A DNA stretch of 64,000 nucleotides from Faecalibacter bovis (lineage in GTDB: Bacteria; Bacteroidota; Bacteroidia; Flavobacteriales; Weeksellaceae), in the NCBI RefSeq assembly GCF_017948305.1, contig NZ_CP072842.1:784001-848000 (forward strand), written 5' to 3'. A model generated the notes under the pieces. It searched no databases. It was not told the DNA's origin and saw only the letters and a list, made by a program, of their open reading frames with translations. Below are positions 1 to 64,000 of the stretch, piece after piece. Position 1 is the first letter of the stretch; every line of letters starts with the position of its first letter. The position numbers and the translations under genes were made by a program.

Positions 1-524
1 GGAAGTAACAAAATCCCTTGAATATGACTATACAAGCTAATTCCTAAGATAACTCCTGCATAAATGAAAAATTTTTTATGTTGTTCTTTAAAATAACGAA
101 CAGAAAAATAAACGTAAGAAATAATCCACATCAGCGAAAACGTGTAAACTTCGACATTGGATGTATTTTTCCAAAAAGTAAATGAAAAACCAAAGGCTAA
201 AGTTCCTAAAATTGCGATCCATTTTTCGTTGAAAATCTTCTCTATTGTTTTAAACAAAATTGCCAATACCAATACTGCACATAAAATATTTACCCATCTG
301 CCTATTTCGATTGGATCTATAAATGGAACTATTTTATAGATTAAAACGGTAAAATTTTGATACAAAAAATGCGTTATCGAATATGTTTCCATGTTAAACT
401 TATTGTTTTCTATATCCAAAATCTTTCCCAGAGAATCACCGAATGTTATTTTGCTAAAACTCGTAAATCTGTAAAGAATGATGAAAAAGATTGAAATTAA
501 GAGTACGTAGAAATTCTTTTTCAT
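1..524 (-). CDS. Multi-pass membrane protein, DUF2723/GT-C glycosyltransferase-like (3' part outside window)
   Basis: Reading the minus strand from an ATG at 524 gives an uninterrupted frame of about 174 codons that runs off the left edge, so only the N-terminal part is present. The protein starts with a hydrophobic segment (residues about 4-20), followed by a TFGDS motif at about 27-31, a hydrophobic stretch near residues 78-92, and a segment reading FSFTFWKNTSNVEVYTFSL. A TFGD loop plus an FW...EVYT motif are typical of DUF2723 proteins and related GT-C mannosyltransferase-like membrane proteins. Such enzymes transfer sugars from polyprenyl carriers outside the cytoplasmic membrane. It starts 2 bases after the stop of the FemAB-like gene, so the two are probably cotranscribed within a surface-polysaccharide locus. 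The exact substrate cannot be read from the sequence. Confidence 0.7.
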   Translation of the reverse strand, partial: MKKNFYVLLISIFFIILYRFTSFSKITFGDSLGKILDIENNKFNMETYSITHFLYQNFTVLIYKIVPFIDPIEIGRWVNILCAVLVLAILFKTIEKIFNEKWIAILGTLAFGFSFTFWKNTSNVEVYTFSLMWIISYVYFSVRYFKEQHKKFFIYAGVILGISLYSHIQGILLL

Positions 525-526
525 TT

Positions 527-1396
527 TTAAAATTTAAGATTTTGATACACTTTTAAATATCTATTTTCAGCTCTGAAACTTGAATTAAATTCGTTAACAC
601 CTTTTATTGATGAACCTTCAAAATCTAATATCAATCCTTTTTTCGTGTATTTTTTTATCATAAAATCTACGATAAACGTATTAAAGTTTATTGAATAATT
701 TATTCTTTTTGCATTACACAACTGAATTAATCGGTTGCCCGAAACAATGTAAAAAGAACTGGCTACAACTTTTCCTTCCTCAAGAATTGAAATTGTTTTA
801 CCTAAATTTCTGTTCTGAATTTCAATCACCAAAAGCTGTAATTTATCCAATGATAAATTGTTTTTAATTTCTTGATAATCTTCTTTCAATAACGCAATAA
901 AACTCTGATCATTAGAAGATTCTACGATTGAAAATTGCTTTGGTAAACCTTTTCTAATTTCTTGTTTTCTATTCTTTCTTATAGTTGAAGTATAAGAATC
1001 ATAATCGAAATTAAGACTTAAAATCTGATTTAATTTAGTCGCATTTTCTATTTCATAATCCAAGACATTTTGTTCGTTAAAACAGTAATACCTAACAATA
1101 TTTGTTTGTAATATTTTCTGAAATTCTAAAAATAATTCTTTTGTAAAATTTTTTGAATGAAAAACACCTAATTGTTGGCAATATATGGGTTGAGAAATAA
1201 ACTTAATGCCAATTTTTTTGACAAAAGGTAAAGGCATAATCGCTTCGTAATCATTCAAAATCAAACAATCCCATTGTTTATTGGTTAAAATATCCAAATA
1301 CCAATGTTCTGCATAAATCATATAATTAATTGATTGCGCTAAACATCTTGTATATTTTTCAAGATCTAAATCTTTTCTTTTAATTCTTTTAATCAT
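527..1396 (-). CDS. FemAB/GNAT-like acyltransferase
   Basis: A protein of about 289 residues with features of the FemAB-like branch of GNAT proteins: a basic RKNRKQEIRKG segment in the middle and a C-terminal DFEGSSIKGVNEFNSSF motif, the usual end of the acyltransferase fold in polysaccharide-associated members. These enzymes add amino-acyl or acyl groups to cell-wall or surface-glycan precursors. A longer frame opens at 1444, but the methionine at 1396 is preferred because it leaves only an 8-base overlap with the stop of the upstream deacetylase gene, whereas 1444 would overlap by 56 bases. It sits between a polysaccharide deacetylase and a GT-C-like membrane protein, so a role in surface-polysaccharide decoration is inferred. 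The donor and acceptor are unknown. Confidence 0.68.
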   Translation of the reverse strand: MIKRIKRKDLDLEKYTRCLAQSINYMIYAEHWYLDILTNKQWDCLILNDYEAIMPLPFVKKIGIKFISQPIYCQQLGVFHSKNFTKELFLEFQKILQTNIVRYYCFNEQNVLDYEIENATKLNQILSLNFDYDSYTSTIRKNRKQEIRKGLPKQFSIVESSNDQSFIALLKEDYQEIKNNLSLDKLQLLVIEIQNRNLGKTISILEEGKVVASSFYIVSGNRLIQLCNAKRINYSINFNTFIVDFMIKKYTKKGLILDFEGSSIKGVNEFNSSFRAENRYLKVYQNLKF

Positions 1397-2621
1397 TAAA
1401 AAGGCTTTCGTAAACAATTTTCCAATCTGACCACTCGTCCTCAAAATTAGATTGATGAAACAAGGTTATAAAAGTTCCATTTACTTCTTTTACGTTATTT
1501 TTCAGATTTTTCAATTCAATTATTGCATCTTCAATTGTTAATTTCATATAATTTCGCAACGTAACATCCATTGCAACAAAAGGATACGTTATTAACATTG
1601 TTTGTTGATTTGTTGATAAATCAAACCATTTAAAAGGTGTTGATGTTCCAGCTCTAAAACCTGTTTTATGTGCAAATCCCATGGAGTAATCTTCCTTAAT
1701 TCCATTTATTAACAACTGTTGATAAGTGTTTGGAAAGTTAAGTTTAATGAAATGCTGTCTTGAAATTAAAACCTTTTTATTCAGTATTTTTTCTAATCTT
1801 TTAATTTCTAAAGCTTGTGAACTTTCATTAAAATTTGAAATGTATGAAGGATGAATTCCTACTTTTGCCCATTGATTTGTTGCTTTAATTAAATCAGCTT
1901 GAGCTTGATTCTCCCAATTTAGATTTCGGTCAAATTCAGTTTTATCGCCTAAAAGCCAAAAGAAAATAGATTCAATTTTATATTTATCTGATAGTTGTTT
2001 GATGTAATTAAATTGATCATATGGATCCTTTATTTTATAACTTAGAACGTCTATTTGAGATTTTATTTCTTTAAAATTTCCTTTTAAAACCTTCTTTCCG
2101 ATCGAGCCAATTGTTTCAAACCAAGGTTTGTTCAAATACTTCCAACTGAAATCTACATCATGTGTATTAATTTGCTTAAATTCTCTTTTATTAAACTGAA
2201 AATGTGGGTATTTTAATTGAATAATTTTCTGAATTTCTAAAACTATTAGATCAACAATTGGTTTAGAATAATCTAATTCGGAACCTAAAAATCGATTATG
2301 GTGATCAAATTGGTGCTGTTGTGCAATATATTCTTCATATCGACTCAACCAATAAAAACATTTACCAATTTCACTTAGTTGATTATAATTTACATCATCT
2401 CTAATTTCATTCTCCACTAAAATATCATCTATTTGGAAATTAATTTCATCCTCAAAAAAATGAGTTGAAAAATTTATTTTAGGCAAATCTGAATTTATAA
2501 ATTCCGTAACATCAGTTGTAATTTTAAAATCAATACCCAAAAAATCACAACATATAAAATCGAAAATATACTCAATTCTATTGGTGTTTTTTTCAGTGTA
2601 TATAAGGATAAATTGATTCAA
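1389..2621 (-). CDS. Polysaccharide deacetylase family protein (N-terminal DUF7033-like region)
   Basis: A 410-residue protein. The N-terminal 130 or so residues contain the CFYWLSRYEEYI segment typical of the domain that precedes deacetylase modules in Bacteroidota capsule loci. The catalytic part starts at INTHDVDFSW, where the HDVD motif supplies the metal-binding acidic residues of the NodB-like fold, and a later GIHPSY motif supplies the histidine. The predicted reaction is removal of acetyl groups from a surface or capsular polysaccharide. The start is TTG at 2621: an in-frame TGA lies three codons upstream and no ATG intervenes. A TAnnTTTG promoter box at 2640-2647 points to this start. 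It is the first gene of a three-gene minus-strand run. No signal peptide is seen, which suggests cytoplasmic or precursor-level action. Confidence 0.75.
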   Translation of the reverse strand: MNQFILIYTEKNTNRIEYIFDFICCDFLGIDFKITTDVTEFINSDLPKINFSTHFFEDEINFQIDDILVENEIRDDVNYNQLSEIGKCFYWLSRYEEYIAQQHQFDHHNRFLGSELDYSKPIVDLIVLEIQKIIQLKYPHFQFNKREFKQINTHDVDFSWKYLNKPWFETIGSIGKKVLKGNFKEIKSQIDVLSYKIKDPYDQFNYIKQLSDKYKIESIFFWLLGDKTEFDRNLNWENQAQADLIKATNQWAKVGIHPSYISNFNESSQALEIKRLEKILNKKVLISRQHFIKLNFPNTYQQLLINGIKEDYSMGFAHKTGFRAGTSTPFKWFDLSTNQQTMLITYPFVAMDVTLRNYMKLTIEDAIIELKNLKNNVKEVNGTFITLFHQSNFEDEWSDWKIVYESLFND

Positions 2622-2639
2622 AATCGTTCAAATTTGGTT

Positions 2640-2647
2640 CAAAAATA
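2640..2647 (-). promoter_or_regulatory. Bacteroidota -7 box for the deacetylase operon
   Basis: On the minus strand this reads TATTTTTG, an exact match to TAnnTTTG. It lies about 19 bases before the TTG start at 2621, giving a leader of roughly a dozen bases. No clear -33 TTTG was checked out in detail. Confidence 0.55.
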
Positions 2648-2731
2648 AAAGTAAACATAATTTACAATATTCCTTGAACTTCATTAGATTTTAGCTGCTA
2701 AAATCCAGAAATTATATCACTAAAAATATCG

Positions 2732-2739
2732 TAATTTTG
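2732..2739 (+). promoter_or_regulatory. -7 box of recF, implying a leaderless mRNA
   Basis: TAATTTTG matches TAnnTTTG exactly and ends only 4 bases before the recF ATG at 2744. With transcription normally starting 4-6 bases after this box, the transcript would begin at or next to the start codon. Confidence 0.6.
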
Positions 2740-2743
2740 CATT

Positions 2744-3823
2744 ATGTATTTAAAAGAACTTAAAGCAAGACAATTCAAGAATTTTGAGGAAAAGAATTTC
2801 GAATTTTCACCAAAAATTAATGCATTTGTAGGACAAAATGGGAAAGGTAAAACCAATATTTTGGATGCTATCCATTATTTAGCTTTAAGTAAATCGTACC
2901 TGAATCATTCAGATGCGATGAATATTAAATTTGATTGTGAATATTTTACATTAGAAGGAACTTTTGATAAAAACGAAAAAGAAGACATTATTTTTTGTTT
3001 AGTACGTTCTGGACAAGCCAAACAATTGAAGCGAAATTCTAAATCTTATGATCGTATTTCTGAACATATTGGCCAATATCCTTTGGTGATGATTTCTCCT
3101 TACGACAGTGATTTAATCAAGGAAGGAAGTGAAGTTAGACGTAAATTTTTAGATAATATTATTTCACAATCAAATAAACAGTATTTAGCTGATTTGATGA
3201 GATACAATAAAGTATTAGTACAACGAAATACTCTTTTAAAATATTTTGCGGCTAACAATACTTTTGATGCGGTAACTTTAGAAATTTATGATGAAGAATT
3301 AATTCATTTAGGAAAAAAAATACATCAAGTTCGAAAAGAGTTTGTTTCAACTTTTCTAAATGCATTTTTAAAATATTACGCTGAAATTTCTGAAGGTCGT
3401 GAAATTGTAAATATAGAATATGTATCACAATTGAATGACGCACTATTTGAAGATGCTTTAAAACAAGCTTTGTTTAAAGATCGTGCGGCACAATATACAA
3501 CTACTGGGATACATAAAGATGATTTACTTTTTACCATTACCAATTATCCAATAAAGAAATTTGGTTCTCAGGGGCAGCAAAAATCATATCTAATTGCATT
3601 AAAATTAGCGCAATTAGACGTTATAAAAAATGTTTTAAATGTTACTCCTATTTTATTATTGGATGATATTTTTGATAAATTAGACGAACATCGTGTCACT
3701 CAATTAATCAAATTGGTGAATGAAGAACGATTTGGTCAAATTTTTATTACTGATACTCACTCCGATCGTACAGAAAATATCATCAAACAAATTAATTCTG
3801 AAAGTAAAGTTTTCCGTTTATGA
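2744..3823 (+). CDS. recF: DNA replication/repair protein RecF
   Basis: A 359-residue SMC/ABC-type ATPase of normal RecF length. The Walker A motif GQNGKGKTN is at residues 30-38, a signature-like FGSQGQQKS is near residue 270, and the Walker B segment PILLLDDIFDKLD starts at about residue 302. The N-terminal LKARQFKNF strand is typical of the family. RecF binds gapped DNA and, with RecO and RecR, loads RecA in single-strand gap repair; it acts in the cytoplasm. The ATG of the next gene overlaps the stop (ATGA), so recF is translationally coupled to the DUF721 gene. The promoter box at 2732-2739 is so close that the mRNA is probably leaderless. Identification is secure from motifs and length. 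Confidence 0.96.
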   Translation: MYLKELKARQFKNFEEKNFEFSPKINAFVGQNGKGKTNILDAIHYLALSKSYLNHSDAMNIKFDCEYFTLEGTFDKNEKEDIIFCLVRSGQAKQLKRNSKSYDRISEHIGQYPLVMISPYDSDLIKEGSEVRRKFLDNIISQSNKQYLADLMRYNKVLVQRNTLLKYFAANNTFDAVTLEIYDEELIHLGKKIHQVRKEFVSTFLNAFLKYYAEISEGREIVNIEYVSQLNDALFEDALKQALFKDRAAQYTTTGIHKDDLLFTITNYPIKKFGSQGQQKSYLIALKLAQLDVIKNVLNVTPILLLDDIFDKLDEHRVTQLIKLVNEERFGQIFITDTHSDRTENIIKQINSESKVFRL

Positions 3824-4122
3824 AAAAGTATGAAAAAAGACAAAATACACAATCAATAGGCGATGCTTTTAGCCATTTCATGCGCTTAAATGGTAAAGAA
3901 GAACTAATGTGGGAAGTAAAAGCAGAAGAAGCTTGGAAAACTGTAATGGGTAAATTTTTTGAGAAATATACTGAACGTGTTGAAGTAAGACAACGCGTAT
4001 TATATGTAAAAATTAATTCGCCTGCTATGCGACAAGAATTAACTTACGGAAAATCTAAAATTATCGCAAACATCAATGAAGAAATTAAAAATAACTTCTT
4101 GATGGATGTCAAAATCTACTAA
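3820..4122 (+). CDS. DUF721 domain protein
   Basis: A 100-residue basic protein containing the DUF721 pattern: an N-terminal helix with the IGDAFSHFMRLNG segment, a central W..VMGKFFEKYT block, and the strand-turn LYVKINSPAMRQEL followed by NEEI. Genes of this family commonly sit directly next to recF or gyrB in many bacteria. Some relatives act with the replication machinery (DciA-like proteins share this fold), but no catalytic motif is visible and a DciA role here is only a possibility. It overlaps recF by 4 bases and lies 9 bases before the YheT-like hydrolase, so the three form one operon. Confidence 0.85.
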   Translation: MKKYEKRQNTQSIGDAFSHFMRLNGKEELMWEVKAEEAWKTVMGKFFEKYTERVEVRQRVLYVKINSPAMRQELTYGKSKIIANINEEIKNNFLMDVKIY

Positions 4123-4131
4123 ATAAACAAT

Positions 4132-5091
4132 ATGCCAATCATCGAAAAATCGACCTACAAAGCCGAAGGTTTTTGGCGAAAAAATGCCCATTTATCTACT
4201 ATTCTTGGTACACGTTATAAAAAATATCCTGTACCAAATTATACACGAGAGAAAATTAAAACTGATGATGGCGATTTCTTAAATTTGGATTGGAGATTTC
4301 AGTCTGATAAAAAGAAATTGGTTATTCTTTTTCATGGTTTAGAAGGCGACTCTAAACGTACATATTTGAATACTTGCTCGGATTATTTCTATGATAAAGG
4401 ATTTAATATTTTAGCTTGGAATCATCGCAGTTGTGGTGGTGAAATGAACCAAACTTTACGATTATATCATCATGGAGTAACTGACGATGCTAATCGTGTG
4501 ATAGAAAAAGCTATAACCGAGGGCTTTGAAAACATTTATTTAATTGGTTATTCTATGGGCGGGGCTATTGTAGTAAATTATATGGGACAATATACTGTAC
4601 CAGCAGCAATTAAAGCAGCCTGTGTGTTTTCTATTCCAATATCTTTAAAATCATGTTCGGAAACTTTAAAAGTGTTTCCAAACACCGTTTATTTAAACAA
4701 TTTTAAAAAGACTTTGGTTCCAAAGTTTGAAGAAAAAGCCAAACAATTTCCTGGAAAATTAAATGAAGCGATGATTTCGAAAATTAAATCTTTCGATGAA
4801 ATTGATGAATATTTTACCGCTCCATTGCATGGATATGAATCCAAAGAAGATTATTACCATAAAGCAAGTCCATCGACATTTTTAGATCATGTAAAAATTC
4901 CTACATTAATTGTAAATGCTGCAAACGATCCATTTTTGGGAGCAGAATGTTATCCAAAAGATCGTTTTAAACAATATCCGCACATTTTCTTTGAAGTACC
5001 AAAACATGGAGGACATTGTGCATTTCCGTTAAGAAATGAATCTAATTCTTGGTGTGAAATTCGTGCTTTTGAATTTTTTAATGATTATTAA
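4132..5091 (+). CDS. YheT-family alpha/beta hydrolase
   Basis: A 319-residue alpha/beta hydrolase of the YheT/ABHD1-3 type. The oxyanion HG is at residues 68-69, the nucleophile elbow GYSMGG places Ser141, an acidic residue in the NAANDPFLG segment is a candidate catalytic Asp, and H295 in HGGHCAFPL is the likely catalytic His. The N-terminal FWRKNAHLSTI segment is characteristic of the family. No signal peptide is seen, so it is cytoplasmic or loosely membrane-associated. Family members are esterases or lipases with poorly defined substrates. It is the last gene of the recF operon and ends before a strong hairpin at 5109-5142. Confidence 0.85.
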   Translation: MPIIEKSTYKAEGFWRKNAHLSTILGTRYKKYPVPNYTREKIKTDDGDFLNLDWRFQSDKKKLVILFHGLEGDSKRTYLNTCSDYFYDKGFNILAWNHRSCGGEMNQTLRLYHHGVTDDANRVIEKAITEGFENIYLIGYSMGGAIVVNYMGQYTVPAAIKAACVFSIPISLKSCSETLKVFPNTVYLNNFKKTLVPKFEEKAKQFPGKLNEAMISKIKSFDEIDEYFTAPLHGYESKEDYYHKASPSTFLDHVKIPTLIVNAANDPFLGAECYPKDRFKQYPHIFFEVPKHGGHCAFPLRNESNSWCEIRAFEFFNDY

Positions 5092-5108
5092 TCAATATTG
5101 ATATAAAT

Positions 5109-5142
5109 AAAAAATCCCCTCAAATGAGGGGATTTTTATTTT
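5109..5142. terminator. Bidirectional intrinsic terminator
   Basis: Arms AATCCCCTC and GAGGGGATT enclose an AAAT loop, with A-runs on the left and T-runs on the right. It sits between the convergent YheT-like and susD genes and can end both transcripts. Confidence 0.9.
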
Positions 5143-5158
5143 TATACTGTTTCCAAAA

Positions 5159-6595
5159 TTATAATGGATTTTGAACAATATTTGGATTTGTATTGATCTC
5201 TGAAATTGGAATTTGGAAAGTAAATTTCGTAGAACCTGCTGGGTAATTTAATAACCCGTGAGAACCGTGGTTAGATCCTGTGTAAGTTCTATCTAAACCT
5301 TCATTCCAACGTTTCATGTCAAAGAATGTTGTTCCTTCACCCCACATCTCAACACGCTTGTTTAAACGAATTTCGTCTAATAAAGCTTGTCCAGAATTAG
5401 AAGATAATTGGTAAGCAGTATCACGAGTTGACATGATCTCAAATAAAACTTGTTTTGCTTGAGCTTCATTTCCTGATAATGCTAATGCTTCAGCCTCGTT
5501 AAAGTACATTTCAGCAGCACGCATGAATACGTAATCTCCTACGAAGAATGTAGCATCAACGAATTTGATATTTGCGTAAGCTGGTAAACCGTAAGAATTT
5601 CCTTCAGTTACGAACCAGTTGTTTTTACGAATATCTGTACTTGGTAAAGCATCATAGAAACGTTTGTCAATTCCTTTGTATACTTGTAATAAACCAGCGT
5701 AACCGTCGTTTAAGTTACCAATGTTAGAGAAGAAAGATGCGTACGATGTAGAAGTAGATCCATCGATATCACCTCCCCACATCCACTCTGGATTAGAAAT
5801 ATCATCAAATCCGTCTTTTAATTGAGCTTCGTTCATTGGTGCGTAACCTTGACGTGCAGCGTTTGCGTATTGTGCAGCAGCAGCATTGTTACCTGTTGTT
5901 AAGTATAATCTTGATAAGAAACCTGCAACAACGTTTTTAGAAATCATTTGCTTATTAGCTGGAGTATAGTTTTGTAATAACTCGTAAGCTTCTAATAAAT
6001 CATTCTCGATGTTTTGGTAAACTACGTTTGTAGGTACACGGTTAGTATCGTATAATTCTTGGCTGTAGTAAGGAATACCTAAATCTCCGTTACCGTATAA
6101 ACGAATTAAATCTAAATATGCCTGTGCACGCATAGCTAATGCTCTACCTTTTATTTGTAATACTGATTCATCATTAGCATCCGCAGGGATTAATGATAAA
6201 ACGTTATTCATATTATAAATTACTTTATAATTGTATTTCCAAACCATTAAGTTTCTTGAGTTTGATTCTTGTCTTGCTACATACATGTAGTAAGAGTTGA
6301 ACCAGTGTGAAGCTGTAGCAACGAAATCGTTTGTCATGTGGTCTAAACCTAATTTAACTGACATGTAACCGAAATCATCGTGAGCAGCAGCACCGTTTGT
6401 ATTAAATTGAATTAAATACTTATTGTTACCAGATTCAGCACCTTCAACAATTGTTAAAGCTTTCTCTGGGAAATTTTTAATTACGTCTGATAATTGATCA
6501 GCAGAAACTGTTCCTTGAGCATCTTTATCTAAGAAATCGTCTGAACAGCTAACAAATAAAGCTGCTGATAAAATTGTTAAGATATATTTTTTCAT
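5159..6595 (-). CDS. SusD/RagB-type nutrient-binding outer-membrane lipoprotein
   Basis: A 478-residue lipoprotein. The signal peptide ends in a lipobox with Cys17 followed by SDDFLD, a typical SusD start. Helical repeat features of RagB/SusD are present: RAQAYLDLIRLYG, FLSRLYL, RAAEMYFNEAEAL, and a C-terminal EIRLNKRVEMWGEG..FFDMKRWN block. It would sit on the cell surface as the lid of the SusC transporter encoded 20 bases upstream, capturing an oligomeric substrate. No glycoside hydrolase or peptidase lies beside the pair, so the substrate is unknown. It is the second gene of a susC-susD operon read on the minus strand. Confidence 0.94.
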   Translation of the reverse strand: MKKYILTILSAALFVSCSDDFLDKDAQGTVSADQLSDVIKNFPEKALTIVEGAESGNNKYLIQFNTNGAAAHDDFGYMSVKLGLDHMTNDFVATASHWFNSYYMYVARQESNSRNLMVWKYNYKVIYNMNNVLSLIPADANDESVLQIKGRALAMRAQAYLDLIRLYGNGDLGIPYYSQELYDTNRVPTNVVYQNIENDLLEAYELLQNYTPANKQMISKNVVAGFLSRLYLTTGNNAAAAQYANAARQGYAPMNEAQLKDGFDDISNPEWMWGGDIDGSTSTSYASFFSNIGNLNDGYAGLLQVYKGIDKRFYDALPSTDIRKNNWFVTEGNSYGLPAYANIKFVDATFFVGDYVFMRAAEMYFNEAEALALSGNEAQAKQVLFEIMSTRDTAYQLSSNSGQALLDEIRLNKRVEMWGEGTTFFDMKRWNEGLDRTYTGSNHGSHGLLNYPAGSTKFTFQIPISEINTNPNIVQNPL

Positions 6596-6615
6596 AATTA
6601 TTTTCTTTAAAAATG

Positions 6616-9600
6616 TTAGAATGCAAAGTTTACACCTGCAGAAATTGTTCTAATAGGAGAATACGTTGTATCAGAAATACCTGTATAACTCATTCTTGGA
6701 TCGTATCCTTTACGTTTAGACCAAACCCAAACATTATCAGCTAAAGCATAAACTCTTAAAGCTGTTAATCCTAAATTATCAACTAATCCTTTTTTGAATG
6801 TATATCCTAAAGATATATTTTGTAAAGAAATATAATCAGATTTAATTAATCCTAAAGTAGAAGTGCTGTAGTATTGTTTAGCATTATCTGCTATAACTAC
6901 TGGTAATGCAGCATTTCTATTTTCACTTGTCCATGTATTTGCATAATCATTGTGGAAAGTTTCACCACGACCACCGTCAAATAATGTCATGTATTGAGAA
7001 TCGTAACCCCAACCACCTGCTTGGTAAGCGAAGTTAACTCCGAAATCAAGTCCTTTGTAATCCATGTTTAAACCGAATCCTCCGTAAACTTTAGCAACAG
7101 CATTTTTACCAATGAATTGTAATGTAGCTTCTGCGTGGTTTTCAGTGATTGTTTTCTCACCTGTAGTAGCATCAACTTTGTAGAATTGTGCAGCTCCAGT
7201 TTCTTGGTTTACTCCAGCATATTCTCTTAAGTACCAGCTGTACATAGACTCACCTTCTCTTAATAAGTAACTTCCTGAAACTACGTTGTTTTCTGGTAAT
7301 TTAGTAATTTCATTTGTTAATGTAGTTACGTTAGCAAAAACACCTAATCTGAAATCTTTAGTTCTAATTACATCAGCATTAACTGTAACTTCGAAACCTC
7401 TGTTTTCCATGTCACCAATATTTTCTGGGTAAGATGAGAATCCTTCAGAAACATTTAATGGTCTCATGTATAACATATCTTGAGATTTTCTTAAGAAATA
7501 CTCAGCATCAACTGTAACACGGCTGTTGAATAAAGCTAATTCAATACCAGCATTTAAGTTTGCGTTAGTTTCCCAAGTGATGTCTTTGTTTCCTTTAAAC
7601 GTTTGGTTGTAAGAAATTGCAGTTTCACCAGCGTTAGTAGTTTGAACGATAGTATATAAATCCTTGTATGGGAAGTTATATCCTAAGTTATCATTTCCTT
7701 GTTCACCGTAAGATGCTTTTAATTTTAATTCGTTAATTACTTTCGAATTTTTTAAGAAAGCTTCTTGAGAAACACGCCATGCAGCACCAACTCCAAAGAA
7801 GTTACCCCATCTGTTATCTGGGTGGAAACGAGATGATCCATCACGACGAACATTCGCGTTGATGTAGTATTTGTTTCCGTAATCATAGTTAAAACGAGCG
7901 AAGAAACCTTCAGTTGCGTAAGGAGTACCGTTTCCTGTAGCATCACGTAATAACGCGTAGTGGTTTAAATATGGGCTATCAACTAATAAACCATTAGTAG
8001 AGTGCGCTTCTAAAAAGTCCACTTGGCGATCCATAGTTTCGTGTCCTAATAAAACATCGAAATTGTGATCGTTAATTCTTTTCTTATATGTTAATAACTG
8101 TTGTTGCGTAATAGAATAAGTGTTTTGCATAGAATTATATACACGCCCATTAACACCAACAGCATCTCCGTATAATGATGTATCTAAACTTTTCCAATCA
8201 TTATTTGCAAACTCACCTGTTACAGAATAAGTAAAATCTAATCCTTCTAAGATATTAAATGTAGCATAAGTATTAGCAAAAACTTGGTTTACTCTACTTT
8301 TCTTAACATCATAAAGTGCAGTTGCATAAGGATTTTGCATACCTCCGTAAGGTCTTACGAATGGTGAGTAAACTCCTGTACCATCATCATAAGCTCTATC
8401 TCCGTTTGAAGTATAAACAGCATTTCCTTGTGCATCGTATGCATATAATGGATAAATTGGAGCGATGTTTCTAGTCCATTGGAATGGATTAGAGTAAGAA
8501 GTACCACCATCAAAACCATCAGGCATATTTCTTAATAATAAAGTATAAGCTAAGTTACCTCCTACTTTAATTCTATCTCCAATTTTGTTATCAACTTTTA
8601 AACGTCCTGTAAATTTCTCGAAAGTAGAATTTACCATGTAAGTATCATTCTTTTCGTAACCTACAGAGAAGAAGTAAGATGTATCATCTGTTGCTCCATT
8701 TGCACTAAAGTAAGTGTTTGTGTAGAAACCTCCATCTTTGAACATGAAATCTGCCCAATCTTCTTGGTATAAAATAGATGCATTAGAATTGAACTTACCA
8801 TCAGCACCAATAATTGCGTTGTTAGCAACATTAGTTACATTGTAAGCTAATCCGTTAGATCCTGTAATTAAATTGTTTGATGCGAATGTGTGAGCATCAG
8901 CTTCTGAAGAACCATTGTGAATACTTGTGTTTTTAAGCATTCTGTGGTAATCCTCGTAGTAACCAGCAGCATTTTTAGAAATGTTGTATTCTGGAACACC
9001 ACGCATTGCAACACCTGATTTTAAATCTAAAGTATAACGAGTTTTACCTTTTACACCTTTTTTAGTTGTAATGATAATAACCCCGTTAGCTCCACGATTT
9101 CCGTATAATGCAGCAGCAGAAGCGTCTTTTAAGAAAGAGATAGATTCAATATCTTGGTTATTAATACCTGATACATCTCCGTTGAATGGAACACCATCTA
9201 CAACGTATAACGGAGCAGATGAACCATTGATAGATCCAATACCTCTGAAACGTACATTAGGTGCAGTTCCTGGTAAACCATTGTTAGAAACAATTTGAAC
9301 CCCAGCAATTTTACCTGTCATACCTTGTACAACGTTACCAGAAGTAACTTTCGCTAATTCTTCTGATTTTACTTCACCTACAGAACCTGTTAAAGATTCT
9401 TTCGTTTGAGTACCATATGCTGTAACGATTACTTCTTGTAATGTTACGTCTTCTTCTGCGTATTTTACAACACCTAAGTTGTTAGATGTTACAGTAAATT
9501 CTTTACCGTTAATGATTAAAACGTCACCGATTTTAGCATCGATATCGAATTTTCCGTTTTCATCTGTGTAAGCAACTTTGTCAGTTCCTTTAACGACAAC

Positions 9601-9720
9601 CTCTGCGTCCATTTCTGGAAAATTATTCGCGTCGTTAACCACACCTGTCACCTGAGCCATTGCTAAACCTCCTAATCCTAGGAAAGCAACAAAGCTAAGG
9701 GAAGTTAATGTTCTCCTCAT
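6616..9720 (-). CDS. SusC/RagA-type TonB-dependent outer-membrane transporter
   Basis: A 1034-residue SusC-like transporter. Residues 1-22 form a Sec signal peptide ending AMA. A shortened carboxypeptidase-regulatory-like domain follows (to about residue 90), then the linker LQEVIVTAYGTQTKESLTGSV, the plug with VVDGVPFNGDVSGIN..DIESISFLKDASAAALYG, and a 22-strand barrel ending in AGVNFAF. It imports an oligomer captured by the SusD partner, using energy from TonB-ExbBD. The N-terminal 90 residues closely resemble those of the second SusC in this window (20302-23433), showing these are family paralogues. A 380-base AT-rich region precedes it. The substrate is not apparent. Confidence 0.95.
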   Translation of the reverse strand: MRRTLTSLSFVAFLGLGGLAMAQVTGVVNDANNFPEMDAEVVVKGTDKVAYTDENGKFDIDAKIGDVLIINGKEFTVTSNNLGVVKYAEEDVTLQEVIVTAYGTQTKESLTGSVGEVKSEELAKVTSGNVVQGMTGKIAGVQIVSNNGLPGTAPNVRFRGIGSINGSSAPLYVVDGVPFNGDVSGINNQDIESISFLKDASAAALYGNRGANGVIIITTKKGVKGKTRYTLDLKSGVAMRGVPEYNISKNAAGYYEDYHRMLKNTSIHNGSSEADAHTFASNNLITGSNGLAYNVTNVANNAIIGADGKFNSNASILYQEDWADFMFKDGGFYTNTYFSANGATDDTSYFFSVGYEKNDTYMVNSTFEKFTGRLKVDNKIGDRIKVGGNLAYTLLLRNMPDGFDGGTSYSNPFQWTRNIAPIYPLYAYDAQGNAVYTSNGDRAYDDGTGVYSPFVRPYGGMQNPYATALYDVKKSRVNQVFANTYATFNILEGLDFTYSVTGEFANNDWKSLDTSLYGDAVGVNGRVYNSMQNTYSITQQQLLTYKKRINDHNFDVLLGHETMDRQVDFLEAHSTNGLLVDSPYLNHYALLRDATGNGTPYATEGFFARFNYDYGNKYYINANVRRDGSSRFHPDNRWGNFFGVGAAWRVSQEAFLKNSKVINELKLKASYGEQGNDNLGYNFPYKDLYTIVQTTNAGETAISYNQTFKGNKDITWETNANLNAGIELALFNSRVTVDAEYFLRKSQDMLYMRPLNVSEGFSSYPENIGDMENRGFEVTVNADVIRTKDFRLGVFANVTTLTNEITKLPENNVVSGSYLLREGESMYSWYLREYAGVNQETGAAQFYKVDATTGEKTITENHAEATLQFIGKNAVAKVYGGFGLNMDYKGLDFGVNFAYQAGGWGYDSQYMTLFDGGRGETFHNDYANTWTSENRNAALPVVIADNAKQYYSTSTLGLIKSDYISLQNISLGYTFKKGLVDNLGLTALRVYALADNVWVWSKRKGYDPRMSYTGISDTTYSPIRTISAGVNFAF

Positions 9721-10102
9721 AGTCTAATTTTTATAACACTTTGGACAAAACTCTAACTTTTTTTTAAGATAAACAAGACCTACAAAATATTTTTTCGTTT
9801 TTATACATATTTAACAATCAAATATTAAGTCATGTGATAAATCAATAAAAACATGAGTTATTTATTAATTTATTATTAAAATATAGTGAATTTTAAGGTT
9901 TAAATATTCTATGTTTGAATATAATTTTGAGAAATATTACTATTTCAGAATCATTATTATTAACTAATTTTAACAGATAAGTTGTAATCAGAATTATCAT
10001 TGATATAAATATGCTTATAAAATAAAAACAATGATAATCAAGACCATATCCATTTAATCAATTTTAAAGCATTTTATGTACGAATTATTTATTTTTATAA
10101 AT
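9721..10102. other. AT-rich intergenic region upstream of susC
   Basis: About 380 bases without a credible gene. It must contain the promoter for the minus-strand susC-susD operon, but I found no exact TAnnTTTG box close to the start at 9720. No convincing long inverted repeat or RNA structure was seen apart from the terminator at its right end. Confidence 0.5.
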
Positions 10103-10135
10103 AAAAAAGAGACTCATATAGAGTCTCTTTTTTTT
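10103..10135 (-). terminator. Terminator after the DUF5689 gene
   Basis: Hairpin GAGACTC / GAGTCTC around an ATATA loop, flanked by A6 and T8 runs. It lies just downstream of the minus-strand gene ending at 10158. Confidence 0.88.
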
Positions 10136-10157
10136 AAATATCATTGTAAGGATATCG

Positions 10158-11549
10158 TTATTCTATTGTAATATTATCAACTAATAAGTTGTAATTCGCA
10201 TTATTTCCTACACGGAAAGCGATGAAATTACCATTAATGTTAGACGTATTAATATCAGTTAATCCTTCTAAATCTAATTGAACAACCTTCCATTCACCGT
10301 TTGTATTAATTGTTCCAGTATAACTGTTGTTACCTCCATTATTTTCAGTAACTAATTTATTATCTGTTAAAGAACCTACATTGAAAGAATAGTTAGTTCC
10401 ATCATTTTTATATAAATAGATGTTTAACGATTTTGCAGCTGTACCTTTTACCCAGAAGTGTAATTTTGTTGGATTAGCTGGTAAATCTGTAACTGTTGGA
10501 CGAGTTGTGAATACAAATCCATTTGCAGATCTTTGACCATCAATTAATAAAGCTCCAGATCCATTGATACCTTGTCCTGCTGCTTCTTTTACCATCGGAT
10601 CATACGCAAAGTTATTTGCACTTGCTAAGAAATCAGCCCAGTTGTTAAAGTCTGCACCTAAGAATGGGAATTTCGCTGCTGATGTTGGTAATTCTGCTTG
10701 ACCTGGCTCGAAACGGTCTTGATCAAATTTAACATCGTTTAAATCACGAATATATAATTGGTAACTTGAGTTATAGATAGATACTACTACTGTAATTTCT
10801 CCTGATTTAGTAGGTAAATTTTCACCAGCAAATGTTGCATATCCACTGTTACGTAAATCAACAACTTTACCTTTTCTATCGATTAATTGACGGTTTACAG
10901 TTGTTAAACCTACTGCATCACCATAAGTTACATCTTCAGTTGGATTTGCAAACTGAACGTTTTTAATCGTAACTAATGTATTAATGTTCTCTGGTTTTAA
11001 AGCTTCCGCGATTGTATTTACAACTTTTGGAGCTAAAGGCTCAACTGATTCACAAGTTTTCTTAACGTTTGTTGTAGCTAATGCAGATGGCATACGACCA
11101 ACTCGTGTTTCATCATTTTGTACATAAGTTGTACCTAATTTAATCACACCTCTATCGTAACCTGCAACTAATCCTTTTAATTCAATTTGAATTTTTGAAC
11201 CAATTGGATATTGTGTATATAAAGAATTTGCATCAATCTCTATCTGAATTCCATTTGTTGTAGGATTTGTTGGATGATCTTGTATAGAAATAGTTTTAAA
11301 GAAATTTCCTGTTTCGTCACTTGAAATTACATATCCTTCAATAACTGCATTTTCAAGATAAGGTCTTAAATTATTTGGCTCTGTAGAAGATTGTACATCT
11401 TCAATTAACTGAGGAATTGACATTGTAGTTGTTAAACCTGTACAATCCATTGGAGGAATCGAATATTCGTCATCCTGAACACAAGATTGTGTAAAAAATA
11501 GTCCACCTGTTAAGGCAAGAACTAATGATATTTTATTGAATTTATTCAT
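10158..11549 (-). CDS. DUF5689 surface lipoprotein
   Basis: A 463-residue lipoprotein with a lipobox at Cys23 (TQSCVQDD). The N-terminal half has the DUF5689 layout: TMSIPQLIEDV, then a beta-rich region with VIEGYVISSDETGNFFKTISIQD and LYIRDLNDVKF, resembling an OB-like fold. The C-terminal part (from about residue 290) is a beta-sandwich-like region with FVFTTRPTVTDLPANPTKLHFW. It lies 33 bases after the TonB-dependent receptor gene and is surely cotranscribed with it. DUF5689 proteins frequently accompany TonB receptors and endonuclease/phosphatase-family genes in Flavobacteriales. A role as an accessory binding lipoprotein for the receptor is inferred. The ligand is unknown. Confidence 0.8.
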   Translation of the reverse strand: MNKFNKISLVLALTGGLFFTQSCVQDDEYSIPPMDCTGLTTTMSIPQLIEDVQSSTEPNNLRPYLENAVIEGYVISSDETGNFFKTISIQDHPTNPTTNGIQIEIDANSLYTQYPIGSKIQIELKGLVAGYDRGVIKLGTTYVQNDETRVGRMPSALATTNVKKTCESVEPLAPKVVNTIAEALKPENINTLVTIKNVQFANPTEDVTYGDAVGLTTVNRQLIDRKGKVVDLRNSGYATFAGENLPTKSGEITVVVSIYNSSYQLYIRDLNDVKFDQDRFEPGQAELPTSAAKFPFLGADFNNWADFLASANNFAYDPMVKEAAGQGINGSGALLIDGQRSANGFVFTTRPTVTDLPANPTKLHFWVKGTAAKSLNIYLYKNDGTNYSFNVGSLTDNKLVTENNGGNNSYTGTINTNGEWKVVQLDLEGLTDINTSNINGNFIAFRVGNNANYNLLVDNITIE

Positions 11550-11582
11550 TTTTATATTTTTTTAATCGTAAATAATACCTAA

Positions 11583-14300
11583 TTAGAATCTTAAATAAAC
11601 ATTAAAGAAAAATGTTCTTCCTGCTCCGTAGAACATTCTAGGTCCAAATAATGTTTGTTGATGTTGATTAACCGCATTATCATAGTTACCTAAACGTAAT
11701 TGCTCAAATCCACCTGTAACATAATTTTTGTTGTCTAACAAGTTGTTAACAGTTAAACTTGTACCTAAATAATACTGTCCAAAACGGAAAGTTTTACCAA
11801 CATTAAGATTTAACATAAATTCATCAGATACACGTTCTTGTTTAAGTACTTCTCTTAAAGACTCTTCTGTAACTGTATTTTGTGTATTCGTAATAAAGTT
11901 CGTAGTTCTACGGTATGGCGCTACATCTAAGTAGTTATTTGTTAAATAATTACCAGAAACACCAACCCACCAAAATTTTGGATCACGATATTCAACACCT
12001 AAAGAGTAACCTGATTGAGGTCCTGATTGTAATTTATAATCTTTTAAATAAGCTGTACCATAGTTTTTGAAAGCTTCGCCTCCATCAACCATGAAATCAT
12101 CAGAGAATAAGTAATAATTTGGATTGTTTGTGTAAGTGTATTGACCAACAGCTGCAGCTCCAGTCACTTTAATTGTTGGAGTAATTTGTGCTTCTATCGC
12201 AACCTCACCTCCAACGTATTGCTTATCTACACCAGTCATTATCTCAGCAACGAAATATTGCCCTTCACCACCATCAATGTATCCGAAACCTTTTTCAATT
12301 TCGTCTTCAATTTTTGTATAGTAACCTGTTGCTCTAGCTTTTACACGTGGCCCACGGTAAACGTAAGATAAATCAGTAGCTAAAATTTTAGCGTTAACAA
12401 TTCCTTCTTCAACAGTAATATCGTGCAAACGTGCATTTGGGAAAACCTCATCAGCTGTAGGAGCTTCCGTAGAATATTGTCCGTTTAAAGAAATAAAGTT
12501 ACGTCCATCTAATTTGAATAAGAAGTTTGATTTAACACCGAAGTTTAAGAAATCATAAGTTTTAGATTTCCCGAAAGAATTCTCACGATATAAACCGTTT
12601 AAGAATTTACCATCACGATAAAAATCTGTATAAGAAGTTTTCATACCAACTGTTAAGTCTAAGAAACTTCCTTTAATCTTTGATTGGAAATATAAATCAG
12701 CATAATTACGATTAATTTCGTAGTTATATTCGTGTCGATCACCAACTCTAGCTACGTAATCTTTATTATTTTCATCAAAATAATAATTATTGAAATCATC
12801 GTAGTTTAAAACGTAGTTACCTCCTAATAAATCTTCAACTTCACGGAATAATTCAGATTTTACATTTTGATACGTTGCAGCAACAACAATATCAATATTA
12901 TCTGTTAATTCAGTTTTAAAGTTTGTGTAGAAAGAAGCTGTTTTATCTTCGTTTACATCATTTGTTAAGTAGTAAACAGAATGTTTATTAACATTTAAGT
13001 TTGCTTGATATAAACTATTCCAATTTAATTGAGAAGCCGAACCATTTAACCAGTTTTCTCTTTGTCTTTCAAATCCTTCTTGATCTTCGTTAAACAAATA
13101 CCAACTAGGTAAATTACGGTAATAGTTTGGTGTTGCATTTGGTGCATTGTACCAATCTAAACGAGATCCTTGTTCGCGACCTGTTTGGTAAGAAACTGTA
13201 GTTAATAATTTCGATTTCTCGTTAATATTCCAATGGTGAGATAATTGGTAAACTGGCTCGTAAGTTTCTCTTACACGCTCATTACGTTTTTCACCATCTT
13301 GCCAACCCCAGAAAGAGTTGTAGTAAATCCCTTTCATATCCACCATTTCTTGCGTATTTGCAGATCCAGTAGAACGACGGTTAGGAGCACCGAAAGTAGT
13401 AAAATTTAATGTATGATTTTTATTAATTCTTTTTTCAACACCTAAGAAATATCCCCAAGAATCATGAAAAGTTCCTTCCACTAATCCTTCTTCAGCCCAA
13501 CGACGAGAACCAGAGAACATAACTGCCCATCCGTTGTCCATTAATCCAGTGTTATAAGTTGCCATAACACGGTTTCTGTACGATCTGTTCGTTGCAGAAT
13601 AAGATAAACTTACACCTTTTCTCATGGTAGAAGGACGAGTATCGAAGTTTGTAACTCCACCAATATCACCAAATGTATAAGTAGATGGTTCTAAAGCATA
13701 AGTTAATTCGTCTGGTCTTCTTGTTACATCATTAAGACCTCCCCAGTTGTTAAAAGTAGCACGACCATTATCAATTTTGTTCATACGAACACCATTAAAA
13801 TGAACATCGTTATACTTATTGTCATATCCTCTTGGTCTAAACCAGTACGATCCTAATTCGAATGCTGCTACACGAGCGAAAACATCTCTAGAAGATTGTA
13901 ATAATCCAGCACTTGAAGAAGTTGAAGATTCATCTGATGATAATTCATCATCGTTTAATGTGATTAAACCTACATCAACATTATTTGGGTTGTATGATAA
14001 TAAAATTTCACCCAATTCAATTTCTTTTTGCCCTGCTACAGAAATTGTTTGCTCATAAGGATCAAATCCAACACCAAAAACTTGTAATTTATAAGTACCA
14101 TCTGGCACATCTACAAATTGGAAGTATCCGATTCGGTCGGTTAGTACAGCATCATTAGACATACCGTCTAATCTTACCGTAAGATTGTAAACCTCTTCTC
14201 CAGTTGCAGAATTTTTTGCAGTACCCGTGATTTTAGTCTGAGCCTGCGCAACTCCAACGACTGCTGCGAAGAGAGAAATACTTAACAATAATTTATTCAT
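11583..14300 (-). CDS. TonB-dependent receptor with carboxypeptidase-regulatory-like domain
   Basis: A 905-residue outer-membrane receptor: signal peptide (about residues 1-20, ending VAQAQ), a CarboxypepD_reg-like domain (about 21-110, with AKNSATGEEVYNLTVRLDG), a linker rich in Asp and Ser, then an atypical plug and a beta-barrel ending NVYLRF. It differs from the SusC type in lacking the long SusC linker, and its partner is a DUF5689 lipoprotein instead of SusD. TonB-powered import of an organic ligand is expected. The divergent neighbour is a secreted endonuclease/phosphatase-family enzyme, which suggests uptake of a nucleic-acid or organophosphate product; this is inference from context. 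An exact -7 box lies at 14347-14354. Confidence 0.9.
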   Translation of the reverse strand: MNKLLLSISLFAAVVGVAQAQTKITGTAKNSATGEEVYNLTVRLDGMSNDAVLTDRIGYFQFVDVPDGTYKLQVFGVGFDPYEQTISVAGQKEIELGEILLSYNPNNVDVGLITLNDDELSSDESSTSSSAGLLQSSRDVFARVAAFELGSYWFRPRGYDNKYNDVHFNGVRMNKIDNGRATFNNWGGLNDVTRRPDELTYALEPSTYTFGDIGGVTNFDTRPSTMRKGVSLSYSATNRSYRNRVMATYNTGLMDNGWAVMFSGSRRWAEEGLVEGTFHDSWGYFLGVEKRINKNHTLNFTTFGAPNRRSTGSANTQEMVDMKGIYYNSFWGWQDGEKRNERVRETYEPVYQLSHHWNINEKSKLLTTVSYQTGREQGSRLDWYNAPNATPNYYRNLPSWYLFNEDQEGFERQRENWLNGSASQLNWNSLYQANLNVNKHSVYYLTNDVNEDKTASFYTNFKTELTDNIDIVVAATYQNVKSELFREVEDLLGGNYVLNYDDFNNYYFDENNKDYVARVGDRHEYNYEINRNYADLYFQSKIKGSFLDLTVGMKTSYTDFYRDGKFLNGLYRENSFGKSKTYDFLNFGVKSNFLFKLDGRNFISLNGQYSTEAPTADEVFPNARLHDITVEEGIVNAKILATDLSYVYRGPRVKARATGYYTKIEDEIEKGFGYIDGGEGQYFVAEIMTGVDKQYVGGEVAIEAQITPTIKVTGAAAVGQYTYTNNPNYYLFSDDFMVDGGEAFKNYGTAYLKDYKLQSGPQSGYSLGVEYRDPKFWWVGVSGNYLTNNYLDVAPYRRTTNFITNTQNTVTEESLREVLKQERVSDEFMLNLNVGKTFRFGQYYLGTSLTVNNLLDNKNYVTGGFEQLRLGNYDNAVNQHQQTLFGPRMFYGAGRTFFFNVYLRF

Positions 14301-14346
14301 TCAAAAGAATTTTTATTTATAAATTAGCCCTTTAAAAAAAGGACAA

Positions 14347-14354
14347 CAAATTTA
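14347..14354 (-). promoter_or_regulatory. -7 box of the TonB receptor/DUF5689 operon
   Basis: The minus strand reads TAAATTTG, an exact TAnnTTTG match, 47 bases before the ATG at 14300. The divergent gene starts at 14377, so both promoters share less than 80 bases. Confidence 0.6.
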
Positions 14355-14376
14355 ATAAAATCATAATTAATAATAT

Positions 14377-15582
14377 ATGTTCAAATTTAAGAAATCTTTA
14401 AGTTTTTTTCTATTAACTTTCTTATTTTTAACAGTAAACACTTCTGCGCAAACTAAATACGCTAGTGCAGCTGTTGGTTTTTACAATGTTGAAAATATTT
14501 TTGACACAATAGAATCTGCTGGTTATATAGATGGAACGTTAAAATTTAACGATCCAAACTATCATAAGTCAATTCCTGTTTCTGATATTTCTAAATACGA
14601 TACCGTATCTTTTAAACAACAGTACACTTTTGAAAACATTGAAGGGAAAAAAATTATTCGTCCGTTAATTTTACAAGATGAATTTTTACCGAATGGAAAA
14701 AAAGTTTGGGGAAAAGAAAGATACACACAAAAAATTAATAACATTTCTTCTGTTATTGCAGATTTAGGTAAAGATGTAACTGGTAATGCTCCTGTAATTG
14801 TAGGTTTATCTGAAATTGAAAATCGTGAAGTTGTTATTGACATTACGAATTCTCCTGCATTAAAAAAATACAACTACGGTGTTGTACATTTTAATTCATT
14901 TGATGCTCGTGGAGTTGATGTTGCATTAATTTATCAGAAAGGTAGATTTGTTGTAACAGAAGCGGCTCCTCATCCTGTTTTCATTTTTGATAATGACGGA
15001 AAAAGAAAATACACACGTGATGTTTTACAAGTTACAGGTTTATTAGATGGTGAAGAAATTACTTTCTTAGTTAATCACTGGCCATCACGTAGTGGAGGTG
15101 AAAAAGTTTCAAGACCAAGCCGTATTGAAGCTGCTAAAGTTGCTAAAAATGTTATTGACGTTTTAAAAGCTAAAAACAAAGATGCAAAAGTAATTTTAAT
15201 GGGTGATTTAAATGATGATCCTGTTGATCCAAGTGTGAAGGAGGTATTTAATCCAGCAGGTGATATCAATAATGTTCAGAAAGATGGGTATTACAATCCA
15301 ATGATTCCATTATTTAAAAAAGGAATTGGAACGTTAGCTTACCGTGATTCTTGGAATTTATTTGATCAAATTATCACAACTGCTTCTTTAACTACAAAAG
15401 ATAAAGATTATTCTACTTATAAAGTTTTTAAAACAGAAATCTACAACAAAGATTACTTAGTATCTAAAGAAGGTCAGTATAAAGGTTATCCAAACAGAAT
15501 GTGGAGCGGCGATACTTACCGTGCAAATGGATACTCTGACCACTTCCCTGTATATACTATATTATTAAAATCAATAAAATAA
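14377..15582 (+). CDS. Secreted endonuclease/exonuclease/phosphatase-family protein
   Basis: A 401-residue protein with an N-terminal signal peptide (about residues 1-25, ending NTSAQ). It has the EEP-fold motifs: FYNVENIFDT near the mature N-terminus, SEIEN with metal-binding Glu146, the NHWPSR block, GDLNDDPVDP, and the terminal YSDHFPVYT with the catalytic His. EEP enzymes cleave phosphodiester or phosphomonoester bonds using a divalent metal, so this is probably an extracellular or periplasmic nuclease or phosphatase. It is divergent from the TonB receptor/DUF5689 operon and is followed with no gap by trpA. A paralogue without signal peptide is encoded at 28001-28954. The exact substrate cannot be deduced. 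Confidence 0.87.
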   Translation: MFKFKKSLSFFLLTFLFLTVNTSAQTKYASAAVGFYNVENIFDTIESAGYIDGTLKFNDPNYHKSIPVSDISKYDTVSFKQQYTFENIEGKKIIRPLILQDEFLPNGKKVWGKERYTQKINNISSVIADLGKDVTGNAPVIVGLSEIENREVVIDITNSPALKKYNYGVVHFNSFDARGVDVALIYQKGRFVVTEAAPHPVFIFDNDGKRKYTRDVLQVTGLLDGEEITFLVNHWPSRSGGEKVSRPSRIEAAKVAKNVIDVLKAKNKDAKVILMGDLNDDPVDPSVKEVFNPAGDINNVQKDGYYNPMIPLFKKGIGTLAYRDSWNLFDQIITTASLTTKDKDYSTYKVFKTEIYNKDYLVSKEGQYKGYPNRMWSGDTYRANGYSDHFPVYTILLKSIK

Positions 15583-16347
15583 ATGAACGCATTAGATTTA
15601 AAACTTCAAGAAAAAAAGAAAAATCTAATCACGATATATACAACAGCGGGGTATCCAAATCTTTTGGATACCCCTGTTATTTTAAAACAATTACAAAATA
15701 ACAAAGTTGATATTATCGAGGTTGGTATCCCCTATTCAGATCCGTTAGCCGATGGTCCAACTATCCAAGCGACAAGTGAAAAAGCTTTAGCAAACGGGAT
15801 GAAATTAAATATACTTTTTGAGCAATTAAAAAGTGTGAAAGACGAAATTCATACACCAATAGTTTTAATGGGTTATTACAACCAATTATTAAAATATGGA
15901 GCAGAAGAGTTTTTAAAACAATGTAAGGATGCTGGTGTTTCTGGTTTAATTTTACCTGATATGCCTTTCCAAATTTATTTAGACCAACACAAGGAGCTAT
16001 TTGAAAAATATGAACAACGTGTAGTATTCTTAATAACTCCACAAACTCCGGCAGATCGTATAAAAGAAATTAATGATGCGACAACAGGCTTCATTTATGT
16101 AGTTTCAAATTCTGCTACAACGGGTGCAACTGAAGCTAATTATAATGAAGATTTCTTAGCTCGATTAAAAGACTTAGGATTAACTAAACCTTATCAAATC
16201 GGATTTGGTATTTCTACGAAACAAGATGTAGAGAAAGCTTGGAAATATTCTAACGGAGCAATTATCGGAAGTGCTTTTTTAAGAACAATTTCAGAAACAG
16301 ATAATATAACAGAATCGGTTGATTCATTTATCAATTCTATCAAATAA
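15583..16347 (+). CDS. trpA: Tryptophan synthase alpha chain
   Basis: A 254-residue TIM-barrel protein that cleaves indole-3-glycerol phosphate to indole and glyceraldehyde 3-phosphate, passing indole to TrpB. Both catalytic acids are present with the standard spacing of 11: Glu46 (IIEVGIP) and Asp57 (DPLADGP). The phosphate-binding and C-terminal GFGIST and GAIIGSAF motifs are intact. Its ATG follows the stop of the secreted EEP gene directly (TAA then ATG), implying cotranscription. This is odd: trpE-G-D-C-F-B form an operon about 24 kb away that ends with trpB and lacks trpA. No TAnnTTTG box was seen just before trpA. It therefore appears to escape the Trp attenuator. Confidence 0.96.
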   Translation: MNALDLKLQEKKKNLITIYTTAGYPNLLDTPVILKQLQNNKVDIIEVGIPYSDPLADGPTIQATSEKALANGMKLNILFEQLKSVKDEIHTPIVLMGYYNQLLKYGAEEFLKQCKDAGVSGLILPDMPFQIYLDQHKELFEKYEQRVVFLITPQTPADRIKEINDATTGFIYVVSNSATTGATEANYNEDFLARLKDLGLTKPYQIGFGISTKQDVEKAWKYSNGAIIGSAFLRTISETDNITESVDSFINSIK

Positions 16348-16375
16348 AAAAGGAGCTTTAATAAGCTCCTTTTTT
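16346..16375. terminator. Bidirectional terminator between trpA and tyrS
   Basis: AAGGAGCTT / AAGCTCCTT hairpin with a TAAT loop, A-run on the left and T-run on the right, between convergent genes. Confidence 0.9.
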
Positions 16376-16396
16376 TTGTTTTTTTATTATATAAGA

Positions 16397-17692
16397 TTAC
16401 TCAACAATTAAGATGAAGTAATTTTTCTTTCCTTTTTGTAATAAAACGTATTTATCAGCAATTAAGTTATCTGCAGTTAAAACAAACTCTTCAGTTACTT
16501 TTTCTTTATTAACCGAAATAGAATTTGCCGTTAACTCACGTCTTGCTTCTGAATTTGATTTTAAAAACCCTGATTTTTCAGCTAAAGCAGCAACAATATC
16601 TAATCCAGCATCAATATCAGCTTTATCGATTGTACCTTGTGGAACACCCTCAAATACTGATAAGAAAGTATCTGCATCTAATTCTTTTAAATCTTCTGAA
16701 GTTGACTTACCGAATAAAACTTGAGATGCTTTTTCCGCTTTACGTAACTCATCAACACCATGAACTAAAATTGTAATTTCAGTTGCTAACTTACGTTGTA
16801 ATTCACGTAAATGTGGTTCTTGACGGTGACGCTCAATTAATTCATCAATTGTTTCTTTATCTAAGAACGTATAAATTTTGATGTATTTTTCTGCATCAGC
16901 ATCCGCTTGATTTAACCAGAATTGGTAGAATTTATAAGGAGATGTACGGTTTTTGTCTAACCAAATATTTTCTCCACCTTCAGACTTACCAAATTTAGTT
17001 CCATCCGCTTTTGTAGTTAATGGACATGTAAAAGCAAAACCTTCACCACCATCCATACGACGAATTAATTCTGTACCAGTTGTAATATTACCCCATTGAT
17101 CAGAACCACCCATTTGTAATTTAGCTCCTAACTCACGGTATAAATGAACAAAATCATATCCTTGAATTAATTGGTATGTAAACTCTGTGAAAGACATTCC
17201 TACGTTAGATTCTGCAGATAAACGGTTTTTAACCGAATCCTTAGACATCATATAATTTACAGTAATGTGTTTTCCTACAGTACGTGCAAAATCAATGAAT
17301 GAAAATTCTTTCATCCAATCGTAGTTATTAACTAAAATTGCAGAATTCCCATTATTAGAATCAAAATCTAAGAATCGTGCTAATTGTCCTTTAATACCAG
17401 CAACATATTTATCTAAAGTTTCTTCGTCTAATAAACTTCTTTCTGCTGCTTTTCCTGTTGGATCACCAATAAATCCTGTTGCTCCACCAACTAACGCGAT
17501 CGGACGGTGCCCGTGGCGTTGTAAATGAACTAACAAGAAGATCGGCACTAAGCTACCTACGTGTAAAGAATCGGCAGTTGGATCGAATCCCACATACCCT
17601 GAAGTCATTTCTTTAGACAATTGCTCTTCAGTCCCTGGCATAATGTTGTGAACTAGCCCTCTCCAAGTAAGTTCTTCAATGAATGGATTCAT
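16397..17692 (-). CDS. tyrS: Tyrosyl-tRNA synthetase
   Basis: A 431-residue class I aminoacyl-tRNA synthetase that charges tRNA-Tyr in the cytoplasm. The HIGH-type motif is HVGS at residues 44-47 and the KMSKS-type motif is KFGKS at 233-237. The tyrosine-binding GSDQWGN block (from about 197) and a C-terminal S4-like RNA-binding domain (SNSEARRELTANSISVN) are in place. The length is normal for the short bacterial TyrRS. It is monocistronic and convergent with trpA across a shared terminator. A near-match promoter (TAACTTTA) is visible upstream on the minus strand, but it is weak evidence. Confidence 0.97.
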   Translation of the reverse strand: MNPFIEELTWRGLVHNIMPGTEEQLSKEMTSGYVGFDPTADSLHVGSLVPIFLLVHLQRHGHRPIALVGGATGFIGDPTGKAAERSLLDEETLDKYVAGIKGQLARFLDFDSNNGNSAILVNNYDWMKEFSFIDFARTVGKHITVNYMMSKDSVKNRLSAESNVGMSFTEFTYQLIQGYDFVHLYRELGAKLQMGGSDQWGNITTGTELIRRMDGGEGFAFTCPLTTKADGTKFGKSEGGENIWLDKNRTSPYKFYQFWLNQADADAEKYIKIYTFLDKETIDELIERHRQEPHLRELQRKLATEITILVHGVDELRKAEKASQVLFGKSTSEDLKELDADTFLSVFEGVPQGTIDKADIDAGLDIVAALAEKSGFLKSNSEARRELTANSISVNKEKVTEEFVLTADNLIADKYVLLQKGKKNYFILIVE

Positions 17693-17789
17693 AATATATA
17701 TTATATTTTAAAAAAAATTTGCGAGGTGTAAAGTTATAAATTTCTAATCTATTATTTAAATTGAAAATATCTTATAACGTTAAATTCTA

Positions 17790-17797
17790 TATCTTTA
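17790..17797 (+). promoter_or_regulatory. Probable -7 box (TATCTTTA variant) of the CorA-type gene
   Basis: TATCTTTA departs from TAnnTTTG only in the last base and lies 30 bases before the ATG at 17828. The same octamer occurs before the permease gene (46722) and tnaA (55648). Confidence 0.4.
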
Positions 17798-17827
17798 ATA
17801 GAAAATCAACTAAATCCTTGCTTACAT

Positions 17828-18727
17828 ATGGAAGTTTTTTTTCAAAATCAACAAATCAAATGGATTAATTTACATCATCCTACCACTAAACAATTAGAAG
17901 AAATTGCTTCTCAATATGGCTTTTTAAAATTAACAATTGAAGACAGTTTAGAGCCTGGACATTTGCCAAAATTTGAATCTGATGAGCATATATCATTTCT
18001 ATTAGTTCGATTTTTTGATCAAGAAAAAAGAACATTAAAAAATGTAGTTCGGGAATTTAGCCACAAAATAAGTATTTACTTTGGGAAAGATTTTATCATT
18101 ACCGTACACCAAAAAGAAGCGTCGGTATTTGATCGTGTCCTACAAAAATACATCCATAAAACAGATTCTAATAAAGTTACTAAAAAGGGTATCATTTATA
18201 ATATTATAAACGAAACTTTAAAAACTTTCGAACCTCCAGCTGACCGAATGGATGAGGAAATTAATACATTAGAAGAAATGGTTTTTAGCAATAATTTTGA
18301 AAAATTAAAACTTCAAAATTTATATCATTTAAAAAGAGAAGCATCTGCTTGTCGAAAAATTTTAGATTACACGCTTGATGCATTAAACGAATATACACTC
18401 TCGAATAATAAAACAAGTACAATGCAAGATTTGAAAGAAGATTGTATAAAAATGCTGCATTTACATACCCAAATCGTTGAAGATGTACAAAACCTATTAT
18501 CGATTTATTTGTCTTTAAATAGCCAAAAATCGAATGATATCATGAAAACTTTAACCATTTTTTCAGCCTTTTTTTTACCTCTTACATTTATCGTTGGAAT
18601 TTATGGAATGAATTTTAATTACATGCCTGAATTAAGTTATAAATGGGGTTATCCAATTTGTATCTTATCCATGTTAATACTCGTAATTTTTATCTATGCA
18701 TGGTTTAAACGTAAAAAATATCTATAA
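17828..18727 (+). CDS. CorA-type magnesium/cobalt channel
   Basis: A 299-residue CorA-superfamily protein: a soluble alpha/beta N-terminal domain, long helices around residues 150-240, and two C-terminal membrane helices. The YGMNF signature (Y259-G-M-N262) sits at the end of TM1, followed by a short periplasmic loop containing MPEL. This GMN motif forms the ion-selectivity ring. The second helix is followed by a basic tail (KRKKYL), also typical. It would form a pentameric inner-membrane channel for Mg2+, or Co2+/Ni2+. It stands alone between tyrS and a palindromic terminator. The precise ion preference cannot be read from the sequence. Confidence 0.92.
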   Translation: MEVFFQNQQIKWINLHHPTTKQLEEIASQYGFLKLTIEDSLEPGHLPKFESDEHISFLLVRFFDQEKRTLKNVVREFSHKISIYFGKDFIITVHQKEASVFDRVLQKYIHKTDSNKVTKKGIIYNIINETLKTFEPPADRMDEEINTLEEMVFSNNFEKLKLQNLYHLKREASACRKILDYTLDALNEYTLSNNKTSTMQDLKEDCIKMLHLHTQIVEDVQNLLSIYLSLNSQKSNDIMKTLTIFSAFFLPLTFIVGIYGMNFNYMPELSYKWGYPICILSMLILVIFIYAWFKRKKYL

Positions 18728-18731
18728 ATAA

Positions 18732-18757
18732 AAAAGGTCGGCAATTGCCGACCTTTT
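18732..18757. terminator. Palindromic terminator
   Basis: AAAAGGTCGGC / GCCGACCTTTT is a perfect palindrome around AATT, between the convergent corA-like and susD genes. The T-run is short (4) on the plus side and the A-run is longer on the other, so it may work better for the minus transcript. Confidence 0.8.
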
Positions 18758-18787
18758 ATAATGTTATATAATTGACTATTTGTTCAA

Positions 18788-20290
18788 TTATGATGGGTTT
18801 TGTTCACATAATGGGTTTGCATTTAACTCAGAACGTGGAATTACCCAAGTCCATCTTAAGTCATTTGCAGGAATTTCCCATACATTGTTAATAACAGCTG
18901 CAACAGCACCTGTGTCACGACGATTTAATGGAGAAGCAGTACGTTTTAAATCAAAGAAACGGAATCCTTCACCCCATAATTCGATACGACGATGTAAGTA
19001 TAATTCATCTAAATACGCTTGACCAGAAGTTGTAAATCCTGTAAAAGCAGTATCACGAGCTGTTGCTAACTGAGCTAAAATAGCTTTAGAACCAGCTTCA
19101 TCTCCTAAGAAATATTTCGCTTCAGCTTCAATTAAGTACATTTCTGCAACACGCATAAATGGTACATCACCTAATGGTGTGTTATTGTCACGATTTTTAG
19201 TTATAAACTTCTCAGACGTATATGGGAATTTAGAATAACTAGATGCTAAATTTAAAGATGCATGCTGTCCTGTTGGATCAACTACTTGTGTACGAACGTC
19301 AGTTGTTGGGAAAGCTGCATATAATGCATGGTTCATAACCTTAGGCGCTTGACGAATTTGCGTCGAGTTATAGTTACGAGACATGTAAGCATGGAAGTTA
19401 CCAAAGTAATCTGTTTGATCTGCAACAATTGTGATACCCCACATCCACTCAGGATTAGTATAATCATTAAACCCTTGCTTGTATTGCGCTTGAGTCATTA
19501 ATGATTTACCTTGACGCGCTAAAGCTGCATATTGTGCTGCTTTTTCATAATCTTGCTGTACTAAAGCAATACGTGCTTTAAGTCCTAAAACATTATCTAA
19601 AGCAAAGTGAGAACTATTAGTTTTAGTTTTACCAGTTAATAATTGCTCTGCTTTATCTAAGTCAGCCCAAATTTGAGCATAAACTTCTTCTACAGTATTT
19701 CTTGCTTTAGGCACTAAGATTTCTGATGAAGATGGATCTGTGCGGATAATAACTCCTAATTGAGAGTTATTTTGTCCTTTTACATAACGGTTAGCATAAC
19801 GTTGTACTAATTCGAAATGTGAGTAAGCACGGTAAGCATAAGCTTCTCCAATAGCTTTTTCTTTTAACGTTTGATCACCTGTAGCTGCCTCTCCGTAAAC
19901 AATTACGTTATTAGCAGAACGGATCATCCCGTACCAGAAATTCCATGGGTAAGATAAATCTGTAGAAGATTCGTTATTATTAGTTAACCATCTCATTCCA
20001 CTTACAAACCATCCATTACCTTGAGTAGGAAAAATAACATCTTCACCTAAAATCTCATTCACAATTAATTGAGCTGTATATCCGTTTTGCCCTTGTGAAG
20101 AGTTTTGACGAACATACATATTTCTGTGCATACCGTTAATGATTACCATTAAGTTTTCGCCTGTCGCATATGCTACAGCATCAGAAACACTTGATGTCGG
20201 AGTCGTATCTAAAAAATCATCAGAACATGAAGTTAGAGTTAATGAAGACCCTAAAACTAATGCTGCTAATATATATTTTGCTTTTTTCAT
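18788..20290 (-). CDS. SusD/RagB-type nutrient-binding lipoprotein (second pair)
   Basis: A 500-residue SusD-like lipoprotein with its lipobox at Cys22 (LTSCSDDF). The diagnostic helical segments are present: GEAYAYRAYSHFELVQRYA, LGLKARIALVQQDYEKAAQYA, RVAEMYLIEAEAKYF, and the C-terminal ELYLHRRIELWGEGFRFFDLKR. It resembles the first SusD (5159-6595) in architecture but differs clearly in sequence, so the two pairs are not recent duplicates. It lies 11 bases downstream of its susC partner on the minus strand. No polysaccharide-degrading enzyme or sigma/anti-sigma pair is adjacent, which leaves the ligand open. Confidence 0.94.
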   Translation of the reverse strand: MKKAKYILAALVLGSSLTLTSCSDDFLDTTPTSSVSDAVAYATGENLMVIINGMHRNMYVRQNSSQGQNGYTAQLIVNEILGEDVIFPTQGNGWFVSGMRWLTNNNESSTDLSYPWNFWYGMIRSANNVIVYGEAATGDQTLKEKAIGEAYAYRAYSHFELVQRYANRYVKGQNNSQLGVIIRTDPSSSEILVPKARNTVEEVYAQIWADLDKAEQLLTGKTKTNSSHFALDNVLGLKARIALVQQDYEKAAQYAALARQGKSLMTQAQYKQGFNDYTNPEWMWGITIVADQTDYFGNFHAYMSRNYNSTQIRQAPKVMNHALYAAFPTTDVRTQVVDPTGQHASLNLASSYSKFPYTSEKFITKNRDNNTPLGDVPFMRVAEMYLIEAEAKYFLGDEAGSKAILAQLATARDTAFTGFTTSGQAYLDELYLHRRIELWGEGFRFFDLKRTASPLNRRDTGAVAAVINNVWEIPANDLRWTWVIPRSELNANPLCEQNPS

Positions 20291-20301
20291 TTTATTAATT
20301 T

Positions 20302-23300
20302 TTAAAATTGAACATTTAATCCAACAGAAATAGTTCTAGCAGGAGTAAAACGATAAGATGTTGTACCGTTAAATGACTGAACTGGTTCTAAACCTTTTCT
20401 TGCTGTCCAACTTACAAGGTTTTCTCCACTTAAGTAAAGTTTTAAAGAAGAGAATCCTAAACTTTCTAATTGTTCTTTTTTGAATGTGTATCCAAAAGTT
20501 GCAGATCTAAACGCTAAGTAATCTGAATCTACTAACCAACGAGACGAAGCTGCTAAGTTTTGCGTTGTATTATTTGTAGTTAACTTGTTCATGTTTGTTA
20601 CTTGTCCTGGAGTAGTCCAAGCATTTAACATATCTACGTGTAACGCTCCTCCATCTGGTGCAGTATCAATAAAACTTGCATAGTTTGTATCATACGTTTG
20701 TCCACCAATTTGATATGTAAATAACGTATTCAAGAAGAACCCTTTGTATGAGAAGTTATTAGAGAAACTTCCGTATAAATCTGGCATTGCAGAACCTACA
20801 TAACCATATTCTGCATTATTGTGGTTAATTGTATACTTTTTACCATCAATTTCACGTGTACTAGCATCGTCAGCACGAGTAGGATCTTGCACGTATAATG
20901 AACGTCCATCGTTAGGGTCAATTCCATGGAATTTTCTTAACCAGAAATCATAGATAGAAGAACCAACAGCTAAACGCTTTGTACCATTAATAATTTCTTC
21001 TTGACCATCTGGTAATTTTGTGATCTCATTTTTAATTGTTGCCCCATCCACATTGAAGTCCCAACGAAAGTTTTCGTTACGTACGATTCCGAATTGTAAT
21101 GCAACCTCAATACCTGAATTTTGCATATCTCCCATATTCTTGTTGATAGAATTTCCTGGAACCCCGTCAGATCCTGGAGTAGGAACAGCAAAAATTAAGT
21201 CAGATGTTTTTCTGTTGTAGTATTCAACAGTACCAGCAACACGGTTGTTAAATAATCCAAATTCAACTGCTACATCAAATTGTGCATTAGTTTCCCATGT
21301 TAAATCAGCAGAACCAATTTGAGTTAATAATACTCCTGTTTCACCTGCATTATTATATCCTAAAGAGAATAAATTTAAGTCAGTTTGATAACCAGGTGCT
21401 GAAGAAATACCACCATCATTACCAACTTCCCCGTAAGACCCTCTTAATTTTAATAAATTAACTACGTTAGAATTAACTAAGAATGATTCTCTGTGTAAGT
21501 TCCAAGCTGCACCAGCAGACCAGAATATACCTTTATTATTATCCTCAGCAAAACGAGACGATTTATCTTGACGAATAGAAGCAGATAAAGAATATTTACT
21601 ATCATAATCGTATCCTAAACGTGCAAAGTAAGATTCTTTTCTTAAATCATAAGTATATCCACTCGCACTAGTAGTAGTTAAGTAATTTGACAACTCTTTA
21701 ATTCCAGCCATTACCTCACCAGTTTTTCTAGTGTATTGGTAATCGATGTGTCTGTCAAAAGACTCGTGTCCTAAATCAACTGTAAAGTTATTTAATCCAA
21801 TAGATTTTTGGTATGTTAAAATCTGGTTTAATGTTAAACCTGATGTTTTTTGACTTTCAATTGCTAATGCTGCAGTACCAATTGCATCACCAATTTCTTT
21901 ATTTCCGTAAGCTTTGAATCTGAAGTTTTGAACATCGTATGCAACGTTAGTTCTGAAAGTTAAACCTGGTAATAATTTAAACTCTGCAAAAGAACGTACA
22001 TTAACAGCATTTGTTTCTCTGATACGGTCATTTAATAATGTTTCTTGTAAAACATTACGTCCTGCTCCAGCACCAGCACCACGTCCTCTTGTAAAAGTAC
22101 CATCATATCTAACATTTCCGTTTGCATCATACATTCTATTCCCTTGTGCATCATATAAGAATGGAGAATAAATTGGTGCCATGTAACGAGCTGTGTAGAA
22201 AGGATTGATGTAAGAAGTACCTTCTCCATCTTCAGCTTGATTAGATTTAGTTAAGGTACCAGCAACATCTGTTCCTAACTTTAACCATTTAGAAACATCA
22301 GTAGTTGCACCTGCACGAGCAGTATAACGCTCAAAATCTGATTTAATCACATAACCTTCTTCATTGTTATAAGACATCGAAGCATTATATGACGTATTTT
22401 CTGTCGCTCCTGCATATCCTAAACTATATTGTTGGATAGATCCAACTCTTGTTACATAATCTTGCCAATCAAAATCATTAAATAACATTGATGCATTTGG
22501 GTTTAATTCCCCATTGATAACAACTGCATTATTTGCAACGTTATAAATATTATTTTGTAAGTTTTGAGAAATTAAGTTTTCAGATGCCCACGTATTCGCT
22601 TGTTCTAAAGTTGCATTTGGATTTGACTCTTGGTATCCATTACGCATTGCAGTCCAAGTTAATTTGTAGTAATCTTCAGTTCCAATTCTATCATACTCAG
22701 GAATACCACGAGTTACTACCCCTGTATTTGTAGATAATGTGAAAGTACCTTTTTTACCTTTTTTACCTTTTTTAGTCGTAATCATAACAACCCCATTCGC
22801 TGCTGACGAACCGTATAATGACGTAGAAGCTGCATCTTTTAACACGCTAAACGACTCGATATCATTAGGGTTAAGATCAGATAATGATCCTGTAAATACA
22901 GCACCATCAACAATATATAATGGAGAGTTTGATAAATTATATGAAGAGATACCACGAATACGGATATCAACTCCTGAACCTGGTTGTCCAGTAGTCGTTG
23001 AGAATTGCACCCCTGGAGCTCCTTCTAATGCCTTAGCAACGTTTGTTAAAGGACGATCTTCAAAAGCTTCAGATTTAATTTGAATATTAGAACCTACAAC
23101 TGTTTCTTTCTTTTGAACACCGTAAGCAACGATAACTGTTTCTTCTAAATCGATATTATCTGAAACTGATGCTGTTTCTAATGTACCTAACGTAGTAGAA
23201 GTAACAACTACTTCTTTTCCGTTAATTAATAATACATCACCAACTTTCGCATCGATAGAGAATTCACCATTCTCATCTGTATAAACCACCGTATTAGTTC

Positions 23301-23433
23301 CTTTGATTTGAACTGGAACGTCCATTTCAGGAAAACCATTTTTATCATTTACAGTTCCTGTAGTTTGAGCGTATGCTACAGCTCCAAACCCAAGAAAAGC
23401 TAAAAGACTTAATGAAGTTAACTTTCTTCTCAT
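20302..23433 (-). CDS. SusC/RagA-type TonB-dependent transporter (second pair)
   Basis: A 1043-residue SusC-like outer-membrane transporter. It has a signal peptide ending AVAYAQ at about residue 23, the same compact regulatory-like domain as the other SusC here (TGTVNDKNGFPEMDVPVQIK), a linker with EETVIVAYGVQKKETVVGS, and the plug motif YIVDGAVFTGSLSDLNPNDI. A Lys/Gly-rich KKGKKGKKG stretch follows the plug. The barrel ends in ISVGLNVQF. It should form a dimeric SusC2D2 complex with the downstream SusD and import a bulky nutrient with TonB energy. A 10-base inverted repeat lies about 180 bases upstream of the start. The substrate is unknown. Confidence 0.95.
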   Translation of the reverse strand: MRRKLTSLSLLAFLGFGAVAYAQTTGTVNDKNGFPEMDVPVQIKGTNTVVYTDENGEFSIDAKVGDVLLINGKEVVVTSTTLGTLETASVSDNIDLEETVIVAYGVQKKETVVGSNIQIKSEAFEDRPLTNVAKALEGAPGVQFSTTTGQPGSGVDIRIRGISSYNLSNSPLYIVDGAVFTGSLSDLNPNDIESFSVLKDAASTSLYGSSAANGVVMITTKKGKKGKKGTFTLSTNTGVVTRGIPEYDRIGTEDYYKLTWTAMRNGYQESNPNATLEQANTWASENLISQNLQNNIYNVANNAVVINGELNPNASMLFNDFDWQDYVTRVGSIQQYSLGYAGATENTSYNASMSYNNEEGYVIKSDFERYTARAGATTDVSKWLKLGTDVAGTLTKSNQAEDGEGTSYINPFYTARYMAPIYSPFLYDAQGNRMYDANGNVRYDGTFTRGRGAGAGAGRNVLQETLLNDRIRETNAVNVRSFAEFKLLPGLTFRTNVAYDVQNFRFKAYGNKEIGDAIGTAALAIESQKTSGLTLNQILTYQKSIGLNNFTVDLGHESFDRHIDYQYTRKTGEVMAGIKELSNYLTTTSASGYTYDLRKESYFARLGYDYDSKYSLSASIRQDKSSRFAEDNNKGIFWSAGAAWNLHRESFLVNSNVVNLLKLRGSYGEVGNDGGISSAPGYQTDLNLFSLGYNNAGETGVLLTQIGSADLTWETNAQFDVAVEFGLFNNRVAGTVEYYNRKTSDLIFAVPTPGSDGVPGNSINKNMGDMQNSGIEVALQFGIVRNENFRWDFNVDGATIKNEITKLPDGQEEIINGTKRLAVGSSIYDFWLRKFHGIDPNDGRSLYVQDPTRADDASTREIDGKKYTINHNNAEYGYVGSAMPDLYGSFSNNFSYKGFFLNTLFTYQIGGQTYDTNYASFIDTAPDGGALHVDMLNAWTTPGQVTNMNKLTTNNTTQNLAASSRWLVDSDYLAFRSATFGYTFKKEQLESLGFSSLKLYLSGENLVSWTARKGLEPVQSFNGTTSYRFTPARTISVGLNVQF

Positions 23434-23609
23434 GTGTCAATTTATTATTTAGTGGTACAATAATAACATTTTCTTAAGAATATTAATATAAATTTAACGT
23501 TGTTTTGTTTAAAATTTGAAAAATCATCACAATAAACTAGGTTAAAACGACGTTATATTTAATCATTTTGACTGTTTTTTAAATTTTTGTTAATAATAAA
23601 ATTTATTTT

Positions 23610-23639
23610 ATTTGATAAAAACAAGTTTATTTATCAAAT
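23610..23639. repeat. 10-base inverted repeat, possible operator
   Basis: ATTTGATAAA and TTTATCAAAT are perfect complements separated by 10 bases. No T-run follows, so it is not a terminator. It lies about 180 bases upstream of the susC start and 155 bases before the rightward promoter box. Confidence 0.45.
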
Positions 23640-23793
23640 ACTTACACTGTTTTTAACTAAAAACACTTCTTAAATCACCTATTTTTTTAACTTTTGATTT
23701 ATAATTTAAGTTTTTATTAAGTTTTTTGTGATTTTAAAATCATTTTCAATCTTAAAAAAATAAACAAAAACATCCTCGCTCTTTAAAAATTCA

Positions 23794-23801
23794 TATTTTT
23801 G
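23794..23801 (+). promoter_or_regulatory. -7 box of the epimerase-like gene
   Basis: TATTTTTG matches TAnnTTTG exactly. It overlaps the farthest-upstream in-frame ATG (23799), so translation must begin at the next ATG, 23823. Confidence 0.6.
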
Positions 23802-23822
23802 ATAGCGTTTAAAAAAACAATA

Positions 23823-24821
23823 ATGATATTTGTTACAGGAGGTACAGGTTTAGTCGGCAGTAATTTATTATTACAATTAATAGATAAAGGTGAAAAAGTA
23901 CGTGCCTTAAAACGCTCAGATTCTAATATCAGAGAAGTTGAATTGTTTTTTAAGCGAAATAAATCACAGGAAATTTTTCATAAAATTGAATGGATAGAAG
24001 GTGATATTTTAGATATTACATTTTTATCTATCGCTTTAAAAGATGTAAAAACAATCTTCCATACAGCGGCATTTGTAAGTTTTGATCCGAAAGATGCCGA
24101 AAAAGTAATCCAAACAAATGTTTTCGGAACTGAAGGTTTAATTAATGAAGCAATTGATTCTGGAGTTGGGAATTTTATATATGTAAGTTCGATAGCTGCA
24201 ATGGATGATATTAATCCAGTAACTAAATTGATTGATGAAAAATCTACTTGGAACAATGACGCTAAACATTCGGCTTACGCCATTTCAAAATACCGTTCAG
24301 AGATGGAGGTTTGGAGAGGTTCACAAGAAGGTCTAAATGTTATTGTTGTTAATCCTTCAATCATAATTGGTTCTTACGATGGACATCGCGAAAGTGAAAA
24401 ATTATTCCAAGACAATTTCATTAATAATTACGCTCCTACAGGCGGAACTGGTTTTGTAGATGTTCGCGATGTAACTAAAATAATTATCAGTTTATACGAC
24501 CAAAATTTATATAATCAAAAATATATAATCAACGCTGAAAACGTTACTTATGCAGAAGTTTTAGCACATGTTGCGAAAAAGAAACAAAAAGAAATCAATT
24601 CAATTTCTAATAAAACTTTAAAAGTTTTACAATTAGTAACATCTGTCACAAAACATTTCGGAACTCCAACTTTAGATAGTGGAACTTATCATGCGTTAAC
24701 GACGTTTACCAAATACGATAATTCAAAAATAATCAATACTTTAAATTACAAATTTATTCCTGTTAAAGAAGCAATTGATTATCATTATAATAATTACCAA
24801 AAAATTATTTCTTCTAAATAA
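23823..24821 (+). CDS. NAD-dependent epimerase/dehydratase-family protein (extended SDR)
   Basis: A protein of 332 residues from the chosen ATG at 23823. It begins with the nucleotide-binding motif VTGGTGLVGS (TGxxGxxG) and contains the HTAAFVSF segment, a YVSS strand and the active-site pair YAISK (Tyr-x-x-x-Lys). These are the marks of extended SDRs, which epimerise, dehydrate or reduce sugar-nucleotide, sterol-like or aldehyde substrates with NAD(P). An ATG at 23799 is in frame but lies inside the promoter box, so it is rejected. The gene is followed after 15 bases by mvaD, which also has its own promoter box. The substrate cannot be predicted; a link to isoprenoids is only suggested by position. 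Confidence 0.85.
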   Translation: MIFVTGGTGLVGSNLLLQLIDKGEKVRALKRSDSNIREVELFFKRNKSQEIFHKIEWIEGDILDITFLSIALKDVKTIFHTAAFVSFDPKDAEKVIQTNVFGTEGLINEAIDSGVGNFIYVSSIAAMDDINPVTKLIDEKSTWNNDAKHSAYAISKYRSEMEVWRGSQEGLNVIVVNPSIIIGSYDGHRESEKLFQDNFINNYAPTGGTGFVDVRDVTKIIISLYDQNLYNQKYIINAENVTYAEVLAHVAKKKQKEINSISNKTLKVLQLVTSVTKHFGTPTLDSGTYHALTTFTKYDNSKIINTLNYKFIPVKEAIDYHYNNYQKIISSK

Positions 24822-24823
24822 GA

Positions 24824-24831
24824 TATTTTTG
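24824..24831 (+). promoter_or_regulatory. -7 box of mvaD, implying a leaderless transcript
   Basis: TATTTTTG, an exact match, ends 5 bases before the mvaD ATG at 24837. An RNA started here would be leaderless. Readthrough from the preceding gene is also possible. Confidence 0.5.
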
Positions 24832-24836
24832 CCCAC

Positions 24837-25901
24837 ATGGAAAAGCAATTTCAAACAACATTAGACACAATATATTTATTAAAGGAAGGTGAAGTTTCAG
24901 CGAAAAGTCCTTCAAATATTGCCTTGATTAAATATTGGGGGAAAAAGGAAAATCAAATTCCTACCAATAGTTCTATCAGTTATACTTTAACCAATTCGTA
25001 CACAGAAACTACTTTAAAATTTACTCCAAAACAGGAAGATGGTTTTGATGTAAAAGTTCATTTAGAAGGCGAATTTAAAGAAAGTTTTGCACCTAAAATC
25101 ATAACGTTCTTCGAGAGAATTACGGCATATATTCCGTTTTTGGAACAATATAGTTTTGAAGTTCATACCTCAAATTCATTTCCACATAGTTCTGGTATTG
25201 CATCATCAGCATCTGGAATGAGTGCTTTAGCACTTTGTTTAGTACAGATTGAACAATTATTAGGCGCAAATTTAACGGAAGATGAAGCTTTAAAGAAAGC
25301 ATCATTTTTAGCAAGATTAGGATCTGGAAGCGCATGTAGATCTGTTTATAAAGGATTAGTTGAATGGGGTGGAAACAACTTTATGAAAGGAAGTTCTGAC
25401 TTATATGGAACAAAATATCCTGACACTGAAATTCATGATGTTTTTAAAACATTTCATGATACGATTTTATTAATTCATGAAGGAGAAAAATCTGTTTCTT
25501 CTACTGTTGGTCATAATTTAATGAACGGTCATCCTTATGCTGAACGTCGTTTTGATGAAGCAAACGAGAATCTACAAAAATTACTTCCGATTTTAAAATC
25601 AGGTGATGTAAAAGCGTTTGGAGAATTAGTTGAACACGAAGCCTTAACTTTACATGCAATGATGATGATGTCGAGCCCAGCTTTTATTTTAATGAAACCT
25701 AATACAGTTGCGGCTCTTGATAAATTATGGGAATTCCGTCGTGAAACTGGAAATCAATTGTATTTTACTTTGGATGCAGGTGCAAACGTGCATTTATTGT
25801 ATCCTGCTGAAGATGCTGAAGCGATTGAAATTTTCATTGAGAATGAATTGAAACAATTCTGCCAAAGTGGAAAATACATTAAAGACAAAGTAAATTTCTA
25901 A
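24837..25901 (+). CDS. mvaD: Diphosphomevalonate decarboxylase
   Basis: A 354-residue GHMP-superfamily enzyme. The N-terminal SAKSPSNIALIKYWGK motif is diagnostic for diphosphomevalonate decarboxylase, and the ATP-binding loop PHSSGIASSASG follows at about residues 119-130. The C-terminal domain contains the YFTLDAGANVHLLYP segment typical of the family. It converts mevalonate 5-diphosphate to isopentenyl diphosphate with ATP hydrolysis and CO2 release, in the cytoplasm. Its presence implies that this organism makes isoprenoids by the mevalonate route, as known for Flavobacteriales. The other pathway genes are not in this window. A terminator follows at 25907-25941. Confidence 0.94.
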   Translation: MEKQFQTTLDTIYLLKEGEVSAKSPSNIALIKYWGKKENQIPTNSSISYTLTNSYTETTLKFTPKQEDGFDVKVHLEGEFKESFAPKIITFFERITAYIPFLEQYSFEVHTSNSFPHSSGIASSASGMSALALCLVQIEQLLGANLTEDEALKKASFLARLGSGSACRSVYKGLVEWGGNNFMKGSSDLYGTKYPDTEIHDVFKTFHDTILLIHEGEKSVSSTVGHNLMNGHPYAERRFDEANENLQKLLPILKSGDVKAFGELVEHEALTLHAMMMMSSPAFILMKPNTVAALDKLWEFRRETGNQLYFTLDAGANVHLLYPAEDAEAIEIFIENELKQFCQSGKYIKDKVNF

Positions 25902-25906
25902 ATATT

Positions 25907-25941
25907 AAAAAAAACCTCAAGTTTTAAACTTGAGGTTTTTT
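25907..25941. terminator. Bidirectional terminator overlapping the DUF4184 gene end
   Basis: AAAACCTCAAGTTT / AAACTTGAGGTTTT hairpin with flanking A and T runs. It overlaps the stop region of the convergent DUF4184 gene (stop at 25924), so the last codons of that gene lie within the stem. Confidence 0.88.
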
Positions 25942-26661
25942 ATTGATCTTATGTAAAATTCCCGCTATAGTTAAAGCTATAAAACCACTCATCATCAGAA
26001 CAACTATTAAATTCCCAACTGTAATTTCTATCGGAAATAATTCAAATCTTATGATTGAAAAGATAAGTGTAAAAACGAATATTTTCATCCAAAATTGATA
26101 GTCAAAAGATTTGGTTGCGATTGAAGAAATTGGAAGTTGGTGTATCCAATAAAGTATATAACACAATCCCACAACAGAACTAAAATGTTGTAAAAATTTA
26201 AATCCTTTCACTTCAAATCCAACATCAAACCACACTGATTTTAAGAAAGAAATTTGATTGACGAAAAATCCCCATTCGTGCGTAAAAGCATCCCAAATTA
26301 AATGTGAATATGTACCGATGATTATTGAAAAAATTACTACAAACCAATTATTTTTAAAATAATTCCACCAATCGAATGCTGTAAAATTTATACATCTCGA
26401 TTTGAAATAAATTGGAAGTTTTTCGATTAAAATATTTCGAACGAAAAGCTGGAAAATAAAACAATAAATTAAAGCTAGTGGTAAATCGAAATACAAAGCA
26501 CCCAACCAATCATGTCCATAAGTAGCTAAAATTTTCATTCGAGAAAAATATTCCAAATCAGGCGACATCGATCCAACGACAAGTCCTGTTAAAGAAACAT
26601 ATTTCCCTGAAATTTTATGAAACGGTAAAAATATTGAGGCGTGTGATAATGTAAATGGCAT
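25924..26661 (-). CDS. DUF4184 integral membrane protein
   Basis: A 245-residue membrane protein that begins MPFTLSHASIFLPF, the hallmark N-terminus of DUF4184. Several hydrophobic segments are visible (around residues 50-70, 100-120, 150-170, 185-205 and 215-235). A second family motif is the SHLIWDAFTHEWG segment around residues 122-134, where conserved His and Asp residues suggest a metal site like that of YdjM/metal-dependent hydrolase-like membrane proteins. Its function is not established. It is monocistronic on the minus strand and converges with mvaD; its 3' end lies in the shared terminator. Confidence 0.85.
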   Translation of the reverse strand: MPFTLSHASIFLPFHKISGKYVSLTGLVVGSMSPDLEYFSRMKILATYGHDWLGALYFDLPLALIYCFIFQLFVRNILIEKLPIYFKSRCINFTAFDWWNYFKNNWFVVIFSIIIGTYSHLIWDAFTHEWGFFVNQISFLKSVWFDVGFEVKGFKFLQHFSSVVGLCYILYWIHQLPISSIATKSFDYQFWMKIFVFTLIFSIIRFELFPIEITVGNLIVVLMMSGFIALTIAGILHKINKKPQV

Positions 26662-26691
26662 CGCAATTCTGAAATTTATAAAGAAAGATAT

Positions 26692-26725
26692 AAAAAAAAC
26701 GTCCTTAAAAATAAAGACGTTTTTT
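26692..26725 (-). terminator. Terminator of the lrp-deoC operon
   Basis: ACGTC / GACGT stem extended by A and T runs, 24 bases downstream of the deoC stop. Confidence 0.8.
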
Positions 26726-26748
26726 AAAATTTATTGGATAATATTTTT

Positions 26749-27492
26749 TTAGTAACCTCCGTTAACTTGCTCTCCTTTTGCAATTGCTAAAGCTGAAGAA
26801 GTTCCGATACGTTTTACGCCTAAATCAATCATTTTCTGTGCTTCCTCGATGTTACGAACACCTCCCGATGCTTTTACCGGTAAAATTCCTGCATGTTCTA
26901 ACATTAATTTAATCACATGCTCATTTGCTCCATTCGGCTCACCATTTGGAGTTTGATAAAAACCAGTAGAAGATTTTACAAATACATTTTGTGCATGTTC
27001 TTCACCAATTTTATTTATTACAATATCACGAATTAATTGTGTAATAGAAATAATTTCTTCATCAGTTAAAGCTGCCGTTTCAATGATCCATTTTACAACT
27101 TTACCTTCTCTTAACGCAACCGTTGTACATGATTCAACCTCATCAGCCACTTTCTCCACTTCACCTTTTTTGAAAGCTTCGAAATTAATAACGAAATCTA
27201 ATTCATCCGCACCATCAGCAATCGCTTTTTGTGCTTCTCTTAATTTTTCGTTTACATCATTCGTACCTTCATGGAAACCAATTACAGTTCCTAAAACAAC
27301 TTCTGATTTATTTTCATCTAACAATTCACGAACCGAGCGTACGTAATCTGGGCGAATCATTACTGCATAAATCCCATTTTCCATTGCTTCTTGAGCTAAT
27401 GCTCTAACTTGATCCAAAGTTTCAGAATTTGAAATTCCGGCTTGTTCTGGAGTTTTAAGATACGTCGAGTCTAAATATGTTTTAATACTCAT
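26749..27492 (-). CDS. deoC: Deoxyribose-phosphate aldolase
   Basis: A 247-residue class I aldolase that splits 2-deoxyribose 5-phosphate into glyceraldehyde 3-phosphate and acetaldehyde in deoxynucleoside salvage. The Schiff-base lysine is K173 in VFVKSSTGF; the proton-relay residues correspond to D99 (ELDFVIN) and K207 (PVKASGG). These match the known catalytic triad of the E. coli enzyme in order and spacing. It lies 9 bases downstream of an Lrp/AsnC-type regulator gene, so the two are cotranscribed. Pairing deoC with an Lrp-type protein rather than DeoR is notable, but whether the regulator controls deoC is not shown by the sequence. Confidence 0.96.
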   Translation of the reverse strand: MSIKTYLDSTYLKTPEQAGISNSETLDQVRALAQEAMENGIYAVMIRPDYVRSVRELLDENKSEVVLGTVIGFHEGTNDVNEKLREAQKAIADGADELDFVINFEAFKKGEVEKVADEVESCTTVALREGKVVKWIIETAALTDEEIISITQLIRDIVINKIGEEHAQNVFVKSSTGFYQTPNGEPNGANEHVIKLMLEHAGILPVKASGGVRNIEEAQKMIDLGVKRIGTSSALAIAKGEQVNGGY

Positions 27493-27501
27493 CTTTATAT
27501 A

Positions 27502-27975
27502 TTAAAGTTTGATTTGTCTATTTATTGTTTGTTCCAACGAAATAATCGTTTCGGTACGAGTTACACCGTCTATTTGCTGAATTTTCTGATTCAAAACATT
27601 CATCAAATGCATATTATCTTTGCAAAGAATCTTTAAAAAGATCCCGTAATTACCTGTGGTAAAATGAGCCTCTACAACTTCTGGAATTGCTTCTAAAGAT
27701 TTAATCACATTGATGTATGATGATGATTTATCCATAAAAACCCCAACAAATGACATTGTTAAATAACCCAATACACTCGGATTTATTATAGTCTTTGTCG
27801 AATTAATTAATCCTGAAGTTTCCAATTTCTTGATACGTTGATGTACAGCTGTATTAGAAATTGACAATTCTTTTGCTAATTGAGATACAGGAATATTTGC
27901 ATTATCCATAAAAGCATTCAAAATCAATTTATCAATTCCGTCAAGTTCAACTTGACCGTTGTCATGAATTCTCAC
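27502..27975 (-). CDS. Lrp/AsnC-family transcriptional regulator
   Basis: A 157-residue protein with an N-terminal winged helix-turn-helix (LDGIDKLILNAFMDNANIPVSQLAKELSI at the start, then TAVHQRIKKLETSGLI) and a C-terminal RAM/AsnC ligand-binding domain (from about residue 80, with VEAHFTTGNYGIFLKI). Proteins of this type respond to amino acids or similar small ligands and regulate nearby genes. The start is GTG at 27975, preceded by an AGGAAG stretch. An exact -7 box lies at 27996-28003, just upstream. The downstream gene is deoC. Confidence 0.9.
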   Translation of the reverse strand: MRIHDNGQVELDGIDKLILNAFMDNANIPVSQLAKELSISNTAVHQRIKKLETSGLINSTKTIINPSVLGYLTMSFVGVFMDKSSSYINVIKSLEAIPEVVEAHFTTGNYGIFLKILCKDNMHLMNVLNQKIQQIDGVTRTETIISLEQTINRQIKL

Positions 27976-27995
27976 TTCCTTTCAGTTTTATATTG

Positions 27996-28003
27996 CAAAT
28001 TTA
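27996..28003 (-). promoter_or_regulatory. -7 box of the lrp-deoC operon
   Basis: The minus strand reads TAAATTTG, an exact match, 20 bases before the GTG at 27975. It overlaps the stop codon of the upstream EEP gene. Confidence 0.6.
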
Positions 28004-28954
28004 ATATTTAATTATGGCATAAACGGGAAAATGATCGCTATATCCACCTAAATATTTTGAACCTATAAAAGTACGATTTGGGAAAGCTCCCATTTTGTCT
28101 ATGTTTTGGGTTAAAAATGCTGAATCAAAAATATCGGCTTTTAAGAATTGAAGACGGCTATCAACAGTTAAAAACCCTTTGGTAACCATAATCTGGTCGA
28201 ATAACATCCATTGTTTTTTATGTACTAATGAACCTCTTTTATAACTCATTAAACCTACCATTGGGTTATAAATTTCGTTATATTTTACCTCATCTTGTTT
28301 TGCTCTTGTATTTAGCTCTAATCTTATATTATCTGCTGTTGGCGTATCATTAAAATCTCCCATCACAACGATTTTAGCTTCAGAATTTTCGTTCAGAATT
28401 AAATCTATTTGTTTTCGAATTTTACTTAATAAAATTCTACGCTTTTCTTGATTAATTTCTTGATCTAATTTTGAAGGTAAATGCACTACAAAAAAATAGA
28501 TTTTCTCCCTCTCAAACTCAGCTTCAACATAAAGAACATCTCTTGTATAAGATTTGTTTCCAGAACTATCTTTAAAAATCACACGTATTGGTTCTGATTT
28601 TAAAATCGTAATCCTGTCCTTTTGATAAATACAACAAACATTAATTTTTCGTTCATCTAAAGATTCATAAAAAACATAATTATAATTCGCTTTTTGCAGA
28701 CGCGCATTCTTAATAATATCTTCTAATACACTCTCATTTTCCACTTCTGCTAAACCTACAAATAATGGTAAATCTTCAGTTTCTTTGAATCCGATTCTTG
28801 ATATTGCATGCGAAATTCTGTCCACTTTAGTTTCATAACGATTATCAATCCATTTTGCATAATTACTTGGTAAAAATGAATGTTCCGTAGAATTTGTTTT
28901 AGCATAAAAATTTTCTACGTTGTAAAACGCCAAAGTAGCTTTTTGATCTTTCAA
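28001..28954 (-). CDS. Endonuclease/exonuclease/phosphatase-family protein (no signal peptide)
   Basis: A 317-residue EEP-fold protein, paralogous to the secreted protein at 14377-15582: both have FYNVEN, an AEVEN/SEIEN metal-binding motif, SYTRDVL/KYTRDVL, GDFNDTPT/GDLNDDPV and a terminal YSDHFPVY. This one lacks a signal peptide, so it probably acts in the cytoplasm, hydrolysing a phosphate ester or nucleic acid with a divalent metal. The start is TTG at 28954: no ATG or GTG occurs in frame upstream before the intergenic region, and the FYNVEN strand begins only 10 residues later. The codons around the start are the least certain part. Confidence 0.82.
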   Translation of the reverse strand: MKDQKATLAFYNVENFYAKTNSTEHSFLPSNYAKWIDNRYETKVDRISHAISRIGFKETEDLPLFVGLAEVENESVLEDIIKNARLQKANYNYVFYESLDERKINVCCIYQKDRITILKSEPIRVIFKDSSGNKSYTRDVLYVEAEFEREKIYFFVVHLPSKLDQEINQEKRRILLSKIRKQIDLILNENSEAKIVVMGDFNDTPTADNIRLELNTRAKQDEVKYNEIYNPMVGLMSYKRGSLVHKKQWMLFDQIMVTKGFLTVDSRLQFLKADIFDSAFLTQNIDKMGAFPNRTFIGSKYLGGYSDHFPVYAIIKY

Positions 28955-29209
28955 AATTTGATGATTTTTGCTAAAATAATTAATTGATGAAGAAAAAACA
29001 GATATTTTTTTGAATTTTAAAGCATAAAACCAAACTATTTTTTCTCAATAGATGTCTTAAATTGATAATATTCAGTGCTATTATTTTTCAATTTCACTAA
29101 AAATTGATTTAAAAATTATCAACTTGAATAATAATGATACGACTGTGAAATTTATCCTAAAATTCAAGGAAAACAATAGGTTACAACTTTCAAAAAACAT
29201 TAAAAATCG

Positions 29210-29217
29210 TATATTTG
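29210..29217 (+). promoter_or_regulatory. -7 box of icd
   Basis: TATATTTG followed by CAC, an exact match to the Bacteroidota consensus, with a TTTC near-match about 18 bases upstream. The leader would be about 80 bases. Confidence 0.65.
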
Positions 29218-29223
29218 CACACC

Positions 29224-29240
29224 TTGACTTTTTTAGTCAA
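29224..29240 (+). promoter_or_regulatory. Hairpin at the 5' end of the icd mRNA
   Basis: TTGACT and AGTCAA are perfect complements around a TTTTT loop, placed within the first bases of the predicted transcript. A 5'-terminal stem of this kind often stabilises mRNA. Confidence 0.4.
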
Positions 29241-29268
29241 AATCAAACAATTGAAAAGTAGTATTTAA

Positions 29269-31521
<2,253 letters not shown>

Positions 31522-31544
31522 TTTTTAAACTAGATTCTAAATAT

Positions 31545-31571
31545 AAAACCTCGCTCATTGAGCGAGGTTTT
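31545..31571 (+). terminator. Terminator of icd
   Basis: CCTCGCTC / GAGCGAGG hairpin around ATT followed by T8. The short A-run on the left allows some action on the convergent GLPGLI gene as well. Confidence 0.9.
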
Positions 31572-31573
31572 TT

Positions 31574-32305
31574 TTATTTTCTATCTACACCTTGAGATTG
31601 CATTTGTTTATACTTCTCATCTATCTTACGATAATAATCATTGATAAATTCTTTAAACTCTACATTAGTCATTCTAATTCCTTTCGAAGGTTCTTTAATA
31701 GATAATTTAGAATCTAATTTTATTGTTTCTAATTTAACCGTTGAATAAGTTGATGGTTTATCCGTAAAAACAGATTTCACTTCTACTATTAAACCTGGTA
31801 AATTAGAATAGCCATTAGGTCCACATTTCGTCTTAATCTCTTTTGTAAACCAAGCTTCTATCGTATATGGCTCTTTTAATAATGTTGCTTTATAAGACTT
31901 AAATCCATTAATCAATTTAGATTCTTTTGTAATAACCCAATCTTCCTTATTTACATCATCAGAAACTAAGTAGAACTTACCATCAACATTTTTTGTTATT
32001 AATTTCTTATTTAATTCTAAATTCAGATAAGTTTCAACATCAGTAACATTCCCATCGATATAATCAATTATAGTTGAATTATTTTGAGAATTATCAATAC
32101 GCTGAACCTCTTTACTTAAACATTGATTTTTATCTACTAAAAGTTCAAAAAATTTAGGTTTAGAAAACGCCTCTTCTAATTTCTTAGCTTTTTCTGGTGT
32201 TGTATTCGTTACCGACACAAAATTTCTTACCTTATATTCTGCTTTAAATTTTTCTTGACTAAAACTAATAATTGGCAAAAGAAATAATAGATTGAAATAT
32301 TTCAT
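31574..32305 (-). CDS. GLPGLI-family secreted protein
   Basis: A 243-residue protein with a short signal peptide (MKYFNLLFLLPIISFSQ) and the family signature in the form SNLPGLIVEV near residue 168. GLPGLI proteins are confined to Bacteroidota, have a beta-rich lipoprotein-like fold and no assigned activity. It lies convergent with icd and about 90 bases downstream of the large outer-membrane protein gene on the same strand, so cotranscription is possible but not shown. The C-terminal 40 residues are charged and helical. Function unknown. Confidence 0.85.
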   Translation of the reverse strand: MKYFNLLFLLPIISFSQEKFKAEYKVRNFVSVTNTTPEKAKKLEEAFSKPKFFELLVDKNQCLSKEVQRIDNSQNNSTIIDYIDGNVTDVETYLNLELNKKLITKNVDGKFYLVSDDVNKEDWVITKESKLINGFKSYKATLLKEPYTIEAWFTKEIKTKCGPNGYSNLPGLIVEVKSVFTDKPSTYSTVKLETIKLDSKLSIKEPSKGIRMTNVEFKEFINDYYRKIDEKYKQMQSQGVDRK

Positions 32306-32398
32306 AGTAATGTTTTAATAAATATATATATTTAATTCAGGAACGCATTTAATGAAAAGCTGAAATAAATTCAGCTTGACAAAAAATTCAGCATTACA

Positions 32399-35300
32399 CT
32401 AAAACCTTGCTTGTAATTGTACACTTCCCGTATGAATTGCTTTATTTTCTTCAGTTTTACGACCATCGTATGAAATATTCAATTGTAAAAAAGAATTGAT
32501 TTGACGTTGCACTTGTAGTTGCCAAACCATATTATTTCCGGCACGTAAACCTTCCATCATTTGGTTTCCAACAACCGAATCTCCATTACCTGTAAATGAA
32601 TTTTTAATAAAAGAAAAACTTCCCAATAAACTCATTTTAGAAATTTCGTTCCATTGCAATTCAGTTCCTAAATCCGATTGGTTTAATTCTTCAATTCCAA
32701 TTTTATTCAACTTATTTTGATAGGAATAAAATACCGAAGCTGAAAAACTTTTCCCATGTTGATACGTTAATTTGGGATGAATTTTGAAATTTTCTAACTC
32801 AAATCGGCGTGAAGAGAACACATCTGAATAGTTTTTTACCTTTCCAATTTCAAACTCATTCTGTATCGAGAACGAAGGTTTGATGTTATATTTCACTAAA
32901 AAAGTATTCGTCTGCATTTCGCGTGCTTCAGCGCCCGTATATACATAAGTTTGATTCGCTTGTTGGTTGAACGTGTACGTCGCTAACCATTTGTAATTGG
33001 CGCCTTGATTAAAGTAAACAATCGAACGAATGTTTCTTGATTTCCCTATGATTAAATCGGAATTTGTAAAAGGATTCCACTCTAAAGTTTCATCTTCTTT
33101 TCGTAAGGAATTAGTTGCTGAAATAACTTGTTGAAAAGACCAACGTGCTAAGAATTTATTTTGAGATTGAAAAATTTGCTGTGGACGAATTCGCATCGAA
33201 AAATTGAATTCGTTTTTATTCGTTTTCAAATACTCAATTGTGTTGGTATACACACGGATATAATTGGCTTGATCTATAAATTCAGCTGCTTCAAATTCGT
33301 CTAACTGTTCAATTCCATCTCCATTATAATCTGTCCATTTATAAACCCCCATTCCGTCAGCTACTTTTACATATTGGAACTCACGCTGAGGTTCTACACC
33401 ACTGCCTAAACCATAATCTAAATTAACTGTTAACCCTTGATGAAAAAGAGCTTTGTACCATTTTACATTTCCGACCATAAACGCTTCATTAGGCGAATTT
33501 TCGTAGTCGTAATTAACTTTTCTGTAATGAAAATTTAAACCTAATTGATGATCAGCTTTCTGAATTAATTGTGAATTTAAAATAATCCCTTGGCTATTTT
33601 GCATTCGAACCCAATTATTCAATCGGATTGAATCGTCTTTACGAGTATACAATGTTACATCGATTTTACGACCAATCGAATCGGCCCAACCTCCTTTGAT
33701 TTGAAATTCATTAAACTTAAAACTTAATGGTGATTTGGACTGAGTCTGATGCAAATCAACTTCATTGTTTTCGCCATAGATTCGCGTACCTAACCAAAAT
33801 TTATTTTTCTTACCAATTTTACGTTGTCCCTCTAAATCATAGCGTAAAAAATTAGAATTTTTATCTGTTGCTTCACTTGATAAGTGATTAATATTTGCTT
33901 TCCAATTATCCTTTTCCGTTACGAAGTTTGAAGTAAATTCATTTTTGTAACCTTTATAATAATCTTTAAAATCTAAATATTGTAAACGATAAGAAGCGTT
34001 AAATTTTTCATTCCAATCTGAATCAAAACCAACTTTCGCCCATAATTGACGAAGATTTAAAAATTCATTTTCGACATTAAAATCTCGTGCAAATTCGATG
34101 TCACGAACACCTTCAACTGTAAAATAATTTTGACTCATCATATCAATTTCAGCTAAAGGAGAAATCTTCCAATTATTGAATTTAAAATTTTTCTGAGCTA
34201 AAATTCTACCAGCAAAACCAATATTTTCATCATCATCAATTGAAGAAAACAGGTTAAAATCGTTGTTACTTAAACCTCCATCAAACTGTACAAATCCAGC
34301 ATTATTTTTAAAATCATAACGCGAATTAACCGTGTAAACTTGTGATTTTTTTGGTGGAATTAATCGTCGAATCGGTTCGTAATCTCCTTGTGGAATTCCA
34401 GCAATTGGTTCTACAAATTCAAAAACTTTTCCGTTTTGGGTAGCATTAATCGAGCGATAATTCCCTTGATTATTCCCCATATAGGTAAAAGTTACTTGAT
34501 ATAATTCATCGTCAGGATTAGTTGAATATTCGAAAATTTGGGTTCCGTTTTGATCTAATTTTCGATATAAAATTTTATTAGAATCATATTCGGAAAGAAT
34601 TGCAGAAACTGAATACATTCTATCTGTATCATTTCCAGCATCAGCTAATATTTGCTTATCGCCATCAGATAATTCGGTTCCTAAACTATTATTTTTTGCA
34701 TCTGATTTTGAATAAAAATGACCTGCAATTTTAAAACGTTCGCTCGTATGACAAAGACCACCATAAAGAAATAATTGCGAGTAATTTCGGCTATTATACA
34801 GATATTCAACGTGAATACGAGTATTGGATGTGATTAATCTATTGGTAGTAAAAGTGATCTCACCCGTATTGTAATTTATTACATAATCATTGGTTTCGCC
34901 ACGAGTTAATTGTACGCCATCGATATAAACTTTTTCAGTTCCTGAAAGTATGATTACAAACAATTCGTTATTCTGCCCCGCTAAACGATAAGGCCCTTGA
35001 TTACCGTCTTGTCCAATCATATCAATTTCTGCAAATTCACCTCGAGTAACACTTCCAGTTACAAAAGCATTTGTGCCATAAACTTCGTTGGTTTCAGAAT
35101 TAATTTTGGTTTCACCAATTTGTGTAGAAAGTTGTAGTCCTGTAACTTTTTGTTGAAAATTATTGAAATGATCATCTTCCTGAAAAATATCAATATGACC
35201 AGCTCTAACCTTAGATTTTTTATTCGCTATCTCGATAAAAACTTTATCAAAATCTTGTAATTTTTGAGTATAACCATCCGTTTCAATCGGTACATTATTA

Positions 35301-35848
35301 TCTGATATTGCAGCTTTAATCGTTAAATCATCAGAAAGATTTCCGCTTAACTCCAAATCCAATGAAGACTGAACTGAACCGCTTTGATTGTTTCCGAAAC
35401 GAATTCCACGCACCAAAGATCCTTTACTACTTAAACCTTTAAAAAAATCTGTTTTTTGAAAGGATTGTGAAGGATTAATTTGATGAAATTCGTCTACTTT
35501 TTGATTATTAAAAACAATAAGAGATGAATCTCGTTTTGAAATGATTGACTTTGCTAATTGTGGATTGATGTAATAAGTAATCTTAACATTAATTCCTTTA
35601 TAAATAGGATGAATATAGATTTCATTTCGAGTAAAATCGACAGAATAATTTGCTTTAGAAATTACATGACCTTGTTCATCAAAAATCTGGAATTTTTCAT
35701 TTAAAATTCCAAAATTGTTAAGCTTTATAGTATCCGAAACAATGTGATTTTCTTGTCTGAAGTTAGGATTTTGCCAACCAATTTCTTGTGCTTGCAGATT
35801 TACAAACATCAAAAGAAAAAGAATTAAATATGTAAGTCGGTTGGTCAC
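32399..35848 (-). CDS. Large outer-membrane beta-barrel protein, function unknown
   Basis: A 1149-residue protein with a signal peptide (ending LQAQE at about residue 21). After an N-terminal beta domain it has GSLVRGIRFGNNQSGS and LDLELSGNLSDDLTIKAAISDNNVP, segments reminiscent of the N-terminal region of the T9SS translocon protein SprA and its relatives, but the whole is half the length of SprA. The rest consists of alternating hydrophobic strands ending in a barrel-like VQLQARF. Start is GTG at 35848; no better ATG precedes the signal peptide. The neighbour upstream is a family 9 glycosyltransferase. I recognise this as a conserved Bacteroidota surface/barrel family without an assigned role. 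Confidence 0.7.
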   Translation of the reverse strand: MTNRLTYLILFLLMFVNLQAQEIGWQNPNFRQENHIVSDTIKLNNFGILNEKFQIFDEQGHVISKANYSVDFTRNEIYIHPIYKGINVKITYYINPQLAKSIISKRDSSLIVFNNQKVDEFHQINPSQSFQKTDFFKGLSSKGSLVRGIRFGNNQSGSVQSSLDLELSGNLSDDLTIKAAISDNNVPIETDGYTQKLQDFDKVFIEIANKKSKVRAGHIDIFQEDDHFNNFQQKVTGLQLSTQIGETKINSETNEVYGTNAFVTGSVTRGEFAEIDMIGQDGNQGPYRLAGQNNELFVIILSGTEKVYIDGVQLTRGETNDYVINYNTGEITFTTNRLITSNTRIHVEYLYNSRNYSQLFLYGGLCHTSERFKIAGHFYSKSDAKNNSLGTELSDGDKQILADAGNDTDRMYSVSAILSEYDSNKILYRKLDQNGTQIFEYSTNPDDELYQVTFTYMGNNQGNYRSINATQNGKVFEFVEPIAGIPQGDYEPIRRLIPPKKSQVYTVNSRYDFKNNAGFVQFDGGLSNNDFNLFSSIDDDENIGFAGRILAQKNFKFNNWKISPLAEIDMMSQNYFTVEGVRDIEFARDFNVENEFLNLRQLWAKVGFDSDWNEKFNASYRLQYLDFKDYYKGYKNEFTSNFVTEKDNWKANINHLSSEATDKNSNFLRYDLEGQRKIGKKNKFWLGTRIYGENNEVDLHQTQSKSPLSFKFNEFQIKGGWADSIGRKIDVTLYTRKDDSIRLNNWVRMQNSQGIILNSQLIQKADHQLGLNFHYRKVNYDYENSPNEAFMVGNVKWYKALFHQGLTVNLDYGLGSGVEPQREFQYVKVADGMGVYKWTDYNGDGIEQLDEFEAAEFIDQANYIRVYTNTIEYLKTNKNEFNFSMRIRPQQIFQSQNKFLARWSFQQVISATNSLRKEDETLEWNPFTNSDLIIGKSRNIRSIVYFNQGANYKWLATYTFNQQANQTYVYTGAEAREMQTNTFLVKYNIKPSFSIQNEFEIGKVKNYSDVFSSRRFELENFKIHPKLTYQHGKSFSASVFYSYQNKLNKIGIEELNQSDLGTELQWNEISKMSLLGSFSFIKNSFTGNGDSVVGNQMMEGLRAGNNMVWQLQVQRQINSFLQLNISYDGRKTEENKAIHTGSVQLQARF

Positions 35849-35896
35849 AAATAATTTTAGTGCAAATTAATATAAATTAAACGCACTGAAATCAGT

Positions 35897-36952
35897 TTAA
35901 TTTTGATAATTTAAAATTTCTTTCATTTTATTAACTAATCCTTCCGAAGAAGTATCAGTAACCAAAGCCATAGCATTACCTTTACCGTAAGGTTTATATT
36001 TTTCTGTATTTCCAGATTTGAATAACCCAAGATTACGCGTAGATGTTGCACAACCTAAATGCATCATACCTGAATCTGCAGCAACTAAAAGTTCGCAATT
36101 ATCCATTACTGAAGCAATTTCACGAATATCTTGACTGTAAAAAGTAGGTAATTTATGATTTAGCATCGAGATGTTTTCGACTGGTAAAATTTCAATTAAA
36201 TTATAATCTTGTTCAAATTCTTCTTTAAAATCTTCGTGAAATTTATCCCACCAATCTGCAAAATAACACTTACTTCCAGTTGCATAAGTGAAAAAAGCTA
36301 ACGTTTTTTTGGATGGATCTTGTACTAATTCGGATAAAATTTTCTTCCCATTATCAACCTCTTTCTCTGATAATTTTAGATCTAATTTTGGATATTCTGT
36401 TTCAATTTTATGATCCGTTACATTTTCGATAAATTTTCTGAATTGATAAACAGGAATTTTACCTAAATGAACTTGTTCATTAGAATTCAAATCATTCAAA
36501 AATTCGTTACCGAATAATTTATATTTTGCACGGGCAACTTTTGTTGAGATACGACCAGAAGCTGATTCTTCGTGAACATTTATGACTAAATCGTATTTAT
36601 TACCACGAATTTTAATCCAAACTTTAATATAATCAATCAGTTCCTTAAAAGGTTTGCGTGGTAATTTTATAATCTGATTGACTTGTGGATAATTTTCAAA
36701 AACGACATGTGAAACTCCTCCTTTTACAAATAAATCAATCGTAACATTGGGATTAAATTTTACAATCTCTTGTACTAAAGGAGTAATTAACAAGGTATTT
36801 CCTAAACGTTGATTGGGTCTTGAAATTAATACACGATCAATTTTCAGGTTTTGATAAGGAATCTTTTGGTAAGATTCATAGTTTTGAACATTGCCAGTTA
36901 ACGATTTCATAATCGTTCGGCGGTAATGATTAATTTTACTCTTAAAACTCAT
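35897..36952 (-). CDS. Glycosyltransferase family 9 (heptosyltransferase-like) protein
   Basis: A 351-residue protein with the GT9 layout: N-terminal domain starting DRVLISRPNQRLGNTLLITPLVQEI, a central DLVINVHEESASGRIS segment, and a C-terminal domain with LLVAADSGMMHLGCATSTRNLGLFKSG, which contains the nucleotide-sugar-binding D-S-G-x-x-H motif of heptosyltransferases. Such enzymes add a sugar (often heptose) to the lipopolysaccharide core at the inner face of the membrane. It lies 48 bases upstream of the large outer-membrane protein gene on the same strand and may be cotranscribed. The actual sugar is uncertain, since Bacteroidota cores vary. Confidence 0.85.
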   Translation of the reverse strand: MSFKSKINHYRRTIMKSLTGNVQNYESYQKIPYQNLKIDRVLISRPNQRLGNTLLITPLVQEIVKFNPNVTIDLFVKGGVSHVVFENYPQVNQIIKLPRKPFKELIDYIKVWIKIRGNKYDLVINVHEESASGRISTKVARAKYKLFGNEFLNDLNSNEQVHLGKIPVYQFRKFIENVTDHKIETEYPKLDLKLSEKEVDNGKKILSELVQDPSKKTLAFFTYATGSKCYFADWWDKFHEDFKEEFEQDYNLIEILPVENISMLNHKLPTFYSQDIREIASVMDNCELLVAADSGMMHLGCATSTRNLGLFKSGNTEKYKPYGKGNAMALVTDTSSEGLVNKMKEILNYQN

Positions 36953-37132
36953 TGTTTTAAACTGCGGATGCTTTTAATTTTTGTATGCTTAAAATCAAGT
37001 ATAATTACTTAAAAATTACTCCATGATTGATGTAGTAAAATAACGACGAAGAATTGAATTTGTTATACAAAAAAACGACATAGTTTGTTATTTATTTTAA
37101 TTCCTATTAAATCCTCATTTTCAGTTTATTCC

Positions 37133-37159
37133 AAAAAAAATAAGCTCATAAAGAGCTTA
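37133..37159 (-). terminator. Terminator after the SDR gene
   Basis: TAAGCTC / GAGCTTA stem with a 5-base loop; the minus transcript then enters a U-run of 8. It is just downstream of the SDR stop at 37167. Confidence 0.82.
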
Positions 37160-37166
37160 CCATAAA

Positions 37167-37871
37167 TTATTTAGTTTTCGTTGGACGAACTTCAATTTTA
37201 CTTGGAAGAACATTAGGATTCATTTTTAATAAATCTACAACCATTTGTCCTAAATCTTCAGGTTGAATTTTCCAACCGTCATTATCATTCGGAACATGTT
37301 CATTGAAATGCGAAGTTACTGAACCTGGCATAATTGTCGTACACTTGATATCGTAATTTCTTAAATCCAACATTGCAGCTTGCGTAAAACCGACAACCCC
37401 GAATTTTGATGCATTGTAACCAGCCCCTTGAGCAAAAAAGTTTGTTCCAGCCAAAGAAGCAATAGAAATATAATACCCTTTGTTGGCTTTTAATTGATCA
37501 ACCGTAGCTTTCATTGTATGAAAAACTCCAGTTAAATTTGTATCAATCATCGCATTCCAATCTTCCAAAGAAAGTTCATCAACAGGCGCGAATTTTCCTA
37601 AACCAGCATTTGCAATTACAATATCTAACTGACCAAATTCAGAAACAATTAATTCAACCGCTTTAACCTCATCTTCAAAATTTCTTACATCAGATTGAAT
37701 TGCTAAAACATTTGTTGAACCTAAATCAGCCTTAGCTTTTTCTACATCTTCAATATTACGGCCAGAGATAGCAACTTTAACACCATTCTCTAATAAAGAT
37801 TTTGCAATCCCAAAACCAATTCCTTTTGTCCCTCCTGTGATATAAGCGACTTTATTTTCTATCGTTTGCAT
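37167..37871 (-). CDS. Short-chain dehydrogenase/reductase
   Basis: A 234-residue classical SDR. The cofactor motif TGGTKGIGFG (TGxxxGxG) is at residues 12-21, NAG is in IVIANAGLGKF, and the catalytic set is Ser (SIASLAG) plus YNASK (Tyr-x-x-x-Lys). It reduces or oxidises a small carbonyl or alcohol substrate using NAD(P)H in the cytoplasm. The C-terminus PTKTK is short, a compact member of the family. It is separated by 6 bases from the SH3-like secreted protein gene upstream, so these form a two-gene operon, although the two products have no obvious functional link. Confidence 0.9.
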   Translation of the reverse strand: MQTIENKVAYITGGTKGIGFGIAKSLLENGVKVAISGRNIEDVEKAKADLGSTNVLAIQSDVRNFEDEVKAVELIVSEFGQLDIVIANAGLGKFAPVDELSLEDWNAMIDTNLTGVFHTMKATVDQLKANKGYYISIASLAGTNFFAQGAGYNASKFGVVGFTQAAMLDLRNYDIKCTTIMPGSVTSHFNEHVPNDNDGWKIQPEDLGQMVVDLLKMNPNVLPSKIEVRPTKTK

Positions 37872-37877
37872 TTTTTA

Positions 37878-38639
37878 TTATTTTAATAAATTCCACTTTT
37901 TATTCATGCGGTATATATAACCACCTTTCCATTTTCCATCGTGTATATAAATCGCATCGTAACCTAAAGTTTTAATGTCATTTTTAGATATTTGATTCAT
38001 AGGTTTAGTATTAAATTCTGCTGACCAAAATGGCGTTTTTGCAGGTACACGATAAAAATAATCAAAATCGTAATCAGTAAATCCGAAAGGATCTTTTGGG
38101 CCACCTAAACCATAAATATCGCTACCAACTTTCTTATTGTTGATTGCCATTACACGAACATTTCCTTCTGGTGATATTAATCGAAAAACATCATCTTGTA
38201 CACCATCTGCAAAAAAATCACCTTTCAATGCAAAGACTTTATAAGAGGTAGCTAAATAATAATCTTTTAAAGCTGGATGTTTAGCAATTTTACTTTCTGC
38301 TTGTTTGATGAATTGACTTTGCTCTGTTAAATAACCATCAAAAACATATACACCTTTTGGATCGTAACTTTCTGTAAAACTTGGATCAATGATAATTTGT
38401 GTTGATTTGCCATCAATTTTCACCCAATTTCCGCTGATTGATTTACCATCATCTTTAATCACTAAAGGATCTGATTTTTCAATCACTTTAACTTGGTATC
38501 CGTACGGAATCTTACCTATCTTTTGTCCACTAATCTTGGTTCTTACAGTTAAACCTTCTACTGCATTTACATGATAAATTCCTTGTGCCGATAGCATTGT
38601 TCCTATCGACATGAATAAAACTAAAAGTTTGTTTTTCAT
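37878..38639 (-). CDS. Secreted protein with N-terminal bacterial SH3-like domain
   Basis: A 253-residue protein with a signal peptide (MKNKLLVLFMSIGTMLSAQ). Residues about 20-90 match a bacterial SH3 domain: VEGLTVRTKISGQKIGKIPYG, then GNWVKIDG. SH3b domains bind peptidoglycan or surface polymers. The remaining 160 residues (with YVFDGYLTEQSQ and a Tyr-rich end) match nothing I recognise, and no catalytic residues stand out. It is the first gene of an apparent operon with the SDR downstream. The product is probably periplasmic. Confidence 0.68.
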   Translation of the reverse strand: MKNKLLVLFMSIGTMLSAQGIYHVNAVEGLTVRTKISGQKIGKIPYGYQVKVIEKSDPLVIKDDGKSISGNWVKIDGKSTQIIIDPSFTESYDPKGVYVFDGYLTEQSQFIKQAESKIAKHPALKDYYLATSYKVFALKGDFFADGVQDDVFRLISPEGNVRVMAINNKKVGSDIYGLGGPKDPFGFTDYDFDYFYRVPAKTPFWSAEFNTKPMNQISKNDIKTLGYDAIYIHDGKWKGGYIYRMNKKWNLLK

Positions 38640-38648
38640 TTTTTTTAA

Positions 38649-38676
38649 TAAAAAAGCTCCTTTTGAAAGGAGCTTT
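38649..38676 (-). terminator. Terminator of the enoyl-CoA hydratase gene
   Basis: AAAGCTCCTTT / AAAGGAGCTTT hairpin with a two-base loop, followed on the minus strand by a U-run. It lies 16 bases beyond the stop at 38692. Confidence 0.85.
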
Positions 38677-38691
38677 AAAAATCAATTTTTA

Positions 38692-39462
38692 TTATTTAAA
38701 ATTTGGCTTTCTTTTCTCTACGAAAGCTGTTGTTCCTTCCTTGAAATCTTCTTCTTCAAAAAGGTTACCAAAACTTTCGATTTCTATCGCAAATCCATTT
38801 TCTTTGTCTGAAGCATTAATTGCATTAATTGCCTGACTAATTGCAATTGAAGAGTTTCGCGTGATTTTACCAGCAATTTCTTTTGCTCGATTGATTAATT
38901 CTGCTTGCTCAACAACTTCATTTACTAAGCCAATTTGTTCTGCCTTTTCAGCAGTAAACATATCTGCTGTCATAATGGCCTGCATTGCACGTCCTTTTCC
39001 TATTAATTTTGGCAAACGTTGTGTTCCTCCATAACCTGGTATTAAACCTAACGTTACTTCTGGTAAACCTAATTTCGCATTCGTTGATGCAATACGGAAA
39101 TGAGCCGCCATTGCTAACTCTAATCCGCCACCTAAAGCAAATCCGTTAACTGCGGCAATGACAGGTTTAGTAAAATTCTCAATTTTATCGAAAACTCTTT
39201 CTTGACCTTTACCAGCTAATTCTTTTCCTTCTTCTGCATTAAAACTTGCAAATTCTTTAATATCTGCTCCCGCAACAAATGATTTTTCTCCAGCTCCTGT
39301 TAAGATTACTGCACGAATATTATCATTAGATTTTGCTTCATCAAAAAAAGTAGATAAATCTTCTAATAAACCTTTGTTTAAAGCATTTAATGCTTGAGGG
39401 CGGTTTAATGTTACAACAGCAATTCTGTTTTCAATTTCTACTAATAAATTCTCGTATGACAT
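38692..39462 (-). CDS. Enoyl-CoA hydratase/isomerase (crotonase) family protein
   Basis: A 256-residue crotonase. The acyl-CoA-binding loop FVAGADIKEFA and the oxyanion segment NGFALGGGLELAM are in place, and both catalytic glutamates of enoyl-CoA hydratase are conserved: the Glu of GGGLELAM and that of LPEVTLGLIPGYGGTQRL. It hydrates trans-2-enoyl-CoA to 3-hydroxyacyl-CoA, in fatty-acid beta-oxidation or amino-acid catabolism. It has the length of short-chain enoyl-CoA hydratase. It is monocistronic on the minus strand, divergent from the trp attenuator. Confidence 0.92.
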   Translation of the reverse strand: MSYENLLVEIENRIAVVTLNRPQALNALNKGLLEDLSTFFDEAKSNDNIRAVILTGAGEKSFVAGADIKEFASFNAEEGKELAGKGQERVFDKIENFTKPVIAAVNGFALGGGLELAMAAHFRIASTNAKLGLPEVTLGLIPGYGGTQRLPKLIGKGRAMQAIMTADMFTAEKAEQIGLVNEVVEQAELINRAKEIAGKITRNSSIAISQAINAINASDKENGFAIEIESFGNLFEEEDFKEGTTAFVEKRKPNFK

Positions 39463-39620
39463 TATATTTTTTTTTGTGTTTGATTATGTTTTGAATTCGA
39501 TTCTAAAAATAATGGATTTTTATTAATTATTTACTTTTATGATATTTCTATTTCATTCCACTCTCTGATTCAGTATTTAAAATTTAACCTGAAAATATTT
39601 GCTAAAATCAAAATCCTTTA

Positions 39621-39628
39621 TACATTTG
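39621..39628 (+). promoter_or_regulatory. Promoter of the trp operon (-7 box, with -33 TTTG)
   Basis: TACATTTG is an exact TAnnTTTG box. TTTG at 39598-39601 lies 19 bases upstream, a good -33 element. The box ends 5 bases before the leader-peptide ATG at 39634, so the leader RNA would start at or beside the start codon. Confidence 0.75.
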
Positions 39629-39633
39629 TCCCA

Positions 39634-39696
39634 ATGAAAACATTATTTACAAATAACTGGTGGTGGAAATTCGAACAGCAAAACGTTGGTTCGTAG
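39634..39696 (+). CDS. trpL: trp operon leader peptide (Trp-Trp-Trp)
   Basis: A 20-codon ORF with three consecutive TGG codons at 39658-39666 (peptide MKTLFTNN-WWW-KFEQQNVGS), stop TAG at 39694-39696. Three adjacent Trp codons in a 20-residue peptide just before trpE are the classic sensor of tryptophan attenuation. Ribosomes stalled there when charged tRNA-Trp is scarce would cover CGAAC at 39672-39676, which otherwise pairs with GTTCG at 39689-39693. The freed GTTGGTTC (39685-39692) can then pair with GAACCGAC (39734-39741) and break the terminator. The promoter box lies 5 bases before the ATG, so the leader mRNA appears leaderless. Confidence 0.88.
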   Translation: MKTLFTNNWWWKFEQQNVGS

Positions 39697-39720
39697 GAGC
39701 GCTATATAGTTATATGTAGA

Positions 39721-39753
39721 AAAAGGCTTGTCGGAACCGACAAGCCTTTTTTT
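39721..39753 (+). terminator. trp attenuator terminator
   Basis: A strong hairpin, GGCTTGTCGG (39725-39734) with CCGACAAGCC (39737-39746), closed by an A4/T4 extension and followed by a T-run. It sits between trpL and trpE and is the conditional terminator. Its loop and 3' arm can pair instead with GTTGGTTC in the leader. Confidence 0.92.
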
Positions 39754-39799
39754 GTACCCAAAAATTAAAAAAACATCCCAATTTCAAATATTAAAAACA

Positions 39800-41194
39800 A
39801 TGAATTTAACATTCAAAACACAATCTGAAAAACGCTTAGGAGATTTAAGAACTCCAGTACAGATGTACTTAAAATTGCGTGACATCTTTCCAAATGCATT
39901 GCTTTTAGAAAGTTCAGATTATCATTCGAAATCAGATGCTAACTCTTTTATTTGCTTAAATCCAATTGCGACAATTGAGGTAAATAAAGGAATTGTAACC
40001 GAATCTTATTCGAATGGTGAAACAAAAAATTATCCGTTACTAGGACAAGAATCAGCAGAAGTGATTAAGAATTTTGCTACCCAATTCAAAATTGAAACAG
40101 AAGAAAATTTAATCGTAAATGGTTTATTTGGATACATTGGTTGGGATGCCATTCCGTATTTCGAAACGGTAAAATTTAAGAATGAAGGTAATGAAGCAAC
40201 GATTCCAGAAGTTCGTTATTCTTTCTATCAAAACATCATTGTTTTCAATCATTTCCACAACGAAATTCAGTATTTAGAATTCCAAAATAATGAAACTGAT
40301 TCTCGTTTTGATGAAATTAAAGATATTATTCGAAACAAAACTTTTGTGGAATATCCATTCCAAATCGAAAGTGAAATCGAATCCAACTTGACCGATGAAG
40401 AATTTAAAAATATCGTGAGCCAATGCAAACAATCGTGTTTCAGAGGAGATGTTTTTCAAATTGTTCCGTCAAGACAGTTCAAGCAAAAGTTCTCGGGTGA
40501 CGAGTTCAATGTTTATCGTGTATTACGTTCCATCAATCCCTCTCCCTACCTATTTTATTTCGATTATGGAAATTATAAGATTCTTGGATCTTCACCTGAA
40601 GCCCAATTGATTGTTCGCGATAATCAAGCACAAATTCACCCGATTGCTGGAACTGTTCGTCGTACTGGTTCGCCAGAATTAGACAAGGAATTAACGGATC
40701 AATTGATTAAGGATCCAAAAGAAAATGAAGAACACGTGATGTTAGTTGATTTGGCTCGAAATGATTTAAGTCGAAATTCGAAAGCGGTTACTGTAGAATC
40801 TTACAAAGAAATTCAAGTTTTTTCTCATGTGATTCATATGGTTTCTAAAGTCATTGCCGATATCGAACCATCAATTAATACCATGAAAGTTTTCGCCGAT
40901 TCTTTTCCAGCAGGCACATTATCGGGCGCTCCAAAATTTAAAGCGATGGAATTATTGGATCAATACGAAAATCAAAACCGTGGAATTTACGGTGGAGCCA
41001 TTGGGTATTTAGGATTTAATGGCGACATTAATATGGCGATTGCGATCCGAACATTCGTCAGTAAACAGAATACATTATATTTCCAAGCGGGTGCTGGAGT
41101 CGTTTCTAAATCCATTGAAGAAAACGAGTTACAAGAAGTTAATCACAAATTAGGCGCTTTACGCAAAGCCATTCAATTAGCAGAAAACATTTAA
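39800..41194 (+). CDS. trpE: Anthranilate synthase component I
   Basis: A 464-residue enzyme that, with TrpG, converts chorismate and glutamine to anthranilate. The LLES motif (residues 35-38), part of the tryptophan feedback site, is conserved, as are the chorismate-binding segments IVPSRQFKQKF, PSPYLFYFDYGNYKILGSSPE, IHPIAGTVRRTG, PKENEEHVMLVDLARNDLSR and GAPKFKAMELLDQYE. A longer reading frame opens at 39728 but that ATG is inside the attenuator hairpin, so the start is set at 39800. TrpG follows after 3 bases. Expression should fall at high Trp by attenuation and activity by feedback. Confidence 0.97.
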   Translation: MNLTFKTQSEKRLGDLRTPVQMYLKLRDIFPNALLLESSDYHSKSDANSFICLNPIATIEVNKGIVTESYSNGETKNYPLLGQESAEVIKNFATQFKIETEENLIVNGLFGYIGWDAIPYFETVKFKNEGNEATIPEVRYSFYQNIIVFNHFHNEIQYLEFQNNETDSRFDEIKDIIRNKTFVEYPFQIESEIESNLTDEEFKNIVSQCKQSCFRGDVFQIVPSRQFKQKFSGDEFNVYRVLRSINPSPYLFYFDYGNYKILGSSPEAQLIVRDNQAQIHPIAGTVRRTGSPELDKELTDQLIKDPKENEEHVMLVDLARNDLSRNSKAVTVESYKEIQVFSHVIHMVSKVIADIEPSINTMKVFADSFPAGTLSGAPKFKAMELLDQYENQNRGIYGGAIGYLGFNGDINMAIAIRTFVSKQNTLYFQAGAGVVSKSIEENELQEVNHKLGALRKAIQLAENI

Positions 41195-41197
41195 ACC

Positions 41198-41764
41198 ATG
41201 AAAATTTTAGTTTTAGATAATTACGATTCGTTTACTTACAATATCGTTCACGCACTACGCAAATTCACGGATACTATTGATGTTTTTCGCAACGATGAAA
41301 TTGCGTTGGAAGACGTCGAACAATACGATAAAATCTTACTTTCTCCAGGTCCTGGAATTCCAGACGAGGCGAATTTATTAAAACCAATTATTGAGAAATA
41401 TGCGCCGACCAAATCCATTTTTGGAATTTGTTTAGGGCAACAAGCAATTGGTGAAGTTTTTGGAGGAACGTTATTGAATACACAAGAAGTTTTTCACGGC
41501 GTACAATCAGAAATTGAAGTCGTTCATTCGGACGAAATTTTATTTCAAAATATGCCGTCTCACTTACAAGTGGGTCGTTACCATTCTTGGGTGGTTTCGA
41601 ATGATAACTTTCCTGATACTTTAGAAATTACAGCGAAAGGACCTAAAGGGGAAGTAATGGCTTTAAGACATAAAACGTATGATGTACGTGGTGTCCAATT
41701 TCATCCCGAATCAATATTAACACCCGAAGGAGAACAAATGATTGAAAACTGGTTAAAAGCTTAA
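41198..41764 (+). CDS. trpG: Anthranilate synthase component II (glutamine amidotransferase)
   Basis: A 188-residue class I glutamine amidotransferase that supplies ammonia to TrpE. The nucleophile is Cys78 in FGICLGQQ, and the catalytic His and Glu lie in VQFHPESILT near the C-terminus. LSPGPGIPDEA forms the oxyanion region. It is a separate polypeptide, not fused to TrpE or TrpD. It starts 3 bases after trpE and ends 3 bases before trpD, consistent with one polycistronic message. A dual role with PabB in folate synthesis is possible; the sequence cannot exclude it. Confidence 0.96.
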   Translation: MKILVLDNYDSFTYNIVHALRKFTDTIDVFRNDEIALEDVEQYDKILLSPGPGIPDEANLLKPIIEKYAPTKSIFGICLGQQAIGEVFGGTLLNTQEVFHGVQSEIEVVHSDEILFQNMPSHLQVGRYHSWVVSNDNFPDTLEITAKGPKGEVMALRHKTYDVRGVQFHPESILTPEGEQMIENWLKA

Positions 41765-41767
41765 GCG

Positions 41768-42754
41768 ATGAAAAAGTTATTGAATCAATTATTTGAAAAC
41801 TATACGTTAAACGAAGAAGAAGCCTACCAAATTATGGTGGATATTTCTGAATCCAAGTATTCGGATATCGAATTGGCTTCATTTTTAACGGTTTTCAATA
41901 TGCGTAATATTACGTTAGAAGAATTAAAAGGTTATCGTAGAGCTTTATTGGATTTATGTTTAAAGGTTAATCTTCCGAAAAACGCTTTAGATATTGTTGG
42001 AACCGGTGGAGATGGAAAAGACACATTTAATATTTCAACTTTAAGTGCTTTTGTGATTGCCGGAACAGGCGAAAAAGTGATTAAACAAGGTAATTATGGT
42101 GCTTCGTCAGTCAGTGGTTCATCGAATATGTTGGAACAATTTGGGTATCAATTTTCTTCGGATGAAGCGAAATTAAACCAAGAATATGAAGAAATTGGAT
42201 TAACCTTTTTACACGCACCTTTATTCCATCCCGCATTGAAAAAAGTTGCGAATTTAAGACGTGAATTAGGTGTAAAAACGTTCTTTAATTTAATGGGACC
42301 TTTAGTGAATCCGGTACAACCCGATTTTCAGAATTTGGGAACATTTGATGTTAAAACGGCTCGTTTGTATCATTATGTGATGCAAAATTCGGGTAAAAGT
42401 TATGCGATTTCAACTGCCTTAGCAGGATATGATGAAATCTCATTAACGTCACCAACGAAAGTATATACGAATCAAGGTGAATTCTTGTACCAAAGTGAGG
42501 ATTTTGGATTAGAAACGATTCAAGCCGACCAAATTGCAGGAGGAAAAACGGTAGAAGAAAACGCAAAAATTTTCATCTCCGTTTTACAGAACGAAAGCAC
42601 CAAAGCGCAAAAAGAAGTCGTTTTAGCCAATTCAGCTTTAGGATTAAAAACAATTCATCTAACCAAAGATTTAAAAGAATGTGTAGCGATTGCAAACGAA
42701 AGTTTAGCCTCAGGAAAAGCATTCGAAATCTTTCAAAAACTAACCAACCGATGA
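41768..42754 (+). CDS. trpD: Anthranilate phosphoribosyltransferase
   Basis: A 328-residue enzyme transferring phosphoribose from PRPP to anthranilate. The PRPP-binding glycine-rich motif DIVGTGGDGKDTFNIST, the KQGNYGASS segment and the FFNLMGPLVNP segment are all intact. The length is normal for a stand-alone TrpD. Its TGA stop overlaps the ATG of trpC by four bases (ATGA), so translation of the two is probably coupled. It is the third gene of the operon E-G-D-C-F-B. Confidence 0.97.
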   Translation: MKKLLNQLFENYTLNEEEAYQIMVDISESKYSDIELASFLTVFNMRNITLEELKGYRRALLDLCLKVNLPKNALDIVGTGGDGKDTFNISTLSAFVIAGTGEKVIKQGNYGASSVSGSSNMLEQFGYQFSSDEAKLNQEYEEIGLTFLHAPLFHPALKKVANLRRELGVKTFFNLMGPLVNPVQPDFQNLGTFDVKTARLYHYVMQNSGKSYAISTALAGYDEISLTSPTKVYTNQGEFLYQSEDFGLETIQADQIAGGKTVEENAKIFISVLQNESTKAQKEVVLANSALGLKTIHLTKDLKECVAIANESLASGKAFEIFQKLTNR

Positions 42755-43533
42755 AAAATATATTAGACCAAATCGTTGAACAAAAACGAATCGAAGTTCA
42801 ACAAAAACAACAAATTCAATCCATTGAGGATTTAAAACAAAGTATTCACTTTTTAAATCCGGTTCGTTCCGCGAAAGCTTCAGTTTTAGATGCAACTAAA
42901 ACGGGAATTATTGCAGAATTTAAACGTAAATCGCCATCGAAAGGATTTATCAACGAAAATGCTAACGTAAAAGAAGTCGTTGCAGGTTATGAACAATTTG
43001 GTGCTTCTGTGGTTTCGGTTTTAACGGATGAAAATTTCTTTGGCGGAAGCCTTGAAGATTTACAGCAAGCGAAGGAAGTTTTATCGATTCCTGTGCTTCG
43101 CAAGGATTTTATTATCGATGTATACCAAGTGTATGAAACGAAAGCAATTGGAGCCGATTTGATGTTATTGATTGCCGAATGTTTAACGAAAGACGAAGTA
43201 CACGATTTAGCCAAATTGGCGAAAGAAATCGGATTAGAAGTTTTGTTGGAAATTCATTCGGAAGACCAATTAGAAAAAGTAAATGAATACATCGATTTAA
43301 TCGGAATCAATAACAGAAATTTAAAAACATTTGTTGTGGATACGGAAAAATCGAAACAGATATTACAACAACTACCGGAGGATTTGATTAAAGTCGCGGA
43401 AAGCGGAATTACTGATCCAGAAGTAGTCAAAGATTTAAAAGAAGCTGGATTTCAATCATTTTTAATCGGTGAAAACTTTATGAAAAATGAAAATCCTGGG
43501 AAAGCCTTTCAAGAATTTGTCAATCAATTGTAA
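42751..43533 (+). CDS. trpC: Indole-3-glycerol phosphate synthase
   Basis: A 260-residue TIM-barrel enzyme that closes the indole ring. Catalytic features are visible: EFKRKSPSKGFI with the general-acid Lys, VLTDENFFGGS, LRKDFIIDVYQVYE, and INNRNLKTF with the AESGI phosphate-binding end. The frame is open from 42679, but the ATG at 42751 is preferred because it overlaps the trpD stop by 4 bases and the resulting protein has normal length. TrpC and TrpF are separate here, not fused as in enterobacteria. The stop (TAA) overlaps the start of trpF by one base. Confidence 0.96.
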   Translation: MKNILDQIVEQKRIEVQQKQQIQSIEDLKQSIHFLNPVRSAKASVLDATKTGIIAEFKRKSPSKGFINENANVKEVVAGYEQFGASVVSVLTDENFFGGSLEDLQQAKEVLSIPVLRKDFIIDVYQVYETKAIGADLMLLIAECLTKDEVHDLAKLAKEIGLEVLLEIHSEDQLEKVNEYIDLIGINNRNLKTFVVDTEKSKQILQQLPEDLIKVAESGITDPEVVKDLKEAGFQSFLIGENFMKNENPGKAFQEFVNQL

Positions 43534-44204
43534 TGAAAAGATTTCAAGTTAAAGTATGTGGTAATAATTCGGTTGAGAATTTTAAAGCCTTAACCGAAAT
43601 CGAACCCGATTATGTTGGATTTATCTTTTATCCAAAATCTCCACGATTTGTAAAAGATGAAACCATTTTCGACATTTTTCCTAATGCTGAACGTGTAGGG
43701 GTTTTTGTGAATGAAACCATTGAAACTATTATACAAAAAGTTCAACAATTTGAATTGGATGTGGTGCAATTACACGGAGATGAAACACCAGCATATTGTC
43801 AAGAATTAATTGAAGCCAAACATCAACAATTATTAACTTCTGAACAGTTTTTAGATTTTAAAATTTGGAAAGCTATCGGTGTTAATGAAGATACAGATTT
43901 TGAACAATTAAGAGGTTATCAACAAGTTGTTGATAGTTTTGTATTCGACACCAAATCAAAGCAATATGGCGGTACAGGACAGAAATTTGATTGGCAAATA
44001 TTGAAAACCTATCAGTTATCAACACCCTTTTTATTAAGTGGTGGAATTCAATTAGAAGATGCCTTGGTTTTGAAAAATTTCCAACATTCCCAATGCATCG
44101 GTTTTGATATCAACAGTGGTTTTGAAATTGAACCCGGAATCAAAAACATCGAAAAAGTAAAACAATTTATCGACACGATTGATGGTCGAATTGAACAAAA
44201 TTAA
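43533..44204 (+). CDS. trpF: Phosphoribosylanthranilate isomerase
   Basis: A 223-residue TIM-barrel enzyme performing the Amadori rearrangement of N-(5-phosphoribosyl)anthranilate. It starts [11 protein letters not shown], with the catalytic Cys in KVCGN, then [22 protein letters not shown] and [10 protein letters not shown]. The catalytic Asp and the phosphate-binding glycines are in [19 protein letters not shown] and [10 protein letters not shown]. The spacer of about 20 residues after QLHGDE is slightly longer than usual. Its ATG overlaps the trpC stop by one base. Confidence 0.96.
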
Positions 44205-44217
44205 GAGAACAAACAAA

Positions 44218-45399
44218 ATGAAATATTCAGTAGACGAGAACGGATTTTATGGTGATTTTGGAGGAGCATTTATCCCTGAATTATTACATCACAATTGTCA
44301 AGAATTAAAAGATGCATTCGATAAATACTTTTATACAGAAGAATTCCAAAGTGAATTTCGTGGTTTATTAAAAGATTACGTTGGTCGACCAAGTCCATTA
44401 TATTATGCACCAAAATTATCGGAACGTTACGGTGCAAACATTTTATTAAAACGTGAGGATTTAAACCATACTGGAGCACACAAAGTAAACAATACCATTG
44501 GACAAGCTTTGCTGGCGAAACGAATGGGTAAAACAAAGATTTTAGCGGAAACAGGAGCTGGACAACACGGTGTAGCTACAGCAACAATCTGTGCCTTATT
44601 AGGTTTAGAATGTACTGTTTTTATGGGCGAAATTGATATTGCGCGTCAAGCACCGAATGTAGCTCGTATGCAAATGTTAGGAGCAACTGTAGTCGCAGCA
44701 ACTTCTGGAAGTAAAACTTTAAAAGATGCAACAAACGAAGCGATTCGTTACTGGATTAATAATCCTGAAACCTATTATTTAATAGGTTCTGTCGTTGGAC
44801 CTCATCCTTATCCTGCGATTGTTGCCGAATTCCAAGCGATTATTTCGGAAGAGATTCGTAAACAATTATTAGAGAAATACGGGAAAGAAACGCCGGATTA
44901 TGTGATTGCTTGTGTCGGTGGAGGAAGTAATGCAGCTGGCGCATTTTATCACTTTTTAGATGATGAAGAAGTGAAATTAATTGCGGTTGAAGCGGCTGGA
45001 TTAGGAGTTGATTCTGGAGAAACTGCTGCAACCATGCAAAAAGGTACCGAAGGAATTATCCACGGTAGTAAAACCATGTTAATGCAGGATGAAGATGGAC
45101 AAATTGTTGAGCCTTATTCGATCTCTGCAGGATTAGATTATCCTGGAGTCGGACCTTTACATGCGCATTTATTCAAAACTGGACGTGGAACGTTTTTAAA
45201 CGCTACAGATGAAGAAGCATTGCAAGCTGCATTTTTATTAACAAGAGAAGAAGGAATCATTCCAGCCTTAGAATCTTCACACGCTTTAGCTGTATTAGAA
45301 AAAATCGATTTTAAACCGCAAGACATTGTGGTTCTGAACCTTTCAGGCCGTGGAGATAAAGATTTAGAAACGTATATGAAATTTTCTGAAAAATATTAA
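44218..45399 (+). CDS. trpB: Tryptophan synthase beta chain
   Basis: A 393-residue PLP enzyme that joins indole to serine. The PLP lysine is K89 in [10 protein letters not shown], the phosphate-binding loop is GGGSNAAG, and the [10 protein letters not shown] segment holds the catalytic Glu. The frame opens at 44179, but the ATG at 44218 is preferred since it follows the trpF stop by 13 bases and gives the standard TrpB N-terminus. It is the last trp gene; no trpA follows. The alpha subunit that should partner it is encoded at 15583-16347. TrpB forms an alpha2-beta2 complex with TrpA, channelling indole between them. Confidence 0.97.
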
Positions 45400-45432
45400 T
45401 CAAATAATTTGGTTATAATTAAAAAATAATCC

Positions 45433-45440
45433 TACATTTG
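45433..45440 (+). promoter_or_regulatory. Promoter of the tRNA-Pro genes
   Basis: TACATTTG, exact consensus, with TTTG at 45408-45411 about 21 bases upstream. It lies 22 bases before the first tRNA. Confidence 0.7.
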
Positions 45441-45461
45441 CACCTCGATAATCAAAGATAT

Positions 45462-45536
45462 CGGGGTGTAGCGTAGCCCGGTCATCGCGCCTGCTTTGGG
45501 AGCAGGAGGTCGCAGGTTCGAATCCTGCCACCCCGA
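45462..45536 (+). tRNA. tRNA-Pro (TGG)
   Basis: A 75-base cloverleaf. Acceptor CGGGGTG pairs with CACCCCG and A is the discriminator; the anticodon stem CCTGC/GCAGG closes the loop TTTGGGA with anticodon TGG; the T-loop reads GGTTCGAATCC. The CCA end is not encoded. It is the first of two identical copies. Confidence 0.95.
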
Positions 45537-45581
45537 CAAATTTTTACCGAAAATTTGATTATCGAAAAAAAACACCTTAAT

Positions 45582-45656
45582 CGGGGTGTAGCGTAGCCCG
45601 GTCATCGCGCCTGCTTTGGGAGCAGGAGGTCGCAGGTTCGAATCCTGCCACCCCGA
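45582..45656 (+). tRNA. tRNA-Pro (TGG), second identical copy
   Basis: Identical to the copy at 45462-45536 over all 75 bases, separated by 45 bases and transcribed together, ending at the terminator at 45663-45694. A tandem duplication of the same isoacceptor. Confidence 0.95.
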
Positions 45657-45662
45657 CGAAAC

Positions 45663-45694
45663 AAAAAGCCTCTTCAAAATGAAGAGGCTTTTTT
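45663..45694. terminator. Terminator after tRNA-Pro genes
   Basis: AAAAAGCCTCTTC / GAAGAGGCTTTTT hairpin with an AAAAT loop and a T-run. Convergent with the ketopantoate reductase gene, so it can serve both. Confidence 0.88.
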
Positions 45695-45714
45695 ATTTTA
45701 TATAATCTTTAAGA

Positions 45715-46623
45715 CTAATAGGTCTTTTCAATGGCTTTTACCATATTATATATTAATTCGTTACATGGTGTTTTCACTCCAACTTCTTTTCCAAGTTTTA
45801 TAATTTCACCAGAAAATTCATCAACTTCAGAATTTCTTTTTGCTTCACGATCTTGTAGCATTGATGTTTTAGCCTCGCCATCAACTTTTGTTAAAGTCGA
45901 TTTCATTCGTTTTATTTCCTCCTCTCCAATTTCAATTCCTAAAGCATTACCAACCGAAATAACTTCGTCAGCTACCATATCCATTAATTTTAAGACAGAC
46001 TCGTTTGACACGAATTCTTTATACTGAAATTCTAATATGAAACTTAATTGATTTGCTACAACATTAATTAAATATTTTGCCCATTGTGCTTTCTGAATTT
46101 CCTGTGATAATTCGTTCGGAATATTTGCGTCAAGCATAAATTGATGCAATTCTGTCAACTCTTCTTGGAATTCATTATTAACATGTCCAAAAACAATTTT
46201 ACCAATGCTACCATAAGCGACTTTATTTCCAATTTTAATTGCATCCATGTAGGCAACTGCATTTAAAACACGATGCCAACCAAAATGTTCAGCCAAAATA
46301 CTTTCAGAAGAAATTCCATTCATCAAACTGATAATCTTAGTATTTTCACCAACAAAAGGCTTCAAATCTTCAATTGCTTGATCTAAATGTGAACTTTTTA
46401 CAACTAAAAAAATATAATCAGGAATATTATATTTATCCTCAGGTGTTATATAATCAAAATCATATTCTTTCTCGTTAACATAAATTTTTTCATTTTTATA
46501 ACGAACTTTTCTTTTTTGATTTACAATAACTTTTACAATTTCTGGTTTGTATTCATAAAAGCTAGCAGCATATTTTGCTCCTAATGCTCCCAAACCTAAA
46601 AAATATACCGAATTAATAGACAT
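45715..46623 (-). CDS. panE: 2-dehydropantoate 2-reductase (ketopantoate reductase family)
   Basis: A 302-residue ApbA/PanE protein. The N-terminal Rossmann motif GLGALG is at residues 10-15, followed by an IFLVVKSSHLDQAI segment, and the C-terminal domain contains the helical NVVANQLSFI and AKTSMLQDREAKRNSEVDEFSG blocks, where the Lys and Glu/Ser of the active site are expected. It reduces ketopantoate to pantoate with NADPH for coenzyme A synthesis. The family includes paralogues of uncertain substrate, so the symbol is given with moderate confidence. It is monocistronic on the minus strand, divergent from the aromatic permease. Confidence 0.82.
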   Translation of the reverse strand: MSINSVYFLGLGALGAKYAASFYEYKPEIVKVIVNQKRKVRYKNEKIYVNEKEYDFDYITPEDKYNIPDYIFLVVKSSHLDQAIEDLKPFVGENTKIISLMNGISSESILAEHFGWHRVLNAVAYMDAIKIGNKVAYGSIGKIVFGHVNNEFQEELTELHQFMLDANIPNELSQEIQKAQWAKYLINVVANQLSFILEFQYKEFVSNESVLKLMDMVADEVISVGNALGIEIGEEEIKRMKSTLTKVDGEAKTSMLQDREAKRNSEVDEFSGEIIKLGKEVGVKTPCNELIYNMVKAIEKTY

Positions 46624-46721
46624 TTGTTTAAAATTTTCAATAAATATAAACGAAAAACCGAATATTATTAATTGTATTTTGCCAAATTAATAAACAAGAA
46701 GTTCAGCTATATTTTTTTACA

Positions 46722-46729
46722 TATCTTTA
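46722..46729 (+). promoter_or_regulatory. Probable -7 box (TATCTTTA) of the aromatic permease gene
   Basis: TATCTTTA lies 20 bases before the GTG start. It differs from TAnnTTTG only in the last base and recurs before corA-like and tnaA. Confidence 0.4.
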
Positions 46730-46748
46730 ACAAAATTTATAAAACAAA

Positions 46749-48173
46749 GTGAGTCAGAAAGAAAATACTGAGAATAAGGAACTTCAGCGCGGACTTACCA
46801 ACAGACACATCCAATTAATTGCTTTGGGTGGAGCTATTGGAACCGGCTTATTCCTTGGAATTGGTCCAGCAGCAGTTTTAGCAGGACCTTCTGTTATTTT
46901 AGGATATGCAATCGCAGGAATTATTGCATTTTTTATTATGCGTCAATTAGGTGAGATGGTCGTAAACGAACCAGTATCGGGAAGTTTTAGTCATTTTGCA
47001 TATAAGTATTGGGGACCTTTTGCAGGGTTCGCGTCTGGCTGGAATTATTGGATTTTGTATGTATTGGTAAGTATGGCCGAATTAACTGCAATCGGTATAT
47101 ATGTACAATTTTGGTGGCCTGAAATACCACTTTGGGCATCAAGTTTATTTTTCTTTTTAGTAATTAATGCACTGAATTTAGGTTCTGTAAAAATGTTTGG
47201 AGAAGCTGAATTTTGGTTCTCTATTATTAAAGTAATTGCAATTATCGCTATGATTATTTTCGGTAGTTACTTATTATTAAGTGGAACCGGAGGCGAACAA
47301 GCAAGCATTCAGAATTTATGGAATAACGGTGGATTTTTACCAAAAGGCTGGTTTTCTGGTGACAGTGCTAGCGGTTTTAGTGGTTTATTAGCTGCTATGG
47401 CTTTAATTATGTTCTCTTTCGGAGGATTAGAATTAATTGGTATTACAGCTGCTGAGGCGAAAAATCCAGAAAAAACTATTCCACAAGCTACTAATCAAGT
47501 AATTTATAGAATTTTAATCTTTTATGTTGGTGCGTTAGTGATTTTATTTTCGTTATCGCCATGGGAAACAATAACGGTAGAAAGTAGTCCTTTTGTAACT
47601 GTTTTTGATAATTTAAAAAGCTTAAATGTAAATCTATTCGGACAAGATGTTCAATTTTCTAGAATCATTGCTAATGCGTTAAATTTAATTGTTTTAACGG
47701 CAGCATTATCAGTTTACAACAGCTCGGTTTATAGTAATTCTAGAATGCTATACGGGTTAGCTGAACAAGGAAATGCACCTAAGTTTTTAATGAAATTAAA
47801 CAAAAACAGTGTACCTGTTATGGCAATAGTAGTATCATCTATATTTGCTGCAATATGTATTATAATTAACAAAGTTATTCCAGAATCTGCTTTTGAGATA
47901 CTTATGTCTTTAGTGGTTTCTACGTTAGTTATAAATTGGATAATGATTTCTTATACGCATTTAAAATATCGTCAACAGAAGAAAATTGAAAATGTAAAAA
48001 CTTTATTTCCTTCTTTCTTATACCCTATTAGTAATTATATCTGTTTAGTATTTCTATTCAGTATATTAATAATAATGTATTTTACAGGAATGGAAACGTC
48101 TGTAATTTTAATACCAATTTGGTTAGTATTCCTATATGTTTCCTACAATTTAGTTAAGAGATTTAAAAAATAA
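46749..48173 (+). CDS. aroP: Aromatic amino-acid permease, AroP/PheP-like (APC superfamily)
   Basis: A 474-residue protein with about 12 membrane helices. The start LQRGLTNRHIQLIALGGAIGTGLFLG and the stretch SFSHFAYKYWGPFAGFASGWNYW are typical of the AAT family; SFGGLELIGITAAEA and ATNQVIYRILIFY follow. Recalling the enterobacterial AroP and PheP sequences, the resemblance is strikingly close over the whole length, which favours transport of Phe, Tyr or Trp by proton symport; other amino acids cannot be excluded. Start is GTG at 46749. It is monocistronic with terminators on both sides. A donor in gammaproteobacteria is possible but untested. Confidence 0.82.
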   Translation: MSQKENTENKELQRGLTNRHIQLIALGGAIGTGLFLGIGPAAVLAGPSVILGYAIAGIIAFFIMRQLGEMVVNEPVSGSFSHFAYKYWGPFAGFASGWNYWILYVLVSMAELTAIGIYVQFWWPEIPLWASSLFFFLVINALNLGSVKMFGEAEFWFSIIKVIAIIAMIIFGSYLLLSGTGGEQASIQNLWNNGGFLPKGWFSGDSASGFSGLLAAMALIMFSFGGLELIGITAAEAKNPEKTIPQATNQVIYRILIFYVGALVILFSLSPWETITVESSPFVTVFDNLKSLNVNLFGQDVQFSRIIANALNLIVLTAALSVYNSSVYSNSRMLYGLAEQGNAPKFLMKLNKNSVPVMAIVVSSIFAAICIIINKVIPESAFEILMSLVVSTLVINWIMISYTHLKYRQQKKIENVKTLFPSFLYPISNYICLVFLFSILIIMYFTGMETSVILIPIWLVFLYVSYNLVKRFKK

Positions 48174-48208
48174 AAAAAAAGCCATCAATCTGAGATTGAT
48201 GGCTTTTT
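48172..48208. terminator. Terminator after the aromatic permease gene
   Basis: AGCCATCAATC / GATTGATGGCT hairpin with a TGA loop, A9 and T5 flanks. Convergent with the thioredoxin gene. Confidence 0.9.
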
Positions 48209-48234
48209 AAATCGACTCTAATTGAAAATAAATT

Positions 48235-48600
48235 CTAATCTATATATTGATTTAAAATTTGCACTAATTGTTCTTTAGGCTTTGCTCCACTTTGTTTCCA
48301 AAGTAACTCTCCTTTCTTAAAAATAGCAAATGTAGGAACACCTTGCACTTGATATCTTGATGCTAAATTTTGATATTTATCAACATCAACTTTTAATATT
48401 GTAACTCCATCACCAAGCTCTTGTTTAACCTGTTGCAAAATCGGACCCATCATTTGACATGGTCCACACCATGTTGCAAAAAAATCTATTAAAACCGGCT
48501 TATCCGATGCGATTACCTCTTCAAACGTCATAGTTTTTTGTTCTTTTATATTGTGTTCAGTTTCTTTTCTTTTAGAAAATAGGTTATTAAAGAAATTCAT
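48235..48600 (-). CDS. Thioredoxin with N-terminal extension
   Basis: A 121-residue thioredoxin-fold protein. The active site is WCGPC (C45 and C48), with the cis-proline in VQGVPTFAIF and the usual KVDVDKYQNLASRY strand-helix. It reduces protein disulfides in the cytoplasm. The first 23 residues (MNFFNNLFSKRKETEHNIKEQ and on) are extra relative to typical thioredoxin; an internal ATG at 48531 would give the standard 98-residue form. No signal peptide or lipobox is evident in the extension, which is basic and probably flexible. Both starts are possible. Confidence 0.88.
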   Translation of the reverse strand: MNFFNNLFSKRKETEHNIKEQKTMTFEEVIASDKPVLIDFFATWCGPCQMMGPILQQVKQELGDGVTILKVDVDKYQNLASRYQVQGVPTFAIFKKGELLWKQSGAKPKEQLVQILNQYID

Positions 48601-48636
48601 ATCTAATAAATTATATTTAATACTAAGATATAAAAA

Positions 48637-48656
48637 AGCACTCCCGAAGGAGTGCT
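48637..48656 (-). terminator. Hairpin with U-run downstream of the Sufu-domain gene
   Basis: AGCACTCC / GGAGTGCT with a CGAA loop; the minus strand continues into a U-run. It is the likely 3' end of the transcript of the gene at 48830-49465, leaving a 3' UTR of about 170 bases. Confidence 0.75.
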
Positions 48657-48829
48657 GAATTAAGCTTTTGCCTAATTACCAACCTAAACCTATGAAAAAT
48701 TATTAACTCTAACGATTAATAACATTTGTATCATTGCAATATAAATACCAAAACATACTATTATTCAATAGTTTAAATGTTTTTAGTTTTATATTAACAT
48801 TTTAAATCGGTAATCTTAAATCAATTAAC

Positions 48830-49465
48830 TTATAACTGACAAATATATTTTGGATTGACAGCTTTAATCTCATTTAAAACTGACATAACTTCTTCTTTTG
48901 TAGAATTTTCTTCAAGCCTTTTCAATTGTTCAGAATTTAATCCAACCATTTGCATGAAAAGAACTTTACCGTGCGGAGTTTCAATTTCATCTAAATCAAC
49001 ATCTTTTACAAATGCTAATCCTACAATATCTGTATCACATTCAGAACGGATTGGTCCTCCTAGCGGTAGAAATTGATATTCATCAAACCAAACTTTTGTT
49101 TCGTGAACAAAACGAGCCAAATTATTCATTAATTGTATCACCCAGAAAGGATCTTCATCTCCGTCAGCATCAAACGGCTTAACTCGAAATGTAAATTCCA
49201 TTCCCCATTTACTAAATTCTTCACCAACAGCTTCTTCATTATAGTATAAATGAGACATTCCGTAAGAAATTAAATGACGATATCCATCATTATCAAAAAC
49301 AGCAACACCATCAATTGGATCTTCGCCACCTTGGAAAGACATCACTTGTGGAGAATAAAAACGAGGCTCTAAATCTCCGTAAACCTCTTTTAATCTATTT
49401 TCTATCGATAAAGCACCAACAGCTTGATCTTTTTTGAATTGACTTCTGTATTCTTCTAAATTCAT
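48830..49465 (-). CDS. Suppressor-of-fused (Sufu) domain protein
   Basis: A 211-residue protein that matches the Sufu domain: HLISYGMSHLYY in the N-terminal half, SKWGMEFTFRVKP, WVIQLMNNLARFVHET and FLPLGGPIRS. In eukaryotes Sufu controls Hedgehog signalling; bacterial members are soluble proteins, some used as immunity proteins against polymorphic toxins, others without known role. No toxin gene lies nearby and no signal peptide is present. Its -7 box at 49470-49477 is so close to the ATG that the mRNA would be leaderless. It is monocistronic. Confidence 0.82.
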   Translation of the reverse strand: MNLEEYRSQFKKDQAVGALSIENRLKEVYGDLEPRFYSPQVMSFQGGEDPIDGVAVFDNDGYRHLISYGMSHLYYNEEAVGEEFSKWGMEFTFRVKPFDADGDEDPFWVIQLMNNLARFVHETKVWFDEYQFLPLGGPIRSECDTDIVGLAFVKDVDLDEIETPHGKVLFMQMVGLNSEQLKRLEENSTKEEVMSVLNEIKAVNPKYICQL

Positions 49466-49469
49466 GATA

Positions 49470-49477
49470 CAAAAATA
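49470..49477 (-). promoter_or_regulatory. -7 box of the Sufu-domain gene
   Basis: The minus strand reads TATTTTTG, exact consensus, ending 4 bases before the ATG at 49465, indicating a leaderless transcript. Confidence 0.6.
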
Positions 49478-49500
49478 ATTGAACTTAATTAAACGGCATA

Positions 49501-49536
49501 AAAAAAAAGAGTTTCAATATAATTGAAACTCTTTTT
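49501..49536 (-). terminator. Terminator of the first initiator-tRNA pair
   Basis: GAGTTTCAAT / ATTGAAACTC with an ATA loop; the minus strand ends in a U-run of eight. A variant copy lies at 49829-49864. Confidence 0.85.
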
Positions 49537-49545
49537 GCTACTTAG

Positions 49546-49618
<73 letters not shown>

Positions 49619-49626
49619 ATATTTAG

Positions 49627-49699
<73 letters not shown>

Positions 49700-49710
49700 A
49701 TATTAGACTG

Positions 49711-49718
49711 CAAATATA
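49711..49718 (-). promoter_or_regulatory. Promoter of the first initiator-tRNA pair
   Basis: The minus strand reads TATATTTG followed by CAG, exact consensus, 12 bases before the tRNA 5' end. Confidence 0.65.
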
Positions 49719-49828
49719 CAATGAGATATTTGATTTTATACTATTAATTTATTTTTTTTCGCCACTCTACACTTTTACACAAGCAAAACTGTTAGATATC
49801 AACGAAGTAACTGGTAAAATAAATTTCA

Positions 49829-49864
49829 AAAAAAAAGAGCTTCAATAAAATTGAAACTCTTTTT
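49829..49864 (-). terminator. Terminator of the second initiator-tRNA pair
   Basis: GAGCTTCAAT / ATTGAAACTC: the one change from the first copy (T to C at 49840) turns a U-A into a G-U type pair on the minus-strand RNA, so the stem survives. The U-run is intact. Confidence 0.82.
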
Positions 49865-49873
49865 GCTACTTAG

Positions 49874-49946
<73 letters not shown>

Positions 49947-49954
49947 ATATTTAG

Positions 49955-50027
<73 letters not shown>

Positions 50028-50038
50028 ATATTGGATTG

Positions 50039-50046
50039 CAAATGTA
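50039..50046 (-). promoter_or_regulatory. Promoter of the second initiator-tRNA pair
   Basis: The minus strand reads TACATTTG followed by CAA. It differs from the first copy (TATATTTG) at one of the free positions. Confidence 0.65.
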
Positions 50047-50176
50047 CTAACATTTTTTAGATTACCAAACTTTTAAACAATTATTTTAACAATAAACCGA
50101 AAATACCCATTTATAGGTATTTGATAGTAAATTTTTAAGAAATAAATTTACAGTCCTAACTAATTAAAAATTTCGT

Positions 50177-50797
50177 ATGAACCTGTTGCATTTTGAAGGT
50201 GCAGTGGAAAGTATTCTTTATATTTTTCACAGTACTGACTTGCATAGTGTGCTTAACACTGTCTTGATATCAATTATCCTTGTCTATGGCATTTATTCTT
50301 ATTATAAAAATAAGGATAGAGCAAAACATTCAAACACTCAGAATGTTCAAGCTAATCTAAAATTTATTCACTCTGATATAAATTCTTCAACTTCCAAATC
50401 TATTGGTATATCAGATGTAAAAAAGCAAGATTTAATTAAAAAGCTTATTGAATTTGAAAATTCTACAATTTTTCTAGAAAAAAACATTTCATTAGCTAAA
50501 GTTTCAAGTCATTTAGATACAAATACAAAATATCTATCACATGTGATAAAAGCACATAGTGATCGTGATTTTAATAACTACATCAATTTACTACGAATCC
50601 AATACGTAGTAAATAAACTAAATGATGATCCTAAATTTTTAAATTTTAAAATTAGTGCAATTGCTGATGAAGCTGGTTTTTCATCACACAGTAAATTCGC
50701 TCATTTTTTTAAATTAAATCTAGGAGAGTCACCATCTACTTACATTTCTAAAATTAAAAAACGAAAATCTTTTCAAATCGATAAGATTAAATTTTAG
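50177..50797 (+). CDS. Membrane-anchored AraC-family regulator
   Basis: A 206-residue protein with one hydrophobic segment near the N-terminus (about residues 28-41, with VLISIILVYGIYSYY), a linker, and a C-terminal AraC helix-turn-helix domain (from about residue 105: ISLAKVSSHLDTNTKYLSHVIKAH, then ISAIADEAGFSSHSKFAHFFKLNLG). Typical Bacteroidota relatives have a TPR sensor before the membrane helix; this one has almost none, so it may be a shortened form. It sits just upstream of the secreted three-gene operon and is a candidate regulator of it, an inference from position only. A near-match box TAAATTTA lies at 50143-50150. Confidence 0.85.
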   Translation: MNLLHFEGAVESILYIFHSTDLHSVLNTVLISIILVYGIYSYYKNKDRAKHSNTQNVQANLKFIHSDINSSTSKSIGISDVKKQDLIKKLIEFENSTIFLEKNISLAKVSSHLDTNTKYLSHVIKAHSDRDFNNYINLLRIQYVVNKLNDDPKFLNFKISAIADEAGFSSHSKFAHFFKLNLGESPSTYISKIKKRKSFQIDKIKF

Positions 50798-50931
50798 AAT
50801 ATTAGAAAATTCTACTGGCTAAATTCCGCAATTCAGATGGTAATATTGATTATTTCAATACTATCGAAACCTGTGGATTTTAGTGACTAACAACCCAATA
50901 TTGTTCTGTTAATTAATTAATTTTTTATATC

Positions 50932-50947
50932 CATTTTCGTGAAAATG
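50932..50947. repeat. Palindrome upstream of the secreted operon
   Basis: CATTTTC and GAAAATG are perfect complements around GT. No T-run follows. It lies about 40 bases upstream of the -7 box at 50983, near position -50, where activators often bind. Confidence 0.4.
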
Positions 50948-50982
50948 AATACGTAATAAAAATTTTTAAACAATTAATAATA

Positions 50983-50990
50983 TAATTTTG
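50983..50990 (+). promoter_or_regulatory. -7 box of the secreted three-gene operon
   Basis: TAATTTTG, exact consensus, 41 bases before the ATG at 51032. Confidence 0.6.
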
Positions 50991-51031
50991 GAAAACTAAC
51001 AAACAACTAATTTAACTAAACTAATAAAACT

Positions 51032-51868
51032 ATGGTAAATCTTTATCAAAAAGCAATAGCCATTGCTGCGCTTTTTATTTTCCAAGGGGTGCATGCACAG
51101 GTTTGGATTTCTGATAAAACAGACTTTCAGCCTCGTAGCGGATATGCACTTCAAATTGATGGTAATTTAAAAGTTGATTCAGGTATTAAACTAGCTGAAA
51201 CTGATGGTGAACCTGGACAAGTTCTAAAATCAACTGGACCAAATTCAAGACCAGTTTGGGTTGATAATCCTGATGTTGAACTTCCTGAAGGTATGTTATT
51301 TATTGAAAATACATATACAAAAATTCAAGAAAACGGAGCTGAAAATGTATTAAATAATAGAATTTCAACTATACCTTCAATAACTCCTGGAGAACTTTAT
51401 ACTTCAACAAATACCAATAATTGGAAAAAAATTATTGAAATTAATAACATTGTTGTTTCTGAGAAAAAGACTTTTATTAATGTTGATTTTCAAACTGGTG
51501 TTACATTAACAAAATCAAGCATTCGATCAGGTGATTTTACCCAATTTGCATGTGGAGTATTTTTAAAGAAACAAAACGAAACTTCTTATAAACTAAAAGG
51601 ATACAGATTAGGACAGGTTACTGCCATTGGTAACGTAAGTATTGTGCAATCTAATTTTGATATGATCTACACAATAAATTTAGATCCTGAAACTGCTATT
51701 GGAACTTATGATAGTTTCATCGGTTGTAAAAAATTCAATGAATTTCCCCTTATAACTGGTAATTCAAGTAATTTCCAATTATATATCGGTAGTTCTTCTG
51801 ATGAAGAAAAGATTTCGAAATTTAATAATCAATCTGTATACAAAGTTGATGTTTCATTTAAATTATAA
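51032..51868 (+). CDS. Secreted protein of unknown function, paralogue 1
   Basis: A 278-residue protein with a signal peptide (cleavage after about residue 22, HA-Q). It contains GEPGQVLKSTG followed by PVW (about residues 59-75), a motif common in repetitive surface and fibre proteins, then a beta-rich body. Two blocks recur in the next two genes: FACGVFLKKQ with YKLKGYR, and IGCKKFNEF ending LYIGSS. The two cysteines in these blocks could form a disulfide. No catalytic motif, lipobox or T9SS sorting signal is seen. It is the first of three tandem genes with one promoter and one terminator. Confidence 0.75.
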   Translation: MVNLYQKAIAIAALFIFQGVHAQVWISDKTDFQPRSGYALQIDGNLKVDSGIKLAETDGEPGQVLKSTGPNSRPVWVDNPDVELPEGMLFIENTYTKIQENGAENVLNNRISTIPSITPGELYTSTNTNNWKKIIEINNIVVSEKKTFINVDFQTGVTLTKSSIRSGDFTQFACGVFLKKQNETSYKLKGYRLGQVTAIGNVSIVQSNFDMIYTINLDPETAIGTYDSFIGCKKFNEFPLITGNSSNFQLYIGSSSDEEKISKFNNQSVYKVDVSFKL

Positions 51869-51869
51869 C

Positions 51870-52724
51870 ATGAGAATTATGAAAGCATATTTTACATATA
51901 TTATATTATCAGTATCTAGCTTAGTTTATTCTCAGCTATACATAGGTAATGACCCAGAGCAATTAACTGAAGCAAAATTAAGTCAAACATATGGAACTTC
52001 TGAAGTTCCCTCGTTAATAGTAGATGATAATGTTTTAGTTAAAGGAAAATTAATTTTTAAAGAAGGACAACCGGGACAAGTATTACGTTCTAATGGTCCT
52101 GGACAAGAACCCACTTGGCAAACAGTTTTAGGACAGATTCAGCGTTTAGAAAATTTAAATTACTTATTGTATACACAAACGTTTGATAATTTAACAGGTA
52201 TAAATCTAGATAATGCACCTACAAATCCAACTCTTAAATATACTATTGATCAATCATTAAGTTCTAACTGGCAAGTAATTGCCGGATCAAATCAAGAATT
52301 TACAGTACAAAGAAACAATCCTACAGTTTATATCACATTTGAGAGTGTGGCGCATATTGCTGGATCTGGTACAGATACAGGAGCTATGTTTGCATGTGGT
52401 ATATTTGTTGCTCAAAAAACTGGAACATCTAGTCCTTCTAATGCTGATTTCAAGCTAAAAGGTGTTAGAACATTTACAGCTAATAGAGGTGCCAACAGTG
52501 ACCCTTTCTTTAATATACGTGTCTCTACAATTTTAGATAAATCTACACTTTTAGAAAATCAAAAATATGAAGTAAAAATTGGTTGTACAAGAAGAGAAAA
52601 TTTTGGTGCTACAAATATTAGTTTAGCTATCGGAAAAGCAGCAACCGGAACTTCAAATATTAGTAATACAACTGCAAGAACATTCTTAAAAATTAGCCGT
52701 TACGAAAACACTACAAACCAATAA
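51870..52724 (+). CDS. Secreted protein of unknown function, paralogue 2
   Basis: A 284-residue protein from the ATG at 51870 (an ATG at 51879 would remove three residues), which follows the stop of paralogue 1 by one base. A signal peptide ends at about residue 21 (VYSQL). It has QPGQVLRSNGPG..PTW, then a beta-rich body with FACGIFVAQKTG, FKLKGVR and IGCTRRENF..ISLAIGK, aligning with paralogues 1 and 3. An in-frame extension to 51801 overlaps paralogue 1 and is rejected. It is probably translationally coupled to the preceding gene. Confidence 0.75.
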   Translation: MRIMKAYFTYIILSVSSLVYSQLYIGNDPEQLTEAKLSQTYGTSEVPSLIVDDNVLVKGKLIFKEGQPGQVLRSNGPGQEPTWQTVLGQIQRLENLNYLLYTQTFDNLTGINLDNAPTNPTLKYTIDQSLSSNWQVIAGSNQEFTVQRNNPTVYITFESVAHIAGSGTDTGAMFACGIFVAQKTGTSSPSNADFKLKGVRTFTANRGANSDPFFNIRVSTILDKSTLLENQKYEVKIGCTRRENFGATNISLAIGKAATGTSNISNTTARTFLKISRYENTTNQ

Positions 52725-52728
52725 TCAT

Positions 52729-53616
52729 ATGAAAAAATATATATTTATTATTATAGGAACTTTGTCTTTAATCAATTCAAAAGGACAAAATGTAGGAATA
52801 GGGTTAGATAATAATGCAGAACCAGAAGAAAGATTACATGTTAAAAGTGTCGATTTCAGAGGGATGTTACATTTTGAAGATGCTAACGGGAATATAATAC
52901 CGTATGGAGATAACACTAAATATTTAGTATATGAAGGTAATGGACAAGGTATTGGATGGGAAAATATTTCCGAGCCTTATGACTTTGCAAGTTCTACTTT
53001 GATTAAGAATAAAATTTTAAATTCTGACATCGATGGTATTACAATTAGACATAGTAGTAATACAAGTAAAGATGAATTGGGTGATTCATTTATTCACGGT
53101 AATAATGCTTCTAACAAACAATGGAAAATGTTAAATAGTAATACCAATCTTGATGAAAATCCTTTAGTTAGTAAAGTTAGATTTACTTCAACAAACAGTA
53201 GTATTAATGCGACTATACAAACTATGGTATTAAAATATAGCACAAATAATGATCAAACTATTGTTAGTTATACATGTGGATTCTTTATAAAAAAAGCTAA
53301 TAATCATAACATTAATGAATTTAAATTATTCCATATTAGACCTGAAGTTATTACTGGACCTCCAAATTCATTCAAACTATTAACAATGTCTGGAATGATT
53401 AAAAGACAAAGTGGAATAGATGGAATTGGTAATTTAGAAATTGATACAGATTATTACATTACACCAGCTTGTAGAGGTAGAAATATTGGTGATCAAAATG
53501 ATCGTGAATTACTTATTGGTAAATCTGTAACAAGTGGATATACTGAAAGTACTAGAAGTATCTTAACACCAAATAATGTTCAAACTTCATTTGTTATTGA
53601 ACAAGTTGAACAATAA
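52729..53616 (+). CDS. Secreted protein of unknown function, paralogue 3
   Basis: A 295-residue protein with a signal peptide (MKKYIFIIIGTLSLINSKGQ). It shares with paralogues 1 and 2 the block YTCGFFIKKANN and FKLFHIR and the block ITPACRGRNIG..ELLIGKS, while the GQVL motif near residue 60 is reduced to GNGQGIGW. It begins 4 bases after paralogue 2 and is followed by a strong terminator. Its function is unknown; surface or periplasmic location is inferred from the signal peptide. Confidence 0.75.
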   Translation: MKKYIFIIIGTLSLINSKGQNVGIGLDNNAEPEERLHVKSVDFRGMLHFEDANGNIIPYGDNTKYLVYEGNGQGIGWENISEPYDFASSTLIKNKILNSDIDGITIRHSSNTSKDELGDSFIHGNNASNKQWKMLNSNTNLDENPLVSKVRFTSTNSSINATIQTMVLKYSTNNDQTIVSYTCGFFIKKANNHNINEFKLFHIRPEVITGPPNSFKLLTMSGMIKRQSGIDGIGNLEIDTDYYITPACRGRNIGDQNDRELLIGKSVTSGYTESTRSILTPNNVQTSFVIEQVEQ

Positions 53617-53625
53617 ATACATAAC

Positions 53626-53659
53626 AAAAAAAAGAGAACCTTTCGGTTCTCTTTTTTTT
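53626..53659. terminator. Terminator of the secreted operon and of the LOG gene
   Basis: AGAGAACC / GGTTCTCT around TTTC, with A8 and T8 flanks, between convergent genes. Confidence 0.9.
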
Positions 53660-54809
53660 ATATTACCTTAATTGGTGGATGTTTCTCAATAAAATCAATT
53701 GTTAGTTCTGCACTATCGGTTAAGAATAGTAAATCTTTATAAACTCGGCCAACAGCTAATTGATGAACTACCGAATATATTGATGTATCTTCTACATATC
53801 TTTTTTTACCTAAAAACACCATTGGACTATGATAGCCAGAAGTTCCGTAGTGATTTTGAGCCGCTTCTTGGAAGATTTCTTGTGTAGTTCCTGCACTTCC
53901 TGGCGCGAAAACTAATCCGTACAAACTAATTGTTAATAGAATATCTTCACGAATACTGTTCGAAAAATATTTTGCAATATACTTCGCAAATAAATTAGAA
54001 GGTTCATGTCCGTAGAACCAAGTCGGAATCGCTAAACTTTCGCATCCATTGGGATATTTCTCTAAAACTTCCATCGAACGTTGATTAAAATTTTTAGCTA
54101 AATAATCTGCATCATTCGGATCTTGGAATTCTAAATCTTTTAATATTTTAATAGCATCAAATAATTCCTCTTTCGAGTAATTACCCATATAAGCTCCTAA
54201 ATTAGCCGCTTCCATAATACCTGGTCCACCACCTGTCACCACATAAAAGCCTTTTTTTGTAGCTAATTGTGCAGCAATCGCCGTTTCTACATAAAATTGA
54301 TTTCCACGTCGAGTTGAGTGTCCTCCCATAAAACCAACTACTTTTTTCTTTGTCATTCCTTCATCGTCATATTCTAAAATACGACGCAAACCATCATCAA
54401 TAGAATGATCATGAAGACGTTGAGCTAATGCTTCAGAAACTGCTGGATTATATTTATTTTTTACAAAATGTTTATAAATATTAATATCTACGCTATTGTC
54501 ATTCACAGGATCGTAACCTTCCATCAATTCTTGCCAAGAATATAGTTTTCCTCGGTACGGATTATATGGTAAATTTTTGAATTTTGGATAAACAAATGCG
54601 CCACGTTCAATTAACGGAATTGCTGTTTCTTGTTTAAAAGTACAGCCTAAAAAAGTTGTATTATTTAAAATAATATTGTCCCAATCTACATCTTTATTGC
54701 AGAAATTAATGTCTTGAATTACCTTATTAGTTAAATTATTTGTTGTAGAAATTAAATCGTTCCACTCTTTATCATTATGAATTAAATTCTTAATTAATTT
54801 TATTTTCAT
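53658..54809 (-). CDS. LOG-family nucleotide-binding protein
   Basis: A 383-residue protein of the LOG/Rossmann-like family. The core has GFMGGHSTRRGNQFYVETAI, the VTGGGPGIMEAANLGAYMG loop and LVFAPGSAGTTQEIFQEA, corresponding to the GGGxGxMG and PGGxGTxxE motifs of LOG phosphoribohydrolases, with Ser replacing the second Gly of PGG. Short LOG proteins cleave nucleotide 5'-monophosphates to the free base; this long Bacteroidota form has an extra N-terminal segment of about 110 residues. The exact substrate is uncertain. It is divergent from the riboswitch unit. Confidence 0.83.
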   Translation of the reverse strand: MKIKLIKNLIHNDKEWNDLISTTNNLTNKVIQDINFCNKDVDWDNIILNNTTFLGCTFKQETAIPLIERGAFVYPKFKNLPYNPYRGKLYSWQELMEGYDPVNDNSVDINIYKHFVKNKYNPAVSEALAQRLHDHSIDDGLRRILEYDDEGMTKKKVVGFMGGHSTRRGNQFYVETAIAAQLATKKGFYVVTGGGPGIMEAANLGAYMGNYSKEELFDAIKILKDLEFQDPNDADYLAKNFNQRSMEVLEKYPNGCESLAIPTWFYGHEPSNLFAKYIAKYFSNSIREDILLTISLYGLVFAPGSAGTTQEIFQEAAQNHYGTSGYHSPMVFLGKKRYVEDTSIYSVVHQLAVGRVYKDLLFLTDSAELTIDFIEKHPPIKVI

Positions 54810-54911
54810 ATAGTAATTTATCTTTCTTCATTATTAACATTTCAAGTTACACTAATTGTTCCAATCTACATAAAAGGATAGTTAAGTTTAATAAAATCCA
54901 TTTAACTAATC

Positions 54912-54919
54912 TATATTTG
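54912..54919 (+). promoter_or_regulatory. Promoter of the riboswitch transcript
   Basis: TATATTTG followed by CAA, exact consensus; a TTTA at 54887-54890 stands about 21 bases upstream. Transcription would begin just before the riboswitch P1 stem. Confidence 0.7.
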
Positions 54920-54931
54920 CAAAATATTAAC

Positions 54932-55027
54932 GCTCAAAGATTGGGGAATCGTGTGAAATTCACGAGCTGTCGCGCAACTGTAAAATATTTTGTGAAAAAT
55001 ATAAAGTCAGATTACCAATTTATGAGC
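54932..55027 (+). promoter_or_regulatory. Cobalamin riboswitch (B12-binding leader)
   Basis: All conserved blocks of the adenosylcobalamin/cobalamin riboswitch are present in order: GGGGAATCGTGTG, GAGCTGTCGCGCAACTGTAA, a small AT hairpin, and AAGTCAGATTACC. The ends pair as P1: bases 54932-54944 with 55015-55027, with a single mismatch and one G-U pair. TCGCG at 54970-54974 (loop L5) is complementary to CGCGA at 55044-55048 downstream, the expected L5-L13 kissing contact. The next full gene is an acyl-CoA thioesterase, not a B12 transport or synthesis gene, which is unusual. Between them is a 23-codon ORF. No U-run terminator is seen after the switch, so control may be at translation. Confidence 0.9.
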
Positions 55028-55071
55028 TTTTCGATAATGCTTTCGCGATTTGAAGCTAATTCTATTGTTCT

Positions 55072-55143
55072 ATGAAATCTATAACCAACAAACGCCATAA
55101 AAAACATTATCAAATTTTTATTCAAAAAGAAATAACGTGCTAA
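55072..55143 (+). CDS. Small ORF (23 codons) after the riboswitch
   Basis: ATG at 55072 to TAA at 55141-55143, encoding MKSITNKRHKKHYQIFIQ plus KEITC. It is in the same frame as the thioesterase, which starts at 55147, three bases after this stop. It is basic with no signal-peptide core. It may be a translated coupling ORF under riboswitch control, or the remnant of a gene removed from behind the riboswitch. Too short to be sure it is expressed. Confidence 0.35.
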   Translation: MKSITNKRHKKHYQIFIQKEITC

Positions 55144-55146
55144 CAC

Positions 55147-55566
55147 ATGATAATGGAAATGGAAAAAACACAAAGAGAGGAATTAATTGAACAACGTATC
55201 AATGATTCTGAAACCAGAGTTTTTAAAGCAGTTTTCCCTGGAGATACAAACCATCACAAAACAATGTTTGGTGGTGCAGTAATGTATTTAATGGACGAAA
55301 TTGCTTTTATGACAGCTACACGTTTTTGTCGCAAACCTATTGTAACGGTAAGTAGTGACAAAATCGATTTTAAACACTCAATTCCTGCAGGAACTTTAGT
55401 TGAATTCGTAGGAAAAGTTACAAGAGTAGGACGTACAAGTTTGGACGTTCAGATTGATGTTTTTATTGAAAGTATGTACCGTGATGGTCGCGAAAAAGCG
55501 ATTACAGGAACTTTTACATTAGTAGCAATCAATGAAAACAAAAGACCAGTTCCGGTAATTGACTAA
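55147..55566 (+). CDS. Acyl-CoA thioesterase (hotdog fold, YciA/BFIT-like)
   Basis: A 139-residue hotdog-fold protein. It has the motif PGDTNHHKTMFGGAVMYLMDEIAF, where the Asn-His and the downstream Asp form the catalytic face of acyl-CoA hydrolases, followed by the IDFKHSIPAGTLVEFVGKV segment. It hydrolyses medium or long acyl-CoA to free acid and CoA in the cytoplasm. Further ATGs at 55153 and 55159 are possible starts. It is the first full gene after a cobalamin riboswitch, with which no thioesterase is usually associated. It ends before a terminator at 55585-55617. Confidence 0.88.
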   Translation: MIMEMEKTQREELIEQRINDSETRVFKAVFPGDTNHHKTMFGGAVMYLMDEIAFMTATRFCRKPIVTVSSDKIDFKHSIPAGTLVEFVGKVTRVGRTSLDVQIDVFIESMYRDGREKAITGTFTLVAINENKRPVPVID

Positions 55567-55584
55567 TTATTAGAATAAAATTTA

Positions 55585-55617
55585 ATCCTTCACATTAATT
55601 TGTGAAGGATTTTTTTG
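55585..55617 (+). terminator. Terminator of the thioesterase transcript
   Basis: ATCCTTCAC / GTGAAGGAT with a 7-base loop and a T7 tail. It separates the riboswitch unit from tnaA. Confidence 0.88.
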
Positions 55618-55647
55618 TTGCATTCAATTTTTGTTAAAAATCATCGT

Positions 55648-55655
55648 TATCTTTA
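55648..55655 (+). promoter_or_regulatory. Probable -7 box (TATCTTTA) of tnaA
   Basis: TATCTTTA lies 26 bases before the tnaA ATG. It is one base off the consensus. Confidence 0.4.
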
Positions 55656-55681
55656 AAATATAACGCAAAACAAACAATAAA

Positions 55682-57058
55682 ATGGAACTACCTTTCGCTG
55701 AACCGTTTCGAATAAAAATGGTCGAAGAAATTTACCAATCTACACGTGAGGAACGTGAACAATGGATTAAGGAAAAAGATTATAACTTATTCAACTTAGA
55801 AAGCCAAAAAGTTTTTGTTGATTTATTGACAGATTCAGGAACTGGAGCAATGTCTGATAAACAATGGGGAGCAATGATGACAGGTGACGAAAGCTATGCT
55901 GGTTCACAATCTTTCCAAAAATTAAAAGCAACAGTAAATAAAATTACTGGATACGAATACGTTTTGCCTACACATCAAGGTCGTGCAGCAGAAAATGTAT
56001 TATTTTCAGCTTTAGTTAAAGAAGGAAATGTAATTCCTGGAAATTCGCATTTTGATACAACTAAAGGTCATATAGAATTTAGAAAAGCACATGCCATAGA
56101 TTGTACAATTGACGAAGCTTTTGATAGCGAATTAATTCATCCATTTAAAGGAAATATCGATTTAGATAAACTTGAAAAAGTATATAAGGAACATGGAAAA
56201 GAAAATATTCCATTTACTTTAATCACAATCACTTGTAATTCATCAGGTGGCCAGCCCGTTTCTGTAGAAAACATTAGAAAAGTAAAAGCTTTATCAGACA
56301 AATATGGTATTCCGATTTTCTTTGATTCTGCTCGTTTTGCAGAAAATGCATATTTCATCAAAGAAAGGGAAGAAGAATTTAAAAATCATACGATCAAAGA
56401 AATTTCTAAAATAGTATTTGATCTTGGTGATGGTATGACAATGTCGTCTAAAAAAGATGGATTGGTAAATATCGGAGGTTTTATAGCACTTAATAATGAA
56501 GAGCTATATAAAATATGTGGTAATTTCGGAATTATTTACGAAGGTTATTTAAGTTATGGTGGTTTAGCTGGACGTGATTTAGCAGCTTTAGCACAAGGTT
56601 TAGATGAAGCAACAGAATATCCGTACTTAAAATCTCGAATTTCACAAGTTGAATACCTTGGAAATAAATTGATTGAATACGGAATTCCGATTCAACAACC
56701 TATTGGTGGACATGCAATTTTTATAGATGCGGTAAAATTTTTACCTAATGTACCACGCGAAGAATTTCCTGCACAAACTTTAGGAATCGAGTTGTACAAA
56801 GAAGCTGGAGTACGAGGTGTAGAAATTGGAACAATCTTGGCCGATCGTGATCCTGAAACTAGAGAAAATCGTTATCCAAAATTAGAATTATTGCGTTTAG
56901 CAATTCCTAGAAGAACTTATTTTCAAAGTCATATGGATTACATCGCGGTAGCGTTAAAAAATATTTTTGATAGACGCGAAGAAATTTCTAAAGGTTACGA
57001 AATTACTTGGGAAGCAGATATTTTAAGACACTTTACAGTAAAATTGAAAGAAAAATAA
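55682..57058 (+). CDS. tnaA: Tryptophanase
   Basis: A 458-residue PLP enzyme that degrades tryptophan to indole, pyruvate and ammonia. It begins PFAEPFRIKMVEEI, typical of tryptophan indole-lyases, and the PLP lysine is K258 in MTMSSKKDGLV. HQGRAAENVLFSAL, TITCNSSGGQP and FDSARFAENAYFI are also intact. Tyrosine phenol-lyase is a close relative; the overall pattern favours tryptophanase, but the two are separated by few residues. No tnaC leader or tnaB gene precedes or follows it. Its presence agrees with indole-positive flavobacteria. It lies in the same window as the complete trp pathway, suggesting opposing control of Trp. Confidence 0.93.
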   Translation: MELPFAEPFRIKMVEEIYQSTREEREQWIKEKDYNLFNLESQKVFVDLLTDSGTGAMSDKQWGAMMTGDESYAGSQSFQKLKATVNKITGYEYVLPTHQGRAAENVLFSALVKEGNVIPGNSHFDTTKGHIEFRKAHAIDCTIDEAFDSELIHPFKGNIDLDKLEKVYKEHGKENIPFTLITITCNSSGGQPVSVENIRKVKALSDKYGIPIFFDSARFAENAYFIKEREEEFKNHTIKEISKIVFDLGDGMTMSSKKDGLVNIGGFIALNNEELYKICGNFGIIYEGYLSYGGLAGRDLAALAQGLDEATEYPYLKSRISQVEYLGNKLIEYGIPIQQPIGGHAIFIDAVKFLPNVPREEFPAQTLGIELYKEAGVRGVEIGTILADRDPETRENRYPKLELLRLAIPRRTYFQSHMDYIAVALKNIFDRREEISKGYEITWEADILRHFTVKLKEK

Positions 57059-57064
57059 TGATAT

Positions 57065-57097
57065 AAAAAAAATCCACCAATTGGTGGATTTTTTTTA
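57065..57097. terminator. Bidirectional terminator after tnaA
   Basis: AATCCACCAATTGGTGGATT palindrome flanked by A and T runs, between tnaA and the M28 peptidase gene. Confidence 0.9.
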
Positions 57098-57100
57098 TTT

Positions 57101-58534
57101 TTATTTCCATCTCCAATCGCCTGAAATACGTAATGGAGTTTCTAAATTTGCATCAATTAATTGTTTTTGAATTTCATTATCTGTCCATCTTTTCGAAGGA
57201 AAATTCTTTACATTACTTAATCTATACAACAAATACGTTTCTAATACTACGTTATTTTTTAAACCTTGTTCTTCCACAAATTCAAAAGAATCACAATTTG
57301 CATGATAACAATTTAAAGCACCTTTTTTAAATTTACTTTCTGTTAATCCAATAATTGGAATTCCTTGTAACATAAACGGTTGATGATCTGAATGTAATCC
57401 TACATTAACGGATGCTGTTTCTTTAAAATCTGAAATATAATTTTTAACATCTTTTGCAATTTCATTTAAAAATGATAAACTGGAATTTGTTGATGAAAAA
57501 TACGCTTTTGGATTTGTTGTCATATCCATATTCGACATGGCTTTTATCTGTTTGATAGATCCATCTTTAATCGCCTCATCTACATAATGTTTAGATCCTA
57601 ATAAACCTATCTCTTCGCCCATGAAAAGAACAAATTCTATTGTTCTGTTATTTTCTATATTTAATTTCTGAAATGTTCGGGCTACATCAATAATAGAGAA
57701 ACTACCAACTCCATTATCTATGGCTCCCGTAGCTAAATCCCAACTATCCAAATGCCCACCAAGTACAATTTTTTCCTCTGGAATAGCTTGACCTAATCGA
57801 CGAGCAATTATATTTCGACCTTTCATTGGGCCAACATCATTCTTCATATCAATTTGACCCGCAATGATATTTGATTTCAGAGCTTGTTTAATCAACATTC
57901 CATCTTCGTAAGAAATATTAACTGCAGGAATATCAATTAAATCTCCAGTTACCGAAGCAGTTCCTGTTAAAAGGACTCCACCTTTTGCGTTATTATATAA
58001 GATTATACCTTTTGCTCCATATTTTATAGCCAAAGCTGTTTTCTCAGAACGATGTAAATTTTTCACTTCTTTTGGCGTCCCTTCATTCAAACCTAAAGCT
58101 GCAAAAACAATTTTACCTTCAACTTCTTTTCCTAATTGTTTATAATCATCCTCTAAACCATTTCCTAAATCAATTAATGTTGAGTTAATTTTAGCAATTT
58201 CGGGTGAATGTGCTAGTGCAACAGCTTCAATCTTTTTTCCATTAATTTCTAAGGTCAAACTATTTCTATTCCAACCATTAAAATTAAATTCTTGGAAAGA
58301 AACATCATAACCAAATGATTGTAAAATATCCGCAGCAAATTCTTCTGCTTCTACTCCATTTTTCGTCCCTGTTGCTCGATGACCAATATTTTCAGTTGCT
58401 TTTTGTAATAAATAATAAGCTTCTGAATGATTAGAAACTTCTGTATTGATTTGTTCTAAAATCAACTGATTTGATTGCGCTTTTAACGATAATGTTGATA
58501 AAATCGTAAAAGCAAGTATTGGTATAATCTTCAT
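57101..58534 (-). CDS. Secreted M28-family metallopeptidase with PA domain
   Basis: A 477-residue protein with a signal peptide (to about residue 19, LKAQ). A protease-associated (PA) insert lies around residues 120-230 (GKIVFAALGLN, AIKYGAKGIILYNN). The two-zinc site is complete: His and Asp in LGGHLDSWDLATGAIDNG, Glu-Glu in FMGEEIGLLGS, Asp in SNMDMTT and His in GLHSDHQPFM. It removes amino acids from peptides in the periplasm or outside the cell, resembling carboxypeptidase Q and aminopeptidases of the family. The exact specificity is not clear. It is monocistronic on the minus strand. Confidence 0.92.
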   Translation of the reverse strand: MKIIPILAFTILSTLSLKAQSNQLILEQINTEVSNHSEAYYLLQKATENIGHRATGTKNGVEAEEFAADILQSFGYDVSFQEFNFNGWNRNSLTLEINGKKIEAVALAHSPEIAKINSTLIDLGNGLEDDYKQLGKEVEGKIVFAALGLNEGTPKEVKNLHRSEKTALAIKYGAKGIILYNNAKGGVLLTGTASVTGDLIDIPAVNISYEDGMLIKQALKSNIIAGQIDMKNDVGPMKGRNIIARRLGQAIPEEKIVLGGHLDSWDLATGAIDNGVGSFSIIDVARTFQKLNIENNRTIEFVLFMGEEIGLLGSKHYVDEAIKDGSIKQIKAMSNMDMTTNPKAYFSSTNSSLSFLNEIAKDVKNYISDFKETASVNVGLHSDHQPFMLQGIPIIGLTESKFKKGALNCYHANCDSFEFVEEQGLKNNVVLETYLLYRLSNVKNFPSKRWTDNEIQKQLIDANLETPLRISGDWRWK

Positions 58535-58592
58535 GTATTAAAATTCTATACTAAACTTAGCTATAATTCTCATATTTGCCATTATTTCAAAT

Positions 58593-58621
58593 AAAAAATC
58601 CACCTTTAAAAAGTGGATTTT
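58593..58621 (-). terminator. Terminator of the lipoprotein pair
   Basis: AAATCCAC / GTGGATTT hairpin with a 9-base loop; the minus strand enters a U-run. It is next to the stop at 58627. Confidence 0.75.
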
Positions 58622-58626
58622 AATGA

Positions 58627-59100
58627 TTAATTTATTCTTTTATAAGTCTCATAATCATACCATACTTGACCATTTGGCATATACATCTTATAGTAATATA
58701 CTTTCATTTCTGTATTTGAAATTTTCTTGTAAAAGAATTTTCTTTTATACTCCTCTGTATTGATTCTAAATTCGCCATCATCAAATTCGTATGGGAATTT
58801 CATCGTTCTAAATTCACAACCATTATTATAATGGATCAAATGATTTTCTAAAAAATCGTCTGAAGTAAATTGAATTTTTTTCTGTTTCATACACGCCTGA
58901 CGATTAGGTAATGTAAAGGCTTCTATGGTTGAATCAATCAGTACGTCATTCTCAAATTTATAGGTACCTACATTTTCCCATTGCCATATTCCTTCTAAAT
59001 AATTGGAGTTCGAATTCGAATTGCTATCATCATCGTTATTACAAGAATACAATCCTAATATTCCCAATAATATAAATAGTATTTGTAATTTATCTTTCAT
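58627..59100 (-). CDS. Small lipoprotein, lipocalin-like, paralogue B
   Basis: A 157-residue lipoprotein from the ATG at 59100. A signal peptide leads to a lipobox (GLYSC) followed by NNDDDSNSNSN, a spacer typical of Bacteroidota outer-membrane lipoproteins. The body is a small beta-rich domain with EGIWQWENVGTYKF and a Tyr-rich C-terminus, resembling the lipocalin-like domain often seen in these lipoproteins. The start overlaps the stop of the upstream lipoprotein gene by 11 bases. A longer start at 59112 is possible. Function unknown. Confidence 0.7.
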   Translation of the reverse strand: MKDKLQILFILLGILGLYSCNNDDDSNSNSNSNYLEGIWQWENVGTYKFENDVLIDSTIEAFTLPNRQACMKQKKIQFTSDDFLENHLIHYNNGCEFRTMKFPYEFDDGEFRINTEEYKRKFFYKKISNTEMKVYYYKMYMPNGQVWYDYETYKRIN

Positions 59101-59587
59101 AATAAGTAACATTTAATGAACTTCTATTTTCCTCACTCCAAGACGGTTGTATGATTTCTAATTTGTTTTGATATAAACGTTTAACTTGATATGTAACAGA
59201 AACCGCTTGTCCGTATCTTATAAAATTTAAAGTAAATGTCTTACCGCTTACTGAAAAAGTTCCCGTATAGTATTTAGGAGAACAACTATTATCATAACCA
59301 TTATAATTATAACTTACCTGCGTAAATGTATTATCAGATGGATTGAATTTTAGATATCCTTGATATACACACTCTAACCCTACTTCTGAAACAACGATAT
59401 TATGATATCCTGGAAAAAAATCATCATATATCCCTTCACCCCTAAAATCCCAAGTTCCCATTAACAAATCCATGTTAACCTCATCCGGAATTTCAATCGT
59501 ATCAGTGTTTCGATTATTGTCGTCATTATTGTCACAGGACAATAATGCAAATAATGCAAAAAAGATTAATAAATATTTTGTTTTCAT
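59090..59587 (-). CDS. Small lipoprotein, lipocalin-like, paralogue A
   Basis: A 165-residue lipoprotein with a lipobox at Cys18 (FALLSCDNNDDNN). After an acidic spacer it has the MGTWDFRGEGIYDDF start of a lipocalin-like beta-barrel, analogous to EGIWQWENVGTY in the next gene, and a FSVSGKTFTLNF segment. The two lipoproteins are probably diverged tandem duplicates with overlapping reading frames, read as one operon. No ligand or enzyme function can be read. Surface export is possible because of the Asp/Asn-rich spacer, but the export signal is only suggestive. Confidence 0.72.
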   Translation of the reverse strand: MKTKYLLIFFALFALLSCDNNDDNNRNTDTIEIPDEVNMDLLMGTWDFRGEGIYDDFFPGYHNIVVSEVGLECVYQGYLKFNPSDNTFTQVSYNYNGYDNSCSPKYYTGTFSVSGKTFTLNFIRYGQAVSVTYQVKRLYQNKLEIIQPSWSEENRSSLNVTYYER

Positions 59588-59676
59588 ATTATTGTTTAAA
59601 TACTTAACGTGTTATTAAACAATATATTATAAGCTAAAAATCAATTAAATTAAGATTACAATTAATTTTCTATCAA

Positions 59677-59708
59677 TAAAAAAAGCCATCCGAAACGGAT
59701 GGCTTTTT
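59677..59708 (-). terminator. Terminator of the beta-helix protein gene
   Basis: GCCATCCG / CGGATGGC hairpin around AAA, with flanking A7 and T5. It lies 48 bases beyond the stop at 59756. Confidence 0.88.
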
Positions 59709-59755
59709 AAAATTCACTCTTTTATATATGTCGAATTAATTTTAATAAAAATAAT

Positions 59756-61207
59756 CTATTTGATTAATATTTTGAAAGAACTAGTAGATGTCTTTAGCAC
59801 ATATAATCCTTTTAATAAATTAGTTTTTATGTTATTTTTTCCAACTTCTATATTTCCTTTTGCTACTAATTTTCCCGATACATTATAAATGGTGTATTGA
59901 TCTTTAATTTTAGAATCAAATACAAAATTTCCATTATTTGGATTAGGGTATAAAAGACCTTTATCTAATTTAACATCTGATGTATTTAATAAGCAGACAT
60001 AATTAGAATAATCTACTAATCCTAAAGTTGAATCATCATTGTAATGTACAATTATTTCTTCTACTCGCTCATTTGTTAAAATTGGATCCCAACAATTTCC
60101 TTGAGCTGAAATAGGATTTGGAGAATTATTGTACAAAGCATATGTTACACCTTCATTCCCATTATTTTCAAACACATTATATCCTCCATCTTCAGCATTT
60201 CCTAAATTTATGAATGCTCCATCACCAATACTTGTTATACCCCAAAGATTACCTTTAATTTCATTTTGTAAAATGTTAATAACATAACCTTCACGATTCT
60301 GAGCTAAATAAATATTAATACCACTTCCTCCATTCGCTGGAACAGGTTCCGTATTATTATCTATAATTTGATTATTGATGATATTTCCTTTTGTATTTCC
60401 ACCAGTAGTTGTTATTCCGTATCGATTATCTTTAATGATATTATTTTCAATTAAAAATTCGTTATTAACACCTAACATACTTGAAACTGAAACACCACCT
60501 ACACGCGTCATAGTTCTATCACCAATAATTGTGTTACCTGAAATTGTAGTAATTGCATCATTTCCACTTGGCCCCATATTAATTTGAGGGCGATTAGAAT
60601 TAGACAAATTATTATGTGATAAATAATTATTGATGTATGTTAAAGCTACCGATTGGTTGGCTCCAGAAGCAACAGCTGGCGTAATATTTTGCTCGAATCT
60701 TGAATTTTGAATCGTTGGATTTCCTCTTGAGAAATTTATCGCAGCACCTGATGAAATACCAGAATTTTGATAAGAAACTTCCGAATTATCCATAAAGAAA
60801 TTCTCGCCTAAAACTCGAATTCCTCCTCCGTAAGTCATTTTAAAATTGTTGAAATTCCCCGTTGATCCGTCTTCTAATCTTAATCCATTAAAGTAAACAG
60901 TTCCTGGATCTGTGGAAGTAAAATGTACTAAATTAGGTGCATTAACATTAATAGTTCCTGCAATAGTTATCAATTTACCATCTGCTATAGCCAATACAAA
61001 ATCTGTATTTGCAACAAAAGAATCTGTTTCACTAATAGTTAAATTCTCTGATAAGATATATTTCTGTGATGATTCGTCAAAATTTATAACATCTGTTAAA
61101 GCGTCTAATTGATCAATTGTATAAGTTTGTCCTGTATTTGGAGTTGTAAATTGACCAAATACAATTGCCCCAATTAATGCCAAGGAAGCAGTAAAAAATT
61201 TCTTCAT
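59756..61207 (-). CDS. Beta-helix protein with T9SS type A sorting domain
   Basis: A 483-residue secreted protein. The signal peptide ends near residue 18 (VFGQF). The middle part (residues about 80-370) contains recurrent short strands with Asn-rich turns (NNYLSHNNLSNSN, NNIIKDNRYGI, NNQIIDNNT), the pattern of a right-handed parallel beta-helix as in pectate-lyase-like proteins. The last 75 residues form a T9SS type A C-terminal domain: LLYPNPNNGNFVF, YTIYNVSGKLVAKG, and LLKGLYVLK. It should be exported by the Por/type IX system and anchored or released at the surface. No catalytic residues are obvious, so whether it acts as a lyase or an adhesin is open. Confidence 0.88.
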   Translation of the reverse strand: MKKFFTASLALIGAIVFGQFTTPNTGQTYTIDQLDALTDVINFDESSQKYILSENLTISETDSFVANTDFVLAIADGKLITIAGTINVNAPNLVHFTSTDPGTVYFNGLRLEDGSTGNFNNFKMTYGGGIRVLGENFFMDNSEVSYQNSGISSGAAINFSRGNPTIQNSRFEQNITPAVASGANQSVALTYINNYLSHNNLSNSNRPQINMGPSGNDAITTISGNTIIGDRTMTRVGGVSVSSMLGVNNEFLIENNIIKDNRYGITTTGGNTKGNIINNQIIDNNTEPVPANGGSGINIYLAQNREGYVINILQNEIKGNLWGITSIGDGAFINLGNAEDGGYNVFENNGNEGVTYALYNNSPNPISAQGNCWDPILTNERVEEIIVHYNDDSTLGLVDYSNYVCLLNTSDVKLDKGLLYPNPNNGNFVFDSKIKDQYTIYNVSGKLVAKGNIEVGKNNIKTNLLKGLYVLKTSTSSFKILIK

Positions 61208-61250
61208 GTTTTTTCATTTTAGTGTAACATAAAGGTAAACATTTCAAAAT

Positions 61251-61277
61251 AAAAAAAGCCACCCAATGGGTGGCTTA
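61251..61277 (-). terminator. Terminator of ppa
   Basis: AGCCACCC / GGGTGGCT around AAT, 21 bases beyond the ppa stop; the minus strand ends in a U-run of seven. Confidence 0.85.
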
Positions 61278-61297
61278 CTATATGTTTAAAGAAAATC

Positions 61298-61786
61298 TTA
61301 GTGACCTCCTTCTGTTTTGAAACGCTCAACAGCTTCGTGGAATAATTTTTCCGCTTGTGCTTTATCACCAAAACCGTCTACTTGACAAGTTTTGTTTTCT
61401 AAATCTTTGTATACTTTAAAGAAATGCTCAACAGCTTTTAAAGTGTGATCGTTCATATCAGTAATATCCTCTAATTTGTTCCAAGTTGGATCAGCAACTG
61501 GTACACAAATTAATTTTTCGTCACGACCTTTGTCGTCAGACATGTTTAATACACCGATAGTTTTAACCTCGATAACACATCCAGGAACAGTTGGCTCAGT
61601 TAAGAAAACTAAAACATCAATTGGATCACCATCTAATGCTAAAGTATTCTCTACAAATCCGTAATCTGCTGGGTATTGCATTGGAGAGTATAATACACGG
61701 TCAAAACGGATTCTTCCTGTTTCGTGATCCATTTCGTATTTGTTACGAGATCCTCTTGGGATTTCAATAATCGCGTCAAAAGTCAT
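61298..61786 (-). CDS. ppa: Inorganic pyrophosphatase
   Basis: A 162-residue soluble family I pyrophosphatase. The signature DGDPIDVLVF (metal-binding Asp residues) is intact, along with the substrate-binding EIPRGSRNKYEMD start, YPADYGFVENT, and the DDKGRDEK loop. It hydrolyses PPi to phosphate, pulling biosynthetic reactions forward in the cytoplasm. It lies 42 bases downstream of the DUF5686 gene on the same strand and ends at a terminator, so the two may form one transcript; no exact -7 box was found in the short gap. Confidence 0.95.
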   Translation of the reverse strand: MTFDAIIEIPRGSRNKYEMDHETGRIRFDRVLYSPMQYPADYGFVENTLALDGDPIDVLVFLTEPTVPGCVIEVKTIGVLNMSDDKGRDEKLICVPVADPTWNKLEDITDMNDHTLKAVEHFFKVYKDLENKTCQVDGFGDKAQAEKLFHEAVERFKTEGGH

Positions 61787-61828
61787 TTTCGCTTATTTTT
61801 AATTTATTATTATTTAATTTAAAATACT

Positions 61829-64000
61829 TTAGAAGTCCCATTGTAATCCTAAAGTCACCCCAAATTTACGAACATCTGGCAAATTATTATAATTTCCACG
61901 CCAATTAAAATCAAATCGAATTGGACGGATGTTTCCCCAACCAATATTTTCGATTCCAAAGCCGTATTCGTAATAGATTTGTTGATTTGGAGCTGTATAA
62001 TTAATTGTTGATCGATTTATTGCTTTACTCTTATCAGAAATATCTCCGTAAGCTGCTCTTAAAAAACCAACCTCTCTTAATTTTAATTCTTTAATTAATG
62101 GAATTTTGTTTAAAATCCATCCATTAAAATGATGTTCCCAATTCATTGTTACATATTCATCCGTTACAAATTCATAATAATCTAACTGAGAAAATGTACC
62201 ATAAACTTGTCCGTAACTTTCGTTACCTGGAATCGCACTTAATAAAGATAATGGAACACCTTGGAAAGTTTTCCCGGCTTCAACAGTCATTAAAGAACGT
62301 CCTAAAGAACCAATTAAAATTGGTTGAGTATATAAAAATTGAATTTTATCGTATTCGAAATCAGAATCTATTACACCTTTTAATCCTTTTGTATAACGTA
62401 ACATTAAAGTTGGCGCAAGGGTTGACATTTCTACACGATCTATTCCGTACTGAGAATATTTAGCTCCTGGTTTTGCAATTACAGAAAAGCTAACGGATGA
62501 ATTAGTTAAATTTTCTTGAACTTTTCCGTCTTTATCATAAGCAATAGAAAAATGTTCTCTGGATGCGGATTTAATACGCTGATAATTTCCATCTAAACGG
62601 AAAACAACATTTTTCCAAGGTTCTATAGAAGTGTAAACATTGGTTAGATTATTAGAACTTAAATAGAAATTATCTCCTTGATTAATAATCGAAGATGAAG
62701 CGAAACTGCGTGTCATAATTCCATCCGAAGATGTTAATTGAGCCGCCAATTGTTCTACATCTCGTTTTGTTCCAGCTCCGATTTGAAAACGATTAAATTT
62801 ATTGAACATGTAACGAACATCTGCTCCGTATTTAAATTTATCATCATCAAAACCATAAGCCAAGAAACCTTGTGCACGCCACATGTCGTTCTGAGAAAAA
62901 TAAGTTCTCGCACCAGCTCTTAATCGAACACCTTCTATTTTATTATATCCAAAAGAGGAGTATAAATTTCCGATATCAATATTTCCTACGCGATAATATC
63001 CTGATCCTAAAACTTCGATTGTCTTAACAAATCTATTAAATTTCGGTACTTCATTCAACTGATCTAAAGTCTCATAAATTCCTTCCTGATCTTTGGTTAA
63101 AGCTTCTGGACGATTTTTTTCCCAATAATCATTTGTCTGAACATTTACTGCTGATAATGCAGGATCTATACGCTCTGAATAATATGATTCAGGCTGACGA
63201 GTTTCAAAATCATAGTTATAATAGTTAACCGTTTTATGAGCAAAAATACCTTTAGAATTTTCTTTTTTCGATAAAATAGTCATATCCAACATCGCATATT
63301 CTTTCTTTGGATAAAAGACTGAATCGTTTGCAACGTCATAATCTAATTGCATAAAAATATTACGAACAAAGTTTACATTCATATCCTTTGTTGTTTCTAA
63401 ATCAATAGATTTTACTGCATAGGAATCTTTTGAGATGTACATATCTCCTTTGAAAGTTAATTCACCTTCACGACGAGGAAAATACTTAATTCTGTAAGTT
63501 TCTATTCCGTCAATATTAATGGTGTCTTTTAACTCATAATCATAAACTGCAAAACCATCTGTTGCAATTGGCGAAACAAATTTTATGTTTATAAAGTTTA
63601 ATCGATTATCATAAATATTAATGTCTTTGAACAAATTTTTTACCGTCGCAGCAACTACTTCATTATTCTCAAAACCTGAAGTTTTATTTGCTTTTAATTC
63701 TTTCCTTTCTTGGGATTTAGGATTATTAATTCCCTCAACTTTATAAATAGATTCGTTTAAGAAAGCTGGTAAATAAGTTTTTCCGTTAATTGAAGAAGTA
63801 TCAATTTTCTCAAAAACAAACTCAAATCCTTTGAAGATTTTTTTCTTCATGAAAGAAGAATCAATGTTACTGATATCGAATTGAAGTTTCTCATATTCGT
63901 TATACGAATATTGAGGCACCATTTTTAATCCATTCGTTTTTCTTCTTGCCCAAACTTCTCTTAAAATCGCATATGCAGGATTTTCTTTCTTTTTAAGACG
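61829..64000 (-). CDS. DUF5686 family outer-membrane protein (5' end outside window)
   Basis: The frame is open through the right edge; at least 723 residues are present. An ATG at 63922 is internal: reading further upstream gives ENPAYAILREVW followed by ARRKTNGL, the conserved block of DUF5686 proteins that follows a carboxypeptidase-regulatory-like domain. The middle part is a beta-rich periplasmic segment, and the C-terminal 350 residues are a beta-barrel (FGYNKIEGVRLRAG onward) ending GLQWDF with a terminal Phe. These proteins sit in the outer membrane of Bacteroidota and have no settled function. It is upstream of ppa on the same strand. Confidence 0.85.
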   Translation of the reverse strand, partial: RLKKKENPAYAILREVWARRKTNGLKMVPQYSYNEYEKLQFDISNIDSSFMKKKIFKGFEFVFEKIDTSSINGKTYLPAFLNESIYKVEGINNPKSQERKELKANKTSGFENNEVVAATVKNLFKDINIYDNRLNFINIKFVSPIATDGFAVYDYELKDTINIDGIETYRIKYFPRREGELTFKGDMYISKDSYAVKSIDLETTKDMNVNFVRNIFMQLDYDVANDSVFYPKKEYAMLDMTILSKKENSKGIFAHKTVNYYNYDFETRQPESYYSERIDPALSAVNVQTNDYWEKNRPEALTKDQEGIYETLDQLNEVPKFNRFVKTIEVLGSGYYRVGNIDIGNLYSSFGYNKIEGVRLRAGARTYFSQNDMWRAQGFLAYGFDDDKFKYGADVRYMFNKFNRFQIGAGTKRDVEQLAAQLTSSDGIMTRSFASSSIINQGDNFYLSSNNLTNVYTSIEPWKNVVFRLDGNYQRIKSASREHFSIAYDKDGKVQENLTNSSVSFSVIAKPGAKYSQYGIDRVEMSTLAPTLMLRYTKGLKGVIDSDFEYDKIQFLYTQPILIGSLGRSLMTVEAGKTFQGVPLSLLSAIPGNESYGQVYGTFSQLDYYEFVTDEYVTMNWEHHFNGWILNKIPLIKELKLREVGFLRAAYGDISDKSKAINRSTINYTAPNQQIYYEYGFGIENIGWGNIRPIRFDFNWRGNYNNLPDVRKFGVTLGLQWDF

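Follow-up and report, generated by a model that had tools for sequence, protein, structure and literature searches.

Cobalamin (B12) riboswitches commonly sit ahead of receptor genes. In Flavobacterium psychrophilum such a switch is placed in front of a TonB transporter gene (PMC9723704, consulted part), and B12-independent isozymes are recognised targets as well (PMC3766115, in whose main text the word "thioesterase" does not occur). Class I aptamers bind AdoCbl, class IIa aptamers prefer MeCbl or HyCbl, and class IIb is marked by GGAA together with UCU in J6/3 (PMC11260477, consulted part). No description of a link between a B12 riboswitch and a thioesterase was found in the open-licence papers searched, and earlier work may exist elsewhere; judged by their titles, none of the papers retrieved for methylmalonyl-CoA, thioesterase and cobalamin concerned a riboswitch. 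In the 64,000-nucleotide stretch of Faecalibacter bovis DNA analysed here (the window), a divergent cobalamin-type switch lies directly ahead of an acyl-CoA thioesterase gene (TE). What appears to be new is a conserved TE target, found family-wide and beyond, in the company of B12-independent isozymes.

The aptamer, the leader and the thioesterase gene

An Rfam scan of the whole window gave a match to the AdoCbl family RF01482 that covered the full model (positions 1–149) and passed the gathering threshold of 50 bits narrowly (E = 1.3e-6 with the whole window and every family counted), so the cobalamin riboswitch named in the preliminary description was retained (Table 1). Recognition by RF00174 (class I), which that description had proposed as a check, failed, as the score of 28.1 bits fell under the cut-off of 31.5. 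The 13-position P1, including one A-A mismatch and one G-U pair, was found as described, and TCGCG in L5 is exactly complementary over 5 nt to CGCGA in L13. The claim that every conserved block is present proved generous, since J6/3 reads AUUACC where RF01482 has GUCUUU, and there is no P8–P12 arm; in the RF01482 alignment the window shows no long P6 arm. J3/4 is GGAA, which is the only one of the two class IIb features (GGAA in J3/4 and UCU in J6/3) seen in the window. The exact promoter box reported immediately upstream was also found: it fits TAnnTTTG, the Bacteroidota promoter consensus, and its TA..TTTG letters are unchanged in 20 of 20 aligned leaders.

Table 1. Features of the TE locus (window positions)
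Feature	Position	Strand	Basis
Promoter -7 box TATATTTG, fits TAnnTTTG	54912–54919	+	letters; relatives' leaders
AdoCbl-type riboswitch aptamer with P13	54918–55072	+	RF01482, 51.8 bits; own model R1, 110.9 bits (window itself in the R1 training set)
P1, 5′ strand	54932–54944	+	pairs with 55015–55027
P4 hairpin, TCGTG / CACGA	54949–54965	+	both-sided changes in 4 of 5 pairs among 23 sequences
L5 part of putative loop-loop contact, TCGCG	54970–54974	+	letters; invariant in 23 sequences
P1, 3′ strand	55015–55027	+	pairs with 54932–54944
P13 stem-loop, L13 CGCGA at 55044–55048	55039–55056	+	81% of stem cells pair in alignment
Possible start-hiding strand CATTATCA, complementary to TE start region 55148–55155	55105–55112	+	predicted fold
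Acyl-CoA thioesterase (TE), 4HBT hotdog family, 139 aa	55147–55566	+	PF03061 (4HBT thioesterase superfamily), 64.3 bits, gathering 20.6
Intrinsic terminator 3′ of TE	55584–55616	+	hairpin 55584–55611, then T run
Tryptophanase	55682–57058		ORF, profile match

In an alignment of 23 TE-linked aptamers, 93.7% of the cells were paired and 13 of 21 pairs had changed on both sides. The covariation score was 0.383 compared with 0.155 for shuffled alignments, none of 500 shuffles scored as high, and sliding the structure gave at most 0.139; at one core pair, twenty sequences have U-A and three have C-G. Since L5 is invariant in all 23 sequences, covariation does not test the loop-loop contact; L13 departs in two relatives (L078 and L030). 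The figure of only 81% for P13 is partly caused by the alignment shifting this stem. A chance fold was rejected on the E-value of the RF01482 match and on the covariation. We concluded that the window RNA, almost certainly of cobalamin type, belongs as a divergent example to a riboswitch class already known.

The TE-linked aptamers are varied. Those of the window, of Empedobacter and of most Myroides are compact, the Weeksella and Vaginella copies carry GGAA and GUCUUU, and three relatives of genus g28 (L005–L007) have GGAA and UCU in J6/3, both class IIb features. The copy of Myroides indicus has an extra arm, and the aptamers of genus g21 are class I-like with about 165 nt. With lengths from class I-like down to compact, and with different J6/3 letters, they offer a natural series for the evolution of ligand selectivity.

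Between aptamer and TE, the candidate strand of Table 1 is paired with the TE start region in the predicted fold. Compared with shuffled leaders, the start-region complement of the window leader was not significant (p = 0.20), and among 48 leaders tested the best complement beat the shuffles (p < 0.05) in only four. When the 5′ strand of P13 was held single in the predicted fold, the start codon of the window stayed paired. Leaders of the g9/g26 type have a hairpin that overlaps the 3′ strand of P13, and its two varying positions are paired in 20 of 20 leaders (CG 10, TA 8, TG 2; GC 17, AT 3), counts in which many letters are fixed by the search pattern. This hairpin is absent from the window leader. 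By overlapping both the 3′ strand of P13 and the segment that faces the start codon, the helix of the g9/g26-type leaders would allow switching between two states. The window leader also contains a 23-codon AUG frame (55072–55143, + strand) that ends 3 nt ahead of the TE start. In 11 of 13 same-genus leaders an AUG frame of eight or more codons stops no more than 11 nt away from the TE start, and both frame and peptide are poorly conserved among these loci.

The TE product shares 99% identity with a record from Faecalibacter macacae, and its nearest solved structure is 2gvh (E = 6.3e-50). It is not YciA itself, because the YciA equivalog model (NF007970) gave 44.1 bits against a curated cut-off of 162. 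The order TE, terminator, tryptophanase stood as first described; two terminator-like sites were found, one per strand on the same hairpin, where 0.3 were expected. The same divergent upstream gene, switch and TE follow in the same order in all 11 same-genus TE loci of the set obtained by the RF01482 search across 246 family genomes. Within flanks of about 1.5 kb, tryptophanase lies 3′ of TE in ten of these 11 loci (the exception is L009) and in none of nine loci of genera g26 and g28. With the terminator in between and this distribution, tryptophanase was rejected as the conserved target. Elsewhere in the window, a Bacteroidete tryptophan peptide leader RNA (RF01692, 60.8 bits, gathering 49) was recorded at 39614–39732 (+), and two sets of tRNA genes are tandem duplications: four tRNA-Met(cat), forming two pairs of equal score with a spacing of about 328 nt (49545–50027, −), and two tRNA-Pro(tgg) about 120 nt apart (45462–45657, +).

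Distribution of the switch–TE pair

Among the 246 genomes of the GTDB family, RF01482 matched 81 at E ≤ 0.001, ten of them over the cut-off. A covariance model (R1) was built from the 23 TE-linked aptamers and matched 219 of the 246 genomes at E ≤ 0.001; B12 switches that serve genes other than TE are among these matches. A protein search with TE matched 196 of the same genomes at E ≤ 1e-20; the loci examined were the best 150 (149 genomes), with 47 TE-matching genomes outside this list. An R1 match was located 40–296 nt upstream of TE on the same strand at 98 of the 150 loci. The remaining 52 were fetched and scanned, which added 32 with a switch on the TE strand, so that the switch lies directly upstream of TE at 130 of the 150 listed loci (129 genomes). 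None was seen at the other 20, one of which (G155) offered just 309 nt to scan. The linked loci belong to ten genera (g1, g9, g12, g14, g20, g21, g23, g25, g26 and g28). At the loci of Myroides and its relatives (L043–L057) the switch was present at TE in ten cases of 15 and absent in five. R1 training sequences make up 16 of the 130 linked family loci and five of these ten, and their matches are expected by construction because they were part of the training set; RF01482 or inspection by eye had found them first. No switch was found at 12 more distant TE relatives (ten gammaproteobacterial, Xanthocytophaga L071 and the metagenome-assembled L074), and a search of a plasmid collection gave no match.

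TE genes lacking the switch also occur in close relatives, namely L101 (G111), L096 (G127), L045 and L054–L057. L101 has kept the promoter box and the 3′ part of the leader and has lost the aptamer core; judged from these letters, it is apparently a natural deletion of the core. In a tree of 72 TE proteins the switch label clusters, yet at least ten changes are needed; the tree is built on few columns, with good support for 23 of 66 inner branches and few forks resolved. The suggestion in the preliminary description that the thioesterase is truly B12-controlled thus gained a conserved linkage, in 130 of 150 family loci, ten of 15 in Myroides and its relatives, and in other families; as to control itself, this arrangement of sequences makes it very probable that the switch acts on TE.

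Companion targets and B12 enzymes

An R1 search of 395 genomes of the class gave 35 with a match at E ≤ 1e-8; 29 loci were inspected, 27 of them outside the family, and six further listed matches had no locus. TE lies behind the switch in two family members (L192, L202); it also does so in L218 (f40) and L219 (f2), where roughly 100 nt separate the two; in L196 (f21) it lies 389 nt beyond the switch and in L217 (f29) 679 nt beyond, with a 190-aa frame in between. Five loci (L195, L197, L203, L212 and L214) read switch, nrdB, TE. Their longer stretches showed switch-nrdB-TE-nrdA in L221 (f4), L223 (f36), L224 (f10) and L226 and L227 (f3), that is, in five genomes of four families outside the family in which TE was surveyed; L223, L221 and L226 were assigned by profile scans, L224 and L227 by likeness to them. 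The NrdB proteins scored over the Pfam cut-off and below the NCBIfam equivalog cut-offs. At eight other loci metE follows the switch, assigned from N-termini and confirmed in L231. From the nrdB-TE-nrdA and metE loci it follows that TE keeps company with B12-independent isozymes. In L209/L225 (f34) the order is switch-nrdB-nrdA without TE, and at the remaining inspected loci the switch heads other or unidentified genes; TE is therefore not an obligatory member. In L220 (G309, f2; 551–2583) a switch (R1, 104.7 bits) is followed by an NAD-dependent epimerase-like gene and a short protein with a MetE catalytic domain.

The source genome (G000; 2.84 Mb, one contig) has two stronger B12 switches, with RF00174 scores of 110.9 and 108.7 bits. 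One precedes a set of genes that includes cobT and cobS and begins with a gene for a secreted protein; this 366-aa product bears a type IX secretion sorting tail (L235, 6579–7679, minus strand). The other precedes a TonB receptor gene, with BtuB-model scores below the cut-off, and this pair sits 10 kb beyond the TE switch. The genome search found acyl-CoA mutase (three matches) and MetH, and no MetE.

Acyl-CoA mutase is present in 224 of the 246 family genomes; of the 22 negative ones, 20 were named and G086 and G090 deduced by elimination. All 129 switch-linked genomes have it, compared with 16 of the 20 unlinked ones (Fisher p = 2.5e-4, kinship ignored); the four negatives are G052, G066 and G077 (g2) and G071 (g17), so the contrast rests in two genera. 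Outside the family, mutase co-occurrence tells little, because 31 of 32 genomes with B12 switches have the enzyme.

Explanation and comparison with known systems

Considering these results, we propose, with a probability of roughly 55% for the whole, that a compact AdoCbl-type switch represses TE when cobalamin is plentiful and that TE relieves the acyl-CoA load of stalled mutases. Transcription would start from the promoter just ahead of the switch. With cobalamin abundant, ligand binding would lock the four-way junction and the L5–L13 contact, and the leader would then, most likely, hide the start codon, a translational OFF state; with cobalamin scarce, TE would be made. OFF control is expected because the companion targets are genes wanted at low B12, and we regard this polarity as probable; that the pairing is kept in many relatives likewise suggests that TE is made when B12 runs short. 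TE would thus be grouped with the B12-sparing genes metE and nrdAB. Its substrates would most likely be propionyl-, methylmalonyl- or branched-chain acyl-CoA, which accumulate once AdoCbl-dependent acyl-CoA mutases are short of cofactor, and its hydrolysis would return free CoA; this mutase-related role is put forward tentatively, at nearly even odds. The sequences show the RNA, its linkage to TE, the conservation, the covariation and the regulon company; ligand, polarity, start hiding, substrate and role are inferred. The RF01482 match, the linkage, the covariation, the promoter box, the nrd/metE company and the mutase contrast count for this reading, as do the mutase and MetH of the source genome with its lack of MetE, and the recognised status of B12-independent isozymes as riboswitch targets. 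Against it count the narrow RF01482 pass and the RF00174 score under the cut-off, the 20 unlinked loci of 150 and the five of 15 in Myroides and its relatives, L225 without TE, the weak start-hiding statistics and the start codon that stays paired with P13 blocked, and, for the relief-valve part, the mutase carried by 16 of the 20 switch-less TE genomes and a mutase contrast that rests on two genera for a near-universal enzyme.

Hotdog thioesterases act on varied substrates, and TE could serve an OFF switch of the same kind for a purpose unrelated to mutases: it might adjust fatty acids or the membrane, or be tied to the supply of deoxynucleotides or methionine. The five genomes in which TE is flanked by nrdB and nrdA fit this, as do the mutase-bearing unlinked genomes, but mutase is missing in none of the 129 linked genomes against four of the 20 unlinked ones, and the B12 enzymes of the source genome are mutase and MetH; we consider such a purpose less likely than the mutase-related one. 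A switch that prefers MeCbl or HyCbl, or one that turns TE on, appears improbable. The J6/3 letters of the window, next to a GGAA J3/4, depart from RF01482, the ligand preference of class IIa is a precedent, and an activating corrinoid riboswitch has been studied (PMC10653944, consulted part). Set against these are the TE-linked Weeksella and Vaginella copies with GGAA and GUCUUU, the extra arm in M. indicus and the class I-like g21 aptamers, class I being the AdoCbl binder (PMC11260477, consulted part), and companions (cob genes, TonB receptor, metE, nrdAB) that are wanted at low B12.

The preliminary description had also offered a deletion of the target gene, after which the switch took over another one. 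The frequent position of B12 switches ahead of receptors, and the switch–receptor pair retained nearby, would suit an ancestral btuB-type target and a chance capture of TE. That same receptor gene still stands behind its own separate switch, however, all 11 same-genus loci keep the order of upstream gene, switch and TE, and the linkage extends over 130 of 150 family loci and to other families. Because the divergent neighbour is kept in all 11, no receptor gene was lost here; a recent btuB loss with capture was rejected, and a stranded switch is very improbable. Had a capture taken place long ago and been retained since, it would be equivalent to the repressing AdoCbl switch proposed above.

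If that proposal is true, the relief valve would be a bacterial counter-measure against the trapping of CoA when B12 is deficient. The cobalamin regulon of a large bacterial group would gain a conserved target, and the thioesterase would be given a testable role in how B12-dependent Bacteroidota cope with stalled acyl-CoA mutases.

Compared with RF01482, which shares a clan with RF00174, the window RNA agrees in the full-length match, the P1/P3–P6 junction, the complementary letters of a putative L5–L13 contact and the promoter-proximal 5′ leader, and differs in its target, in the J6/3 letters and in the RF00174 score under the cut-off. TE shares Pfam 4HBT with the YciA-type and other 4HBT thioesterases, and its solved relatives (among them 1vpm, 1yli and cytosolic acyl-CoA thioester hydrolase) are acyl-CoA hydrolases. 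The nearest regulatory parallel is the B12-riboswitch control of metE and nrdAB, upstream of which R1 finds the same kind of switch, with TE inside five nrd operons. Unlike the products of those genes, TE is no isozyme of a B12 enzyme and could at most relieve a block; beside MetE and NrdAB it may, though we hold this with some doubt, represent one more type of B12-sparing enzyme among the Bacteroidota, a relief valve for AdoCbl-dependent mutases.
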